Source: Streptomyces xanthii
Lineage (GTDB): Bacteria; Actinomycetota; Actinomycetes; Streptomycetales; Streptomycetaceae
NCBI RefSeq assembly: GCF_014621695.1
Contig: NZ_CP061281.1
Span: forward strand, 3,906,001-3,970,000
Length of the DNA stretch: 64,000 nt
Direction: 5' to 3'
Shown: one piece after another, positions 1 through 64,000 of the stretch
Layout: each line of letters starts with the position of its first letter
How positions within the stretch are numbered: the stretch's first letter is position 1
Position numbers and translations under genes: made by a program
Notes under the pieces: generated by a model
What the model saw: only the letters and a program-made list of their open reading frames with translations
Databases searched by the model: none
What the model was told of the DNA's origin: nothing

Positions 1-779
1 CGATCGGCGAGATGCCGAAGATCCGCCCGCCGGAGCCCGCGTTCACGGCGCCGCCCGAGTACCAGCGGACCACGTACCAGCAGGGCAACTACGGCCGCAC
101 GAGTGTCGCCACCCAGCCCGTGCCGGCGCCTCCGCCCCCGCTGCACAGCCGCACCGGCAAGGCCCTCAAGTGGGCCGTCTCGGCGCTGCTCATCGCCGCG
201 CTGGGCCTGGGCAGCTGGCAGTTGGCGGACGCGCTCATGGACCGCGGCAAGAGCGACGGCACGGACACGACGCACACCACGGACGGCGGCGAGAAGGGCG
301 AGAAGAAGCCCGCCGCGCCGCTCGCGATCTCGAGTGCCCAGGAGTACGTGGCCGAGGGCAGCGCCCAGGCCGCGGGCGAGGTCGGCAAGACCTACGACGG
401 GGAGCGCTCGACGTTCTGGCGCACGAAGTCCTTCCTCGACGGTCCGAAGATGGTCATAAAGCCGGGCGTCGGCATCGTGTACGACCTCGGCTCCGCCAAG
501 GACGTCTCGGCCGCGACGATCGGCCTGCGCTACAGCGGTGACCACACGACCGTGTCGCTGTACGCTTCCGACTCCCTGAACCCGGGAGCGGTCAGCGGGC
601 TGAAGCGGATCGGCTCTCAGACACAGACGGCGAAGGACTCCGCGGAGATCAAGGCCGACAAGCCGGTCAAGACCCGCTACGTGCTCGTCTGGCTGACCGC
701 ACTGCCGCACGCCGGCCAGGACGGCTACAGCGGCGCCGGGTACAAGCAGGGCATCACGGAAGTGAAGTTCACCGGCTGA
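1..779 (+). CDS. C-terminal part of a membrane protein (probable kinase-family protein upstream of sigM)
   Basis: The frame is open to the left edge, so the N-terminus lies outside the window; an internal ATG is at 12. The visible part has a proline-rich linker, one hydrophobic segment (WAVSALLIAALGLGSWQLA, about residues 56-75 from that ATG), an Asp/Thr/Lys-rich spacer and a C-terminal globular domain of about 150 residues that looks like an extracytoplasmic beta-sandwich. In other Streptomyces the gene here, after mviN, is a protein-kinase-family membrane protein whose kinase-like domain would lie upstream. That identity is inferred from gene order; the visible residues do not show a kinase. 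Confidence 0.6.
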   Translation, partial: IGEMPKIRPPEPAFTAPPEYQRTTYQQGNYGRTSVATQPVPAPPPPLHSRTGKALKWAVSALLIAALGLGSWQLADALMDRGKSDGTDTTHTTDGGEKGEKKPAAPLAISSAQEYVAEGSAQAAGEVGKTYDGERSTFWRTKSFLDGPKMVIKPGVGIVYDLGSAKDVSAATIGLRYSGDHTTVSLYASDSLNPGAVSGLKRIGSQTQTAKDSAEIKADKPVKTRYVLVWLTALPHAGQDGYSGAGYKQGITEVKFTG

Positions 780-812
780 CGGAGCAGGACACCAGGGGGA
801 GGGGGTTCGGCA

Positions 813-1526
813 GTGGACGACGCCTACGGCGAAGCGAGCGATCAGGACCTCCTCGCCCGCCATGTCGCGGGGGACAAGGACGCCTTCGGCGAGATCGTGC
901 GGCGGCACCGGGACCGGCTGTGGGCCGTCGCGCTGCGCACCCTGGGCGACCGGGAAGAGGCGGCGGACGCGGTCCAGGACGCCCTGGTGTCCGCCTATCG
1001 CGCCGCCCACACCTTCCGCGGACAGTCGGCGGTGACGACGTGGCTGCACCGGATCACGGTGAACGCCTGCCTGGACCGGGCCCGCAAGACGGCCTCCCGC
1101 CGGACGGCGCCCATGGAGGACACCGAGCGCCTGGAGCAGCTCCTGGAGCCGCACGAATCGGCGGAGGCTCCCGCGGAACGTGCTGATCTCCACCGCGAAC
1201 TCCTGGCGGCCCTGCGCTCGCTCCCGGCCGATCAGCGGGCCGCTCTCGTCCTCGTGGACATGCAGGGATATCCGGTCGCGGAAGCGGCACAGGTCCTCGA
1301 CGTCCCCACCGGCACGGTCAAGAGCCGCTGCGCACGCGGCCGCGCCAAACTGCTGCCCCTGCTCACCCACCTCCGCGAAGAGCGGCGCGGGAAGGGCGGC
1401 GGCGAGAACCCGTCGGCCGGACGGAACCGGACGCAGGGGACATCCGTCCCACCTGCAGCGGGTCCTCCGGGCGAGGCAGGACCCAATGATTCGGCTGCGG
1501 TGAAGGGCGGAGGTGGACGAGCGTGA
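813..1526 (+). CDS. sigM: ECF RNA polymerase sigma factor SigM
   Basis: A 237-aa group 4 (ECF) sigma factor. Region 2 (about residues 25-95) includes the DREEAADAVQDALVSAYR stretch and a TWLHRITVNACLD motif. Region 4 (about 130-185) has LPADQRAALVLVDMQGYPVAEAA and a GTVKSRCARGR recognition helix. A Gly/Pro-rich tail follows. GTG start after a purine-rich AGGGGGAGGGGG. The gene overlaps the downstream anti-sigma gene by 4 bp (GTGA), the usual arrangement for a co-regulated pair. Placement before trxBA matches the sigM locus of other Streptomyces. The inducing stress is not evident from sequence. Confidence 0.9.
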   Translation: MDDAYGEASDQDLLARHVAGDKDAFGEIVRRHRDRLWAVALRTLGDREEAADAVQDALVSAYRAAHTFRGQSAVTTWLHRITVNACLDRARKTASRRTAPMEDTERLEQLLEPHESAEAPAERADLHRELLAALRSLPADQRAALVLVDMQGYPVAEAAQVLDVPTGTVKSRCARGRAKLLPLLTHLREERRGKGGGENPSAGRNRTQGTSVPPAAGPPGEAGPNDSAAVKGGGGRA

Positions 1527-2455
1527 CTTCCTCGACCGGCACGACGGAGCACCCTGAGGTAACGGAGATCTCCGATCTCACCGAAGGCCTGCTGCCGCCG
1601 TCCCGCACAGCGGAGATCCGGCGGCACCTCGACGGCTGCCCGCTCTGTGCGGACGTCCACGCGTCCCTCCAGGAGATCCGCGGCATGCTCGGGACCATGC
1701 CCGGCCCGCCCCGGATGCCCGAGGACATCGCCGGCCGCATCGACGCGGCGCTCGCGGCGGAGGCCTTCCTCGACACGCTCGCACCCGAGGACGAGCAGCA
1801 CTCGCGGCACGACCGGCTCGAGGAACCCGTCCGTGAAACCGTCGGTGTTTCACGTGAAACAACACCCGACACCGCACGGCCCGCCGATCGCCCCACCGGA
1901 CATGCCCGCAGCACGCGCACCAGCACCGGCCCGGGTCGCAAGACCCGGCGCGTCCGCCGGCGCACCACAGCCGCCATCGGGACGGTGCTCACGGTCGCCG
2001 CGCTCGGCATGGGGACGCTCCTGCTCCAGAGCGGCGGCGGGGGCGGCACGCCGACCGCGTACCGGTCCTCGACCGCCGAGGCGCCCGCTCCCGGAACCTT
2101 GGCGGCGGGCAAGCTCGGGGACAAGGTCACGCAGCTCTTGGACCGCAAGGCCAAGGACCGCTCTCTGAGCACCCAGGACAGCGGGCCCAAGACTCCGCGA
2201 TCGGACTCCCCGATGCCGAAGCTGGCGTCGGACGACGTGCCGCCGTGTGTCCAGCAGGGGACCCGCCGCACCGAGGCTCCCCTGGCGACCGAGCAGGGCA
2301 CGTACCAGGGGAAGAAGGCGTACCTCGTCGTGCTGCCCCACAAGACGGACCCGGAGCACCGGGTCACGGCCTTCGTGGTGGACGCCTCCTGCGCCCAGAA
2401 GTCCTCGGCAACACCGGGCGAGCTGCTGTACACCCACTCCTACGACCGCGGCTGA
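1523..2455 (+). CDS. Membrane anti-sigma factor for SigM
   Basis: A 310-aa protein with an N-terminal zinc-finger-type anti-sigma domain containing the HxxxCxxC signature (HLDGCPLC, about residues 34-41), a basic Thr/Arg-rich linker, one transmembrane helix ([21 protein letters not shown], about 149-169) and an extracytoplasmic C-terminal domain of about 140 residues. This topology fits a membrane-held anti-sigma factor that sequesters SigM. GTG start inside the sigM stop region implies translational coupling. A perfect parS site (1847-1860) is embedded in the linker, so the amino acids there (VFHVKQ in another frame) are constrained by ParB binding. Confidence 0.85.
1847..1860. promoter_or_regulatory. 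parS: parS site (ParB-binding)
   Basis: Perfect 14-bp palindrome GTTTCACGTGAAAC, the Streptomyces/Bacillus parS core, inside the anti-sigma gene. It is the first of five perfect copies within 5.5 kb and is expected to nucleate the ParB-origin complex. Confidence 0.95.
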
Positions 2456-2495
2456 ACCGGTCCGAACGCACTCCCGACGTGCGCTCGGACACGTC

Positions 2496-2522
2496 GGGAA
2501 TGCACGCCCCGTAGGATCCGTT
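2496..2522 (+). promoter_or_regulatory. SigR-type promoter for trxBA
   Basis: GGGAAT at 2496-2501, exactly 18 bp, then GTT at 2520-2522. This matches the SigR consensus (GGAAT-N18-GTT) known to drive trxBA in S. coelicolor in response to thiol oxidation. It lies 76 bp before the trxB start. No transcript data are available here. Confidence 0.8.
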
Positions 2523-2597
2523 GGGTGGGGTGAGAGTCCGGAGAAGAGGCTCCCCCCGGCAGAACGCAGCAGTCCCGCAGAGACGAGGAATCCAGCC

Positions 2598-3575
2598 GTG
2601 AGCGACGTCCGTAACGTGATCATCATCGGCTCCGGGCCCGCCGGCTACACGGCGGCGCTCTACACCGCGCGCGCGTCGCTGAAGCCGCTTGTGTTCGAAG
2701 GCGCCGTCACCGCCGGTGGCGCGCTGATGAACACGACCGAGGTGGAGAACTTCCCGGGCTTCCAGGAAGGCATCATGGGCCCCGAGCTCATGGACAACAT
2801 GCGCGGCCAGGCCGAGCGCTTCGGCGCCGAGCTCGTCCCTGACGACGTCGTGGCCGTCGACCTCACCGGTGAGATCAAGACCGTGACGGACACCGCGGGC
2901 ACCGTGCACCGCGCGAAGGCCGTCATCGTCACCACCGGTTCCCAGCACCGCAAGCTCGGTCTGCCCAACGAGGACGCCCTCTCCGGCCGTGGCGTCTCCT
3001 GGTGCGCGACCTGCGACGGGTTCTTCTTCAAGGACCAGGACATCGCCGTGATCGGTGGTGGCGACACCGCGATGGAGGAGGCGACCTTCCTCTCGCGCTT
3101 CGCCAAGTCCGTGACGATCGTGCACCGCCGCGACACCCTGCGCGCCTCCAAGGCGATGCAGGAGCGCGCTTTCGCCGACCCGAAGATCAAGTTCGTGTGG
3201 GACAGCGAGGTCGCCGCGATCAAGGGCGACCCGAAGCTCGAGGGCCTGACGCTGCGCAACCTGAAGACGGGCGAGACCTCCGAGCTGCCTGTCACCGGTC
3301 TCTTCATCGCGATCGGCCACGACCCGCGCACCGAGCTCTTCAAGGGCCAGCTCGAGCTCGACGACGAGGGCTACCTGAAGGTCGAGGCCCCTTCGACGCG
3401 CACCAACCTGACGGGTGTCTTCGGCGCCGGTGACGTCGTGGACCACACCTACCGCCAGGCGATCACGGCCGCCGGCACGGGCTGCTCCGCCGCCCTCGAC
3501 GCCGAGCGCTTCCTGGCCGCGCTCGCCGACGGCGAGGCCGCCGAGCCCGAGCAGACCCAGACCGCGAACGTCTGA
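2598..3575 (+). CDS. trxB: Thioredoxin-disulfide reductase TrxB
   Basis: A 325-aa FAD/NADPH flavoenzyme that reduces thioredoxin. It has an N-terminal FAD-binding GxGxxG ([17 protein letters not shown]), a central CATC redox pair (WCATCDGFF), a second Rossmann motif for NADPH ([12 protein letters not shown]) and the C-terminal GDV motif ([16 protein letters not shown]). The frame is open far upstream, but GTG 2598 is chosen because homology begins there ([12 protein letters not shown]) and GAGACGAGGA precedes it. Forms an operon with trxA, probably under SigR control. Confidence 0.95.
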
Positions 3576-3624
3576 CCCCAGAACTCCCCTCCCGCATTCC
3601 CCCCGAGAAAAAGAGGAGCCAGCT

Positions 3625-3957
3625 GTGGCCGGCAACCTGAAGAACGTGACGGACGACTCCTTCGAGGAGGACGTCCTCAAGAGCGGCAAGCCCGTACTGG
3701 TGGACTTCTGGGCCGCATGGTGCGGTCCGTGCCGCCAGATCGCGCCGTCGCTCGAGGCCATCGCGGCTGAGTACGGCGACAAGATCGAGATCGTCAAGCT
3801 CAACATCGACGAGAACCCCGGCACGGCCGCCAAGTACGGCGTCATGTCGATCCCGACCCTGAACGTCTACCAGGGTGGCGAGGTCGCCAAGACCATCGTC
3901 GGTGCCAAGCCGAAGGCCGCCATCGTGCGTGACCTCGAGGAGTTCATCGCCGAGTAA
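3625..3957 (+). CDS. trxA: Thioredoxin TrxA
   Basis: A 110-aa cytoplasmic thioredoxin with the canonical WCGPC active site (AAWCGPCRQIAP, about residues 30-41) and the cis-proline motif (VMSIPTL). GTG start after AAGAGGAG. It lies 49 bp after trxB and ends before a strong hairpin at 4008-4040. Length and motifs are standard for the family. It serves as the disulfide donor/acceptor partner of the adjacent reductase. Confidence 0.96.
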   Translation: MAGNLKNVTDDSFEEDVLKSGKPVLVDFWAAWCGPCRQIAPSLEAIAAEYGDKIEIVKLNIDENPGTAAKYGVMSIPTLNVYQGGEVAKTIVGAKPKAAIVRDLEEFIAE

Positions 3958-3992
3958 GGCGAGGCGCCGCCGTCCGGTGGACGGCCGCCGAT

Positions 3993-4006
3993 GTTTCACG
4001 TGAAAC
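3993..4006. promoter_or_regulatory. parS: parS site (ParB-binding)
   Basis: Perfect GTTTCACGTGAAAC in the short gap between the trxA stop and its terminator, directly abutting the hairpin. Confidence 0.95.
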
Positions 4007-4007
4007 A

Positions 4008-4040
4008 CGAAGGGGCCAGCCCTGTGGGCTGGCCCCTTCG
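4008..4040. terminator. Bidirectional terminator between trxA and the GNAT gene
   Basis: A 15-bp perfect stem (4008-4022 with 4026-4040) and a 3-nt TGT loop, between the convergent trxA (+) and acetyltransferase (-) stop codons. GC-rich stem without a long U-tract, as is common in Streptomyces. Confidence 0.8.
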
Positions 4041-4044
4041 GCGT

Positions 4045-4662
4045 TCACAGGGGCCGCAGCGCCGGTTCCTTCTGCACCGCCCCGAGTAGGCGGTCCAGCG
4101 CCATCTCGACGTCTTCCTTCCAGGAGAGCGTCGTGCGCAGTTCCAGCCGCAGTCGTGGATACGAAGGATGGGGCCGCACCGTCTTGAAGCCGACCGCGAG
4201 CAGATGGTCCGCGGGGAGCAGACAGGCGGGTTCCTTCCACCGTGCGTCGCCGAACGCCTCGATGGCCTTGAAGCCGCGGCGCAGCAGATCCTTGGCGACG
4301 GTCTGCACCATGACCCGCCCCAGTCCCTGGCCCTGATGGCTCGGCGCGATCCAGCCGGTCATCAGCTGGACGGCGTCGGGAGACACGGGGCTCGTCGGGA
4401 ACGCCGTGGAGCGCGGCACGTACGCGGGCGGGGCGTAGAGCACGTAGCCGACCGGGTTGTCGTCCACGTAGACGACGCGGCCGCAGGAGCCCCATTCGAG
4501 GAGGACGGCGGAGATCCAGGCTTCCTTCTCCAGCCCCGGCGTTCCGGCCTTTACCGCTGCTTCGCCGCTGACGGGGTCCAGTTCCCAGAAGACGCACGAG
4601 CGACAGCGCTTGGGAAGGTCCGGAAGGTTGTCCAGCGTGAGCGGTAAGAGGCGACGCCCCAT
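4045..4662 (-). CDS. GNAT-family N-acetyltransferase
   Basis: A 205-aa protein with a GNAT fold. The acetyl-CoA P-loop is visible as QGQGLGRVMVQTVAKDLLRRG (about residues 111-131), with a preceding TGWIAPSHQ strand. The N-terminus has a conserved CRSCVFWELDP motif with two cysteines and could bind a metal. The ATG start leads into MGRRLLPLTLDNL. The gene is conserved beside parB in Streptomyces; its substrate is unknown and cannot be read from the sequence. It is read in the same direction as parAB but is separated by a terminator (4910-4946). Confidence 0.85.
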   Translation of the reverse strand: MGRRLLPLTLDNLPDLPKRCRSCVFWELDPVSGEAAVKAGTPGLEKEAWISAVLLEWGSCGRVVYVDDNPVGYVLYAPPAYVPRSTAFPTSPVSPDAVQLMTGWIAPSHQGQGLGRVMVQTVAKDLLRRGFKAIEAFGDARWKEPACLLPADHLLAVGFKTVRPHPSYPRLRLELRTTLSWKEDVEMALDRLLGAVQKEPALRPL

Positions 4663-4909
4663 GAAGACAGTTCCTCGCTTCCCTCGCCCGCCGCGACCCG
4701 GGCGGCGGTCAGAGCGCTCCGTTCCCTGAGCAGCCCGCCGACGAAACCGCCGACAGCTCCCAGACCGAGACCTGCGGTCACCAGTCCGCCGCGACTCACT
4801 GATCGCATGACCACTGCTTCCCTCTCAGAGGTGCTACTGGGTGGCTGCGTCCTTCCCCGTCGCATCGTAACCACGATGAGATTCCACCGATACCGTAAGA
4901 AAGCAAAGA
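4663..4909. other. Gap between GNAT gene and parB; possible small ORF
   Basis: No well-supported gene. On the minus strand an ATG at 4808 (GTG at 4814, preceded by GAGGGAAG) opens a frame running to 4551, into the GNAT gene. It begins with a hydrophobic Gly-rich segment (VTAGLGLGAVGGFVGGLL). The overlap of about 110 bp with the GNAT gene argues against it, but a short membrane peptide is possible. Confidence 0.3.
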
Positions 4910-4946
4910 GCGGGCCGTGTTCCGGTACACACCGGACACGGCCCGC
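4910..4946 (-). terminator. Terminator of the parAB operon
   Basis: Long inverted repeat (4910-4926 with 4931-4946, one bulged T) just after the parB stop. Read on the minus strand it is followed by a T-rich stretch (CTCTTTGCTTTC). Confidence 0.8.
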
Positions 4947-4966
4947 CTTGTCGAGCGAGGGGTGAC

Positions 4967-6100
4967 TCAGTCCTCGTCGTCGGCCTCTGCCGTCTCCGGC
5001 AGGCCGTTCTGCAGCACCGGGCCCTCACCCGGAGCCAGCGTGCCGAGGATGCGGCCGAGATCCTCCATCGAGGCGAACTCGACGACGATCTTGCCCTTCT
5101 TCTGGCCCAGGTCGACCTTCACGCGCGTCTCGAACCGGTCCGACAGACGCGTCGCCAGCTGGGTGAGCGCCGGGGAGACGCGCGCCCCGGCCCGAGGCCC
5201 CTTGGCCCGCGTCGTGCTCTTGGAGTGCGAGCCCATCAGGGTCACGATCTCCTCGACGGCACGCACCGACAGTCCCTCGGCGACGATGCGCAGGGCGAGG
5301 CGGTCCTGTTCCTCGGAGTCCTCCACCGCGAGCAGAGCACGGGCGTGCCCCGCGGACAGCACACCCGCGGCCACCCGCTTCTGCACGGCCGGCGACAGCT
5401 TCAGCAGACGGAGCGTGTTGGAGACCTGCGGACGCGAGCGGCCGATGCGGTCGGCCAGCTGGTCGTGCGTGCAGTTGAAGTCGGTGAGCAGCTGCTCGTA
5501 CGCCTTCGCCTCTTCGAGCGGGTTCAGCTGCGCCCGGTGGAGGTTCTCCAGGAGCGCGTCGAGCAGAAGCTTCTCGTCGTCGGTGGCCCGGACGATCGCC
5601 GGGATCCGCTCCAGCCCCGCCTCGTGGCTGGCCCGCCAGCGCCGCTCGCCCATGATGAGCTCGAAGCGCTCGGGGCCGACCTGCCGCACGACGACCGGCT
5701 GGAGGAGCCCGACTTCCTTGATGGAGGTCACGAGCTCCGCGAGAGCCTCGTCGTCGAACACCTCACGCGGCTGCCGCGGGTTCGGGGTGATCGAGTCGAG
5801 CGGCAGCTCCGCGAAGTACGCCACCTCGGACGCTTCGGCACTGCCGGCGACGGGAGCGCTGGGCGCGACGGGCTCTTCTGTTTCACGTGAAACAGAAGCC
5901 TGCTCGCGCGAAACGGCGGCCTGCGGGAGCGAGGCCAGCTTCGCCGCCGCCACACCGCGCTCCGACGTCAGCGTCGGCAGCGTGCTGGAGGACGACGAGA
6001 CGCCGCTCGCCGGGCCTGCGGACACCGAGTCCTCAGGGGTGGGAGCCGCCGGAATCAGGGCTTTGAGGCCTCGGCCCAGTCCCCTCCGCTGTCCGCTCAT
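4967..6100 (-). CDS. parB: Chromosome-partitioning protein ParB
   Basis: A 377-aa CTP-dependent DNA clamp that loads at parS and spreads around the origin. It has an N-terminal ParA-interacting patch ([13 protein letters not shown]), an acidic/Ser-rich linker, the ParB nuclease-like CTPase domain with the GERRWRA motif, a central HTH ([24 protein letters not shown] is its start) that reads parS, and a C-terminal dimerization domain ending in an acidic tail. ATG overlaps the parA stop by 4 bp (ATGA). One parS (5880-5893) lies within the linker-coding part. Confidence 0.96.
5880..5893. promoter_or_regulatory. parS: parS site (ParB-binding)
   Basis: Perfect GTTTCACGTGAAAC inside parB, in the poorly conserved N-terminal linker (read as VSRE/TSVS in frame). 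Confidence 0.95.
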
Positions 6101-7173
6101 TGAATACCCTCCGGCGTGCTCTGCTGGTCAAGTTGCGTGCCCGAGTGGGCCTGCTGGGCGTCGTAGTGGATCCCCACCCCGCGCAGCGCCATCTCACGCG
6201 CCGCTTCGAGGTACGAAAGTGCACCGCTCGACCCTGGATCGTAGGTCAGCACGGTCTGCCCGTAGCTCGGCGCCTCCGAGATACGGACCGAGCGCGGGAT
6301 GCTCGTACGCAGAACCTCTTCGCCGAAGTGCGTGCGGACCTCTTCGGCGACCTGCGAGGCCAGCCGGGTGCGCCCGTCGTACATCGTGAGAAGGATCGTG
6401 GAGACGTGCAGGTTCGGGTTGAGGTGACCGCGCACGAGGTCCACATTGCGCAGCAGCTGCCCCAGGCCCTCCAGTGCGTAGTACTCGCACTGGATCGGGA
6501 TCAGCACCTCGGCCCCCGCGACCAGCGCGTTGACCGTCAGCAGGCCCAGGGACGGCGGGCAGTCGATCAGGACGTAGTCCAGAGGCTGCTCGTACGCCTG
6601 GATGGCCCGCTGCAGCCGGCTCTCGCGTGCCACCAGCGAGACGAGCTCGATCTCGGCACCGGCGAGGTCGATCGTCGCGGGGGCGCAGAAGAGGCCTTCC
6701 ACGTCGGGGACAGGCTGGACCACTTCCGCGAGCGGCCTGCTGTCGACCAGGACGTCGTAGATGGAGGGGACTTCGGCGTGGTGGTCGATGCCGAGTGCCG
6801 TGGAGGCGTTGCCCTGAGGATCCAGGTCGATCACCAGGACGCGGGCGCCGTGCAGCGCGAGCGAAGCGGCGAGGTTGACGGTCGTCGTGGTCTTGCCGAC
6901 GCCGCCCTTCTGATTGGCCACCACCATGACGCGGGTCTGCTCGGGACGTGGCAGGCCCTCGCCCGCGCGACCGAGAGCTTCCACTGCCAGCTGGGCAGCG
7001 CGACCGATGGGTGTGTCGTCCATCGGGGTCGGTGTTTCACGTGAAACATCCTCCCCCGCCGACTCGGTACGGGGACCGGGGACCGGATCGGTCATCGGTC
7101 CCGCGATGTTGGCGTCGGACCGCAAGGATTCACTCTCCTCGACTTCAGGCTCGCAATGAACAGAGCCTCCCAT
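6097..7173 (-). CDS. parA: Chromosome-partitioning ATPase ParA
   Basis: A 358-aa Walker-type ATPase that segregates ParB-origin complexes, in Streptomyces mainly during sporulation septation. The deviant Walker A ([20 protein letters not shown]) begins about residue 99; the switch motif [10 protein letters not shown] and Walker B-like [10 protein letters not shown] follow. The N-terminal extension before Walker A is long and variable. ATG 7173 (GAAGG upstream) is chosen because streptomycete homologues begin MGGSVHCEP. The frame stays open to a GTG at 7347 that sits inside a parS site, and ATG 7242 is a second alternative. A parS at 7034 lies in the extension. Confidence 0.92.
7034..7047. promoter_or_regulatory. 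parS: parS site (ParB-binding)
   Basis: Perfect GTTTCACGTGAAAC within the variable N-terminal coding region of parA. Confidence 0.95.
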
Positions 7174-7227
7174 GCCTTCGGGGTCGAGAACCAGCGAGGC
7201 CCTGTCTTCTGTGGATGAAACCCCTTC

Positions 7228-7236
7228 TGTGGACAA
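7228..7236 (-). promoter_or_regulatory. Exact consensus DnaA box upstream of parA
   Basis: TGTGGACAA on the plus strand, so TTGTCCACA on the minus strand. This is the preferred Streptomyces DnaA box without mismatch, 55 bp upstream of the parA start chosen here. Confidence 0.7.
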
Positions 7237-7331
7237 CTCCATGCCCTTGGCGAGGGATCCCAGAGGTTTTCGGTCGCGAGGGGCGGCCGCAGCGCGACCG
7301 CGACTGATGATGCCCTGCAGCAGTGAGCGAC

Positions 7332-7345
7332 GTTTCACGTGAAAC
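7332..7345. promoter_or_regulatory. parS: parS site (ParB-binding)
   Basis: Perfect GTTTCACGTGAAAC upstream of parA. A GTG that could start a longer ParA (7347-7345) overlaps its edge, so ParB bound here could affect parAB transcription. Confidence 0.95.
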
Positions 7346-7484
7346 ACGATGCACCGCAGGCCGATGCCACCCGGCGCGACACCCCGACATGCGTACGGGG
7401 GACAGCTTTTGTGGAGTACCGCTGTTCGTCAGAGTGGATCAGCGGTACTCGTCCACGGGCCGCCCGCTACGGGCGGCCGGCAAC

Positions 7485-8201
7485 TCAGCGCCTGCGGCGA
7501 GCACGGCCCGTACGCGCGGCCTTGGCACGCTTGGCGGCGAAGCGCACACCACCGGGGCTCTCGCCGACCTCGACGCGGACCACTGTGGACAGCGGGTCGA
7601 CGACTCCCTCGCCCACCTGGAGGACCGAGGTCTCCACCGCGCCCAGCTTGCTCAGGGCGGCACCGGCGCTCTTGATCTCTTCCTCGGCCGTGTCGCCCTT
7701 GAGCGCCAGCATCTCTCCGTACGGACGCAGCAGGGGCACGCCCCAGGCCGCGAGACGGTCCAGCGGTGCGACGGCTCGCGCGGTGACGACATGCACGGGC
7801 GTCAGCTTGCCGAGCACCTCTTCAGCACGGCCCCGCACCACTGTGACGTGGTCGAGCCCGAGCAGCTCGACGACCTCGGTGAGGAAGGTCGTCCGCCGCA
7901 GCAGCGGCTCGAGCAGCGTGATCTTGAGGTCGGGGCGGACCAGGGCGAGCGGGATGCCCGGCAGGCCGGCGCCCGACCCGACGTCGCACACCGTGACGCC
8001 CTCGGGGACGACCTCGGAGAGCACGGCACAGTTCAGGATGTGCCGCTCCCACAGCCTCGGCACCTCACGCGGGCCGATGAGGCCGCGCTGCACTCCCGCG
8101 TCGGCGAGGAGCTCCGCGTACCGGACCGCGTCCTGGTAGCGGTCGCCGAATACCGCCCGGGCCTGCTCCGGAGCCGGGGGGAGTTCTGCTGCCTCCGTCA
8201 C
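7485..8201 (-). CDS. rsmG: 16S rRNA m7G527 methyltransferase RsmG (GidB)
   Basis: A 238-aa SAM-dependent methyltransferase that modifies G527 of 16S rRNA; loss of its homologues gives low-level streptomycin resistance. The conserved [10 protein letters not shown] motif precedes the SAM-binding [15 protein letters not shown], and VTARAVAPL and LALKG are also present. The C-terminus is very basic. GTG 8201 is chosen over an upstream in-frame ATG (8225) because GGAAGGA precedes it and homologues begin MTEAAELPP. It is the distal gene of the rpmH-rnpA-yidD-yidC-jag cluster. Confidence 0.94.
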
Positions 8202-8263
8202 GGGGACCGTCCTTCCGTACCGCACTACCGCACTGGGTGGCTGACTAACAGGCTGACAAAGAT

Positions 8264-8291
8264 CGGCCCCGCCTGCGAACAGACGGGGCCG
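8264..8291 (-). terminator. Hairpin between jag and rsmG
   Basis: 8-bp perfect GC stem (CGGCCCCG 8264-8271 with CGGGGCCG 8284-8291, 12-nt loop) in the only sizeable gap of this cluster. It may attenuate transcription into rsmG. There is no U-tract. Confidence 0.45.
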
Positions 8292-8308
8292 GGAAAGCGA
8301 CGTACCGC

Positions 8309-8815
8309 TCAGGCGGGAAGTACGACGACGAAGCGCTGCGGCTCCTCGCCCTCGGACTCGCTGCGCAGACCGGCGGCCTTGACCGCGTCGTGCACAACCT
8401 TGCGCTCGAACGGCGTCATCGGCTTCATCTTGACGGGCTCGCCCGTGCTCTTCACCTCGGCCGCGGCCTTGGCGCCCTGCTCGGTGAGCTCGGCGCGCTT
8501 CTGGGCGCGGTAACCGGCGATGTCCAGCATCAGGCGGCTGCGGTCCCCGGTCTCCCGGTGCACCGCGAGGCGGGTCAGCTCCTGGAGGGCTTCCAGGACC
8601 TCACCGTCACGGCCGACCAGCTTCTGCAGGTCGCGGCCGCTGCCGTCGCTGACGATGGAGACCGCGGCACGGTCGGCCTCGACATCCATGTCGATGTCGC
8701 CGTCGAGGTCGGCGATGTCCAGCAGACCCTCGAGGTAGTCCGCGGCGATCTCGCCCTCCTGCTCGAGGCGGGTCAGGGTGTCGCCACCCTCGGGAGAGGT
8801 GGTGCCTTCCGTCAC
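8309..8815 (-). CDS. jag: Jag/KhpB-family RNA-binding protein (KH and R3H domains)
   Basis: A 168-aa cytoplasmic protein: an acidic N-terminus, a type II KH domain in the middle ([19 protein letters not shown] region) and a C-terminal R3H domain with [17 protein letters not shown] and [11 protein letters not shown]. The Jag-N domain of Firmicute homologues is absent, as in other actinobacteria. GTG 8815 is preferred over TTG 8839 because GAAGGAG lies 8 nt upstream. Position directly after yidC is conserved; KhpB homologues regulate cell elongation and division post-transcriptionally. Confidence 0.9.
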
Positions 8816-8842
8816 TGGAGGGGCTCCTTCTTGGGTCAAGGC

Positions 8843-10153
8843 TTACTTCTTGGACGAGGACTTGGAGCGCGGCGGCTGGCCCTTGCGCTGGTTGGACTTG
8901 GCGCGGCTGCGGCCGTTGGAGGTACCGCCGGCCTGCTTGCCGCCGCCGGCCTGCTTGGCCTTGGGAGCGGCGTCCTCGGGCGCGTCCTTCTTCTCCAGCG
9001 ACGTCTTGGCCGGGGCCGCGTCTTCGGCGCCGCCCTGCGCGGGGCCGGACTGGCGCTGCGACTTCGACTGGCGCTTGGGCTGCTGCCGCTTCTGCGGGCC
9101 GGCGGCCTTGGGGGCGCCGTCCTCGTCCAGAACCGCGGTCGCGGCCGTGCTCTTCACCACGGTGCCGTCCGCCTGGGCGGCAAGCTGGGCCTTGGTCAGG
9201 CCGTTGATGAACTTGCGCTCGTACTCGTTGCGGTCGCGGCCCTTGGCGACGATGGCCTTGACGATCGTCTTCTCGCGCTTGGTCCGCGTGGCGCTGTGCG
9301 TGATGACGTGCTTCTGCAGGCCCTCGAGCATCTTGGCCTGGGCCTTGCTGCCCGGGGTGGGGTTCCGGTTGATCACGTACATCTGCTGACCCATGGTCCA
9401 GACGTTGGTGGTCAGCCAGTAGACGAGCACACCCACGGGGAAGTTGATGCCCATGAACAGGAAGATCAGGGGGAAGACGTACATCAGCATCTTCTGCTGC
9501 TGCATGAACGGCGTCTTCACCGTCAGGTCGACGTTCTTGGTCATCAGCTGGCGCTGCGTGTAGAACTGCGACGCCGACATCAGAACGATCATGACGGCGG
9601 TGACGACCCGCACGTCCGTCAGCGAGGAGCCGCCCATCTTGGCGACGGCCTCGGCGCTGTCCGTGAACTTCGCGGCGAGCGGGGCGCCGAAGATGTGGGC
9701 CTTCTGCGCGCTGTCGAGCAGCGACTGCGTGATGACGCCGACCTTCTTGCCGTCGGCGATGCCCGAGAGCGTGTGGTACAGCGCGAAGAAGAACGGCGAC
9801 TGCACGAGGATGGGAAGGCACGAGGAGAGCGGGTTGGTACCCGTCTCCTTGTACAGCTTCATCATCTCTTCGGACTGACGCTGCTTGTCGTTCTTGTAGC
9901 GCTCCTGGATCGCCTTCATCTGCGGCTGGAGCAGCTGCATGTTCCGCGTGGCCTTGATCTGCTTCACGAAGAGCGGGATCAGGCAGATGCGGATCAGCAC
10001 CACCAGGAAGACGATCGACAGGCCCCAGGCCCAGCCGGAGTCAGGCCCGAAGATGGCCCCGAAGACCTTGTGGAACTGGACGATGACCCAGGACACCGGG
10101 TAGGTGAGAAACGCGAAGACGCCGGAAATCGCGTTGACGATATCGGAAATCAT
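8843..10153 (-). CDS. yidC: Membrane protein insertase YidC
   Basis: A 436-aa Oxa1/YidC/Alb3-family insertase. An N-terminal helix ([21 protein letters not shown]) is followed by the conserved core: [24 protein letters not shown] carries the groove arginine, then a cytoplasmic coiled hairpin ([21 protein letters not shown]), and further helices ending near [16 protein letters not shown] long basic/Ala-rich C-terminal tail of about 150 residues could contact ribosomes. ATG start. The clustering with yidD, rnpA and rpmH is near-universal. Confidence 0.95.
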
Positions 10154-10161
10154 GTCCCTGA

Positions 10162-10512
10162 TCAGGCTCCTTGGGCATGGGGCGGGGTCGCTGTGGACGG
10201 GGTGTCCTGGGCAGGCTGTCTGTCGCCGTCAACGACGGGGGCCGCTTTCTTGTCCCCGCGCAAGGCGTTGCGGAGCATCTCGTGCCAGCGCGGACGCTTG
10301 CGCGGCGGAACGTGGTCGACGCCGCCGGGCGACCACGGATTGCACCGAAGGATGCGCCAGGCGGTGAGGGCTGTTCCCTTGATCGCACCGTGCCGGTCGA
10401 TGGCCGTGAAGCCGTAGTGGGAACACGACGGGTAGTACTTGCACACCGGACCAAGAAGCGGACTGATCGTCCACTGATAGATCTTGATCAAGGCGAGCAG
10501 TGGGTACTTCAT
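10162..10512 (-). CDS. yidD: Membrane protein insertion efficiency factor YidD
   Basis: A 116-aa YidD-family protein with the conserved motif [19 protein letters not shown] and a following [17 protein letters not shown]. An amphipathic N-terminal helix ([16 protein letters not shown]) should associate with the inner face of the membrane. A variable Pro/Ala tail of about 35 residues is typical of actinobacterial members. It overlaps the rnpA stop by 4 bp and lies 8 bp from yidC, so all three are probably translated from one message. Confidence 0.93.
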
Positions 10513-10880
10513 CGCGCGCCCCCTCCCAGGAGCCGCTGGAGTGCAGCGTCCAGGTCTCGGGCCAGCTGTGCGTGGGTGGCGTCACCCGCTCCGGGCAACG
10601 CGCGTACGACTACCAGGCTACCTGGGGGCAACGAAGCCACTCGGTCGCGCATGAGGTGCCGAAGTCTGCGCTTCACCGCGTTCCGTACGACGGCTCCACC
10701 TACTGCCTTGCTCACGACGAAACCCGCACGCGGCGGGGAAACGCTCTCCCCAGGCGCGTGCGGGTCCGTTGAACCGCTGCGTAGATGGACGACGAGAAGC
10801 GGGCGTCCAGCCCGACGTCCTCGGCGTACCGCGGTCGCGAAGTCTTCGCGCCGCCTCAGCCGATACTCGGTAGGCAGCAC
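10509..10880 (-). CDS. rnpA: Ribonuclease P protein component RnpA
   Basis: A 123-aa basic protein subunit of RNase P, which matures tRNA 5' ends together with the M1-type RNA. The signature is [24 protein letters not shown]. The N-terminus has [20 protein letters not shown] start 20 bp after the rpmH stop. Length is normal for the family. Confidence 0.95.
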
Positions 10881-10900
10881 GTCATGACCTGTTTACGCGG

Positions 10901-11038
10901 TCAGGCGGACAGGCGGGCGCGACCCTTGCCACGGCGGGACGCGAGAATCGCGCGGCCGGCACGGGTGCGCATACGCAGCCGGAAGCCGTGGGTCTTGGCG
11001 CGACGACGGTTGTTCGGCTGGAAGGTGCGCTTGCTCAC
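10901..11038 (-). CDS. rpmH: 50S ribosomal protein L34
   Basis: A 45-aa, very basic ribosomal protein: it begins with [18 protein letters not shown] and ends GRARLSA. GTG start with GGAG upstream. It is the first gene of the leftward cluster and faces dnaA across the divergent promoter region, the classic bacterial arrangement. Confidence 0.96.
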
Positions 11039-11423
11039 TCGGGGGCTCCAGAAGAAATCGTGTGGTGGCGGGACATCGCCTGGCTGTCACCGTGCGCCCA
11101 CGAGTAGCTCGCAATACGCCCGAGTGCACCGCTACACGCACCGCAAAGAACTTCCGGTCCGTGACCTTGCCCATCGGAGGCAGGCGGCAGCAGCCATCGA
11201 CAACTCGACCTGGTTACGGTACGCGCGGCTACGCCATCCGGTCAAACCGGCAGCGCGTGAGGGACACTGTCCACAGGCTGGGGACAACAACTTGAACCGC
11301 GACGGCCGCGCTGACTACCGTGGCCGGACCCCGATTCGTTCCCTTCCCCCCACCCCACCCGATTTTCTTCCCGATCCGTCCCGAGAACCACACGTTCGTG
11401 GGACCAGCGAGAGAGCGTGCCCT
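11039..11423. promoter_or_regulatory. rpmH-dnaA divergent promoter region with two DnaA boxes
   Basis: About 385 bp without a gene. CTGTCCACA (11267-11275) and the opposed TGGGGACAA (11279-11287, one mismatch to the consensus on the minus strand) form a close inverted pair about 140 bp before dnaA. DnaA autoregulation through two boxes upstream of dnaA is described in Streptomyces, and this pair fits that role. The -10/-35 boxes cannot be assigned reliably. Confidence 0.7.
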
Positions 11424-13511
11424 GTGGCTGACGTACCTGCCGATCTTGCCGCAGTGTGGCCACGAGTTCTGGAGCAACTCCTCGGGGAAGGCCGCGGGCA
11501 GGGCGTCGAGACGAAGGACGAACACTGGATCCGGCGCTGCCAGCCCTTGGCACTCGTCGCCGACACGGCCTTGCTGGCCGTCCCCAATGAATTCGCCAAG
11601 GGCGTACTCGAGGGCCGGCTCGCCCCGGTCGTCAGCGAGACCCTGAGCCGCGAGTGCGGCCGCCCCATCCGGATCGCGATCACCGTCGACGACTCCGTGG
11701 GCGAGGCCCCCGCGCCGGCGGCCCCCCAGCCCCCGCAGCACCGCTACGAGGACACCGAGCCGTCCCCTGCCCCGGGCCAGGGGCACGACCCGTACGAGCA
11801 GCGCGACAGCCGTGAGGCGTACGACGGCGGCGGTTACGAGCGGCGCGGCATGGAGGAGCACGGGCAGGGCGGACGCGGGGAGCAGGCGGCCCCGCAGGCA
11901 CCGCGCGAGGACCCGCTGCCCACCGCGCGTCCCGCCTACCCCGACTACCAGCGCCCGCAGCCGGGCGCCTGGCCCCGCCCCCAGCAGGACGAGTACAGCT
12001 GGCAGCAGCCGCGGCTCGGCTTCCCCGAGCGCGACCCGTACGCGACGCCTCCGCAGCAGCCGCAGCACGACTACCGCCAGCAGGAGCGTCCGCCCTACGA
12101 GCAGCAGGGCTACGAGCCCGAGCGCGGCGGCGGCCGGTACGGACAGCAGCCCGAGCCCTCTTCGTACGAGGAGCGCCCCTCCTATGAAGAGCGGCCCTCC
12201 TACGAGGACCGCGGAGGCTACGAAGAGCGCGCTTCTTATGAGGAGCGCTCTTCTTACGACGCGTCGCACTCCTCCCGCCCCTCGCACGGGTCGCACGAGC
12301 GGCCGCAGCGGCGCGATCCCGGCGAGACCTCGTCGATGGGCGGCGGCCGGCACGCGCAGGACACCGGGCGCCACGCCCAAGACGGTGGCCCGAGCGGACC
12401 CGGCGGCCGCGGGGTGCCCAGCGGTGCTCCGAGCCCGCTGGCCGCGCAGCCCGCGCCGGCCGCGGGTCCCGGGGAGCCGACCGCGCGACTGAACCCCAAG
12501 TACCTCTTCGACACGTTCGTGATCGGCGCGTCGAACCGTTTCGCCCACGCGGCCGCGGTCGCCGTGGCCGAGGCGCCGGCGAAGGCCTACAACCCCCTCT
12601 TCATCTATGGGGAGTCGGGCCTCGGCAAGACGCACCTTCTGCATGCCATCGGGCACTACGCCCGTAGTCTCTATCCCGGCACGCGCGTGCGGTACGTGAG
12701 CTCCGAGGAGTTCACCAACGAGTTCATCAACTCGATCCGCGACGGCAAGGGCGACTCCTTCCGCAAGCGGTACCGCGAGATGGACATCCTTCTGGTCGAC
12801 GACATCCAGTTCCTCGCGGACAAGGAGTCGACGCAGGAGGAGTTCTTCCACACCTTCAACACGCTCCACAACGCCAACAAGCAGATCGTGCTCTCCAGCG
12901 ACCGGCCGCCCAAGCAGCTGGTCACCCTGGAGGACCGGCTGCGGAACCGGTTCGAGTGGGGCCTCATCACGGACGTGCAGCCGCCCGAGCTGGAGACGCG
13001 TATCGCGATCCTCCGCAAGAAGGCGGTGCAGGAGCAGCTCAACGCGCCTCCGGAGGTGCTCGAGTTCATCGCGTCCCGCATCTCGCGCAACATCCGCGAG
13101 CTGGAAGGGGCGTTGATCCGCGTCACGGCGTTCGCCTCCCTGAACCGGCAGCCCGTGGACCTCGGGCTCACCGAGATCGTCCTCAAGGACCTGATCCCCG
13201 GCGGGGAGGACTCGGCCCCGGAGATCACCGCCACGGCGATCATGGCGGCGACCGCGGACTACTTCGGTCTCACCGTCGAGGACCTGTGCGGCTCCTCCCG
13301 CAGCCGGGTCCTGGTGACGGCCCGGCAGATCGCGATGTACCTGTGCCGTGAGCTCACCGACCTCTCGCTGCCGAAGATCGGCGCGCAGTTCGGTGGCCGC
13401 GACCACACGACCGTGATGCACGCGGACCGCAAGATCCGCGCGCTCATGGCCGAGCGGCGCTCCATCTACAACCAGGTCACCGAGCTCACGAACCGCATCA
13501 AGAACGGCTGA
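11424..13511 (+). CDS. dnaA: Chromosomal replication initiator DnaA
   Basis: A 695-aa AAA+ initiator. Domain I is about residues 1-90. Domain II is very long (about 95-355), rich in Pro/Gln/Tyr and includes a run of imperfect YEER repeats encoded around 12160-12265. Domain III has Walker [14 protein letters not shown] and Walker [10 protein letters not shown]. Domain IV ends with the box-reading signature [15 protein letters not shown]. The frame is open far upstream, but GTG 11424 starts the conserved [18 protein letters not shown]. It is slightly longer than the S. coelicolor protein (about 656 aa) because of domain II. Confidence 0.96.
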
Positions 13512-13575
13512 CGGCGGCCCTCACGGCCGACCTGCGGGCTCCCACGGCCCGGCCCTGCGAACCCGCACCACTCCT

Positions 13576-13604
13576 GGGCGCTCCGGAACGACTCCGGGGC
13601 GCCC
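13576..13604 (+). terminator. dnaA terminator
   Basis: Inverted repeat GGGCGCTCCGGA (13576-13587) with TCCGGGGCGCCC (13593-13604), 5-nt loop, followed by TTCTTC, about 65 bp after the dnaA stop. Confidence 0.75.
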
Positions 13605-13777
13605 TTCTTCATGCCCGCAGTCATCCCGGAGTCATCCCGCAGCCGTGCCCGCTGCCGTGCCCGAAGCCCTCTCGTGGCGCTCTCACAGCGCTCCCACAGC
13701 CCTCCAGGACGCGCCCGATACCGGTCCGAAGCCGGTTCGAAGCCGGCCCAGAGCCCTCCTCCGCGCCGGCCGCCGCT

Positions 13778-14396
13778 GCGTCCACAGCCCGCCGGTGTTC
13801 GATTACCGGCCTGGTTACGGGAGTTCTCCACAGATCTGCCGGGTTTTTGCGATCCACACCCTGGGGACCGCAAAGTTGTCCAGATCCCATCCACAGGCCG
13901 GGCTGGTGACAGATCATCAGCCCAGGTCAGGTGGCTGTGGATTCGTGGACAAAAGATCTCCACAGGCTGTGGACAGAGATTTCCTCCACAGACTGTGCAT
14001 TTCGTTGTCCACCGCCGACCCACAGGATGGCAGCGGTTGTGCACAGCGATCAGGCGCTTCTCCACATGGCTGTCCACTGTTCGGCAACCCGACGCGCCTC
14101 GTCACCGGGGCGAGTGAAAGGCGTCACATCGATCGTCCTTGTCACCCTGTGGGGAACCCGCCCGAAGCTGGGGACGACTCTGGGGAGAAGTGGCCCTTGC
14201 CTGTGCATCACGTGTGCAGAACTTTTCGCCGTCCACAGCGAGGGCGGGTTGTCCACCGGCTCGGCCCACAGGCCCGGTGGACAAAAAACCGGGCCTGACC
14301 TGCGGAAAGGCAGTTATCCACGGTTTCCACAGCCCCTACTACTACTCCCAACTAGAGAGAGCTGGGAATTCGTTTCGAAGTGGGGGCTGTGCACAA
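13778..14396. other. oriC: oriC, chromosomal replication origin (DnaA-box array)
   Basis: The dnaA-dnaN intergenic region holds about 20 DnaA-box-like 9-mers. Plus orientation starts: 13778, 13824, 13850, 13876, 13887, 13956, 13982, 14005, 14037, 14058, 14070, 14229, 14249, 14314, 14323. Minus orientation starts: 13936, 13944, 13968, 14148, 14276, 14388. They fall into two groups (13.78-14.08 and 14.23-14.40 kb) as in S. coelicolor. The closest have a single mismatch, for example CTGTCCACA (minus, 13968) and TTGTCCACC (14005, 14249); none is exactly TTGTCCACA. Long open frames crossing the region are GC artefacts. Confidence 0.93.
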
Positions 14397-14593
14397 CTTG
14401 CCGCCGGGACCCCGACCGCGCCTCGACGCGACTTGACCGAGGCGGGCAACGACTGTCAGCGCGGTGCGTCAGACTGGTCCCCGGTGTTCTCCCCAGCTGT
14501 GGGCCGAGCGACACCACGTCTGCCGACGCAGACCGCAGACCGATGACGAACGCAGGGCGAGAGCAGCCAGGCATTAGCAGGAGGCGGCTTACG

Positions 14594-15724
14594 GTGAAGA
14601 TCCGGGTGGAACGCGACGTACTCGCGGAGGCGGTGGCCTGGGCGGCGCGCAGCCTCCCGGCACGACCGCCCGCGCCCGTCCTCGCGGGCCTTCTGCTGAA
14701 GGCCGAGGAGGGCGCACTCAGCCTGTCGAGCTTCGACTACGAGGTCTCGGCACGCGTCTCTGTGGACGCGGAGGTCGACGAGGAAGGCACGGTGCTCGTC
14801 TCCGGCCGCCTCCTCGCGGACATCTGCCGCGCCCTCCCCAACCGTCCGGTGGAGATCTCCACAGACGGTGTACGAGCGACCGTGGTCTGTGGGTCCTCGC
14901 GATTCACACTCCACACCCTCCCTGTGGAGGAGTACCCGGCGCTGCCGCAGATGCCGACCGCGACGGGCACCGTCCCGGGCGAGATCTTCGCCGCCGCCGC
15001 GCAGCAGGTGGCCATCGCCGCCGGCCGCGACGACACGCTGCCCGTCCTCACCGGTGTGCGCATCGAGATCGAGGGCGACACGGTGACCCTGGCGTCCACC
15101 GACCGCTACCGCTTCGCGGTTCGCGAGTTCCTGTGGAAGCCGGAGGACCCGGAGGCGTCCGCGGTCGCCCTGGTGCCCGCCAAGACCCTCCTGGATACCG
15201 CCAAGGCGCTGACCAGCGGTGACACGGTCACGCTCGCGCTGTCGGGTTCCGGTGCCGGTGAGGGCCTCATCGGCTTCGAGGGCGCCGGCCGTCGCACGAC
15301 GACCCGCCTGCTCGAGGGCGACCTGCCGAAGTACCGCACGCTGTTCCCGACGGAGTTCAACTCCGTGGCCGTCATCGAGACTGCCCCCTTCGAGGAGGCC
15401 GTCAAGCGTGTGGCCCTCGTCGCCGAGCGGAACACGCCGGTGCGGCTCAGCTTCGAGCAGGGCGTGCTCATCCTGGAGGCCGGCTCCAGCGACGACGCAC
15501 AGGCTGTGGAGCGGCTCGACGCGCAGCTGGAGGGCGACGACATCTCGATCGCCTTCAACCCGCAGTTCCTGCTGGACGGCCTGAAGGAGATCAACTCCCC
15601 GGTCGCCCAGCTGTCCTTCACGACGTCCACCAAGCCCGCGCTGCTCAGCGGCAAGCCGGCCGTGGACGCCGAGGCGGACGACGCGTACAAGTACCTGATC
15701 ATGCCGGTGCGGCTGTCGGGCTGA
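14594..15724 (+). CDS. dnaN: DNA polymerase III beta subunit (sliding clamp)
   Basis: A 376-aa ring-forming clamp of three repeated clamp domains (about residues 1-120, 130-245, 250-376), starting MKIRVERDVLAEAVAWAAR and ending in the conserved YKYLIMPVRLSG. The frame continues upstream through oriC, but GTG 14594 is supported by AGGAGG at 14579-14584 and by the family's start. It is the first gene after oriC and is read away from it. Confidence 0.95.
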   Translation: MKIRVERDVLAEAVAWAARSLPARPPAPVLAGLLLKAEEGALSLSSFDYEVSARVSVDAEVDEEGTVLVSGRLLADICRALPNRPVEISTDGVRATVVCGSSRFTLHTLPVEEYPALPQMPTATGTVPGEIFAAAAQQVAIAAGRDDTLPVLTGVRIEIEGDTVTLASTDRYRFAVREFLWKPEDPEASAVALVPAKTLLDTAKALTSGDTVTLALSGSGAGEGLIGFEGAGRRTTTRLLEGDLPKYRTLFPTEFNSVAVIETAPFEEAVKRVALVAERNTPVRLSFEQGVLILEAGSSDDAQAVERLDAQLEGDDISIAFNPQFLLDGLKEINSPVAQLSFTTSTKPALLSGKPAVDAEADDAYKYLIMPVRLSG

Positions 15725-15891
15725 GACGGCTGAGCGAGGCGGCCGCGCGGGTTCGCCTGCGCGGCTCCGTCCACAGGTGTGCACGGAGGTCCGGGTTTAG
15801 GCTCGGACCCGGTACGAGCCCCGCGCCACGCGTGCGTGCTCGTACCGTGCGCACCACCTCTCGCCCCGTCGCAACGTAAGGATCACCACTG

Positions 15892-16767
15892 ATGGAGCTC
15901 GGTCTCGTCGGCCTCGGCAAGATGGGCGGCAACATGCGCGAGCGCATCCGCCGCGCAGGCCACACCGTCATCGGCTACGACCGCAACCCGGACCTCGCGG
16001 ACGTCCACAGCCTCGAGGAGCTCGTGGGCCGTCTCCAGGGGCCCCGCGTGGTGTGGGTGATGGTCCCGGCCGGCGCCGCGACCCAGTCGACCATCGACGA
16101 GCTCGGTGAGCTCCTGCAGCCCGGCGACGTCGTCGTCGACGGCGGCAACTCCCGCTGGACGGACGACGAGAAGCACGCCGAGGAGCTGGCGGCCAAGGGC
16201 ATCGGATTCGTCGACTGCGGCGTCTCCGGCGGCGTCTGGGGCCTGGAGAACGGCTACGCGCTGATGTACGGCGGCTCCGCCGAGGACGTCGCGAAGGTCC
16301 AGCCGGTCTTCGACGCCCTGAAGCCGGAGGGCGAGTTCGGCTCGGTGCACGCGGGCAAGGTCGGCGCCGGCCACTTCGCCAAGATGGTCCACAACGGCAT
16401 CGAGTACGCCATGATGCAGGCCTACGCCGAGGGCTGGGAGCTCCTGGAGGCCGTGGACTCGGTGACCGACGTCCGCGAGGTCTTCCGCTCCTGGCAGGAG
16501 GGCACGGTCATCCGCTCCTGGCTGCTGGACCTGGCGGTCAACGCCCTCGACGAGGACGAGCACCTCGACAAGCTGCGTGGTTACGCACAGGACTCCGGCG
16601 AGGGCCGCTGGACCGTGGAGGCCGCCATCGACAACGCCGTGCCGCTGCCCGCGATCACCGCGTCCCTCTTCGCGCGCTTCGCCTCGCGTCAGGAGGACTC
16701 GCCGCAGATGAAGATGATCGCGGCGCTGCGCAATCAGTTCGGCGGCCACGCCGTCGAGAAGAAGTAG
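15892..16767 (+). CDS. 6-phosphogluconate dehydrogenase (decarboxylating), short type
   Basis: A 291-aa NAD(P)-dependent dehydrogenase of the pentose phosphate pathway. It has the N-terminal Rossmann motif GLVGLGKMGGNM, the substrate motif DCGVSGGVWGLENG (about residues 104-117) and the catalytic segment GHFAKMVHNGIEYAMMQ. The protein is about 170 residues shorter than the Gnd of E. coli, matching the compact, often NAD-preferring subfamily; cofactor choice is not determined here. ATG start with TAAGGA upstream. Its placement between dnaN and recF is typical of Streptomyces. Confidence 0.9.
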   Translation: MELGLVGLGKMGGNMRERIRRAGHTVIGYDRNPDLADVHSLEELVGRLQGPRVVWVMVPAGAATQSTIDELGELLQPGDVVVDGGNSRWTDDEKHAEELAAKGIGFVDCGVSGGVWGLENGYALMYGGSAEDVAKVQPVFDALKPEGEFGSVHAGKVGAGHFAKMVHNGIEYAMMQAYAEGWELLEAVDSVTDVREVFRSWQEGTVIRSWLLDLAVNALDEDEHLDKLRGYAQDSGEGRWTVEAAIDNAVPLPAITASLFARFASRQEDSPQMKMIAALRNQFGGHAVEKK

Positions 16768-16838
16768 TCCACAGAAGCAGTCGAGAACGTAGTCCACAGC
16801 TGTAGACCGGTGCGGCGGTGATCCACAGATGTGGACAC
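16765..16838. promoter_or_regulatory. Cluster of four DnaA-box-like 9-mers between gnd-like gene and recF
   Basis: TAGTCCACA at 16765 and 16790, TGATCCACA at 16819, and TGTGGACAC at 16830 (minus-strand GTGTCCACA). All keep the TCCACA core but none is exact. They lie within 75 bp, about 2.4 kb from oriC, just before recF. Confidence 0.5.
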
Positions 16839-16901
16839 CGCGACCGAAGCACCTGCAGTGACCGCAGTACCGAGCACGTTGGGGGAGGTCGGCCCACGAC
16901 C

Positions 16902-18026
16902 ATGCACGTCACGCATCTGTCGCTGGCCGACTTCCGCTCGTACGCCCGGGCCGAGGTGGCGCTCGAACCGGGCGTCACCGCGTTCGTGGGGCCCAACGGT
17001 CAGGGCAAGACGAACCTGGTGGAGGCCGTCGGCTACCTTGCCAACCTCGGCAGCCACCGTGTCTCCTCCGACGCGCCGCTCGTCCGCATGGGCGCCGAGC
17101 GCGCCGTCATCAGGGCCCAGGTGCGCCAGGGCGACCGCCAGCAGCTCGTCGAGCTGGAGCTGAACCCCGGCAAGGCCAATCGCGCCCGCATCAACAGGTC
17201 CTCGCAGGTCAGGCCGCGGGATGTGCTCGGCATCGTGCGCACCGTCCTGTTCGCGCCGGAGGACCTCGCGCTCGTCAAGGGCGACCCCGGCGAGCGGCGC
17301 CGCTTCCTGGACGAGCTGATCACGGCCCGCTCGCCCCGCATGGCCGGCGTGCGCTCCGACTACGACCGCGTCCTCAAGCAGCGCAACACGCTCCTGAAGT
17401 CCGCCGCCCTGGCCCGCCGGCACGGCGGCCGCACCATGGACCTGTCCACGCTCGACGTGTGGGACCAGCACCTCGCGCGCGCGGGCGCGGAGCTGCTCGC
17501 CCAGCGTCTCGACCTGATCGCGACGCTGGAGCCGCTGGCCGACAAGGCCTACGAGCAGCTGGCGCCCGGCGGCGGCCCGCTCTCCCTGGAGTACAAGCCG
17601 TCCTCGCCCGAGCTCGTCGGCCACGCGCGCGAGGAGCTCTACGAGCAGCTGCTCACCGCCCTGGAAGGCGCCCGCAAGCAGGAGATCGAGCGCGGTGTGA
17701 CCCTGGTGGGCCCGCACCGCGACGAGCTCCTCCTCAAGCTCGGCCGGCTGCCCGCGAAGGGCTACGCGAGTCACGGCGAGTCCTGGTCGTACGCGCTGGC
17801 GCTGCGCCTGGCCTCGTACGACCTGCTGCGGGCGGAGGGGAACGAGCCGGTGCTCGTCCTCGACGACGTGTTCGCCGAGCTCGACGCGCGCCGCCGGGAG
17901 CGCCTCGCGGAGCTGGTGGCGCCCGGCGAGCAGGTCCTCGTGACGGCCGCCGTCGACGACGACGTGCCGGACGTCCTGACCGGCACCCGGTACGCGGTGT
18001 CCGAGGGGACCGTGGAGCGGCTGTGA
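16902..18026 (+). CDS. recF: DNA replication and repair protein RecF
   Basis: A 374-aa SMC-like ATPase that helps load RecA at single-strand gaps. Walker A is [13 protein letters not shown] (about residues 31-43), the ABC-type signature region follows about residue 290 ([15 protein letters not shown]) and Walker B is [19 protein letters not shown]. The start is ATG 16902, beginning [14 protein letters not shown], after GGGGGAGG. The stop overlaps the next gene by 4 bp (GTGA). Confidence 0.95.
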
Positions 18027-18580
18027 GCGACCAGACGTCCGGCTCGGAGAAGCCCGGCCCCGAGTCGAAGCCGGCGCCTGAGCCGTCCGGTGTCGACCTC
18101 GCGCGCGTGGCCCTGCGCGCGGCGAAAGAGGCCGCACGCGCGCGTGGAGCTTCCGCGCAGCAGAAGAAGCAGGTCCGCCGCGGTGGCGGCCTGCGTTCCG
18201 GTGCGCGCGCCGACGGCCGGGACCCGATGGGCCTCGGTGCGGCCATCAACCGGCTGATCACCGAGCGCGGCTGGGAGACGCCGGCCGCGGTGGGCGGCGT
18301 CATGGGCCGCTGGCCGCAGATCGTCGGCGAGGACCTCGCCAAGCACTGCGTGCCGCAGAAGTACGACGAGGACGAGTGCGTCCTGGTCGTGCAGTGCGAT
18401 TCGACGGCCTGGGCGACGCAGGTCCGCATGCTGGCTCCGCAGCTGGTCAGAAGGCTGAACGAGGATCTGGGCCACGGCACCGTGCGCCGTATCGACATCA
18501 AGAACCCCGGCTCGGGACCCCGTCGCTACGGGCCTTTGCGCGCCCCTGGAAGCACCGGTCACGACGACACCTACGGGTGA
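18023..18580 (+). CDS. DciA-family (DUF721) replicative helicase loader
   Basis: A 185-aa protein with a Pro/Ser-rich and basic N-terminal half and a C-terminal DUF721 domain (about residues 68-165) showing [18 protein letters not shown] and the [20 protein letters not shown] helix. DUF721 proteins include DciA, the ancestral loader of the replicative helicase DnaB, which fits its place between recF and gyrB near oriC. GTG start overlaps the recF stop. Confidence 0.88.
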
Positions 18581-18686
18581 CAGGTCGGCCACGGTTGCTG
18601 GGGGTTGACACCCCGAAGCGCTGAGTGCCGCTGTGAGCCTCTTGGAGCCCCGCTCCGCATAGGGGGAGTCGGCCGAGACCGGTTGA

Positions 18687-20933
<2,247 letters not shown>

Positions 20934-20975
20934 GTCGGTCTCAGCTGACCGCCGCAGAAAGGATCTTCACCAGCA

Positions 20976-23597
<2,622 letters not shown>

Positions 23598-23615
23598 CGC
23601 GAGGAGTGAGTCATC

Positions 23616-24284
23616 GTGAGCGGAGCCACGGGCGCGGGCTCTACCGGGACATCCACCGGTACGGAAACCGAGGGCGGCCGTGGCTCCGCTCATGATGCGA
23701 AAGACTCGCCCGAGTCTCATGGATCCCAGGGGGGAACTGTGACGGACACCCGAGGTCCGCAGACCCAGAGTTACGCGGACGGCGGCAGCGCCCTGCCCGG
23801 GGAGCGTCAGCAGCCCCAGCAGGCCGGCCAGCCGTACCACCCGCCGCAGGCGTACCAGAACGCGCCTGCCGGGGGCGTGCGGCGCCCGCGCACCGGCGCC
23901 CGTACGACGCCGCGCACGCGCAAGGCGCGGCTGCGCGTCGCCAAGGCCGACCCGTGGTCGGTGATGAAGGTCAGCTTCCTGCTGTCCATCGCGCTCGGCA
24001 TCTGCACGATCATCGCGGCCGCGGTGCTGTGGATGGTCATGGACGCCATGGGCGTCTTCTCGACGGTCGGCGGCACGATCTCCGAGGCCACGGGCTCCAA
24101 CGAGTCCAACGGCTTCGACCTGCAGTCGTTCCTGTCGCTGCCGCGCGTGCTGATGTTCACGACGGTCATCGCGGTCATCGACGTCGTCCTGGCGACGGCG
24201 CTCGCGACGCTCGGCGCGTTCATCTACAACCTCTCCGCCGGCTTCGTCGGCGGCATCGAGCTCACGCTCGCCGAGGACGAGTGA
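23616..24284 (+). CDS. DUF3566 transmembrane protein
   Basis: A 222-aa protein with a disordered Gly/Gln/Pro-rich N-terminus of about 105 residues and a C-terminal DUF3566 domain: the conserved RKARLRVAKADPWSVMKVSF leads into one hydrophobic helix (LLSIALGICTIIAAAVLWMVM), a soluble stretch, and a second helix (LMFTTVIAVIDVVLATALATL). It directly follows gyrA (18 bp), as in mycobacteria, where the homologue interacts with division and wall proteins. GTG start; function in Streptomyces unknown. Confidence 0.85.
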   Translation: MSGATGAGSTGTSTGTETEGGRGSAHDAKDSPESHGSQGGTVTDTRGPQTQSYADGGSALPGERQQPQQAGQPYHPPQAYQNAPAGGVRRPRTGARTTPRTRKARLRVAKADPWSVMKVSFLLSIALGICTIIAAAVLWMVMDAMGVFSTVGGTISEATGSNESNGFDLQSFLSLPRVLMFTTVIAVIDVVLATALATLGAFIYNLSAGFVGGIELTLAEDE

Positions 24285-24406
24285 GCGCGGTTCACGCCTT
24301 CGCGTAGCCGCTGGTGGGCGGGCCGGGACTATCGATTTTGGGACTGGCCCCCCTGTGCGCTAATCTTCAGGAGTCAGCGCGCGGGACACACACCGCAGAG
24401 CGCGGC

Positions 24407-24480
24407 GGGGCTATAGCTCAGTTGGTTAGAGCGCATCCCTGATAAGGATGAGGCCACAGGTTCAAATCCTGTTAGCCCCA
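24407..24480 (+). tRNA. tRNA-Ile (GAT)
   Basis: Full cloverleaf of 74 nt. Acceptor GGGGCTA pairs with TAGCCCC, discriminator A. The anticodon loop CTGATAA gives anticodon GAT. The T-loop is GGTTCAAATCC. The CCA is not encoded. Confidence 0.97.
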
Positions 24481-24489
24481 CAGCACGAG

Positions 24490-24517
24490 GACCCTCAAGC
24501 GGAAACGCTTGGGGGTC
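24490..24517 (+). terminator. Terminator after tRNA-Ile
   Basis: 12-bp stem (GACCCTCAAGCG with CGCTTGGGGGTC) with a GAAA tetraloop, then ATTTGCTTTTCC. Ten bases after the tRNA. Confidence 0.85.
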
Positions 24518-25286
24518 ATTTGCTTTTCCGTACGGGCGTTGCCGGCGCTCGGTCCGAGCATGCGTAATGGGCCCTCTCAGCCGGGAGTGATGGCTGGGGC
24601 CTCGTCTGTGCGCTGTGCTGCGTTGTCCTGTCCTGTCCTGGACTGAACTGAACTGGGCTGCGCTGCGCTGCTGCTCTTCGGTTGTGGGGCCTGGCCATCG
24701 AGGGCCTGGCTGTCCGGTCCGGGCCTGGGAGCCTGGGGCCGGGGGGCCGGGGGTCCGGGTCTGGACGTTGATGCCTGGGTGCGGCACCGTCGTCCGGCTT
24801 GCGTGCGTACAAGGGCAGGGCTGTGCCGGGCGCGCGCGTACGAGCGCTCTGGCTGCTCTGTGCACGGCCTGCCGGCCCGTTCCCGTGGAGTCCTGGGCGG
24901 AGTCCCGGTATGGAGCGTGGGCGTGAGCCTGTGCGGCCTTGTGCGGCCCTGTGCTGCTCTTCGCCGCTGGGTGTGCCAGCGGGGTTGTGCGTCTTCTTCT
25001 GAGTCTGAGTGCAGCGATGCTGCGGTCCTGCGCGTACAGCAGTGCTGCGGGTGCAGTGGCGCATTGGTGCTGCGGTACTGGCGAGCGCTGTGGCAGCTGG
25101 GAGTGCTGCGTGTAGTTCGCTACGTCGTTCGTTACTGCTGGCCTTGCTGGTCGTGCCCGTACTGCTGGTGGTGCTGGTCGTACTTGGACTGCTGTTCCTG
25201 CTGTTGCTGCGGGTCTTGCTGTCTGTGCTGGTGTTGCTGTTTGTTCTGGTTCTGCTGTGGTGCCTGTGGGCCCTGTGTCTTCTGGG
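24518..25286. other. Non-coding, CTG/CTGTCC-rich low-complexity region
   Basis: About 770 bp in which I see no credible gene. It is built of short tandem motifs: CTGTCCTGTCCTGTCCTGG, GAACTGAACTGGGCTGCGCTG, and from about 25130 to 25275 a strong CTG/GTTGCTG bias. The bias makes spurious Leu/Val-rich frames on the plus strand and a Gln/His-rich frame on the minus strand. No start with a ribosome-binding site and no domain is recognisable. It could be a decayed gene or a repeat-expanded spacer. Confidence 0.6.
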
Positions 25287-25625
25287 CTACGGCGCCGGCG
25301 GCAGGTCCGGCGTGGCCAGTTCGGCTTCCGCGTCGCGCTGGTCGATGTCGGCCGGCGGGCGGTGGCGGCAGCTGGGGGAAGAACCGTGGGCCTCGGCGCG
25401 GATGCGCTGCTTCATCGTCGGTGGCAGGGACCTCTTGAAGGCCCAGTAGGGAGCCGATGCGGCCGCGGGAGCGGGGTCGGCCTGCGGCGCCGGAGCCTGC
25501 ACCTCCTCCGACTGCTGGACGGGAGTGGCCGCGGCGGCCGGGGAGACGAGACCGAGCGCCGAGAAGAGCGCGATGAAGGCAGAGATGACGATGGTCCACA
25601 GCGTCATGACCTTGTTCTTGGTCAT
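25287..25625 (-). CDS. DUF6344 small exported protein
   Basis: A 112-aa protein. The N-terminal hydrophobic segment (LWTIVISAFIALFSALGLVSPAAA) after a short basic start looks like a signal peptide or anchor. A Pro/Gln/Ala linker leads to the conserved RSLPPTMKQRIRAEAHGSSP motif, which I associate with the streptomycete DUF6344 family. ATG start with GAGGGG upstream. It is conserved near tRNA-Ile in Streptomyces; its function is unknown. Confidence 0.75.
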   Translation of the reverse strand: MTKNKVMTLWTIVISAFIALFSALGLVSPAAAATPVQQSEEVQAPAPQADPAPAAASAPYWAFKRSLPPTMKQRIRAEAHGSSPSCRHRPPADIDQRDAEAELATPDLPPAP

Positions 25626-25950
25626 GGCCCCTCACTTTCAGGTTGGGCGATTTGCATACTTTCCCAATGATGTGTACGCGGGGTCTGAAGTGAGGGAGCG
25701 ACGCCCGTGGCGCGTCGATCTTCAGATGAACACCACTCGGATGGGTGCAAGTGACCTGATCTGGCCCTATTTGATACGGATTTCCCGGCCTGGGGGTGAT
25801 CGACGGGCGATTCGCGGAGCTGTGGACTCCGGATCTACTGCTGTGATCAGGGCGGGAGTTGATGCTCATCCAGGTCACCGATCGGTATCGGTCGGTGTGT
25901 ATAGTCGGGCGCCAGAGGTCCCCTACGTCAAGGAAAGACGAGGTCGCGCG
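25626..25950. promoter_or_regulatory. Divergent intergenic region between DUF6344 and DLW-39 genes
   Basis: 325 bp without a gene. A TATAGT -10-like element and two ATCGGT direct repeats lie about 25880-25906, roughly 45-70 bp before the DLW-39 start. Nothing else is recognised. Confidence 0.4.
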
Positions 25951-26079
25951 GTGAAGAAGCTTCTCCTGGTCGCACTGGCCGCCATCGGCGGGCTCCTCGT
26001 GTACCGCCAGATCCAGGCGGATCGCGCCGAGCAGGATCTGTGGACGGAGGCGACTGACTCCGTGCCCGCAGGTTCGTGA
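25951..26079 (+). CDS. DLW-39 family small membrane protein
   Basis: A 42-aa protein: KKLLLVALAAIGGLLVYRQI is a single transmembrane helix, followed by a charged tail containing the diagnostic EQDLWTEATD (DLW at its centre). GTG start with AAGGAAAGACGAGG upstream. It is a recognised actinobacterial micro-protein family of unknown role, usually found near gyrA and tRNA-Ile/Ala, as here. Confidence 0.88.
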   Translation: MKKLLLVALAAIGGLLVYRQIQADRAEQDLWTEATDSVPAGS

Positions 26080-26104
26080 GTCTTCGACAACAGACTCTTC
26101 ACAG

Positions 26105-26130
26105 GCCCCGGTCGCAGCAGCGGCCGGGGC
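26105..26130 (+). terminator. Terminator after DLW-39 gene
   Basis: Stem GCCCCGG (26105-26111) with CCGGGGC (26124-26130), then TTTGTG. Confidence 0.65.
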
Positions 26131-26292
26131 TTTGTGCTGCCCGGAGGCGGTTCGTCTCGTGTTGCGGGCGGCGCGCGACGGCGGTATTCACGGGTGTGAC
26201 GCCTCCGCTTGCGCGAGCAAAGTGGTGTTGCCGTGGCGGGATTGCTCCGCTGGGCGGACAGTGCGCGGCCGGGAACGGCAGGATGGCCGTCC

Positions 26293-27825
26293 ATGAGGGG
26301 ACTCGTGAGGCGGTCGGGGCTGAAGAGGCCGTCGAGGCCGTACGGGCTGGGTGGCCTGGCGCTGCACAGGCGGGCTGTCGCGTTGGCCGCCGTACTCGGT
26401 GTCTGCGTGGTGCCGGCGCTGCCAGGCGTCGCAGTGGCCACTGCGGGCGCCGAGGCCCCGTATGTGTACGCCCAGGGCGCCCGGAAGATCGGCGCGGCTG
26501 CGAACAGTGCGCATGCGCAGCGGCTCACGGCAGGTGAGACGTACCGGAGCACGCTCGGTACGGGCGCGAGCGGCGTCTCCTACTACCGCGTCGAGCTGGA
26601 CGGTGCCGCCGACGCGTACGCCTCCGTCGTCGCGGTACCGCCGCTCGGCTCGTCGGTGAAGGTGGCCTACGCCGACGGGATCACCGTCTCGCTGCAGGAC
26701 GGCAAGGGGAATCGCTGCGACTCGGCACGTGCCGGGTTCCGGTCCGGGGCCTATCCGCGGCCGATCGCCGCGGCAGCCGGGCGTCTCGTGCGGCCGGGTG
26801 GACTGCGCTGCCAGTCGGCGGGGACGTACTACGTGGTGGTGGAGCGGGCCTCCGCGGCCGCTTCGACGCGGGAGAAGTGGGGACTGGAGCTGCGCGTCGC
26901 CACCGAGCCGGGCCTGGTCACACCGGGCCCGAGCACGGGTCCGACGGCCTGGCCGTCCGGGACCTCGTCCGCGGGCGCGGGGTCGGGGCCTGGCCGACGG
27001 CGCGCGGGAGGGACCGGGTTCAACGACGCGAAGGCGCTGGACGACGGCGTGTGGACGGACCGGATCGGGCCGGGACAGAGCCACTTCTACCGCGTGCCCG
27101 TGGACTGGGGGCAGCAGCTCTCCGTCGATGCCGAGCTGGGCAGTTCGGCGGGGGATGCGGGGCGCAGAGGGACCGTGACGGGCGCGCTGGAGGTGGAGCT
27201 GTTCAATCCGGCCCGGGCGCAGGTCGCGGCGGAACAGGCCGTGTACGCGGGCGATCCGACCTCGGCCGGGTTCGATCCGCTGCCTCCCGTCGCCTACGAG
27301 AACCGGCGGCTCGTGCCCGACGACCAGGCGGCGATGCGGCTGGCCGGCTGGTACTACGTCGAAGTCACGCTCAACCCGGCGATGGCGCGGAAGTTCGGTG
27401 ACAAGGCGTCCGACGTGACGCTGAAGGTGGGGGTGGAGGGGGAGCCCGGGCGGGCCCCGGACTATGTGCGGGACCCGGGGGAGTTCCAGGTGACGGCGGA
27501 GGACCGGGCGGCGGCACAGCGGGGCGACGGCGGCGCGGAGTGGGCGGACCTCGGTGTGGACGGCGACGGCGGCGGGGCTGGTGCCGGTGCCGATACAGGA
27601 GGGGAGCGGTCCGGGGGCGGGTCTGCCGTGCCTACGGCCGCGGCCGGATCGGGGCGTGGTGACGGTGCCGGGAACGCCGGGGCCGGCGCGGCGGCCGCTT
27701 CGGCGGAGGAGCGGCCGATGATGCGGGTGCTGGGCTTCGCGGGCGTGGGGACCGGGGCCGCGCTGGTGCTGTGGCTGGGGATCTGGCGGGTGGTCGCGGT
27801 GCGGAGCGTACGAGCACGAGGCTGA
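26293..27825 (+). CDS. Secreted, C-terminally membrane-anchored protein of unknown function
   Basis: A 510-aa protein. The N-terminus has a basic stretch with a HRR pair and a hydrophobic core (AVALAAVLGVCVVPALPGVAVA) ending near an AEA cleavage site. Two similar extracellular beta-rich modules follow (about residues 60-205 and 235-385); each has a phrase of the type YYRVELD/FYRVPVDWGQQLSV and a WYYVEVTLNP/TYYVVVERA end. Next comes a Gly-rich spacer and a C-terminal helix (LGFAGVGTGAALVLWLGIW) with a basic stop-transfer. ATG 26293 is chosen; the frame opens slightly earlier (26209). Confidence 0.75.
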   Translation: MRGLVRRSGLKRPSRPYGLGGLALHRRAVALAAVLGVCVVPALPGVAVATAGAEAPYVYAQGARKIGAAANSAHAQRLTAGETYRSTLGTGASGVSYYRVELDGAADAYASVVAVPPLGSSVKVAYADGITVSLQDGKGNRCDSARAGFRSGAYPRPIAAAAGRLVRPGGLRCQSAGTYYVVVERASAAASTREKWGLELRVATEPGLVTPGPSTGPTAWPSGTSSAGAGSGPGRRRAGGTGFNDAKALDDGVWTDRIGPGQSHFYRVPVDWGQQLSVDAELGSSAGDAGRRGTVTGALEVELFNPARAQVAAEQAVYAGDPTSAGFDPLPPVAYENRRLVPDDQAAMRLAGWYYVEVTLNPAMARKFGDKASDVTLKVGVEGEPGRAPDYVRDPGEFQVTAEDRAAAQRGDGGAEWADLGVDGDGGGAGAGADTGGERSGGGSAVPTAAAGSGRGDGAGNAGAGAAAASAEERPMMRVLGFAGVGTGAALVLWLGIWRVVAVRSVRARG

Positions 27826-27834
27826 GCCCCTCGC

Positions 27835-29595
27835 TCATGCCTGGGTGAGGGCCCAGATCCCTACGGCGAAGCAGAGCGCGGCGACGAGAAGGACGGGGAT
27901 CGCCACGGCGGGCGGCGGCCCCGGCCTGCGCTGCGGGGCGTCCTGATGTTCCTGGGGCTGTGGGTGGGGCCGAGGCCGAGGTTGGTGCCGGGGGCGAGGT
28001 CGGGGCTGAAGAGGTTCGGGCTGGAGCTGTGGAACCTCTTGGGCGCGAGCGGTGTACAGAGAGTGACGGCCTTCTTCGTCCGGGACCACGGTGGTCACCG
28101 CAGGGGCCGGCTGAGGGGAGCGGTCGTGGAAGGTCTCGGTGTGCGGTGGGGGCGGCGTGGGATCCAGCGGACGGAATCCCGTGCCGGTGGGCTCGGGTTC
28201 CAGCTGGGGCGCCGGCTCGGCGGCGCTGAGAGGCGCGCCGACGGAGGGGGACAGCACCGGCATCGGCGGCACCGGTGGTGGAGGTGGTGGGAGCGGCTCG
28301 TCGCGGGGCGACGGAGGCGGGAGATGGAAGCTGCCCGTCTCCGACATCAGGGGCTGACCCGATGTGGAGTCGGACCCGAACCTGGAGTCGGACCCGGACC
28401 CGGACCCGGACCCGGAACTGGGAGCGGGCGCGGAATCCGATTCCGGTTCTGGCTCGGGTTCCGGGCTCGGGCTCGAGTTCGGGCTCGGGTGCGGTACGGA
28501 GTGCAGGGGCGCGGGCTGGTGCGGGAGCGGCGGCGGTACTGGGGGTGGGGGTACGACGAGAGCGGGAGGTACGAGGGGAGCGGCGGGCATGACGGGGGCC
28601 GTGGGGGCGGCCGGCGTGGTCGGCGCGGAGGTGGAGGCCTCGCGCAGGTCGTCGCTCGCCTGAGGCCGTACGGGGCTTCCCGCGGCGTTCAGGGGGCGGG
28701 CCCTGCGCCCGCGGACGGCCGGCCCGTCGGGGCTGAACCCCGGGGGGAGCGGGCCGAGTTGGTCGAAGACCTCGATGAGCTCGTCGTCGGGGCCGGGCTC
28801 GGGCAGCAGCTCGGCGGCCGCGAGCAGCGCCTTGCGCGCCCCGGTGGCCGTGCGGAAGCGGGCCTCGGGATCGGGCTGGAGCAGCCCGGCCAGGACGCCC
28901 CACAGAGGGCCCGGCACTCCACGCGGAGCGCTCGGCGTGCCACGCTCGGCGAAGTGCTCGATCAGGGCCTGAGCGTCGGGCTTGGCACCTTCGAGGAGGT
29001 AGAGGGCGACGAGTCCCACGGCGAAGAGGTCCGCGGGGAAGTCCGGTTCGGCGCCGAGTGCCTGCTCGGGGGCGAACCAGCCGGGCGTTCCGACCACGTA
29101 GTCGGCCTCGGTCAGCCGTGGCTCGCCCTTGCGCATCGCGATGCCGAAGTCCGACAGGCGCAGATGGGGCAGGCCGGTGCCGGTCGCCTCGAGCAGGATG
29201 TTGGCGGGCTTGATGTCACGGTGGACCACGCCCTCCGCGTGCACGGCGGTGACGCCGGCCAGGAGCTGGTCGAGGAGCACGCAGACGAACTCTGGCGGCA
29301 GGGGGCCGTAGTCGGCGACGAGATGGGCGAGCGAGCCGCCCGCGACCAGATCCATGGTGAACAGGACCTTGTCGTCGTCCGCGGCCCAGCTCGCCGGGGC
29401 CAGGACGTTCGGATGGTCGATGCGCAGGGCCTGCTCGCGCACGAAGCGGAGCAGTGTGTGGGCGTCGCTCTGCTGCAGGACCTTGGCCGCGACGTAGCGC
29501 CGGCGCCGGTGGTCCCAGGCGCGCCAGACCGCGCCCACTCCCCCGCGGCCGATCGGGTCGGCCAGTTCGTACCGGCCGGCGAAGACCTCACCCAT
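27835..29595 (-). CDS. Membrane serine/threonine protein kinase
   Basis: A 586-aa Hanks-type kinase. The N-terminal kinase domain (about residues 8-255) shows the glycine loop GRGGVGAVW, the ATP lysine in YVAAKVLQ, catalytic VVHRDIKPANILLE, the DFG motif LSDFGIAMRKG and a PGWFAPEQ segment. A very long Pro/Ser/Glu-rich juxtamembrane tail (EPEPEPE and SGSGSGS runs, about 290-560) leads to one C-terminal helix (VAIPVLLVAALCFAVGIWALTQA) with almost nothing outside, so no obvious sensor domain. ATG 29595 is chosen; GTG 29652 is an alternative. It converges on the secreted-protein gene. Confidence 0.87.
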   Translation of the reverse strand: MGEVFAGRYELADPIGRGGVGAVWRAWDHRRRRYVAAKVLQQSDAHTLLRFVREQALRIDHPNVLAPASWAADDDKVLFTMDLVAGGSLAHLVADYGPLPPEFVCVLLDQLLAGVTAVHAEGVVHRDIKPANILLEATGTGLPHLRLSDFGIAMRKGEPRLTEADYVVGTPGWFAPEQALGAEPDFPADLFAVGLVALYLLEGAKPDAQALIEHFAERGTPSAPRGVPGPLWGVLAGLLQPDPEARFRTATGARKALLAAAELLPEPGPDDELIEVFDQLGPLPPGFSPDGPAVRGRRARPLNAAGSPVRPQASDDLREASTSAPTTPAAPTAPVMPAAPLVPPALVVPPPPVPPPLPHQPAPLHSVPHPSPNSSPSPEPEPEPESDSAPAPSSGSGSGSGSDSRFGSDSTSGQPLMSETGSFHLPPPSPRDEPLPPPPPPVPPMPVLSPSVGAPLSAAEPAPQLEPEPTGTGFRPLDPTPPPPHTETFHDRSPQPAPAVTTVVPDEEGRHSLYTARAQEVPQLQPEPLQPRPRPRHQPRPRPHPQPQEHQDAPQRRPGPPPAVAIPVLLVAALCFAVGIWALTQA

Positions 29596-29733
29596 GGTCG
29601 TGCGTCGCTCCCCTCCCGGGGCCGTGCGGGGCACGGGCCCTTCGGACGTCACGTACGGTCCTCCGGTCCGCCGCGCGACCGCCGCCGGGGCGGGCGGTCA
29701 CGGGGCGGCGGCCGGCGTCGGGCTCGCCCGGGG

Positions 29734-30282
29734 TCAGCTCTGGTGCGACTGGTAGTGGGCGACCGCGTCGGCGGTGCGTCCGGCGCCGTAGACCCGGAGG
29801 AACTCTGCCAGTTCCGGGTGGGTCGGGGCGAGGGAGTCGGCGGCCTCGATGATGTCGCCGGCGGCGGACACGGAGCGCAGCAGCGACTGGATCTCACGCA
29901 CCACGCGCTTGACCGTCGGGGCACCCGAACTGGACGTGGCCTGACCGGCGTTGCTGAGCACCGAACCCCCCTGGGACTTCTTGATCTCTTCCATGCGCTC
30001 GGTGGCCTCGACCGCACTCACGCTGCCGTCCGCGACCTGCCCCGCCAGGTCCTGCAGCAGCTGCACCCGCTGGACGACAGCGGGGTTGCCGATCTTGGCG
30101 CGCTGGCCGCTCATCAGCTGGGAGAGCATGGGTGCGGACAGTCCGAGCACGCCCGCGAGACGGGCCTGGTTCAGGCCGAGGTCCTCTATCAGCCGACGGA
30201 AGAGCGCCCCCAGCGGCTCCCCGTACCAGTTGCGCTGGAGCTCCCGTGCTCTCGCGGTAGCTTCCTGCTGTGCGGCGTCCAT
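29734..30282 (-). CDS. Helix-turn-helix DNA-binding regulator
   Basis: A 182-aa protein with an XRE-like HTH (about residues 22-75): LIEDLGLNQARLAGVLGLSA is the first helix pair, then PMLSQLMSGQRAKIGNPAV. Its C-terminal half is helical and ends in AHYQSHQS. ATG 30282 is preferred, with GGGGAG 6 nt upstream and the family start MDAAQQEATARA. It lies upstream of and codirectional with the kinase gene, 138 bp away. Targets unknown. Confidence 0.85.
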   Translation of the reverse strand: MDAAQQEATARARELQRNWYGEPLGALFRRLIEDLGLNQARLAGVLGLSAPMLSQLMSGQRAKIGNPAVVQRVQLLQDLAGQVADGSVSAVEATERMEEIKKSQGGSVLSNAGQATSSSGAPTVKRVVREIQSLLRSVSAAGDIIEAADSLAPTHPELAEFLRVYGAGRTADAVAHYQSHQS

Positions 30283-30465
30283 TGCGTCTCCCCATCGCTT
30301 CCCCAAGTACGGCGCTTCGCTGCCGCGAAGCACGTGGGGCATCTTACGGAGAGTGGTCGCCCGCCGGGACCCCCAATCCTTTTGCGGTATCCGGGGGGTG
30401 ACCCGGTACTCTGGTCTGCGATGCCCGCCCGGAGCGCGAATCTTCCGGTGCGGTGCGTTGTTTTC

Positions 30466-30538
30466 GGGGCCTTAGCTCAGTTGGTAGAGCGCTGTCTTTG
30501 CATGGCAGATGTCAGGGGTTCGACTCCCCTAGGCTCCA
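30466..30538 (+). tRNA. tRNA-Ala (TGC)
   Basis: 73 nt. Acceptor GGGGCCT with AGGCTCC (one G-U pair), discriminator A; anticodon loop TTTGCAT, anticodon TGC; T-loop GGTTCGACTCC. The CCA is not encoded. The accessory cluster begins about 275 bp downstream. Confidence 0.97.
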
Positions 30539-30548
30539 CTCGCATATA

Positions 30549-30588
30549 CCCCTCTGATCTGCGGAAACGCGATCAGGGGGGTCTTTTT
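30549..30588 (+). terminator. Terminator after tRNA-Ala
   Basis: CCCCTCTGATC (30549-30559) pairs with GATCAGGGGGG (30571-30581), followed by TCTTTTT, an unusually good U-tract for this genome. Confidence 0.88.
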
Positions 30589-30812
30589 GCGTCCCGATCC
30601 CCCGTGCCGGCGTGCGGTCGCGGTCGTACGGACAGGCGGCTTCGTGAGCCCGGGGGCTCGGGGCCGGCGGTGTTTGCTGCCCCTGCTGATTCCGTGGTGC
30701 CCCCCGTACCCGTGCCGAGGGGGCGGTCCTCCCGTTCCAGGTGCGGTCATGGCCGGTGGCGGTCGGCGGAATCCGTTGTCCGTGACCCGGCGCAGCCGCG
30801 AGGCTCGATCAC

Positions 30813-32045
30813 GTGATCAGCAATCTGGTTGGAGAAGACCTCCGTCCCCCGCTCGTCCGGTCCTTCGCGCAACTCGCGTCGCTGGATCCGGACCGGCCCG
30901 TCGTCACCCTGTTCAGCGGTGGCCTGGACAGCTCGTACCTGCTGCTGCGGCTGCGGCGGATGGGCGTCCGTGAGATCCACGCGGTGAGCATCGACATCGG
31001 CGAGGACGAGTCCTGCACCTACAAGCGTCAGGTGGCCGAGGCGCTCGGCGCCCGGATCCACATCCTCGACCGGCGGGAGGAGTTCGCCGCCCGGCACGTG
31101 GCACCCGCCATCGCCGCACAGGCCGTCTACCTGGGCATCCATCCGGTGAGCTCCAGCCTCAGCCGCCCGCTCATCGCCCAGGCCGCGGTCGACCTCGCCC
31201 GCGCCATCGGCGCGCAGGCCGTACTGCACACCGCCAACCGCTCGCAGAACACGCTGCGCCGTCTTAACGGGGCGCTGGGGTTGCTCGGCTACGAGGGTGC
31301 CTTCGGCAGCCCGTACGACCTGGACCCGGTCACCCGGGAGCAGAAGCTGGCCGAGCTGGGCGAAGCGGGCGTCGGGCTGCTGGCCGGGCGCATCGTCAGC
31401 GGCGACTCCAATCTGTGGTGCCGGGAGTTCGAGTCGGGCATCCTCGACGATCCCGAGCTGCACGAGGTGCCGGAGGAGATGTACACGTGGAGCAGGCCCA
31501 CCGCCGCTCCTGGTGAGACGGAGCGCCTGACCGTGGCGTTCGAGCACGGCCTGCCGGTCGCCGTCGACGGCGTTCCCCTCGGGCTGACCGAGATGATCGA
31601 CCAGCTCAACCGGCGCGTCGGTGCGTACGGCCTCGGCCGCTACTCGGGCCTCGAGCACCTCGACCACGGCGAGAAGGTCCTGGAGATCCGGGAGATGCCG
31701 GCCGCCTGGCTGCTCCTGAACACCTACCGGCACGTCGAGAGCGCCTGCCTGGATGCCGAACTCATCCGGGAGAAGCGGCACTTGGAGCAGGTGTGGACCC
31801 GGGAGGTCCTGGAGGGCCGCTGGTTCGGCGAACTGCGGCTGTCCGTGCAGGCGTTCATCGACAGCTGCGCCGCCCGCACCACGGGGTCCGTGACCTGGCA
31901 GCTGCGCACGGGGGGAGCCGACACCCGGTCCATCAGCGCCCGCAGACCGCTCTACCTGCGCGACCGCGAGCTGTGGGAGGAGCACACGATCGCCGCCGAG
32001 TCCGCGCCGTTCGCCCCGCAGCCGACGCTGCTCGCCACCGTCTGA
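30813..32045 (+). CDS. Argininosuccinate-synthase-related ATP-dependent ligase
   Basis: A 410-aa PP-loop enzyme. The ATP pyrophosphatase loop is FSGGLDSSYLLL (about residues 34-45), followed by AVSIDIGEDESC as in ArgG. The citrulline/aspartate region is diverged: the family GNDQVRFE is replaced by ANRSQNTLRRLNGAL, while SGDSNLWCREFESGILDDPE still aligns with ArgG. I infer an AMP-forming condensation of a carbonyl or ureido group with an amino-acid amine, on a substrate other than citrulline. GTG start with a weak ribosome-binding site. It is first of three co-directional genes with the dioxygenase (48 bp) and the exporter. A primary-metabolism ArgG role is unlikely given the divergence and context. 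Confidence 0.8.
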   Translation: MISNLVGEDLRPPLVRSFAQLASLDPDRPVVTLFSGGLDSSYLLLRLRRMGVREIHAVSIDIGEDESCTYKRQVAEALGARIHILDRREEFAARHVAPAIAAQAVYLGIHPVSSSLSRPLIAQAAVDLARAIGAQAVLHTANRSQNTLRRLNGALGLLGYEGAFGSPYDLDPVTREQKLAELGEAGVGLLAGRIVSGDSNLWCREFESGILDDPELHEVPEEMYTWSRPTAAPGETERLTVAFEHGLPVAVDGVPLGLTEMIDQLNRRVGAYGLGRYSGLEHLDHGEKVLEIREMPAAWLLLNTYRHVESACLDAELIREKRHLEQVWTREVLEGRWFGELRLSVQAFIDSCAARTTGSVTWQLRTGGADTRSISARRPLYLRDRELWEEHTIAAESAPFAPQPTLLATV

Positions 32046-32093
32046 CCCGGCAGACCGGACCGACGCCACCCCGCACTTCCTCTGGAGCACCCC

Positions 32094-32837
32094 ATGGCCA
32101 CCGCCATCGCCCACCCCGTCGCCACCCACCCCGTCACCGCCGAGGCCGTCGAGGCCCTGGCCGGCCCCGGTGGGCACCTGATCCCCGCCGCCGACTTCTC
32201 CGCGCTCGTCGGCGCGGACCCGGCCGAGTGGAACCGCTTCGCCCGGCACTGGGACGAGCTGACCCTCGACACCCACATGGCCGACGGCGGCACCTACCGC
32301 CACCGCCGCTACGGACAGTTCGACCTCGACCCGGCCGCCGCGGAACTCACGCTCCTGCCGCACGCGCCGTACCGCCAGGAGACCGACGTCAACCCGCTCA
32401 ACGGGGGCGTCGAGCGCGTCTTCGACCCGCTGACCGAGTCCTTCGCCACCGACCCGCTGCTGCGCTCGGTCCTGGTCGAACTCGGCCGGATCTTCAGCGC
32501 GGTCGACGGCACCACCGCGTGGAACGTGAAGCTCCACCCGTACCGCATCGCCGCGTCCGCCGACCAGACCGGTCAGCCCGCGCCCGAGGGGCGGCACCGC
32601 GACGGCGTCACCTTCATCACCTCGCTGATGATCGGCCGAACCAACGTGACCGGAGGCGAGAGCGGTGTGTACACCGACGAAGGCGAACACCTCATGACCA
32701 CTACGCTGTCCCGGCCCGGCGACATCCTGCTCGGCGACGACCGCCGCACGCTGCACTCGGTGACCCCGGTACAGCCGCGGGACCCCGGCCTCGCCGCGCA
32801 CCGCGACGTCCTGGTGATCGCCTACACCGCGCGCTGA
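32094..32837 (+). CDS. 2-oxoglutarate/Fe(II)-dependent dioxygenase (PF10014 type)
   Basis: A 247-aa protein of the 2OG-Fe dioxygenase family that includes the Bacillus thuringiensis L-isoleucine 4-hydroxylase. Iron ligands fit HRDG (His and Asp, about residue 165) and LHSVTPV (distal His), and the 2OG-binding arginine fits HRDVLVIAYTAR. RQETDVNPLNGGVERVFDP and TGGESGVYTDEG are further family blocks. The likely reaction is hydroxylation of a free amino acid or of the ligase product. ATG start with CTGGAG upstream. The order dioxygenase then EamA exporter parallels the Bacillus hil operon. Confidence 0.85.
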   Translation: MATAIAHPVATHPVTAEAVEALAGPGGHLIPAADFSALVGADPAEWNRFARHWDELTLDTHMADGGTYRHRRYGQFDLDPAAAELTLLPHAPYRQETDVNPLNGGVERVFDPLTESFATDPLLRSVLVELGRIFSAVDGTTAWNVKLHPYRIAASADQTGQPAPEGRHRDGVTFITSLMIGRTNVTGGESGVYTDEGEHLMTTTLSRPGDILLGDDRRTLHSVTPVQPRDPGLAAHRDVLVIAYTAR

Positions 32838-32887
32838 CGCGTACTCCCTTCCCTACGCCCGCCTTCCCGAGCCACCCGAGGAGCCCC

Positions 32888-33982
32888 ATGCCCGCCACCG
32901 CGCCCCGCCGTGCCTGGCTGACCGACCTGCCCGTCCTGCTGGTCGCGGTGGTCTGGGGTTCCAGCTATCTGGCCGCGAAGGAGGTCACCACCGCCCAGAC
33001 CGTGCTCGCCGTTCTGGTCCTGCGCTTCGCGGTCGTCCTGCCCGCGCTCGTCGTCGTCGGCCGGCGCAAGTTGCGCGCCATGGACCGCACACAGATACGC
33101 GGAGCCGGGACCCTCGGCCTCATCCTCGCCGGGATCTTCCTCCTGGAGACGTACGGCGTCGTGCAGACCTCGGCGACCAACGCCGGGCTCATCATCAGCC
33201 TCACCATGATCCTCACACCGGTCGCGGAGAGCAGGCTGCGGGGCACCCCGCTGCCCCGATCGTTCGTCGCGGCGGCCGCGCTCTCGGTGCTCGGCGTGGT
33301 GCTCCTCACCCAGGGCGCCGGCTTCACCGAGCCGTCCCTCGGCGACCTGCTGATGCTGGGCGCCGCGGTCGCCAGGACCGTGCACGTCCTCGCGATGTCC
33401 CGGATGAAGTCCGCGCAGGGCGCTGACTCCCTGTCCATGACCACGGTCCAGCTCTCCTCCGCGGTCCTGGTGTTCGCCCTGCTCAGCGCGGTGCCCGGCA
33501 CCGGCACCGCGCCCTGGACGGCCGCCGCGGACCTCAGCGCGGCGGGCTGGCTGGGGTTGCTCTACCTGTCCGCCTTCTGCACCCTGTTCGCCTTCTTCGT
33601 GCAGATGTGGGCCGTGCGGCGTACCTCCCCGTCCCGGGTCAGCCTGCTGCTCGGCACCGAGCCGGTGTGGGCCGCGGTCGTCGGCATCACGCTCGCCGGC
33701 GACCGGCCGGGCTCGCTCGGACTCGCGGGCGCCGTCCTCGTCCTCGTCGGTACGACGTGGGGCCGCACGGCGGCCGAGCCCGCATCGAAGGAAGAGCCCG
33801 CACCGAAGGAGGAGTCCGCACCGAAGGAGGAGTCCGAAGAGCCTGCTGCGGCGGCAACGGCGGCCGCGGCGCAGACCACCGCCGGGCCCGCACCGCTGCC
33901 CGAGAGCGCCCTCGGATCAGTCGTCGAGCCAGCCGGAGCGGACGGCACACACCCCGGCCTGGAACCGGCTCGCCGCTCCTAG
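32888..33982 (+). CDS. EamA/RhtA-type (DMT superfamily) exporter
   Basis: A 364-aa protein with ten predicted helices in two EamA repeats; the first starts LPVLLVAVVWGSSYLAAKEV and the second is marked by LGDLLMLGAAVARTVHVLAM and SAFCTLFAFFVQMWAVR. Such transporters export amino acids (RhtA) or metabolites. ATG 32888 follows GAGGAG. Unusually, a hydrophilic tail of about 70 residues follows the last helix; it contains three tandem copies of a 6-residue unit (33782-33835) and is Ala/Glu-rich. The 3' end overlaps the convergent LuxR gene by 66 bp. Most likely it exports the product of the two upstream enzymes. Confidence 0.85.
   Translation: MPATAPRRAWLTDLPVLLVAVVWGSSYLAAKEVTTAQTVLAVLVLRFAVVLPALVVVGRRKLRAMDRTQIRGAGTLGLILAGIFLLETYGVVQTSATNAGLIISLTMILTPVAESRLRGTPLPRSFVAAAALSVLGVVLLTQGAGFTEPSLGDLLMLGAAVARTVHVLAMSRMKSAQGADSLSMTTVQLSSAVLVFALLSAVPGTGTAPWTAAADLSAAGWLGLLYLSAFCTLFAFFVQMWAVRRTSPSRVSLLLGTEPVWAAVVGITLAGDRPGSLGLAGAVLVLVGTTWGRTAAEPASKEEPAPKEESAPKEESEEPAAAATAAAAQTTAGPAPLPESALGSVVEPAGADGTHPGLEPARRS
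33782..33835 (+). repeat. Three tandem 18-bp repeats in the exporter tail
   Basis: Unit GCACCGAAGGAGGAGTCC: the last two copies are identical, the first has four mismatches. They encode APKEES-like units. Copy number is likely to vary between strains. Confidence 0.85.
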
Positions 33983-34939
33983 CCGTTCGGACAGCTCGGC
34001 GACGAGGCGGCGGACCGTGCGTTCGGACAGGCCCAGCTTGCGGGCCATCGCCTCGTCCGTGAGGCCGCCCGCCAGCATCCGCAGCAGTTCGCGGTGGCGG
34101 CCCGACGGCAGCCAGCCGCTCCCGTCGTCCGGCCGGTCCGGCTCGTCATGGGCGTCGGCGAGCACACTCGCCGACGCCCAGCAGTGCTCGAAGATCTCCC
34201 GAAACACCCCGACGAGGGTCTCGCCGCGCAGGACGACGGCCGCGATCTCCTCGTCGTTCCCGTCCGCGGGCCTGGGCGGCGCGGGCACGATGGCCGACGA
34301 GCGGTCCAGCACGATCAGCCGCAGGGGAAGGGTGTGCGCGGTGCGTACCTGCGCGCCCTCGGCGTTCAGTCGCCGCAGGTACGAGGCCATGTGCGGTACC
34401 GCGGCCACGGCCCCCAGATGGATCGTGCGGATGCGCACGCCGCGGCCGAGGGCGAGCCGGTCGCGCTCCAGGCCCGCCTCGATCATCTCGGTGGGCAGCG
34501 CGCGGCCGGGGTGCAGCGAGAGCACCTCGTCCTCGACCCGCTGCGAGGCGTCCTCCAGCGCCGCCGACACGTTCGCCGCCCCCGTCACCACCTCCAACTG
34601 GGCGTCGAGCAGGCCACGGACGCGCAGCGGGTGGAAGTCCACGACGAGCCGGTCGAGGGCCGCCCGGGTCTGCCGCATGGCGTCGAGGTAGGCGCCGGTG
34701 CTGCGATCCTCCTCGAGCAGGAGGTTGCGCAGCGCGGTGTCGGGCGAGAGCGCGGTCCACCCGCTCCTGGTGTCGGACGACGGTGTGAACAGACCCAGTT
34801 CGCCGAGCAGCTGGAGTGCCTCCGCGAACTCGGTGCCGTTCCAGCCCCGCGACGCGACGAGCGTCTCGGGATGCCAGTCGGCCGCGTCCAGCGCCGCCCG
34901 GTAGATCTCCCGCGCCCGCGCGCGTACGACGTCCTCCAC
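33917..34939 (-). CDS. LuxR C-terminal-type transcriptional regulator
   Basis: A 340-aa regulator. The N-terminal part resembles a TrmB-like winged helix (EFAEALQLLGELGLFTP, followed by a helical linker), the middle is a domain of about 150 residues with DRLALGRGVRIRTIHLG and LPLRLIVLDRSSAIVPAP, and the C-terminus is a GerE/LuxR HTH (GLTDEAMARKLGLSERTVRR, about residues 290-310). GTG 34939 is chosen for the AAGGGGGGG before it; the frame opens to 35002. It converges on the exporter and diverges from the secreted-peptide gene, so it may control either or both. The ligand is unknown. Confidence 0.85.
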   Translation of the reverse strand: MEDVVRARAREIYRAALDAADWHPETLVASRGWNGTEFAEALQLLGELGLFTPSSDTRSGWTALSPDTALRNLLLEEDRSTGAYLDAMRQTRAALDRLVVDFHPLRVRGLLDAQLEVVTGAANVSAALEDASQRVEDEVLSLHPGRALPTEMIEAGLERDRLALGRGVRIRTIHLGAVAAVPHMASYLRRLNAEGAQVRTAHTLPLRLIVLDRSSAIVPAPPRPADGNDEEIAAVVLRGETLVGVFREIFEHCWASASVLADAHDEPDRPDDGSGWLPSGRHRELLRMLAGGLTDEAMARKLGLSERTVRRLVAELSERLGAASRFQAGVCAVRSGWLDD

Positions 34940-35237
34940 CTGAACCCCCCCTTGCGCGCACGGCCGGGAGCCCAGGGGTCCCGTTGCGTGACGCGGCCCC
35001 AATGCCTGCCAAGATCCTAAGGAGCCGGGTCTCCCCCTGCCAGGCTTGGTTCGCCATACGGACGGGCGCTGAACCTACGGGCGCACGTCGAGCCTTACGG
35101 GCAGCTGCGAGGCGACGTCGGCGTGGGTCCGCTCCAGGCCATGGCCGGACCCGGAACCCTGTCAGGCGTAGCCACGGATCACCCCACCGGAACATGCTGG
35201 GCGCACACCCACCGAGCCCCGTTCCAGGAGGATTCCT

Positions 35238-35411
35238 GTGTCCGCTGCCCAGACCGCCGTCCGCACGCGCCGCCCGTCCGCCTTCCGGGGGCTGCTCACC
35301 GCACTCGCCGCCGCCCTCGTCCTCGGCGGTGCGGTGGCGGCCGGCACTGACGCCGGGCAGCGGGGTGCGGTGGGCACGGCCGCATCCGGTGACTCGCTCA
35401 TCTGGGGCTGA
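35238..35411 (+). CDS. Small secreted peptide (57 aa), candidate signal
   Basis: Not recognised as a named family. GTG start after a perfect AGGAGG, 7 nt away. The N-terminus is basic (VRTRRPSAFRG), then a hydrophobic core (LLTALAAALVLGGAVAAG) and a short tail of about 20 residues ending SGDSLIWG. This is the layout of an exported peptide with a small mature C-terminal part. It stops 5 bp before the next gene, which has no ribosome-binding site of its own, so the two are probably translationally coupled. The start is 298 bp from the divergent LuxR start. A pheromone-like role is only inference. Confidence 0.7.
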   Translation: MSAAQTAVRTRRPSAFRGLLTALAAALVLGGAVAAGTDAGQRGAVGTAASGDSLIWG

Positions 35412-35416
35412 CCTCG

Positions 35417-36223
35417 GTGCCGGCACCTCGCGTCGCCGTCATCGCCCCGCTCACCGGGCCGCGGGCGGCCTGGGGTGCGGTTCTGCTCCGCGAACTGGCC
35501 CGGGTGCGGGCCGTCCGGCCGGGCGCCGCCGACTGGCACGTGCACGACGAGACCCCGGACGTGGCCGCCACGGTCGTCGGCCTCGGCTACACCGCGGTCC
35601 TCGGCCACAGCGACCCCGCGATCACGGTGCGGGCCCGGAAGACCTACCAGGCGGCAGGGCTGCCGAGCCTGCTCCCCTTCGTCCACGCCGGACCGCCCGC
35701 CCTGAGCTGGGCCCCTGACGACGTGGCGCTCGCCTCCACGATCGTCCTGGCCGCGGCCGCGCTCGGCACCGGCCTCACGGTCGTCCGCGACGACGGGCCC
35801 TACTGGGCCGCGCTCGCCGACCGGGTCACCGCGGAGGCCCGCGCCACGGGCCTGGGGCCGGACGGCGTGCCCGCGGTCCTCGCGCCGCAGGAGCGCTTCT
35901 CGGCACTGCGGCCGCCCACGGCCGGGCCCGTGCTCGCCCTGGCCGAGTGCGGCCTCGCCTCCTTCTCCGCTCTCCGCGACGCGGCGGCGGATCAGGACGT
36001 GTGGGCCGTCCACCCGCACACCTGTGCGCCGCGCCGCGCCTGGACCGCGGCGACGGCCCTGGCCCAGGCCTTGGAGACGGCCCTGTCGGGCCCGGCCCTG
36101 ACCACCGCGATCCGCGCCCGCTCGGCGGCCCTCCTCGCCGCCCGCGGCGGAATCCTCGGCGAGGCGTGGCGCGTCTCGCGCGTACGGGAGGTGTGCGTGC
36201 CCGGCCGGTCGTGCACGCGATGA
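35417..36223 (+). CDS. Leaderless type-1 periplasmic-binding-protein-like protein
   Basis: A 268-aa protein. The N-terminus PRVAVIAPLTGPRAAWGAVLLRE resembles the first strand-helix of leucine-binding-type (Peripla_BP_6) domains, and VLGHSDPAITVRARKTYQAA, SLLPFVHAG and GTGLTVVRDD match later elements of that fold. No signal peptide or lipobox is present, so it is probably cytoplasmic. GTG start 5 bp after the peptide stop. It may be a ligand sensor rather than a transporter part, since no ABC permease is nearby. Assignment is by fold pattern only. Confidence 0.65.
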   Translation: MPAPRVAVIAPLTGPRAAWGAVLLRELARVRAVRPGAADWHVHDETPDVAATVVGLGYTAVLGHSDPAITVRARKTYQAAGLPSLLPFVHAGPPALSWAPDDVALASTIVLAAAALGTGLTVVRDDGPYWAALADRVTAEARATGLGPDGVPAVLAPQERFSALRPPTAGPVLALAECGLASFSALRDAAADQDVWAVHPHTCAPRRAWTAATALAQALETALSGPALTTAIRARSAALLAARGGILGEAWRVSRVREVCVPGRSCTR

Positions 36224-36266
36224 ACGCGGCCCTGACTCGGTGGCGAGGGTGACGCTCCACCACCCG

Positions 36267-36313
36267 AAGAGCCCCTCGGGCCCGGTCGTGGAGACCGGGC
36301 CCGAGGGGCTCTT
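36267..36313. terminator. Strong bidirectional terminator closing the accessory region
   Basis: A 21-bp perfect stem (36267-36287 with 36293-36313) with a 5-nt loop, then TTTTG on the plus strand and a purine-rich flank on the other. It separates the binding-protein-like gene (+) from the convergent DUF5324 gene (-). Confidence 0.92.
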
Positions 36314-36355
36314 TTGTGTCCGGGCGGCGCCGGGGCGAGGCGGGCGCGCGCGGCC

Positions 36356-37060
36356 TCAGCGGCCCTCGTCCGGGCCTTCCTCCGCCTCGGCTTCCGCCTG
36401 CTTGGCCTGCACCTCCGGGTCGAGGTGGGCCTGGCCGCTGCCGTCGACCGAGGAGAGCGGGGCGTTGTCGGGGACCTCGGTGGCGGCGGGGGGCTCGACG
36501 AGCCAGTCCGGGTTGGCCTGCTTGTCCCACCACTTCCACGCGGCGAACGCTCCGCCGGCCAGCAGGCCGATCAGGGCGATGCCCTTGAGGGCGCGGCGGC
36601 CGCGGTGACGGCGCTCGTGCTTGCGGGCCAGGGCGCGGATCTCGTCCGCCGAGACCTGGCTGCGCAGGGCGGCGATGGCGGCGGCGCTGCGGGCACCGGC
36701 CTCCTCGGCGACGGGCTGGGCGGCGGCGACGGCCTGTTCGATGCGGGGCTTCGAATACGCGGCGGCCTGCTGGGCGGCCCGGCGGGTGCGTGCGGCGGCC
36801 TCGTGGGCGGCCAGGTCGACCTTCGGCGGTACATGCGTGCGCGCCTGCTCCAGGCGCGGGGCGAGGTGGGCGTCGTACTGGACGCGCGCCTGCCGTGCGG
36901 CCTGGGCGAGGTGCGGGGCGAGCGCGACGCGGGCGTCGTGCGTGTACTGGGCGGCCTTGTCCTTGGCCGTCTCGGCGTAGGGCGCCACCACGTCCGCGGC
37001 GTGCAGCACGCTGTCCTTCGCCGAGCCGGTCGCGGCGCGCACGCTGTCGATGCGGGTCAC
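36356..37060 (-). CDS. DUF5324 family protein
   Basis: A 234-aa protein. The first 160 residues are long Ala/Arg-rich helices with a regular pattern (DKAAQYTHDARVALAPHLAQ), likely amphipathic or coiled. Then comes a basic RRHRGRR, one transmembrane helix (ALKGIALIGLLAGGAFAAWKWW) and an acidic C-terminal tail. GTG start with GGAGGAGGA. It belongs to the streptomycete DUF5324 family and marks the return to conserved synteny after the accessory cluster. Function unknown. Confidence 0.85.
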   Translation of the reverse strand: MTRIDSVRAATGSAKDSVLHAADVVAPYAETAKDKAAQYTHDARVALAPHLAQAARQARVQYDAHLAPRLEQARTHVPPKVDLAAHEAAARTRRAAQQAAAYSKPRIEQAVAAAQPVAEEAGARSAAAIAALRSQVSADEIRALARKHERRHRGRRALKGIALIGLLAGGAFAAWKWWDKQANPDWLVEPPAATEVPDNAPLSSVDGSGQAHLDPEVQAKQAEAEAEEGPDEGR

Positions 37061-37329
37061 GTGATCCTCCTCCTCGGTGGCGTACAGGTTTTCACCTTTC
37101 CACCCTTTTGCGGATCATGCCTGCCAGAGGCGGCAATGCGGTGGTAAGACGCGGAAAGGGGCCTGCCGACGACAATGCCACGGATCCCGGTGGGACGCGC
37201 CGGGTCGGCACTGGACCAGTGGGGTTTTTCCGCCGGAAACCCCCGCACAACCCTGACAGTCGAGCGGGCGCCGGGGTGCCGGTGCCGTGCGAGGATCGGG
37301 AGGGCACAGGAGACGACGGAAGGCAGATC

Positions 37330-37857
37330 GTGGCCGAGCAGCTTTACGCCACCCTCAGGACCAATCAGGGCGACATCGAGGTCCGGCTGCTGCCGAACCA
37401 CGCACCGAAGACGGTCAAGAACTTCGTGGAGCTCGCCAAGGGCGAGCGTGAGTGGACGAACCCGGAGACCGGCGAGACGTCCACGGCCCCCCTCTACGAC
37501 GGCACGATCTTCCACCGCGTCATCAGCGGCTTCATGATCCAGGGCGGCGACCCGCTGGGGAACGGGACGGGCGGGCCGGGGTACCAGTTCGCGGACGAGT
37601 TCCACCCCGACCTGGCGTTCAACAAGCCGTACCTGCTGGCGATGGCCAACGCGGGCCCCGGGACGAACGGCTCGCAGTTCTTCATCACCGTCTCGCCGAC
37701 CGCCTGGCTCACCCGTAAGCACACGATCTTCGGCGAGGTCGTCGACGACGCCAGCAAGAAGGTCGTGGACGCCATCGCCACCGCGCAGACCAATCCGCGC
37801 ACCGACCGTCCGCTGAGCGACGTGGTCATCGAGTCCGTGGTCGTCGAGACCCGCTAG
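37330..37857 (+). CDS. Peptidyl-prolyl cis-trans isomerase (cyclophilin type)
   Basis: A 175-aa cytoplasmic cyclophilin. The family signature is FHRVISGFMIQGGDPLGNGTGGPGY in part, with catalytic Arg in FHRV, and MANAGPGTNGSQFFI and HTIFGEVV downstream. GTG 37330 (GGAAGG upstream, start AEQLYATLRTNQG) is chosen within a longer open frame. Length is normal for actinobacterial PpiA-type enzymes. It lies before the rhomboid gene in the conserved order. Confidence 0.94.
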   Translation: MAEQLYATLRTNQGDIEVRLLPNHAPKTVKNFVELAKGEREWTNPETGETSTAPLYDGTIFHRVISGFMIQGGDPLGNGTGGPGYQFADEFHPDLAFNKPYLLAMANAGPGTNGSQFFITVSPTAWLTRKHTIFGEVVDDASKKVVDAIATAQTNPRTDRPLSDVVIESVVVETR

Positions 37858-37954
37858 CCCGTCGCCGGGCCGTGTCTTCGGCCTCAGGGAACCTTTTCGC
37901 CCCGCTCGTCCGTAAGGATGGGCGGGGCCGCTTCACCTGAGGGGACGGACCGAC

Positions 37955-38836
37955 ATGGCCGACGCGCACCAGGACGGAGAAGGACTGCCCGGCTGCTACC
38001 GGCATCCGGACCGTCCCACCGGGGTCCGCTGCACGCGCTGCGAGCGGCCCGTCTGCCCGGAGTGCATGGTCAGCGCCTCCGTGGGGTTCCAGTGCCCTCA
38101 GTGCGTGCGGAGCGGCTCGGGGACCGGGCACCGGCCGACCGCGACGCGGCCGCGCACGCTGGCCGGCGGCACGGTCGCCGCCGACCCGCGCCTGGTCACC
38201 AAGGTTCTGATCGGGATCTGCCTGGCGGTCTTCCTCGTGCAGCTGTCCGTCGGAGATCACTTCACCAACCGGTTCGAGATGCTCGGGCTGGCCTGGGTGC
38301 CCGGCTTCAGTACTCCGCAGGGTGTGGCCGAGGGGCAGTGGTACCGGCTGGTGACCGCGATGTTCCTGCACGGCGGCTATGCCCACATCGCGTTCAACAT
38401 GCTGAGCCTGTGGTGGATCGGCGGTCCGCTCGAAGCGGCCCTGGGCCGGGCCCGGTATCTCGCGCTCTACTTCGTCTCCGGGCTCGCGGGCAGTGCGCTC
38501 ACCTATCTGCTCGAGGAACCGAACCAGGGCTCGCTCGGAGCCTCCGGGGCGATCTTCGGCCTCTTCGGCGCGACCGCCGTCGTCATGCGCCGGCTCAACT
38601 ACGACCTGCGGCCCCTGATCGCTCTGCTGGTGATCAACCTGATCTTCACCTTCACCCCGGCGTTCAACATCGCCTGGCAGGCCCACATCGGTGGTCTCGT
38701 GGGGGGCCTGGCCGTCGGGTACGGGATGATTCACGCCCCGCGGGAGCGCCGCGCCCTCGTGCAGTACGGGGTCTGCGCACTGGTGCTGCTCGCCGTCGTC
38801 GTGACGGTCGTCGTGCGGACCGGACAGCTCACTTGA
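37955..38836 (+). CDS. Rhomboid-family intramembrane serine protease
   Basis: A 293-aa protein. It has an N-terminal Cys/His zinc-binding module (CYRHPDRPTGVRCTRC, CPECM, CPQC), then six to seven transmembrane helices. The catalytic serine is in GASGAIFGLFG and the catalytic histidine in AHIGGLVGGLAVGY, both in expected helices; the HIAFNMLSLW loop is also canonical. ATG 37955 follows GAGGGGACGG. The N-terminal B-box-like zinc finger is common in actinobacterial rhomboids. Substrate unknown. Confidence 0.92.
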   Translation: MADAHQDGEGLPGCYRHPDRPTGVRCTRCERPVCPECMVSASVGFQCPQCVRSGSGTGHRPTATRPRTLAGGTVAADPRLVTKVLIGICLAVFLVQLSVGDHFTNRFEMLGLAWVPGFSTPQGVAEGQWYRLVTAMFLHGGYAHIAFNMLSLWWIGGPLEAALGRARYLALYFVSGLAGSALTYLLEEPNQGSLGASGAIFGLFGATAVVMRRLNYDLRPLIALLVINLIFTFTPAFNIAWQAHIGGLVGGLAVGYGMIHAPRERRALVQYGVCALVLLAVVVTVVVRTGQLT

Positions 38837-38865
38837 GCTCGTTCCTCCACCGATGGTGACCGCCG

Positions 38866-39063
38866 TTGTCCACAGCGTGTGCCGGATCTTGTGCATGTGG
38901 TGGAGAACGACTGCGCCCCCTGCCGCTGACCTGGGTTTTCCCAGGAAGGGCAAGGGGCGAACAGATGGTCGACCGTAACCTCGCCGGTCACACCGGCGTC
39001 AATCTCCGAGAGGTTATCCACAGATCGTCTGACCTTTTCCCCATGTGGAAAACCTGTGGATAA
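38866..39063. promoter_or_regulatory. High-affinity DnaA-box cluster between rhomboid and crgA genes
   Basis: Exact TTGTCCACA at 38866 (+), TTATCCACA at 39014 (+), TGTGGAAAA at 39044 (minus TTTTCCACA) and TGTGGATAA at 39055 (minus TTATCCACA). Two are exact E. coli-type boxes and one is the exact Streptomyces box. They lie in a 263-bp gap between the two stop codons, so a promoter role is unlikely. DnaA-titrating clusters near oriC (H24, H69, D78) are published for S. coelicolor, and this may be one of them. Confidence 0.75.
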
Positions 39064-39099
39064 CTCAGTGGAAAGCTCGGGCCGAAGCTGGTCCCGGGC

Positions 39100-39357
39100 C
39101 TACTTCCACTGCGTGGAGACGGCGAATCCGGCGGCGATGAAACCGAAGCCGACCACGATGTTCCAGTTGCCCAGGGCGTCGATGGGAAGCGACCCGTTGC
39201 TCACGTAGAACACGACGATCCAGGCGAGTCCGATGAGGAACATCGCCAGCATCACCGGGGCCACCCAGCCGCGGTTGGTCAGCTTGACGTTCGTCGCCTG
39301 CTTCGACGCCGGCGGCGGGGTGTAGTCGGCCTTCTTGCGGATACGTGACTTCGGCAC
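39100..39357 (-). CDS. crgA: Cell division regulator CrgA
   Basis: An 85-aa membrane protein with the conserved [16 protein letters not shown] start, two transmembrane helices ([22 protein letters not shown] and [17 protein letters not shown]) and the terminal TQWK. CrgA coordinates FtsZ-ring assembly and septal peptidoglycan synthesis in actinobacteria. ATG start; divergent from the DUF881 gene. Confidence 0.95.
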
Positions 39358-39510
39358 GAGGGTCTCTCCTGTCGATGCGCTGCGTGGCCGCGCAGGGAAC
39401 GTGGACGGGCTCCGGAGCAGCGTACAAGCGGAACTTCAACGGAATCTGAGTGCTCCCCCGGGCGTCCGTTAGCGTAGTGCTTCCGCGGCGTCGAAGGAGA
39501 TAAGGGTACG

Positions 39511-40317
39511 TTGAGCAATTCTGCCGACCCCCGGAACGAGCCCGGTGCCGACCTCGACCACGGTGGCGGCACCGGTTCCGCCCGTGGCCGTTTCCGCCCC
39601 GTGAGGCTGCTCACCGTGGGCGTTTTCGCCCTTGCCGGCCTTATTTTCTTCACCAGCTTCAATACGGCCAAGGGCACCAATATCCGTACGGATGCGTCCC
39701 TTCTGAAGCTCTCCGACCTCATTCAGGAGCGCAGCCACAAGAACAAGGAGCTGGAGGAGGGGAACAGCGGCGTCCGCGACGACGTCGAGGCCCTCGCCGA
39801 GCGCGACGACGGCTCCACCTCCGCCGAGGACAAGAAGCTGGACGCCCTGGAGAAGGCGTCCGGCACGAAGAAGCTCAAGGGCGAGGCCGTCTCCGTCACC
39901 CTCGACGACGCCCCGCCGAACGCGACCGCCAAGCTCCCCGGCTACCCCGAGCCGCAGCCCAACGACCTGGTCATCCACCAGCAGGACCTCCAGGCCGTGG
40001 TGAACGCCCTGTGGAAGGGCGGCGCCAAGGGCATCAAGGTCATGGACCAGCGGCTGATCTCCACCTCCGCCGTGCGCTGCGTCGGCAACACCCTGATCCT
40101 CCAGGGCCGCGTCTACTCGCCCCCCTACAAGATCACCGCGATCGGCGACCCGGACGAGCTGAAGCAGGCCGTCGCCGCCTCCCCGGAGATCCAGAACTAC
40201 ATGCTCTACGTCAACGCCTACGGGCTCGGCTGGAAAGTCGAGGACGACGGGGCGGTGACTCTTCCCGGTTACTCGGGCACAGTGGATCTCCATTACGCGA
40301 AGCCCGTCAGCCAGTAG
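39511..40317 (+). CDS. DUF881 family membrane protein
   Basis: A 268-aa protein: a short cytoplasmic N-terminus, one helix (LLTVGVFALAGLIFFTSF), a coiled-coil segment (LSDLIQERSHKNKELEEGNS) and a C-terminal DUF881 domain with the PNDLVIHQQDLQAVVNALW and GGAKGIKVMDQRL motifs. The start is TTG 39511, preceded by GAAGGAGA, since no ATG/GTG fits. DUF881 proteins are placed with division genes in Gram-positives and include regulators of cell shape. It precedes the sortase run by 26 bp. Confidence 0.87.
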   Translation: MSNSADPRNEPGADLDHGGGTGSARGRFRPVRLLTVGVFALAGLIFFTSFNTAKGTNIRTDASLLKLSDLIQERSHKNKELEEGNSGVRDDVEALAERDDGSTSAEDKKLDALEKASGTKKLKGEAVSVTLDDAPPNATAKLPGYPEPQPNDLVIHQQDLQAVVNALWKGGAKGIKVMDQRLISTSAVRCVGNTLILQGRVYSPPYKITAIGDPDELKQAVAASPEIQNYMLYVNAYGLGWKVEDDGAVTLPGYSGTVDLHYAKPVSQ

Positions 40318-40343
40318 CCGCCATAAGACACCGGGGGGTGTCG

Positions 40344-41054
40344 GTGCGAGTCGTCGTCCGGACGTTCAGCGAGCTGTGCATCACGGTCGGTGCCGCGATC
40401 GTGCTGTTCGTCGTCTACGTACTGTTCTGGACCGGTGTGAAGGCCGACAGTGCGATGAGCCACCAGATCGACGACCTCCAGGACCAGTGGGCGCGCAGAC
40501 CCGTCGCCACCGCCTCCCCCGATCCCGGCCCGGCGCCCGGCGAGGAGTCCGCGGACACCTCGCCGCCCGAGCCGGCCGCGTACCGGGACGGCAAGCCCTT
40601 CGCCGTGATGTACATCCCGCGATTCGGTTTCACGTGGAACAAGCCCGTGCTGCAGAACACGGAGGTCGACACCCTCAAGAAGGGACTCGGCCACTACGCG
40701 GGCACCGCTCAGCTCGGGCAGAAGGGCAACTTCGCGGTCGCCGGCCACCGGCGCACGTACGGCGACCCGTTCAAGGACTTCCCCAGGCTGCGGCCCGGTG
40801 ACCAGGTCGTGCTCACCGACGGCACGACCTGGTTCACGTACGTCATCGACACCGAGCCCTACAAGACGCTGCCCGGGGACGTGGGCGTGATCGACCCCGT
40901 GCCGCGCAAGTCCGGGTACAAGGAACCGGGGCGCTATCTGACGCTCACGACGTGCGAGCCGGAGTGGGGTCACAGCCACCGGCTCATCGTCTGGGCGCAT
41001 CTTGATGCCACTCAGCCTGTGGAGGCCGGGAAACCGGAAGCGTTGCGCCGTTAG
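40344..41054 (+). CDS. Class E sortase (first of three)
   Basis: A 236-aa membrane transpeptidase. An N-terminal anchor (LCITVGAAIVLFVVYVLFW) and linker lead to the sortase beta-barrel with catalytic His (VAGHRRTYGDPF), Cys (LTLTTCEPEW) and Arg (SHRLIVWA). GTG 40344 is preferred to GTG 40338 because the GGGGGG run would otherwise lie too close. A one-mismatch parS-like palindrome lies inside (40627-40640). It should attach sorting-signal proteins to peptidoglycan. Confidence 0.9.
   Translation: MRVVVRTFSELCITVGAAIVLFVVYVLFWTGVKADSAMSHQIDDLQDQWARRPVATASPDPGPAPGEESADTSPPEPAAYRDGKPFAVMYIPRFGFTWNKPVLQNTEVDTLKKGLGHYAGTAQLGQKGNFAVAGHRRTYGDPFKDFPRLRPGDQVVLTDGTTWFTYVIDTEPYKTLPGDVGVIDPVPRKSGYKEPGRYLTLTTCEPEWGHSHRLIVWAHLDATQPVEAGKPEALRR
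40627..40640. promoter_or_regulatory. Degenerate parS-like site
   Basis: GTTTCACGTGGAAC, one mismatch (A to G) to the parS core, in frame within the sortase gene. Similar degenerate sites bind ParB more weakly. Confidence 0.45.
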
Positions 41055-41095
41055 TCTGGTGCGCGTACGAAGACGGCGTGGAAGGAGCGACCGGC

Positions 41096-41257
41096 ATGTA
41101 CGGCTGGATCTGGCGGAATCTGCCGGGCAACGCGTGGGTGAGGGCGCTGATCTCGATCGTGCTCGTCCTCGCGGTCGTCTACGTCCTCTTCCAGTACGTC
41201 TTCCCCTGGGCCGAGCCGCTGCTGCCCTTCAACGATGTGACGGTGAACGGCCAGTGA
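41096..41257 (+). CDS. Small single-pass membrane protein
   Basis: A 53-aa protein: MYGWIWRNLPGN, then a transmembrane helix (VRALISIVLVLAVVYVLFQYV) and a short tail (FPWAEPLLPFNDVTVNGQ). ATG start with GAAGGAG 7 nt upstream, and its stop overlaps the pabA start (GTGA). The ribosome-binding site, coupling and composition support translation. No recognised domain; it may associate with the sortases. Confidence 0.75.
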   Translation: MYGWIWRNLPGNAWVRALISIVLVLAVVYVLFQYVFPWAEPLLPFNDVTVNGQ

Positions 41258-41901
41258 GCACGCGAAAGACCCGCATTCTCGTCGTCGACAACTACGACAG
41301 CTTCGTCTTCAACATCGTCCAGTACCTGTACCAACTGGGCGCGGAGTGCGAGGTGCTGCGCAACGACGAGGTGACGACCGCGCACGCGCAGGACGGCTTC
41401 GACGGGGTGCTCCTGAGCCCCGGCCCGGGCGCCCCCGAGCAGGCGGGCGTCTGCGTCGACATGGTCCGGCACTGCGCCGACACCGGCGTCCCGGTCTTCG
41501 GCGTCTGCCTCGGCATGCAGTCCATGCAGGTCGCGTACGGCGGCGTCGTGGACCGCGCGCCGGAGCTGCTGCACGGCAAGACCTCCCTGGTGCGGCACGA
41601 GGGCAAGGGCGTCTTCAAGGACCTGCCCGACCCGTTCACCGCGACCCGGTACCACTCGCTGGCCGCCGAGCCGGACACCGTGCCCGAGGTCCTCGAGGTC
41701 ACGGCCCGCACCGAGGACGGCATCATCATGGGCCTGCGCCACCGTGAACTGCCGGTGGAGGGCGTCCAGTTCCACCCCGAGTCCGTGCTGACCGAGCACG
41801 GGCACCTGATGCTGGCCAACTGGCTGGCGGAGTGCGGCGACGCGGGCGCGCCGGCCAGATCGGCGGGTCTCGCGCCCGTCGTGGGCAGGGCCTCGGCGTG
41901 A
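41254..41901 (+). CDS. pabA: Aminodeoxychorismate/anthranilate synthase component II (glutamine amidotransferase)
   Basis: A 215-aa class I glutamine amidotransferase that supplies ammonia to PabB or TrpE for folate or tryptophan synthesis. The catalytic Cys is in FGVCLGMQSMQ, the oxyanion motif in SPGPGAPEQAG, and the His-Glu pair in GVQFHPESVLTEHG. GTG start overlaps the previous stop; the stop overlaps the next sortase start (GTGA), so it is translationally embedded in the sortase operon. Confidence 0.93.
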   Translation: MSTRKTRILVVDNYDSFVFNIVQYLYQLGAECEVLRNDEVTTAHAQDGFDGVLLSPGPGAPEQAGVCVDMVRHCADTGVPVFGVCLGMQSMQVAYGGVVDRAPELLHGKTSLVRHEGKGVFKDLPDPFTATRYHSLAAEPDTVPEVLEVTARTEDGIIMGLRHRELPVEGVQFHPESVLTEHGHLMLANWLAECGDAGAPARSAGLAPVVGRASA

Positions 41902-43022
41902 CCGAACTGCGCCCGGACGACCCTCTCGGCGGTCCCTTGCCGGGGCAGCAACAGGGGCATCAGGGGCAGCAGCACCCGTCACCGTGGTTCCGCCCCCCGG
42001 GCGCCGCGGAGCAGCAGCAGCCGGTCCAGGAGCCCGCACCCGAGCCGGAGCCCGAGTGGTACGCCCCCGAGGGCTACGCCCAGGACTGGTACCCGGAGCC
42101 GGATCTCCAGGTGCCGGACGCGCAGACGCCCGTACGGGACGACGAAACGGTTGCTCTGCGCACGGCCGACACCCGGCGCGCGGCGGAGCCCGTCGTCACC
42201 GGCGGCCGTGCGGCGCGCAGGAAGGCCGCCAGGAAGGGCGGAGGGCGCCATGCGGGCGGAGCGGCCCCCGCGCCCGCCGCGGACCCGGAGAAGCCCGACG
42301 ACAGGCCCCTCACGCGCGTCGAGGCCCGCCGCGCCGCGCGGGCCGCGCGCCCGAGCGCCGGCGTGCTGGCGAGCCGCGCCATCGGCGAGGTCTTCATCAC
42401 CCTCGGCGTGCTCATGCTCCTGTTCGTCACCTACCAGCTGTGGTGGTCGAACGTGCGGGCCCACAACATCGCCGGCGACGCCCGCAGCCACCTCGAGGAC
42501 GACTGGGCCAACGGCAAGGGCAAGCCCGGCACCTTCGAGCCCGGCCAGGGCTTCGCCATCCTGCACATCCCGCGGCTGGACGTCGTCGTGCCGATCGCCG
42601 AGGGCATCAGCAAGCCCAAGGTGCTCGACCAGGGCATGGTCGGCCACTACGACAAGGACAGCATCCCGACGGCGATGCCCGACGCGAAGCAGGGGAACTT
42701 CGCGATCGCGGGGCACCGCAACACGCACGGCGAGCCGTTCCGCTACATCAACCGTCTCGAGCCCGGCGATCCGATCGTTGTCGAGACGCGCGACAAGTAC
42801 TACGTCTACAAGATGGCGAGCATCCTCCCGCAGACGCCGCCGTCGAACACCGCGGTGATCGATCCGATCCCCGCCGGGTCCGGTTTCACCAAGCCCGGCC
42901 GGTACATCACACTGACCACCTGCACGCCGGAGTTCACCAGCACCTATCGGATGATCGTCTGGGGCAAGATGGTCGAGGAGCGGCCGCGCGGCAAGGGCAA
43001 GCCGGACGCCCTCGTCGACTAG
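41898..43022 (+). CDS. srtE1: Class E sortase (probable SrtE1)
   Basis: A 374-aa sortase with an unusually long cytoplasmic N-terminus of about 160 residues (Gln/Pro/Glu-rich, then RRAARAARPS), one transmembrane helix (VFITLGVLMLLFVTYQLWW), and a catalytic barrel with His (IAGHRNTHGEPF), Cys (ITLTTCTPEF) and Arg (TYRMIVWG). GTG start overlaps the pabA stop. In S. coelicolor the two sortases in these positions (SrtE1, SrtE2) are needed for aerial hyphae and recognise LAxTG-type signals on chaplins; the names are assigned from gene order. Confidence 0.88.
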   Translation: MTELRPDDPLGGPLPGQQQGHQGQQHPSPWFRPPGAAEQQQPVQEPAPEPEPEWYAPEGYAQDWYPEPDLQVPDAQTPVRDDETVALRTADTRRAAEPVVTGGRAARRKAARKGGGRHAGGAAPAPAADPEKPDDRPLTRVEARRAARAARPSAGVLASRAIGEVFITLGVLMLLFVTYQLWWSNVRAHNIAGDARSHLEDDWANGKGKPGTFEPGQGFAILHIPRLDVVVPIAEGISKPKVLDQGMVGHYDKDSIPTAMPDAKQGNFAIAGHRNTHGEPFRYINRLEPGDPIVVETRDKYYVYKMASILPQTPPSNTAVIDPIPAGSGFTKPGRYITLTTCTPEFTSTYRMIVWGKMVEERPRGKGKPDALVD

Positions 43023-43077
43023 GGCGCACACCGGCGGCGGGCATCACGGGCACGGCACAGGACGGGGCGAACAGTCA

Positions 43078-43842
43078 GTGGCAGCGACGACCGGCCGCGA
43101 GAGCGACCATGAGCAGGACGCGGAGCGCGACGGCGCCCCCGCCTCACCCGCATCCCCGCCGCCGCCCCGCAGGGGCCGGATCGCGGCGGCCGTCAGCGTC
43201 TTCGGCGAACTCCTCATCACCGGGGGCGTGATCCTCGGCCTGTTCGTCGCGTACTCGCTGTGGTGGACGAACGTGATGGCCGACCGGGAGGCCCACAAGC
43301 AGGGCAACAAGGTCCGCGACCACTGGGCCGCGGACAAGGGCCCCGGCGCCCTCGACACCAAGGACGGCATCGGCTTCCTGCACGTCCCCGCCCTGGGCAA
43401 GGGCGAGGTCCTCGTCGAGAAGGGCACCTCGAGCAAGGTCCTCAACGACGGCGTGGCCGGCTACTACACGGACCCCGTGAAGGCCGTCCTGCCCACCAGC
43501 GGCAAGAAGGGCAACTTCTCGCTCGCCGCGCACCGCGACGGGCACGGCGCCAAGTTCCACAACATCGACAAGATCGAGAAGGGCGATCCGGTCGTCTTCG
43601 AGTCGAAGGACAAGTGGTACGTCTACAAGGTCTACGACATCCTTCCCGAGACCTCGAAGTTCGACGTGGACGTCATCGACCAGGTGCCCAAGCAGTCCGG
43701 CGTGAAGAAGCCCGGGCACTACATCACGCTGACGACCTGCACGCCCGTCTACACCTCCCGCTACCGGTACGTGGTGTGGGGCGAGCTGGAGCGCGTCGAG
43801 AAGGTCGACAGCGAGCGCACACCGCCGAAGGAACTGCGCTGA
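43078..43842 (+). CDS. srtE2: Class E sortase (probable SrtE2)
   Basis: A 254-aa sortase with a short cytoplasmic N-terminus, one helix (ELLITGGVILGLFVAYSLWW), and the catalytic set His (LAAHRDGHGAKF), Cys (ITLTTCTPVY) and Arg (SRYRYVVWG). GTG start 56 bp after the preceding sortase. It closely resembles that sortase in the barrel but lacks its long cytoplasmic tail, which suggests tandem duplication. Confidence 0.88.
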   Translation: MAATTGRESDHEQDAERDGAPASPASPPPPRRGRIAAAVSVFGELLITGGVILGLFVAYSLWWTNVMADREAHKQGNKVRDHWAADKGPGALDTKDGIGFLHVPALGKGEVLVEKGTSSKVLNDGVAGYYTDPVKAVLPTSGKKGNFSLAAHRDGHGAKFHNIDKIEKGDPVVFESKDKWYVYKVYDILPETSKFDVDVIDQVPKQSGVKKPGHYITLTTCTPVYTSRYRYVVWGELERVEKVDSERTPPKELR

Positions 43843-43857
43843 CGCCACGGCACACGT

Positions 43858-43899
43858 GAGAGGGCCCCGGCCCCCCTTGTGGGGGACCGGGGCCCTCTC
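43858..43899. terminator. Bidirectional terminator between sortase and pknB
   Basis: 19-nt arms (43858-43876 and 43881-43899) with one C-A mismatch and a TTGT loop, between convergent stop codons. Confidence 0.9.
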
Positions 43900-43917
43900 G
43901 TACGCGAAGCGGGCGGG

Positions 43918-45912
<1,995 letters not shown>

Positions 45913-46141
45913 GGTTACCTACCAGCCCTCTCCGTCGGTTCCGTCCGTCCCGTGCGGGGGCGGGCGGTGTGCCGTCCGGCATACCGTACCCGTCCCACCC
46001 GACGTGACCTGGTCAGCGTCGGGAGCCGTGACAGGACCGGTATCGCCACGTGCGACTTCGTGAAGAACAGGTGACCGGGCTCACATGAAGAGGTGAACCC
46101 GGCCGAGCCTGAGGATGTGTACGTCACTTCCGTCACGTACG

Positions 46142-47605
46142 TCACTTCTTGCCGTTGATGACCGCTTCCATGACGCTCTTCGCGATCGGGGCGGCGAGAC
46201 CACCACCGGAGATGTCACCGCGGTCGGCGTCACTGTCCTCGACGACGACGGCGACGGCCACCGGGGTTCCCGAGCTCGTCTTCGCGTACGAGACGAACCA
46301 GGCGTACGGGGTGCCCTCGTTGTTCACACCGTTCTGCGCGGTACCGGTCTTGCCGCCGACCGTCACGCCGGGGATCCTCGCCGCGGTGCCGGTGCCGCTG
46401 TTGACGACCGTCTCCATCATCGACTGGAGCTTCTGCGCGTTCTCCTTGGAGAGCGGCCGGCTCATCTCCTTGGGCTCGTGCTTCTCGATCGTGTCGAGGT
46501 TCGGAGCCTTCAGCTCGTCGACCATGTACGGCTCCATCAGGGCGCCGTCGTTGGCGATCGCCGCGCCGACCATCGCCATCTGCAGCGGCGTCGCGGCGGT
46601 GTCGTACTGGCCGATGGCGGAGAGCGCGGTCTGCGGCCTGTTCATCTCCTTGTCGAAGTTCGAGGCGCTCGCGCGGACCGGGATGAACTGCTCCTCGTTG
46701 AAGCCGAACTTCTCGGCGGTCTCCCGCATCTTGTCCTTGCCGAGGTCCGAGCCGACCTTGCCGAACACGGTGTTGCAGGACACCCGCAGGGCCTCGCGCA
46801 GCGTCGCGTTCTTGCAGGGCAGGTTGCCCTCGTTCTTCAGCTCCGTCGTCGTGTCCGGCATCGTCCAGGGCAGCGGCGAGTCCGTGCGCTCGTCGGCGCC
46901 CGAGTACAGGCCGTGCTCCAGAGCGGCCGCGGCCGTGACCAGCTTGAAGGTGGAGCCGGGCGGATACGTCTCGCGCAGCGCCCGGTTCACGAGCGGCTTG
47001 TCCTTGTCCTTGTCGAGCCTGGAGAAGGTCTTGCCGTCCTCGTTGAGGCTGCCGGCGAACGACGACGGGTCGTAGGACGGCGTCGACGCGAGCGCGAGGA
47101 TCTTGCCGGTGGAGGGCTCGATCGCGGCGACCGCGCCCTTGCCCCGGTTCTTCAGGCCGTCGTACGCGGCCTTCTGTGCGGCGGCGTCGAGGGTCGTGAC
47201 GACGTTGCCGCCCTCCTTCGGCTTGCCCGTGATCATGTCGAGCGTGCGGCGGAAGAAGAGCCGGTCGTCGCTGCCGGAGAGGATGCCGTCCTCGAGGTTC
47301 TCGATCTGGCTGGCGCCGACGACCTGCGAGGAGTACCCGGTGACGGGCGCCCACATGGGCCCGTCCTTCCAGGTCCGCTTGTACTTGAGGTCGGTGCCCT
47401 TGGTCTTCGTCGACCCGGTGATCGGCTTGCCGTCGACGATGATGTTGCCGCGCTCGGTCGAGTAGCGGGCGATCAGGACACGGCGGTTGTCCTTGTCCGA
47501 GGCGAGGGTGTCCGCCTTGACGTACTGCAGCCAGTTGTCCCGGATGAGCAGGGTCAGGATCAGCAGCCCGCAGAAGATCGCGATTCGGCGCAGGGGCTTG
47601 TTCAC
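46142..47605 (-). CDS. pbpA: Penicillin-binding protein (transpeptidase) PbpA
   Basis: A 487-aa class B PBP with one N-terminal helix (IAIFCGLLILTLLIRDNWL). The transpeptidase motifs are SxxK in PPGSTFKLVTAAA, SxN in RVSCNTVFGK and KTG in VGGKTGTAQNG. GTG start overlaps the ftsW/rodA stop by 4 bp, so the polymerase and transpeptidase are made together as a cognate SEDS-bPBP pair. A longer frame upstream is spurious overlap with the SEDS gene. Confidence 0.94.
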   Translation of the reverse strand: MNKPLRRIAIFCGLLILTLLIRDNWLQYVKADTLASDKDNRRVLIARYSTERGNIIVDGKPITGSTKTKGTDLKYKRTWKDGPMWAPVTGYSSQVVGASQIENLEDGILSGSDDRLFFRRTLDMITGKPKEGGNVVTTLDAAAQKAAYDGLKNRGKGAVAAIEPSTGKILALASTPSYDPSSFAGSLNEDGKTFSRLDKDKDKPLVNRALRETYPPGSTFKLVTAAAALEHGLYSGADERTDSPLPWTMPDTTTELKNEGNLPCKNATLREALRVSCNTVFGKVGSDLGKDKMRETAEKFGFNEEQFIPVRASASNFDKEMNRPQTALSAIGQYDTAATPLQMAMVGAAIANDGALMEPYMVDELKAPNLDTIEKHEPKEMSRPLSKENAQKLQSMMETVVNSGTGTAARIPGVTVGGKTGTAQNGVNNEGTPYAWFVSYAKTSSGTPVAVAVVVEDSDADRGDISGGGLAAPIAKSVMEAVINGKK

Positions 47606-49029
47606 GGTCGGACCACCTGGGTCATCTCGGCGTCGGGACTGGGAGCGGGGGCGGGCGCGGGCCTGCGGGCCGTGTCGCTGATGCGGATCAGGATGCCGAT
47701 GAGCGCCCAGTTCGCGATCACGGACGAACCGCCGTACGCGAGGAACGGCATCGTCATACCGGTCAGCGGGATGAGGCCCATGACACCGCCGGCGACCACG
47801 AAGACCTGAAGGGCGAAGGCGCCGGACAGGCCGACGGCGAGCAGCTTGCCGAAGGGGTCGCGGGCCGCGAGGGCGGTGCGGACGCCGCGCTCCACGATCA
47901 GCGCGTAGATCAGCAGCAGCGCCATCAGGCCGGCGAGGCCCAGCTCCTCGCCGAAGGTGGCGAGGATGAAGTCGGAGTTGGCCGCGAAGCGGATCAGCTC
48001 GGAGTGGCCCTGGCCCCAGCCGGTGCCGAGCGTGCCGCCCGAACCGAACGCCCACAGGGCCTGCATCGCCTGCTCGGAGTGGCCCGGGATGCCCTGACGG
48101 CTGAGCTGGAACTCGCGCATCGGGTCGAGCCAGGCGTCCACACGCTGCTGGATGTGCGGCTCGAAGCTGGCCACACCCACGGCGCCGACCGCGGACATCA
48201 GCAGACCGAAGACGATCCAGCTGGTCCGCTCGGTGGCGACGTACAGCATGATGACGAACATTCCGAAGAACAGCAGCGACGTACCGAGGTCGGTCTCGAA
48301 CACCAGGATGAGGATCGAGATCGCCCAGACGACGAGGATCGGACCGAGGTCACGTCCGCGCGGCAGGTACAGGCCCATGAAGCGCCGGCTGGCCAGCGCC
48401 AGCGCGTCGCGCTTCACCATCAGGTAGCCGGCGAAGAAGACCGCGAGCACGATCTTGGCGAACTCACCGGGCTGGATGGAGAAACCGGCCACGTTGATCC
48501 AGATGCGCGCGCCGAAGATGTTCTGCCCGAGGCCCGGGACGAGCGGCAGCAGCAGCAGGACCAGGGCGCCCAGCATCGAGATGTACGTGTAGCGCTGCAG
48601 GACGCGGTGGTCCTTCAGGAAGATCAGCACGACGATGAACAGGGCGATGCCCATGGCCGTGTACATCAGCTGCCGGGGCGCCGCGTTGCCCGCCTGGTCG
48701 ATCGACTGCAGCAGCTTCGACTGGTCGAGCCGCCAGATGACGACCAGACCGAGCCCGTTGAGCAGCGTCGCCAGCGGCACCAGCAGCGGGTCCGCGTAGG
48801 CCGCGAACTTCCGTACGACGAGGTGCGCGACGCCGGCCATCAGACCGAGGCCGAGCCCGTAGCCGAGCAGGCCCGCGGGCAGCTCGCCGTCGATGGCCAG
48901 GCCCACGTTGGCGTACGCGAAGACGGGGATGACCACGGCGAACACGAGGAGCGCCAGCTCGGTGTTGCGCCGGCTCGGCGCCCCGATGGCGCCGATGGTC
49001 GACGTATGGGTCGTGGAGTTACTGCTCAT
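47602..49029 (-). CDS. SEDS-family peptidoglycan polymerase (FtsW/RodA)
   Basis: A 475-aa protein with 10-12 predicted membrane helices. SEDS motifs are visible: IQPGEFAKIVLAVFFAGYLM, the LGTSLLFFGMFVIML segment with catalytic Asp nearby in FETDLG, GWGQGHSELIRFAANSDFILATFGEE in part, and TGMTMPFLAYGGSSVIANW. ATG start. It is probably the polymerase partner of the adjacent PbpA. Whether it acts in elongation or septation cannot be told from sequence alone. Confidence 0.93.
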   Translation of the reverse strand: MSSNSTTHTSTIGAIGAPSRRNTELALLVFAVVIPVFAYANVGLAIDGELPAGLLGYGLGLGLMAGVAHLVVRKFAAYADPLLVPLATLLNGLGLVVIWRLDQSKLLQSIDQAGNAAPRQLMYTAMGIALFIVVLIFLKDHRVLQRYTYISMLGALVLLLLPLVPGLGQNIFGARIWINVAGFSIQPGEFAKIVLAVFFAGYLMVKRDALALASRRFMGLYLPRGRDLGPILVVWAISILILVFETDLGTSLLFFGMFVIMLYVATERTSWIVFGLLMSAVGAVGVASFEPHIQQRVDAWLDPMREFQLSRQGIPGHSEQAMQALWAFGSGGTLGTGWGQGHSELIRFAANSDFILATFGEELGLAGLMALLLIYALIVERGVRTALAARDPFGKLLAVGLSGAFALQVFVVAGGVMGLIPLTGMTMPFLAYGGSSVIANWALIGILIRISDTARRPAPAPAPSPDAEMTQVVRP

Positions 49030-49053
49030 GGCGTGCTGAGGCCCCCAACGGCT

Positions 49054-50595
49054 CTACTGCTGTGCGCACGCCTTGGCCAGCTGCTGCTCTTCCTCGGAGA
49101 GAGTGGGGCCAGGGGTGGGCTTGGGAGATTGCGATGACTTGGCCTTGCCGGACGGCGACTGCGACGGGCCGGGCGAGGGCGCCTTGCGGAACGAGGCCTT
49201 GGACGCGGTGCCGCCCGAGGTCGTGCCGCCCGCTTCGCCCTCACCGGACTTCGCGTTGCTCTCGCTCTCGGCCTGCTGCCGCTCGGCCTGCTTCTTGCAC
49301 GCGGTGGCCTGCGCCGACAGCTCGACGATCTTGTCCTGCGCGGCCGCCAGGTCGCCTTCGGCGATGGTCGACTCGACCTGCTTGCGCTGGTAGGGCGGCA
49401 GGTACTTGAGTTCGATCTCCGGGTGGTCCTTCTCGACCGCGGACAGGCTCACCCAGGCGAGGTCCTGATTGATGCCGCGGTAGAGCGCCACGTGCTCGTC
49501 GTTCGAGCCGACGAAGTACTGGGTCTGCGTCCAGCGGTAGCCGCCGTACAGGCCGCCGCCGATGACCGCGAGCGCCAGCACCGAGTACAGCGAGCGCTTG
49601 AGCCACTTCCGGCCGCGCCGCGGCTTCACGAAGTCCTCGTCCGCGTACGCGCCGAAGCCCCCCTCGGGCGCGTAGCCGACGTTGTCGCCGCTGCCGGGCG
49701 GGCCGAACTCGCCGCCGCCCCCGCCCTGTCCGGGCGCGGGCCTGCCGAGTCCCGCGGCCCGTCCGGCCGGGGTCTCCATGGCGCCGCCGTCGTGCGGCTG
49801 GTGCTGGTTCTCCGCGACCGCGCCGACGATGACCGGGGCGTCCGAGAGCTGTCCCGCGAGGGTGTCGCCGCTGTCGATGTCGAGGACGTCGGCGACGATC
49901 ACCGTGATGTTGTCGGGGCCGCCGCCGCGCAGCGCCAGCTGGATCAGGTCCTGGACCGTCTCCTGCGGGCCCTGGTAGCTGGCGAGCGTCTCCTCCATCG
50001 TCTGGTGCGAGACGACGCCGGACAGGCCGTCCGAGCAGATCAGGTAGCGGTCGCCCGCGCGCACCTCGCGGATCGAGAGATCCGGCTCGACGTGGTCGCC
50101 GGAGCCCAGCGCACGCATCAGCAGCGAGCGCTGCGGGTGCGTGGTGGCCTCCTCCTCGGTGATGCGGCCCTCGTCGACGAGGCGCTGCACCCACGTGTGG
50201 TCCTGCGTGATCTGGGTCAGCACGCCGTCGCGCAGCAGGTAGGCGCGCGAGTCGCCGACGTGCACGAGGCCGAGCCGCTGGCCGGTCCACAGCAGGGCGG
50301 TCAGGGTGGTGCCCATGCCCTCGAGCTGGGGGTCCTCCTCGACCATCATGCGCAGCTGGTCGTTGGCCCGCTGCACGGCGGTGCCGAGCGAGGTCAGGAT
50401 GTCCGACCCCGGCACGTCGTCGTCGAGCGCGACGATCGTGGAGATCACCTCGGAGCTGGCCACCTCACCGGCGGCCTGGCCCCCCATGCCGTCGGCGATC
50501 GCGAGCAGCCGGGGACCGGCGTAACCGGAGTCCTCGTTGCCCTCGCGGATCATTCCTTTGTGCGATCCGGCGGCGAAGCGCAGTGACAGACTCAT
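49054..50595 (-). CDS. pstP: PP2C-type Ser/Thr phosphatase PstP
   Basis: A 513-aa phosphatase that opposes PknB. The cytoplasmic PP2C domain (about residues 5-235) has the metal motifs REGNEDSG, LLAIADGMGGQAAGE, LVHVGDSRAYLLRDG, ICSDGLSGVV and GGGPDNITVIV. A Gly/Pro-rich linker is followed by a helix (SLYSVLALAVIGGGLYGGY) and an extracellular tail that is coiled then Ser/Pro-rich. ATG 50595 (MSLSLRFAAGSHKG) is chosen; the frame opens to 50640. Confidence 0.94.
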   Translation of the reverse strand: MSLSLRFAAGSHKGMIREGNEDSGYAGPRLLAIADGMGGQAAGEVASSEVISTIVALDDDVPGSDILTSLGTAVQRANDQLRMMVEEDPQLEGMGTTLTALLWTGQRLGLVHVGDSRAYLLRDGVLTQITQDHTWVQRLVDEGRITEEEATTHPQRSLLMRALGSGDHVEPDLSIREVRAGDRYLICSDGLSGVVSHQTMEETLASYQGPQETVQDLIQLALRGGGPDNITVIVADVLDIDSGDTLAGQLSDAPVIVGAVAENQHQPHDGGAMETPAGRAAGLGRPAPGQGGGGGEFGPPGSGDNVGYAPEGGFGAYADEDFVKPRRGRKWLKRSLYSVLALAVIGGGLYGGYRWTQTQYFVGSNDEHVALYRGINQDLAWVSLSAVEKDHPEIELKYLPPYQRKQVESTIAEGDLAAAQDKIVELSAQATACKKQAERQQAESESNAKSGEGEAGGTTSGGTASKASFRKAPSPGPSQSPSGKAKSSQSPKPTPGPTLSEEEQQLAKACAQQ

Positions 50596-50726
50596 GCGCA
50601 CCTCGCCCGTCGGCTCCGGGTACATCCGCACGGTGCCCACCCTCCGGTCGGGAGCGCGCCGAAGTCCCCCGCGGGGACTGCCGCGCCGGCTCGCTCGCTC
50701 CGCTCGCGCTCATTCATGACGTAGCA

Positions 50727-51242
50727 CTACTTCCGCAGCTCGATGACGGTCTTGCCGATGCGGATCGGCGCGCCCAGCGGGATCGGCTGGGGCGTCGTGA
50801 GGCGGGTCCGGTCGAGATACGTGCCGTTGGTGGACCCGAGATCCTCGACGATCCACTGGCCGTCCCGGTCCGGGTAGATCCTGGCGTGCCTGCTCGACGC
50901 GTAGTCGTCGTCCAGCACGATCGTGCTGTCGTGCGCGCGGCCCAGCGTGATGGTCTGCCCCTGCAGCGCCACCGTGGTGCCCGTGAGGGTGCCCTCGGAG
51001 ACGACCAGCTTGGTCGGGGCGCCGCGGCGCTGGCGGCCGCCGCCCGACTGCTGCTGGCGCTGCTGCGGGGGCGCGGCCTGGCGGGCGGCCTGCTGCGCGC
51101 GCCCGCTCTCACGACGTGCGCCGCGCTGTGTGACACGCGTGCCGAACAGGTCGCTGCGGATGACCTGGACGGCCACGATCACGAACAGCCACAGAACGGC
51201 CAGGAAACCCAGCCGCATGACCGTCAGGGTCAGCTCTGACAT
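50727..51242 (-). CDS. fhaB: FHA-domain protein FhaB
   Basis: A 171-aa protein with an N-terminal transmembrane helix (LTVMRLGFLAVLWLFVIVAVQVI), an Arg/Gln-rich linker and a C-terminal FHA domain (about residues 75-170) with the phosphothreonine-binding LGRAHDSTIVL, SSRHARI and DLGSTNGTYLD motifs. ATG 51242 is chosen inside a longer open frame. It reads phosphorylation by PknB-type kinases in the same cluster. Confidence 0.93.
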   Translation of the reverse strand: MSELTLTVMRLGFLAVLWLFVIVAVQVIRSDLFGTRVTQRGARRESGRAQQAARQAAPPQQRQQQSGGGRQRRGAPTKLVVSEGTLTGTTVALQGQTITLGRAHDSTIVLDDDYASSRHARIYPDRDGQWIVEDLGSTNGTYLDRTRLTTPQPIPLGAPIRIGKTVIELRK

Positions 51243-51252
51243 TGCCCCCGCT

Positions 51253-52104
51253 TCACCCTTCGGCTTGCCGGTAAACGATGGTGGTGGAGCCCACGACGAT
51301 CCGCGAGCCGTCGCGGAGCGTAGCGCGGGTGGTGTGCTGCCCGTCCACCACGATCCCGTTGGTGGATCCCAGATCCTGGATCGTCGAGGGCGTTCCGGTC
51401 CGGATCTCGCAGTGCCGGCGCGATACGCCGGGGTCGTCGATCCGCACGTCGGCCTCGGTGGAACGGCCGAGCACGAGGGTGGGGCGGGAGATCTGGTGCC
51501 GCGTGCCGTTGATCTCGATCCAGTGCCGCGTACGGGAGCCCGGCATCGGGCCCGCGCCGGGGCGCTGCGCCGCGGCGGCGGGCCCCGAGGGGGCGTGCGC
51601 CGGGCGGCCGGGAGGCGGTGCGGACGGCATCGGCGGCGCGGCGGCGGGCGGGTACCCGTAGCCGCCGGGCGCCTGGGCGGGCCGGGGTGCGGCACCGGGG
51701 TGCTGCGGCTCCGGCCGGTCCTGGCTGGTGGACGAGGCGAGGGTGCGGCTGCGCACGCGGTACAGACCCGTGTCCAGGTCGTCCGCCTTCTCCAGATGGA
51801 CCTTGATGGGGCCCATGAAGGTGTAGCGCTGCTGCTTCGCGTAGTCGCGGACCATGCCGGACAGCTCGTCCCCGAGCTGGCCCGAGTAAGGGGCCAGTCG
51901 CTCGTAGTCGGGCGCGCTCAGCTCGACGATGAAGTCGTTGGGGACGACCGTCCGGTCCCTGTTCCAGATCGTCGCGTTGTTGTCGCACTCGCGCTGGAGG
52001 GCGCCGGCGATCTCGACGGGCTGGACCTCGGACTTGAAGACCTTGGCGAAGGTGCCGTTGACCAGCCCCTCGAGGCGTTGCTCGAACTTCTTCAGGACTC
52101 CCAT
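51253..52104 (-). CDS. fhaA: DUF3662 and FHA-domain protein FhaA
   Basis: A 283-aa protein: the N-terminal DUF3662 domain (about residues 1-115; GVLKKFEQRLEGLVNGTFAK, VPNDFIVELS), a Pro/Ala-rich linker, and a C-terminal FHA domain with LGRSTEADVRI, VSRRHCEI and DLGSTNGIVVDG. FhaA homologues connect PknB to lipid II flippase regulation. It is the first gene of the leftward cluster. ATG start with GGAGGAGGTG upstream. Confidence 0.94.
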   Translation of the reverse strand: MGVLKKFEQRLEGLVNGTFAKVFKSEVQPVEIAGALQRECDNNATIWNRDRTVVPNDFIVELSAPDYERLAPYSGQLGDELSGMVRDYAKQQRYTFMGPIKVHLEKADDLDTGLYRVRSRTLASSTSQDRPEPQHPGAAPRPAQAPGGYGYPPAAAPPMPSAPPPGRPAHAPSGPAAAAQRPGAGPMPGSRTRHWIEINGTRHQISRPTLVLGRSTEADVRIDDPGVSRRHCEIRTGTPSTIQDLGSTNGIVVDGQHTTRATLRDGSRIVVGSTTIVYRQAEG

Positions 52105-52495
52105 GGGGCACCTCCTCCTTCGTAGCCGTCCTGCTTGTCGCTGTTGCCTTGCTCGCTCGTGCTGCCTACTTGGTACTGCTTACTGATCGTATCCACGCGT
52201 CGGGAAATCGGCTGGTTCCCCCTGTCCGCCCGGTCGATGAGTGTCGACGCTCACAGCCCCTGCCACGCCCCCGTCCACAGGGATCGTAGAGGGGGTCTCG
52301 GGACAGTGTCCCGTACGCGGCTGTGGAACCGGTCGGCCCGGACGTGACTCGTGGGCCGTCGCCGGCCGACGTGACCCGTGACCGCGGGTGCCCGCCGGAA
52401 ACGGATGTGAATCCACCCTCCGCAGCGTGCTAATCTTCTGCATGTCGGAAGGCGCCGCGGCCCGAAAGGGAGCGGAGCCGGAGGACACACCCAAT
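52105..52495. promoter_or_regulatory. Upstream region of fhaA and tRNA-Leu
   Basis: About 390 bp holding the presumed promoters of the fhaA cluster (-) and of tRNA-Leu (+). One DnaA-box-like CCGTCCACA is at 52271-52279. TAATCT at about 52430 may be the tRNA -10. Nothing else is recognised. Confidence 0.45.
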
Positions 52496-52579
52496 GCGCG
52501 GGTGGCGGAATAGGCAGACGCGCTGGATTCAGGTTCCAGTGCCCGCAAGGGCGTGGGGGTTCAACTCCCCCCTCGCGCA
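52496..52579 (+). tRNA. tRNA-Leu (CAG)
   Basis: 84 nt with a class II long variable arm (GTGCCCGCAAGGGCG). Acceptor GCGCGGG with CTCGCGC (one G-U pair), discriminator A; anticodon loop TTCAGGT, anticodon CAG. The CCA is not encoded. Confidence 0.96.
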
Positions 52580-52585
52580 CACAGC

Positions 52586-52623
52586 CGAGACGGGCTCATC
52601 GTGAAGACGATGGGCCCGTTTCG
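52586..52623 (+). terminator. Terminator after tRNA-Leu
   Basis: 17-nt arms (52586-52602 and 52607-52623) with three mismatches or wobbles and a GAAG loop. Confidence 0.8.
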
Positions 52624-52721
52624 CGTTTCCGGGTGGCGTCGGCGTGGATGAACTCCGGCGGATCCGGCGCCTGTAGATGTGTCCTGTCTCACGTCGCGCT
52701 GTCGTGCGGTGTGAGACGGCG

Positions 52722-52758
52722 CAGAGCCCCGCGGACCGGGAAGGTCCGCGGGGCTCTG
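52722..52758 (-). terminator. azoR terminator
   Basis: A 16-bp perfect stem (52722-52737 with 52743-52758), loop GGGAA, 31 bp past the azoR stop. Confidence 0.88.
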
Positions 52759-52789
52759 TCGTGCCGGTCCGTCGTGCCGGCGGCCGGGG

Positions 52790-53443
52790 TCAGGCGGCGT
52801 GCCGGGCGGCCGTCTCCTTGCCCTTGCGCTGGGCGTCCAGGAGGGCCTTCTCGCGGGAGGCCTCGAAGAGCGGGACGAGCTCGGCCATCGCCGGGTTCTG
52901 CGGGGCCATCGTCAGCTCCGGGACGATGAAGTCGAGGTCCAGGGCGAGGGTGTCGCGCAGCACGGCCTCCAGGTAGTTCTGCACGTACTCCATGCCCTCG
53001 CGCGGGGTGCCCGGCGCGTACGAGCCGCCGCGGCTGGCGACGACCGTGACCGGGGTGCCCTTGGCGGCCGGGGCCTCCACACCTGCGGTGCGGCCGAACA
53101 GGATCACGTTGTCGAGCCAGGCCTTCAGGGTCGACGGGATCGAGTAGTTGTACATCGGGGCGCCGATCAGGATGGCGTCCGCCCGCTCCAGCTCCTCGAT
53201 GAGCTTCACGCGCTCGGCGAAGGCCGCCGCCTGCTCGGGGGTGTGCGCGGACGGATCGGAGAAGCCGGCCAGGTGGGCGTGGGCGCTCAGGTGCGGGACC
53301 GGGTTCGTGTCCAGGTCGCGGTAGACGACCGTGCCCTCGGGGTGCTGCTCCTGCCAGGCGTTGCGGAAGGCGTCCGTGACCGTGCGCGAGGAGGACGCGG
53401 CGCCGGGGAGGAGGGAGGAGTCGATGTGCAGAAGCGTGGCCAT
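52790..53443 (-). CDS. azoR: FMN-dependent NADH:azoreductase AzoR
   Basis: A 217-aa flavodoxin-fold enzyme that reduces azo and quinone compounds with NAD(P)H. The FMN phosphate loop is ATLLHIDSSLLPGAASSSRTV in part; PMYNYSIPSTLKAWLDNV and VVASRGGSYAPG are family motifs. ATG start with CGGGAGAG upstream. It is divergent from an HxlR regulator over a 129-bp gap that contains an inverted repeat. Electrophile- or quinone-responsive control is probable. Confidence 0.93.
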   Translation of the reverse strand: MATLLHIDSSLLPGAASSSRTVTDAFRNAWQEQHPEGTVVYRDLDTNPVPHLSAHAHLAGFSDPSAHTPEQAAAFAERVKLIEELERADAILIGAPMYNYSIPSTLKAWLDNVILFGRTAGVEAPAAKGTPVTVVASRGGSYAPGTPREGMEYVQNYLEAVLRDTLALDLDFIVPELTMAPQNPAMAELVPLFEASREKALLDAQRKGKETAARHAA

Positions 53444-53500
53444 GGGGTCTCTCCCGGAGGTGAGGGTGGCGCAGCCGCGCCGTGAAGCGTGCTGCAGATG

Positions 53501-53533
53501 AGTATGTAGCTATTGATAACACAGGTACTTACT
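53501..53533. promoter_or_regulatory. Inverted repeat, probable HxlR operator (azoR/hxlR)
   Basis: Arms AGTATGTAGCT (53501-53511) and AGGTACTTACT (53523-53533) match as an inverted repeat at 9 of 11 positions, separated by 11 bp, one helical turn between arms. It stands out as AT-rich in GC-rich surroundings, between the two divergent starts. Confidence 0.7.
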
Positions 53534-53572
53534 TTTTTTCATCCCCGTACGGGAACGCAGTACGCTGGGCGC

Positions 53573-53962
53573 ATGGCCGGAAACGGGGAAGTCGCGGGAG
53601 TCGGGGCGCGGGCGGCCGTGCCCGGGGCGTGTTCGACGGTCGGCATCGGGATGACGCGGGTCTTCGCGCTGCTCGGAAAGCGCTGGACCGGGCTGGTCGT
53701 GGCCGTCCTCATGGAGGGGCCCGTGCACTTCTCGGATCTGCGCCGGGCCATCCCGGGGATCAGCGAGCGGATGCTCTCGGACCGGCTGACCGAGCTGGGG
53801 GGCGCGGGACTCGTCGTGCGGGAGGTCGACGCGGGGCCGCCGCTGCGGGTCGCCTACCGGCTGACCGAGGCCGGTGAGGCGTTGCAGCCGGCGCTGCGGG
53901 AGCTGGGGGACTGGGCCGAGCGGTATCTCGGGGTGCCCGAAGGGAAGGGTTGCTCGGAGTAG
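53573..53962 (+). CDS. HxlR-family winged-helix regulator
   Basis: A 129-aa regulator with the HxlR wHTH (LLGKRWTGLVVAVLMEGPVHF, RRAIPGISERMLSDRL, LTELGGAGLVVREV). A conserved N-terminal cysteine (PGACSTVGIG, about residue 21) could be the redox/electrophile sensor, as in YodB-type members. ATG 53573 is chosen; an earlier in-frame start (53513) would lie in the operator. It probably represses azoR and itself. Confidence 0.88.
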   Translation: MAGNGEVAGVGARAAVPGACSTVGIGMTRVFALLGKRWTGLVVAVLMEGPVHFSDLRRAIPGISERMLSDRLTELGGAGLVVREVDAGPPLRVAYRLTEAGEALQPALRELGDWAERYLGVPEGKGCSE

Positions 53963-54083
53963 CGGCTTCGGGAGGCCCGGGGGCGCGGGCCGGGGCCTGG
54001 AGTCCGGGGGCTCGTTCTTCGCGGACTCGGGGGTGCCTGCTCCGGGGTTTCGGGGGCTTGTTCTCCCGGCTCGGGTGAGGGGC

Positions 54084-54110
54084 TTGTGCACAGGCCGTGG
54101 GTTTTCCACA
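54084..54110 (+). promoter_or_regulatory. Pair of DnaA-box-like 9-mers
   Basis: TTGTGCACA (54084-54092) and TTTTCCACA (54102-54110), same orientation, one mismatch each to the consensus, upstream of the DUF2252 gene. Confidence 0.35.
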
Positions 54111-54185
54111 GGCTCTGACGGGGATTTTCGCGCGGCGGTACGGTCGTGACCGATCAGAGTTCACAGGCAGCTGCCGGGCTGGGCG

Positions 54186-55698
54186 ATGTGCCCGTCGGAG
54201 CGATGTACGGGGGAGGCGGTCTGCGTGGGCGGATCCGGGGACACGGTGGCGGCGGTGCCGCGGCAGGGCGACGGGCCGGACTCCGGCGCGGCCAGGAGGC
54301 TGCCGCGGGTGCCGGGGTTCGCACGGTTCGGCGGCGTCGGTGGCGAGGCGGCCGCGGTGGGCACGCCCAAGGAGGCCGGGAAGGCGCTGCGGCGCGGTGT
54401 GCCCCGGTCCTCGCACGCGGACTTCGCCCCGGACGCGGGCCGGCCGGACGCCGTCGCCGCCGTCGAGGAGTCGGGGCGGGGCCGGATACCCGAGCTGACC
54501 CCGCTGCGGGTCGGGCGGATGGTCGCGACCCCCTTCGCCTTCCTGCGCGGTTCGGCCGGCCTCATGGCGTACGACCTGGCGCGCACGCCGGTCACCGGCA
54601 TCGGCGCGCAGATCTGCGGCGACGCCCACGCGGCGAACTTCGGCCTGTACGGGGACGCGCGCGGCGGACTGGTCATCGACCTGAACGACTTCGACGAGAC
54701 CGTGCACGGCCCCTGGGAGTGGGACGTGAAGCGGCTCGCCACGTCCCTGGTGCTCGCCGGGCGAGAGGCCGGCGCCGACGAGGACACCTGCCGCAAGGCC
54801 GCCCACGACAGCGTCGGCGCCTACCGCCGCACGATGCGGCTGCTGGCGAGGCTGCCGGCGCTGGACGCCTGGAACGCGATCGCGGACGAGGAGCTCGTCT
54901 CCCACACCGACGCCCACGACCTGCTCGGCACCCTGGAGCGCGTCTCGGAGAAGGCGCGGAACAACACCAGTGGCCGCTTCGCCGCGAAGTCGACGGTGGA
55001 GGTGCCGGGCGGCGGGCGGCGGTTCGTGGACGCGCCGCCGGTGCTGCGCTCGGTCCCGGACGCCGAGGCCGCGTCCGTCGCCGCCGCGCTCGGCCCCTAT
55101 CTGGAGACGCTGTCCGAGGACCGGCTGCCGCTGCTGGGGCGGTACGCGATCCACGACGTGGCGTTCCGCGTGGTCGGCACGGGCAGCGTCGGCACACGCT
55201 CGTACGTGGTGCTGCTGCTCGATCACCGGGGCGAGCCGCTGGTGCTGCAGGTGAAGGAGGCGCGGCCGTCCGTGCTGCTCCCGCATCTGCCGGCCGTCGG
55301 CTTCGCGGCGCCGGAGGCCGGGCACGAGGGACAGCGGGTGGTGCTCGGGCAGAAGCGGATGCAGGTGGTCAGCGACATGCTGCTCGGCTGGACGACGGTG
55401 GACGGACGGCCGTTCCAGGTGCGGCAGTTCAGGAACCGGAAGGGGGAGCGTGGACCCGGCCGCGCTCGCCGCCGACCAGGTCGACGACTACGCGCGGATG
55501 ACCGGCGCGCTGCTCGCCCGCGCCCATGCGCACAGCGCGGACCCGCGGCTGGTCGCCGGCTACTGCGGCAAGAACGAGGAGCTGGACGAGGCCGTGGCGG
55601 CCTTCGCCGTGGCGTACGCGGACCGGACCGAGACTGATCACGGGGAGCTGGTGCGGGCCGTGCGCGAGGGGCGGACCGCGGCGGAGACCGGGGTGTGA
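54186..55698 (+). pseudogene. DUF2252 family protein, frameshifted
   Basis: The N-terminal frame (from ATG 54186; start uncertain) encodes DUF2252: CGDAHAANFGLYGDARG, DLNDFDETVHGPWEWDVKRLATS, and near the end VLGQKRMQVVSDMLLGWT and FQVRQFRNRKG. At a run of five Gs (55442-55446) the reading shifts; the family C-terminus (DPAALAADQVDDYARMTGAL, then YCGKNEELDEAVAAFA) continues in another frame to 55698. Removing one G joins both parts into one protein of about 503 aa. This is either a real mutation or a homopolymer sequencing error. The family resembles kinase-like folds; its function is unknown. Confidence 0.8.
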
Positions 55699-55731
55699 GG
55701 CCCTGGCCAGGACAGGGCCTAGGCTGGACGG

Positions 55732-56736
55732 GTGACGACCCCGGAGAGCGACGTGGCAGAGCAGCAGGCGGAGGGGCGGCCCACGGACGGGCAGCCCGCG
55801 GGCGGCTCGGCCGAGCAGGCTCAGGACCGAAGCGAGGCGGCTCAGGACGGAGCCGGGCAGGCTCAGGAGCACGGCGAGCAGGAGCACGGCGAGCAGGCTC
55901 AGGGACGCGGTGAGCGGGCTCAGGAGCATGGCGGTGCGGCTTCCGGTGAGCAGGCCGGGGAGCGGCCCGAGGAGCGGCTCGAGCGGGCCGTGCGGGCCGC
56001 CGAGCAGGCGCTGATCGAGTTCGAGATCGCGGTGGAGACCTTCCGGGTCGAGGTGGAGAACTTCTCCCGGCTCCACCACCAGAAGCTCGGGCCGATGTAC
56101 ACGCGCCTCGACGAGCTGGAGGCCCTGATCGCCGAGGCGACCGCGGCCCGTACCGGTGACCCCGAGGACCGGGCGAAGGCCGAGGAGGCGCGGGCCCGGG
56201 TCATGCCGATGCCGGGGGTCGAGGAGCTGTTCCACGGCTGGATGGACGGGGACGGGCTGTTCCCCGAGGCCGTCGCCATGCTGACCGATCAGCCGGTGCG
56301 GCCGCCGCAGCGGGTGCGGCCGAGCGAGGAGGCCCGCAAGCTCTACCGCGAGCTGGCCCGCAAGGCGCATCCGGACCTGGCCCAGGAGGAGACGGAGCGG
56401 GCCCGGCGCGACGAGTTCATCGCGCGGGTCAACGCGGCGTACGGCCGGGGCGACGAGGCGCTGCTGCGCGAGCTCGCCGAGGAATGGGCCGCGGGGCCGG
56501 TGCCGCCGGAGCGGGAGCCGTCGCCGAGCGAGGAGCTCTACGCCCGCCTGGAGTGGCTGGCGCAGCGCAAGGAGCTGCTCACGGTCGTGGCCCGGGAGCT
56601 GGAGGAGAGCGCGATCGGCTCGATGCTGCGGATGGCGCCCGACGACCCGGACACCCTGCTCGACGAGATCGCCGAGCAGCTGCTCGCGCAGGTCGCGGAG
56701 CGCGAGGCGGAGCTGCGGCGGCTCACCTCGGCCTGA
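55732..56736 (+). CDS. J-domain-like protein
   Basis: A 334-aa protein. The N-terminus (about residues 1-80) is a low-complexity Gln/Glu/Gly tract with EHGEQ/AQ repeats. A coiled coil follows (RAAEQALIEFEIAVETFRVE). About residues 200-245 form a DnaJ-like module with HPD in YRELARKAHPDLAQEE and a following FIARVNAAYGRGD; a helical C-terminus ends the protein. GTG start. It may recruit DnaK, but no substrate-binding zinc domain is present. Confidence 0.8.
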   Translation: MTTPESDVAEQQAEGRPTDGQPAGGSAEQAQDRSEAAQDGAGQAQEHGEQEHGEQAQGRGERAQEHGGAASGEQAGERPEERLERAVRAAEQALIEFEIAVETFRVEVENFSRLHHQKLGPMYTRLDELEALIAEATAARTGDPEDRAKAEEARARVMPMPGVEELFHGWMDGDGLFPEAVAMLTDQPVRPPQRVRPSEEARKLYRELARKAHPDLAQEETERARRDEFIARVNAAYGRGDEALLRELAEEWAAGPVPPEREPSPSEELYARLEWLAQRKELLTVVARELEESAIGSMLRMAPDDPDTLLDEIAEQLLAQVAEREAELRRLTSA

Positions 56737-56767
56737 GCCCGTTTCCTCTTCGGGTAGCGTCGTACGC

Positions 56768-57115
56768 ATGGTTTTCGGTTCTGGTGTGCCCACGGTCGCG
56801 GTCGACGAGCTCTCCGAGGGGGACTTCCTCCTCGATGTCCGTGAGGACGACGAATGGCGGGCGGGGCACGCCGAGGCGGCGCTGCACATCCCGATGAGCG
56901 AGTTCGTCGCCCGGTTCGGTGAGCTGACGGAGGCGGCGCCCCAGGACGGGCGGGTCAACGTGGTCTGCAAGGTCGGCGGCCGGTCCGCCCAGGTGACCGC
57001 CTACCTCGTGCAGCAGGGCATCGACGCGGTGAACGTGGCCGGTGGCATGGAGGCCTGGGCCGCGGCGGGGCGTCCCGTCGTGGACGGCGAGGGCAAGCCG
57101 GGCGCGGTGCTCTGA
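56768..57115 (+). CDS. Rhodanese-domain sulfurtransferase
   Basis: A 115-aa single-domain rhodanese. DFLLDVREDDEWRAGHAEAA and the active-site loop CKVGGRSAQ (Cys about residue 62) are present, with NVAGGMEAWAAAG near the C-terminus. ATG start with CGGGTAGCG upstream. It is a stand-alone cytoplasmic enzyme; the in vivo sulfur acceptor is unknown. Confidence 0.93.
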   Translation: MVFGSGVPTVAVDELSEGDFLLDVREDDEWRAGHAEAALHIPMSEFVARFGELTEAAPQDGRVNVVCKVGGRSAQVTAYLVQQGIDAVNVAGGMEAWAAAGRPVVDGEGKPGAVL

Positions 57116-57197
57116 CCTTTCCCGCGCGCGGTCGCCTCCTGGTTCTTGCGGTCGCTTCTCGATTCTTGCGGTCGGTCCTGTGACGCAGACCGACTGA

Positions 57198-57221
57198 GGG
57201 CCCCGGTTTTCGCCGGGGCCC
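57198..57221 (+). terminator. Terminator after rhodanese gene
   Basis: Stem GGGCCCCGG (57198-57206) with CCGGGGCCC (57213-57221), loop TTTTCG, then TTCT. Confidence 0.82.
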
Positions 57222-57279
57222 TTCTGCGTGCCGGGCGCGGGTGCCGGCGTGCGGATGCGGTGCGGGCGCGGGTGGGGTC

Positions 57280-58446
57280 TCAGCCGAGGGGGTGGGCGGC
57301 CAGGAGGTCGCCCAGTGCCTCCTCGTGCGCGGCGGCCGGGCCGAGCGAGAGCTCCAGGTGCTTGGCCCAGGCGTGATAGCGGTGCAGCGGGTAGTCGGTG
57401 TCCGCGCCGAAGCCGCCGTGCAGGTGCTGGGCGGTCTGCACGATGCGGCGCACGCCCTCGGAGGCCCAGGTCTTGGCGACCGCCACGTCACCGGCCACGG
57501 GCAGCGCGCCCCCGGCCCCGCTGCTGATGCGCCAGGCGGCCTGCCACAGGGTGGCCTCCATGGCACGCAGGTCGATGTACCGGTCGGCGGCCTGCACGGC
57601 GACGGCCTGGAACGTGGCGATGGGGTGGCCGAACTGCTCGCGCTTGCCCGCGTAGTCGCTGGTCATCCGGAGCGCTCCGGTGCCGAGGCCGAGGGCGAGG
57701 GCGCAGGTGCCGGTGGCGAGGAGATCGTGCAGCCGGGGCCAGGCCTCGGGGGCCTCGATCATGTCCCGGGCCGCGACGCGTACGCCGTCCAGGCGGAGCT
57801 CGGCGAGGCGTTCGCCGGTGGTGGATACCTGCTCGTCGAAGGTGAGGCCCGGTGTCCGCGTGCCGGGCCCGGGGAGGACCGCGATCAGGGGAGTGCCCTC
57901 GCCGGTGTGCGCCGGGACGAGGATCCGGTCGGCGTTGAACGCCCAGGGCACCGCCGTCTGCACCCCGTCCAGGATCCAGTTTGCCGGCCCGTCGGCCTGA
58001 TCCCCGGAGCCCTCCTGCCGTGCGGTGACCGCGAGTTCGGCAGGGTCGTGGCCGGTGCGGCCGGCCGAGGCGACGGTCAGCACGAGCTCGCCGCGCCCCG
58101 CGCCGGGCAGCAGCTCCTGCCGCAACTCCGCGCTGCCGTGGGCCTGTACGGCCGTGGCGGCCGCGCTGTGCTCGAGCAGCGGCAGCCGGGCCAGGACCTG
58201 CGCCGACTCGCGCAGCACCAGACACAGCGCCACGGCGTCGAGCCCGGCCCCGCCGTGCTCGGGCGCGATCACCAGGCTCAGCAGATCGGCGCCCGCGGCC
58301 TTGGCCCACAGGGCGCGGTCGAAGTCCTCGGCCACGGCCCCCGGAGTCAGCGAGGGGCTGGGCACCCCGTCCGGAGCGACCGGTGCGAACACCGCCTTCG
58401 CCGCCTCGGCGGCCGCCTCTTGCTCCTCGGAGAAGGTGAAGTCCAC
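57280..58446 (-). CDS. Acyl-CoA dehydrogenase (FadE-like)
   Basis: A 388-aa FAD-dependent dehydrogenase. The N-terminal helical domain begins MDFTFSEEQEAAAEAA, the middle strand domain has VPWAFNADRILVPA, and the C-terminal domain has REQFGHPIATFQAVA and QTAQHLHGGFGADTDYPLHR. It resembles the compact subunits of mycobacterial steroid-degradation acyl-CoA dehydrogenases (FadE28/29 type), which work as heteromers. A palindrome of the KstR type lies 79 bp upstream. Located after paaE (191 bp) but with its own operator. ATG start. Confidence 0.85.
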   Translation of the reverse strand: MDFTFSEEQEAAAEAAKAVFAPVAPDGVPSPSLTPGAVAEDFDRALWAKAAGADLLSLVIAPEHGGAGLDAVALCLVLRESAQVLARLPLLEHSAAATAVQAHGSAELRQELLPGAGRGELVLTVASAGRTGHDPAELAVTARQEGSGDQADGPANWILDGVQTAVPWAFNADRILVPAHTGEGTPLIAVLPGPGTRTPGLTFDEQVSTTGERLAELRLDGVRVAARDMIEAPEAWPRLHDLLATGTCALALGLGTGALRMTSDYAGKREQFGHPIATFQAVAVQAADRYIDLRAMEATLWQAAWRISSGAGGALPVAGDVAVAKTWASEGVRRIVQTAQHLHGGFGADTDYPLHRYHAWAKHLELSLGPAAAHEEALGDLLAAHPLG

Positions 58447-58524
58447 CGGCTGTCCCTCCCGTGCCTGCCCCGGCGGCTCTGCCTCGATCCGCCGGGCCGT
58501 AGCGGAATCTGACGGAGCGTCAAG

Positions 58525-58540
58525 ATAGAACAGGTTCTAT
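58525..58540. promoter_or_regulatory. Perfect palindrome matching the KstR-type TetR operator
   Basis: ATAGAACAGGTTCTAT, a perfect 7-2-7 palindrome. Its core TAGAACAGGTTCTA satisfies TnnAACnnGTTnnA, the published mycobacterial KstR motif. It lies upstream of the acyl-CoA dehydrogenase gene. Confidence 0.7.
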
Positions 58541-58637
58541 GAGAAGGGAACAGGAGGCGGGAGGAACAGGACGAGGGGCGCCGGGGTGGCCGAGGAGCGG
58601 GCGCCGGGGTGGCCGAAGGGCCGCGCGGCGCCCGGAC

Positions 58638-59735
58638 TCAGCGGTCGAAGTCGAGCTCCACCTTCTCCGTGGTCGGGTGGGACTGGCAGGCCAGCACATA
58701 TCCCGCCTCGGTCTCCTCGGGCTCCAGCGCGAAGTTCCGGTCCATCCGGACGGACCCCGCGACGAGGAACGCGCGGCAGGTCCCGCAGACGCCGCCCTTG
58801 CAGGCGTAGGGCGCGTCCGGCCGGTTGCGCAGAACCGTGTCCAGGAGGGACTCGCCGTCCTGGACGGGCCAGCTGCCCGCGCGGCCGTCGAGCTGCGCGG
58901 TGACCGTGGCGTGGGCGGGTGCCCCGGCCGCCGAACCGGGCCGGGCGGCGCCCTGGGCGTCGTCCACGTGGAAGATCTCCTCGTGGACGCGGTCGCGCCG
59001 CACGCCGAGGTCCCGCAGCGTCCGCTCGGCGCTCTGCACGAGCCCGTAAGGGCCGCACAGGAACCAGCCTGAGACCCGCTCGACCGGCAGCAGCGCCGGC
59101 AGCAGGGCCGACAGGCGCTCCTGGTCGAGGCGGCCCGAGGCGAGACCGGCCTGCTGCTCCTCCCGGGACAGTACGGTGACCAGCTGGAACCGGTCCGGGT
59201 AGCGGTCCTTCAGGTCGGCGACCTCCTCCAGGAACATCGTCGACGCGGTGGTGCGGTCGCTGCGGATCAGGCAGAACCGGGCCTCGGGCTCGCGCGCCAG
59301 CAGCGTCGCCGCGATGGAGAGCACCGGGGTGATCCCGCTGCCGCCGACCACCGCCGCGTAGTGCCCCGGCGCCGGGTCGAGGACGAAGCGCCCGGCCGGC
59401 GTCATCACCTCGACCTCGTCGCCCACGCCGATCTCCTTGTGGGCGTACGTGGAGAAGGCGCCGCCGTCGACCATGCGCACACCGACGCGCAGCGTGTCCG
59501 GTGCCGTGCCGGCCGGGGCGGGGGAGCAGATCGAGTACGTGCGGCGGATCTCGGCGCCCTCGGTCGTGCCGTCCGCGGTGCGGCGCAGGGCGAGGTGCTG
59601 GCCGGGGGTGAAGCGGTACGCCTCGCGCAGTTCGCTCGGCACCGCGAAGGTCAGGGCCACCGAGTCGTCGGTGAGCCGGTCGACCGCGGTGACCCGGAGC
59701 CGGTGGAAGCGGGCCCTTCCCGCTCCTTGTGCCAT
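58638..59735 (-). CDS. paaE: Phenylacetyl-CoA epoxidase reductase subunit PaaE
   Basis: A 365-aa reductase: an N-terminal FAD domain (RRTYSICSPAP), an NAD(P)H domain (VVGGSGITPVLSIAATLL, GWFLCGPYGLV) and a C-terminal plant-type ferredoxin [2Fe-2S] with CKGGVCGTCRAFL and a later Cys in YVLACQ. It passes electrons to the PaaA di-iron center. ATG 59735 overlaps the paaD stop by 1 bp. It is the last gene of the paaABCDE operon. Confidence 0.95.
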   Translation of the reverse strand: MAQGAGRARFHRLRVTAVDRLTDDSVALTFAVPSELREAYRFTPGQHLALRRTADGTTEGAEIRRTYSICSPAPAGTAPDTLRVGVRMVDGGAFSTYAHKEIGVGDEVEVMTPAGRFVLDPAPGHYAAVVGGSGITPVLSIAATLLAREPEARFCLIRSDRTTASTMFLEEVADLKDRYPDRFQLVTVLSREEQQAGLASGRLDQERLSALLPALLPVERVSGWFLCGPYGLVQSAERTLRDLGVRRDRVHEEIFHVDDAQGAARPGSAAGAPAHATVTAQLDGRAGSWPVQDGESLLDTVLRNRPDAPYACKGGVCGTCRAFLVAGSVRMDRNFALEPEETEAGYVLACQSHPTTEKVELDFDR

Positions 59736-60289
59736 CACAGCTCCTTGAAGTGGTCGAAGGGTTCGCGGCAGGCCAGGCAGCGGCGCAGGGCCTTGCAGGC
59801 GGTGGACGAGAAGCGGCTGAGCAGCTCGGTGTCGGTCGAGCCGCAGTGCGGGCAGGCGAGCGGCTCCTCGGCCGGTGCGTCCGCGCCGGTGCGGCGGGTC
59901 GGGCTCAGCGTCAGGGCGACGGGCCCGGCGGGGGCGCGGGTGGTGCGGGGCGGCGCGATGCCGAACTCCCGGAGCTTGCGGCGGCCTTCGGGCGTGATGT
60001 CGTCCGTGGACCAGGCGGGGCTGAGCACCGGGCGGACGGTGACCTCGGGGATCCCGTGCTCGTGCAGCACCCGCTCGATGTCGGCGGACATCGCCTCGAT
60101 CGCGGGGCACCCCGTGTACGTGGGGCTGAGCTCCACCTCGACGCGGCCGGGCCCCAGGCTGTGCACGGCGCGCAGCACGCCGAGCTCCGTGAGGCTCAGC
60201 ACGGGCAGCTCGGGGTCGGGCACGGAGCCCGCGAGCCGGCGCAGCTCCGCCTCCAGCGGGGTCTCCTGCTCGCGGGCGAGGGTCACCAT
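59735..60289 (-). CDS. paaD: Phenylacetate degradation protein PaaD
   Basis: A 184-aa MIP18/DUF59-family protein likely needed to mature the metal centers of the epoxidase. It has DPELPVLSLTELGVLRAV and a TYTGCPAIEAM segment, plus a C-terminal zinc-ribbon-like part (CPHCGSTDTELLSRF, CLACREPFDHFK). ATG start overlaps paaC by 7 bp. Confidence 0.94.
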   Translation of the reverse strand: MVTLAREQETPLEAELRRLAGSVPDPELPVLSLTELGVLRAVHSLGPGRVEVELSPTYTGCPAIEAMSADIERVLHEHGIPEVTVRPVLSPAWSTDDITPEGRRKLREFGIAPPRTTRAPAGPVALTLSPTRRTGADAPAEEPLACPHCGSTDTELLSRFSSTACKALRRCLACREPFDHFKEL

Positions 60290-61023
60290 GACGCCCCCGG
60301 GTGACTGCGGTGCAGGTGCTGCATCTCGGCGAGCATCCGCCCGAAGGACTCGGTGTGCAGGCCCTGGCGTCCGGCACCGGCGCTCCAGGCACCGGTCTGC
60401 GGGCCCGCGGGCACGGCCAGCCCGGCGCGGCCGAGCACGTCCGTGACCCGCGCCGTCCACGTCTCCTGGATCTTCTGCCAGTCGACCGGCAGTGCGGGCA
60501 CGGGCTGGAACAGCTCGCCGGTGAAGCGCCACAGGGCGTCGACCGCGCGCTGCATGCGGGCGTGGCTCTCGTCGGTGCCGTCGCCCAGGCGCAGCGTCCA
60601 CTGCTCGGCGTGGTCCTGGTGGTAGGCGACTTCCTTGACCGCCTTGGCGGCCAGCGGCGCGAACGGGGAGTCCGTCGCGGCCAGTTGTGTGTGGAGCAGC
60701 AGCTGGTACGTGGAGAAGAAGAGCTGGCGGGCGATCGTGTGCGCGAAGTCGCCGTTGGGCTGCTCGACCAGCTGGGTGTTGCGGAAGGCGCGCTCCTCGC
60801 GGAGGTAGGCCAGCTCGTCCTCGTCGCCGGCCATGCTCAGCAGGACGCGGGCCTGGCCGAGCAGGTCGAGCGCGATGTTCGCGAGGGCGACCTCCTCCTC
60901 CAGGACAGGGGCGTGGCCCGCCCACTCCCCCAGGCGGTGCGAGAGCACCAGGGCGTCGTCGCCGAGGGCGAGGGCGGCGGCCGCGGTGTCGGTCAGCCGC
61001 TGCGTCTCAGGGGCCTGCGTCAC
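60283..61023 (-). CDS. paaC: Phenylacetyl-CoA epoxidase structural subunit PaaC
   Basis: A 246-aa ferritin-like subunit that pairs with PaaA. It has LALGDDALVLSHRLGEWAGH, EEEVALANIALDLLGQARVLL, and EVAYHQDHAEQWTLRLGDGT. Members have di-iron-like helices but the site is not used for chemistry. GTG 61023 overlaps the paaB stop (GTGA). Confidence 0.94.
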   Translation of the reverse strand: MTQAPETQRLTDTAAAALALGDDALVLSHRLGEWAGHAPVLEEEVALANIALDLLGQARVLLSMAGDEDELAYLREERAFRNTQLVEQPNGDFAHTIARQLFFSTYQLLLHTQLAATDSPFAPLAAKAVKEVAYHQDHAEQWTLRLGDGTDESHARMQRAVDALWRFTGELFQPVPALPVDWQKIQETWTARVTDVLGRAGLAVPAGPQTGAWSAGAGRQGLHTESFGRMLAEMQHLHRSHPGASW

Positions 61024-61330
61024 AGGTGCTTCACCCCTTCCGGGATCTCGTAGAACGTCGGGTGGCGGTACGGCTTGTCGGCCGCGGGCTCGAAGAAGGG
61101 GTCCTTCTCGTCCGGCGAGGAGGCGGTGATCGCGGCGGACGGCACGACCCACAGGGAGACGCCCTCGCCGCGGCGGGTGTACAGGTCCCGCGCGTTGCGC
61201 AGCGCCAGCTCGGCGTCCGGGGCGTGCAGGCTGCCCGCGTGGGTGTGGGACAGGCCGCGGCGGGAGCGCACGAAGACCTCCCACAGGGGCCATTCCGTGC
61301 GGCCCTGTGCCTCGGGGGTGGGGGTCTCGC

Positions 61331-61334
<4 letters not shown>
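61020..61334 (-). CDS. paaB: Phenylacetyl-CoA epoxidase subunit PaaB
   Basis: A 104-aa small subunit with [20 protein letters not shown] and [20 protein letters not shown], followed by the family ending [19 protein letters not shown] start overlaps the paaA stop (ATGA). It is needed for assembly of the complex. Confidence 0.95.
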
Positions 61335-62347
<1,013 letters not shown>

Positions 62348-62402
62348 TCCCGATCCCCTCGACCTTGGGTCCCGACGGGGCCGGGGGCTCCGTCAGCTCC
62401 CG

Positions 62403-62416
62403 ACCGATCGTTCGGT
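62403..62416. promoter_or_regulatory. TetR-type palindrome upstream of paaA (PaaR-like operator)
   Basis: ACCGATCGTTCGGT, of the form ACCG-N2-CG-N2-CGGT, described for PaaR-family repressors of phenylacetate genes. It lies 56 bp before paaA. No paaR gene is in the window. Confidence 0.65.
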
Positions 62417-62474
62417 TCGTCGAGTTCAATGGTGGGACCCGGCGCCGTAGGGTGTCAACCCTGAACAGCCCGCC

Positions 62475-62517
62475 TGTGGACAAGTCCGGTCTGCACCGTC
62501 CCTTCACCTGTGGAAAA
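62475..62517 (-). promoter_or_regulatory. Exact DnaA box and a second box upstream of paaA
   Basis: TGTGGACAA (62475-62483, exact TTGTCCACA on the minus strand) and TGTGGAAAA (62509-62517, minus TTTTCCACA) in the 284-bp gap between paaA and the DUF5819 gene. Confidence 0.55.
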
Positions 62518-62631
62518 CCGCGGTCGACTGTGTTTGGCGCTCGCTCCCCAGTACGGTTCCGATGCGCCGCGGGGACACGGCGGGCCGGGGGAACGGCCAG
62601 GGGAACAGGGAATCGGGATCGGGGAGCACCG

Positions 62632-63396
62632 ATGGACACGGAAGCAACGGCGGCGGACGAGGGCGTCCGGCCCGATCCGGAGCCTGAGCCGCGGCCGAAC
62701 CCGCCCGGCCGTGCCGGCATCGCGGGCCTCGCCCCCGGCTACCAGCTGACGGCCGCGCTGGCCCTGGCGGCGATCGCGCTCGTCACCGGCCTGCACGTCC
62801 TCATGGTGTTCCTGCACGTCGCGCCGTCGAACACGCTGAGCAAGCAGTACGGCCGCGACGTCGACGACTGGGTCTATCCCGAGTTCGAGCAGAACTGGAA
62901 GCTGTTCGCCCCGAACCCGCTCCAGCAGAACGTCGCGGTGCAGGCCCGCGGCGAGGTGCGCACCCGCGACGGGGACACGCGGCAGACCCGCTGGTACGAC
63001 CTGTCCGCCGCGGACGGCGCCGCCATCGACGGCAACCTGCTGCCCAGCCACACCCAGCAGAACGAACTGCGCCGCGCCTGGGACGTCTACGGGTCGACGC
63101 ACGACGCGCAGAACCGTCCCACCGGACTGCGCGGCACCCTGTCCGAGCGCTATCTGCGCCGCATCCTCGTGCTGCGCCTGGACCGGCTCGGCGTGACGGA
63201 GAAGGGCGAGACCCTCGAACGCGTCCAGGTGCGTTCGCGGTCCGTCACCATCGAGCCGCCGAAGTGGAGCACTGAGAAGGTGAACCGGAAGCCGTTCTAC
63301 CGAGAGATCCCCTGGTGGTCGGTGACCGCGTACGACGCTCCGCTCGACACCGGCGCCCGGGTGCGCGTGCAGGGACCGGCCGGTGAGGCCCGATGA
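62632..63396 (+). CDS. DUF5819 family membrane protein
   Basis: A 254-aa protein with one N-terminal helix (LTAALALAAIALVTGLHVLMVFLHV) after a Pro-rich cytoplasmic stretch, then a soluble extracellular domain with NTLSKQYGRDVDDWVYPEFEQ, FEQNWKLFAPNPLQQN and WYDLSAADGAAIDGNLLPSH. ATG 62632 follows GGGGAG. Its stop overlaps the next gene (ATGA), so it is coupled to an HTTM protein. Function unknown. Confidence 0.87.
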   Translation: MDTEATAADEGVRPDPEPEPRPNPPGRAGIAGLAPGYQLTAALALAAIALVTGLHVLMVFLHVAPSNTLSKQYGRDVDDWVYPEFEQNWKLFAPNPLQQNVAVQARGEVRTRDGDTRQTRWYDLSAADGAAIDGNLLPSHTQQNELRRAWDVYGSTHDAQNRPTGLRGTLSERYLRRILVLRLDRLGVTEKGETLERVQVRSRSVTIEPPKWSTEKVNRKPFYREIPWWSVTAYDAPLDTGARVRVQGPAGEAR

Positions 63397-64000
63397 CCCG
63401 CCTCGCCCGCTTCGGCGCACAGCTCTACGCCGCCCTCCAGAAGATCACCGCGTCCCCGCTCGCCCCGTACCAGAGCGCCGTGATCCGGATCGGGTTCGCC
63501 TCGACCTGGCTGCTGTTCCTGCTGCGCGAGTACCCGCACCGGCGGGAGCTCTACGGTCCCGACGGGCCGTGGAGCTGGGACCTGGCGCAGCAGCTCATCA
63601 GCGAGAACCACGCGTTCAGCGTGCTGATGTGGTCCGACGGGCGCGCCTGGTTCGAGCTCGTCTACGCGGCGGCCGTCCTGGCCTCGCTCCTGCTGGCCCT
63701 CGGCTGGCGCACCCGCACCATGTCGGTCCTGTTCATGATCGGCGTGCTCTCGCTGCAGAACCGCAGCGTCTTCGTGGGCGACGGCGGGGACAACGTCATC
63801 CACCTCATGTCGATCTACCTCGTCCTCACGCGCTGCGGCCAGGTGTGGTCGCTGGACGCGCGGCGGGCGGCACGCGCGCGGAGCGGCCTGCCCCGGCCGG
63901 ACCGCGCCGGGCCCGTCCTGTGGTGGGTGGCCGGCCTGGCGCTCGCGGCGATCACGTTCACCGGGGACGTCCGCACCGGCTGGCTGCTCGTCTTCTGGTC
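63393..64000 (+). CDS. HTTM-domain membrane protein (partial, runs off the window)
   Basis: At least 202 residues, cut by the window end. It starts MTRLARFGAQLYAALQ, followed by the HTTM (vitamin K-dependent gamma-carboxylase-like) pattern: PYQSAVIRIGFASTWLLFLL, ENHAFSVLMWSDGRAWFELV, several helices, and LSLQNRSVFVGDGGDNVIHLM. HTTM proteins include carboxylases and the SdpB maturation factor. The pairing with DUF5819 is translationally coupled. Confidence 0.87.
   Translation, partial: MTRLARFGAQLYAALQKITASPLAPYQSAVIRIGFASTWLLFLLREYPHRRELYGPDGPWSWDLAQQLISENHAFSVLMWSDGRAWFELVYAAAVLASLLLALGWRTRTMSVLFMIGVLSLQNRSVFVGDGGDNVIHLMSIYLVLTRCGQVWSLDARRAARARSGLPRPDRAGPVLWWVAGLALAAITFTGDVRTGWLLVFW

What the first reader, a model, noticed from the sequence alone, without database searches (positions are those of the whole stretch)
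30813..33982. Three-gene pathway: ArgG-related ligase, 2OG-Fe dioxygenase and EamA exporter beside tRNA-Ala
Seen: three co-directional genes with short gaps; an ATP PP-loop (SGGLDSS) enzyme whose citrulline-site motif GNDQVRF is replaced; a PF10014-type dioxygenase with HRD...H ligands; and an RhtA-like exporter. Known: Bacillus L-isoleucine hydroxylase operons pair a PF10014 dioxygenase with an RhtA exporter. Inference: the cluster joins an aspartate-like amine to a ureido or carbonyl substrate, hydroxylates it, and exports a modified amino acid or toxin. It interrupts otherwise conserved oriC-proximal synteny downstream of tRNA-Ala.
Basis: partly seen in the sequence, partly recalled or inferred. 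Interest (0 to 1): 0.78.

Follow-up and report, generated by a model that had tools for sequence, protein, structure and literature searches.

The report
Probable nitrile amino acid gene island
A chromosome of the Streptomyces kind carries a small gene island that probably turns the amide group of an amino acid into a nitrile, hydroxylates the molecule and pumps it out, using an enzyme related to one known from a fungal pathway.

Summary
The three genes are real and linked. Gene A (30813-32045) is not an arginine-pathway ligase: its nearest solved relative is the nitrile synthetase ArtA (E 2e-93, 43% identity; best ArgG E 4e-43). It has the three residues named as key amide contacts of ArtA and lacks two positions recalled as ArgG aspartate contacts. 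A separate ArgG over the curated cut-off lies elsewhere in the genome. B is a PF10014 dioxygenase, C an EamA exporter. A, B and C adjoin in 13 of 26 same-genus genomes with an A-type match (one copy damaged), once in the order B-A-C with distant B and C; 12 have A without B and C, and of 6 of these whose neighbours I profiled, 3 lie beside NRPS-type genes. The unit is wider than reported: a 5.8-kb block behind tRNA-Ala that also carries a LuxR-type regulator and a binding-protein-like gene. It is missing from the matching site of sister genomes and inverted or elsewhere in others. Substrate and product are unknown; Gln or Asn is a guess. New variant of a known kind.

The parts
30813..32045 (+). 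Gene A: ArgG-related PP-loop enzyme, probable ATP-dependent nitrile synthetase (410 aa)
   Evidence: NF038212 567.5 bits; PDB 9lei/9leh nitrile synthetase E 2e-93 and 4e-93; Q145, S196, D198 = ArtA Q146, S197, D199; model vs six ArtA chains TM 0.92-0.95 by target length
32094..32837 (+). Gene B: PF10014 Fe(II)/2-oxoglutarate dioxygenase (247 aa), presumed ligands H168, D170, H221
   Evidence: PF10014 E 2e-66; PDB 3pl0, 9dqp, L-isoleucine-4-hydroxylase 6lnh, TqaL 7eeh; positions
32888..33982 (+). Gene C: EamA-family exporter (364 aa)
   Evidence: PF00892 8e-27; next to A and B in 13 of 26 genomes
33917..35002 (-). Gene D: LuxR-type (GerE HTH) regulator; its 3' end overlaps the 3' end of C by 66 bases; true start probably near 34924, where homology to relatives begins
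   Evidence: PF00196 4e-8; relative at E<=1e-60 in 3 of 41 same-genus genomes, two of them ABC-positive; the third ABC-positive genome of that draw (G002) has only a remnant
35417..36223 (+). Gene E: predicted type I periplasmic-binding-protein fold without room for a signal peptide; possible cytosolic ligand sensor
   Evidence: no Pfam match; AF2 model pLDDT 86.6; the eight best PDB matches are amino-acid-binding proteins, E 5e-10 to 2e-8, TM 0.48-0.67 by query length; frame opens only at 35393
30588..36354 (.). 5.77-kb inserted block A-B-C-D-E, absent from the matching site of a sister genome (L103)
   Evidence: homology to L103 stops at 30587 and resumes at 36355; order of flanking genes
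30466..30539 (+). tRNA-Ala (TGC) at the left edge of the block
   Evidence: ARAGORN
36268..36312 (+). Terminator-like 20-bp stem at the right edge, after E
   Evidence: 2 overlapping sites found, 0.6 expected

Best explanation
The block is a small, moved-about amino acid pathway. Gene A (an ArtA-type, ArgG-derived PP-loop enzyme) adenylates the oxygen of a primary carboxamide, most likely the side-chain amide of a free amino acid such as Gln or Asn or a hydroxylated form of it. Because the aspartate site is altered, no second substrate displaces AMP; AMP is eliminated and a nitrile remains. Gene B hydroxylates the amino acid before or after this step, gene C exports the product, and D with E probably regulate the block in response to the product or its precursor. 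Shown: gene content, linkage, residue pattern, insertion. Inferred from homology: nitrile chemistry, hydroxylation, export. Guessed: substrate, order of steps, role of D and E.
For: A is far closer to ArtA (9lei/9leh, E 2e-93, 161 of 378 aligned residues identical) than to any solved ArgG (4u7j E 4e-43, 111 of 346). Q145, S196 and D198 match ArtA Q146, S197, D199, named as key amide-interacting residues in PMC13060819, and are invariant in 29 aligned sequences, A included. Two positions recalled as ArgG aspartate contacts (T and D of TGKGND) and one recalled citrulline contact (Y) read N, T and R in all 27 A proteins compared (L088 apart), and N, S, R in ArtA. The AF2 model fits the six ArtA chains at TM 0.92-0.95 (target length), rmsd 1.6-2.4, and the ArgG chains at TM 0.70-0.87, rmsd 3.6 or more. 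A separate ArgG gene exists. A, B and C adjoin in 13 of 26 genomes, one with rearranged order (L073). A rows and B rows share a longest-contig length in 16 of 120 A rows: 3 of the 30 best, 13 of the next 21 (66-77% identity), 0 of the 69 ranked below. 16 B-like loci at 45-62% identity in A-less genomes have no A or C match at 1e-4 in the 7-11 kb fetched. A divergent ArgG-like gene (L088) adjoins an asparagine-oxygenase-like gene and an NRPS gene. Three other A genes lie beside NRPS-type genes.
Against: No activity, substrate or metabolite evidence. The S197 and D199 equivalents are also present in ArgG, so only Q145 of the three tells the two apart. Most positions recalled as citrulline contacts are kept, so a ureido substrate is not excluded. 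12 of 26 genomes have A without B and C, so B and C are not part of A's chemistry everywhere. No residue separates the A proteins of ABC loci from the others, so nothing points to a particular substrate. One of the 16 A-less B-like loci (L146) has, by eye, an EamA-like gene about 1.1 kb away that did not match C, so dioxygenase-exporter neighbours may occur without A.
Confidence: 0.55

Rival explanations
1. A is a true ligase that still uses an amine nucleophile other than aspartate, making a substituted amidine, guanidine or amide that B then hydroxylates (closest to the first reader's view).
For: ArgG fold and several recalled ureido-contact positions are kept; the one search by the family's own names gave no paper on it (4 papers, all unrelated by title).
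Against: Positions recalled as aspartate contacts are replaced much as in ArtA; scores, Q145 and predicted fold favour ArtA.
Confidence: 0.15
2. A acts on a ureido group: it makes the citrulline adenylate as ArgG does but loses AMP without a nucleophile, giving a cyanamide (N-cyano-ornithine), which is then hydroxylated and exported.
For: Most recalled citrulline-contact positions are kept; the chemistry is the same elimination.
Against: The recalled citrulline-contact Tyr is Arg in A and ArtA; ArtA is reported as amide dehydrating; no search was made for a cyanamide precedent.
Confidence: 0.07
3. A and B serve different products and are neighbours only by shared history of the block.
For: 12 of 26 genomes have A without B and C. 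In L011 and L012 A is split between frames while B and C match over most of their length (could be sequencing error).
Against: The trio persists in order B-A-C with B and C at 46% and 48% identity (L073), and that A lies outside the main ABC group.
Confidence: 0.1
4. A is a second, regulated argininosuccinate synthase.
For: Fold; 188.9 bits to TIGR00032.
Against: Below the TIGR00032 cut-off of 268.2; recalled aspartate positions replaced; separate ArgG present.
Confidence: 0.02

Closest known systems
ArtA/NitB nitrile synthetase of auranthine biosynthesis (PDB 9leh, 9lei; described second-hand in PMC13060819)
   Same: ArgG-derived fold, PP-loop, Q/S/D amide residues, altered aspartate positions, 43% identity over residues 15-393 of A
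   Different: ArtA serves an NRPS alkaloid (fungal origin from general knowledge and a title); here a bacterial block with a PF10014 dioxygenase and exporter and no NRPS gene among its five. The ArtA and NitB papers themselves were not seen.
AMDH domain plus CysJ/AlbVIII hydroxylase of cystobactamid and albicidin (PMC7966384, passages seen)
   Same: Domain with an SGGKD ATP motif dehydrates asparagine to beta-cyanoalanine beside a 2OG hydroxylase; a methoxylated beta-cyanoalanine is mentioned for albicidin
   Different: Embedded in an NRPS and acting on carrier-bound Asn; A is a stand-alone ArgG relative. The two were not aligned here.
IDO / Hil operons of Bacillus and Pantoea (PMC3684760, passages seen)
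   Same: PF10014 amino acid hydroxylase with, in the IDO operon, an RhtA-family exporter; free amino acid substrates
   Different: They carry a dehydrogenase/reductase; no ArgG-like gene is named in the passages; B scores 29.9 bits to HilB against a cut-off of 350
Biosynthetic ArgG
   Same: Fold, PP-loop, several positions recalled as citrulline contacts
   Different: Recalled aspartate positions replaced, below the family cut-off, separate ArgG in the genome

Membership tests
NCBIfam NF038212 argG_rel | score over curated cut-off 425 | tested here: met
   567.5 bits
ArtA-type nitrile synthetase | closer to ArtA than to ArgG in sequence and fold | tested here: met
ArtA-type nitrile synthetase | Q146, S197, D199 amide residues | tested here: met
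   Q145, S196, D198 (the offset of 29 between the PDB chain and ArtA numbering is inferred from all three fitting at once); invariant in 29 aligned sequences
ArtA-type nitrile synthetase | ATP-dependent amide-to-nitrile activity | not testable with these tools
   needs an enzyme assay
Biosynthetic ArgG (TIGR00032) | score over cut-off 268.2 | tested here: not met
   188.9 bits
Biosynthetic ArgG (TIGR00032) | aspartate-site Thr and Asp (roles recalled) | tested here: not met
   N142 and T147 instead
PF10014 2OG-Fe dioxygenase | family score and HxD...H pattern | tested here: met
   223.8 bits; H168, D170, H221
IDO/Hil operon | HilB-type dioxygenase equivalog and a dehydrogenase/reductase neighbour | tested here: not met
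   29.9 of 350 bits; none of the five island genes matches a dehydrogenase
EamA family (PF00892) | family score over 28.2 | tested here: met
   94.6 bits
Integrase-driven tRNA island | integrase gene and direct repeat of the tRNA end | tested here: not met
   between the two edges only one shared 11-mer, outside the tRNA; none of the five genes matches an integrase

The most novel reading that the evidence does not exclude
The island makes a free hydroxylated cyano-amino acid in which the hydroxyl sits on the carbon bearing the nitrile: a cyanohydrin that, once exported and not protected by methylation, falls apart and releases hydrogen cyanide. That would be a cyanide-releasing route in bacteria that starts from an ordinary amide.
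Probability: 0.07. Interest if true: 0.85.

Novelty: new variant of a known kind. Interest (0 to 1): 0.6.

Why it matters
'Argininosuccinate synthase-related' genes may carry a misleading name. If they are nitrile synthetases, the databases hold a labelled but unread set of nitrile pathways in actinomycetes, some beside NRPS genes and some in this minimal exporter-linked form. Three genes are few enough to express in a laboratory host, so an ArgG-derived amide dehydratase paired with a hydroxylase could be tested directly, with possible use for making nitrile amino acids without cyanide.

Tried and rejected
Biosynthetic argG: rejected. Aspartate-type ligation: disfavoured. Integrase-driven tRNA island: no integrase among the five genes, no att-like repeat. 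Substrate prediction from residues that separate the A proteins of ABC loci (15) from the others (12): none found. NRPS specificity code next to other A genes: only 2 of 13 loci gave a domain and the codes were not readable. Search for the PDB entries by code gave 0 papers. PMC13336071 (passages) on PF10014 loops gave no clue to the substrate. Searches for this gene set or enzyme class in print: 15 of 2,920 papers listed; 3 of 4; 12 of 119; 12 of 18; 4 of 4; 10 of 10; 0 papers; none of the listed titles describes this gene set, but the longer lists were cut and only open-access papers are held. The expected product of Gln dehydration, 2-amino-4-cyanobutanoate, only marginally slowed E. coli at 800 ug/mL and is called non-toxic (PMC13320846, passages), which argues against a strong methionine-antimetabolite role. 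A sigma-70 scan found no promoter-like site in the block.
Full report
WHAT IS THERE. Three co-directional genes with gaps of 48 and 50 bases lie behind tRNA-Ala: A 30813-32045, B 32094-32837, C 32888-33982. A carries both Pfam argininosuccinate synthase domains and matches NCBIfam NF038212 'argininosuccinate synthase-related protein' at 567.5 bits (cut-off 425); B is PF10014; C is EamA. The genome has 8.35 Mb in 3 contigs. That it and its 'same genus' genomes are Streptomyces is inferred: close relatives are named so, and five fetched contigs have the lengths of named Streptomyces records.

A IS NOT ARGG. The genome holds a separate ArgG at 459.6 bits to TIGR00032; A scores 188.9, below the 268.2 cut-off. 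Against the solved structures A finds 'nitrile synthetase' first (9lei, 9leh; E 2e-93 and 4e-93; named ArtA), then ArgGs (best 4e-43). Over the printed alignments 161 of 378 residues agree with ArtA and 111 of 346 with the ArgG of M. thermoresistibile (organism). PMC13060819 (introduction, part 1 of 2 of the discussion, and passages seen) says that ArtA/NitB catalyse only amide-to-nitrile dehydration and names Q146, S197, D199 as key amide-interacting residues. A has Q145, S196, D198; the numbering offset is my inference. In ArgG the first is Gly, while S and D are shared. The T and D of ArgG's TGKGND (recalled as aspartate contacts) and a Tyr (recalled as a citrulline contact) read N, T and R in all 27 A proteins compared (L088 not counted; it has T, S, R) and N, S, R in ArtA. 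In that tree ArtA falls among the bacterial A proteins, but its exact place is weak (36). Q145, N146, R150, S196, D198 and R293 are invariant in 29 aligned sequences, A and the divergent L088 included. The predicted structure (pLDDT 90.8) matches the six ArtA chains at target TM 0.92-0.95, rmsd 1.6-2.4, and the ArgG chains at 0.70-0.87, rmsd 3.6 or more.

MECHANISM. ArgG adenylates the ureido oxygen of citrulline and aspartate displaces AMP (established knowledge, recalled). If the oxygen of a carboxamide is adenylated and no amine enters, loss of AMP gives a nitrile; this is the route proposed in PMC13060819 for PesC and said to resemble that of other ATP-dependent nitrile synthetases. That A does this is inference from homology.

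LINKAGE. NF038212 exceeds its cut-off in 8 of 150 same-genus genomes, in 24 of 392 of a larger draw that includes those 8, and in 1 of 396 across the phylum, the window's own genome (E limit 1e-90). Of the 26 genomes with E<=1e-75, 13 have A, B and C together, 12 have A without B or C at tblastn 1e-4, and 1 (L088) is a divergent ArgG-like gene. One of the 13 (L054) is damaged: A and B are truncated, C is whole. One (L073) has order B-A-C; its A lies outside the main ABC group (ultrafast bootstrap 100) next to L047 (95), and its B lies outside the group that holds both the other ABC dioxygenases and the 16 nearer B-like genes of A-less genomes (midpoint root, supports not printed). So either the trio was put together more than once or B and C evolved fast. 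In an independent collection 12 of 14 loci have A, B and C (L014 with A and B truncated; in L011 and L012 A is split between frames), 1 (Frankia) has A-B up to the contig end, 1 has an A fragment alone; at least five of these are the same genomes as. Of 120 listed A relatives, 16 share their longest-contig length with a listed B relative: 3 of the 30 best, 13 of the next 21 (66-77% identity), 0 of the 69 ranked below; both lists were cut at 120, so pairs may be missed. None of 16 B-like loci at 45-62% identity, from 15 A-less genomes, had an A or C match at 1e-4 in the 7-11 kb fetched; one (L146) has by eye an EamA-like gene about 1.1 kb away.

OTHER SETTINGS OF A. Neighbours were profiled at 6 of the 12 loci with A alone. 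L047 has adenylation and condensation genes and an MFS gene; L052 an NRPS with aminotransferase and luciferase-like domains plus an adenylation-carrier gene directly before A; L075 an adenylation-carrier gene directly before A; L050 an MFS gene and weak FemAB-like and ATP-grasp matches below cut-off; L086 a flavin reductase (one neighbour profiled); L078 one neighbour without a match. L088 has an NRPS and a dioxygenase closest to asparagine oxygenase 2og5 (E 2e-54). These fit a nitrile building block made from an amide amino acid, but do not prove it.

THE ISLAND. In the window tRNA-Ala (30539) is 5.8 kb from the DUF5324-like gene (36356; that name is recalled, not from a call). In 5 of 12 A-less genomes, chosen by me, tRNA-Ala is followed within 0.13-1.33 kb by that gene and then the PPIase; in 5 of 12 neither was matched in about 8 kb behind the tRNA; in 2 of 12 no tRNA match was found. 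Against L103 the window loses homology at 30587 and regains it at 36355. L080 carries the block at the same site but inverted; L054 carries its damaged copy at the same site and orientation, with no match to the right-hand flank in the next 7 kb; nine other loci carry A, B and C with none of these flanks in the stretch fetched, and in L048 the contig ends just before A. Gene D (LuxR type) had a relative at E<=1e-60 in 3 of 41 genomes, two of them ABC-positive; the third ABC-positive genome of that draw has only a remnant; only 49 candidates per genome were scored, so absences are soft. Gene E has a predicted type I binding-protein fold (best matches amino-acid-binding proteins, E 5e-10, TM 0.48-0.67 for the top eight) and its frame leaves at most eight residues before its start, so no room for a signal peptide. 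I read D and E as regulator and sensor; this is a guess. No integrase or att-like repeat was found.

KNOWN SYSTEMS. PMC7966384 (passages) shows an NRPS-embedded AMDH domain with an SGGKD motif that dehydrates Asn to beta-cyanoalanine beside a 2OG hydroxylase, and mentions a methoxylated beta-cyanoalanine in an albicidin; it also reports that prior hydroxylation by CysJ mostly prevents the dehydration, a warning for assuming that both steps act on one molecule here. PMC3684760 (passages) describes IDO and Hil operons with PF10014 enzymes and RhtA exporters. The window's block resembles a stand-alone union of these two ideas with an ArtA-type enzyme. None of the papers listed describes this gene set by title; some lists were cut, and the ArtA and NitB papers are not held.

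VERDICT. Observation confirmed, linkage strong, chemistry reinterpreted as probable nitrile formation, product unknown.

Noticed in passing
L147, L148, L150, L151, L152: B-like PF10014 genes in A-less genomes lie beside a gene whose start reads like a YbdK-type carboxylate-amine ligase (GVEEEYFL or GAEEEFFL; by eye, no profile run): a possible different dioxygenase-ligase pair.
   Followed up: no
L088:8058-10270: Divergent ArgG-like gene (34% identity, Q kept, below the NF038212 cut-off) next to an asparagine-oxygenase-like gene and an NRPS gene.
   Followed up: partly
L047, L050, L052, L075, L086: Other NF038212 genes sit beside NRPS, adenylation-carrier, MFS or flavin reductase genes: an unread set of possible nitrile clusters.
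   Followed up: partly
L105, L108, L109, L111, L114 behind tRNA-Ala: In 5 of 12 A-less genomes neither right-hand flank gene was matched behind this tRNA-Ala: the site may be an insertion hot spot.
   Followed up: no
L014 and L054: Damaged copies of the block in which A and B are both truncated and abut each other.
   Followed up: partly
window:33917-33982: The 3' ends of the exporter C and the convergent regulator D overlap by 66 bases; C and D matches also overlap in 8 of the 12 A-B-C loci.
   Followed up: no
L145:5894-7198: A B-like dioxygenase (62%) without A is followed directly by an MFS-like gene (by eye).
   Followed up: no
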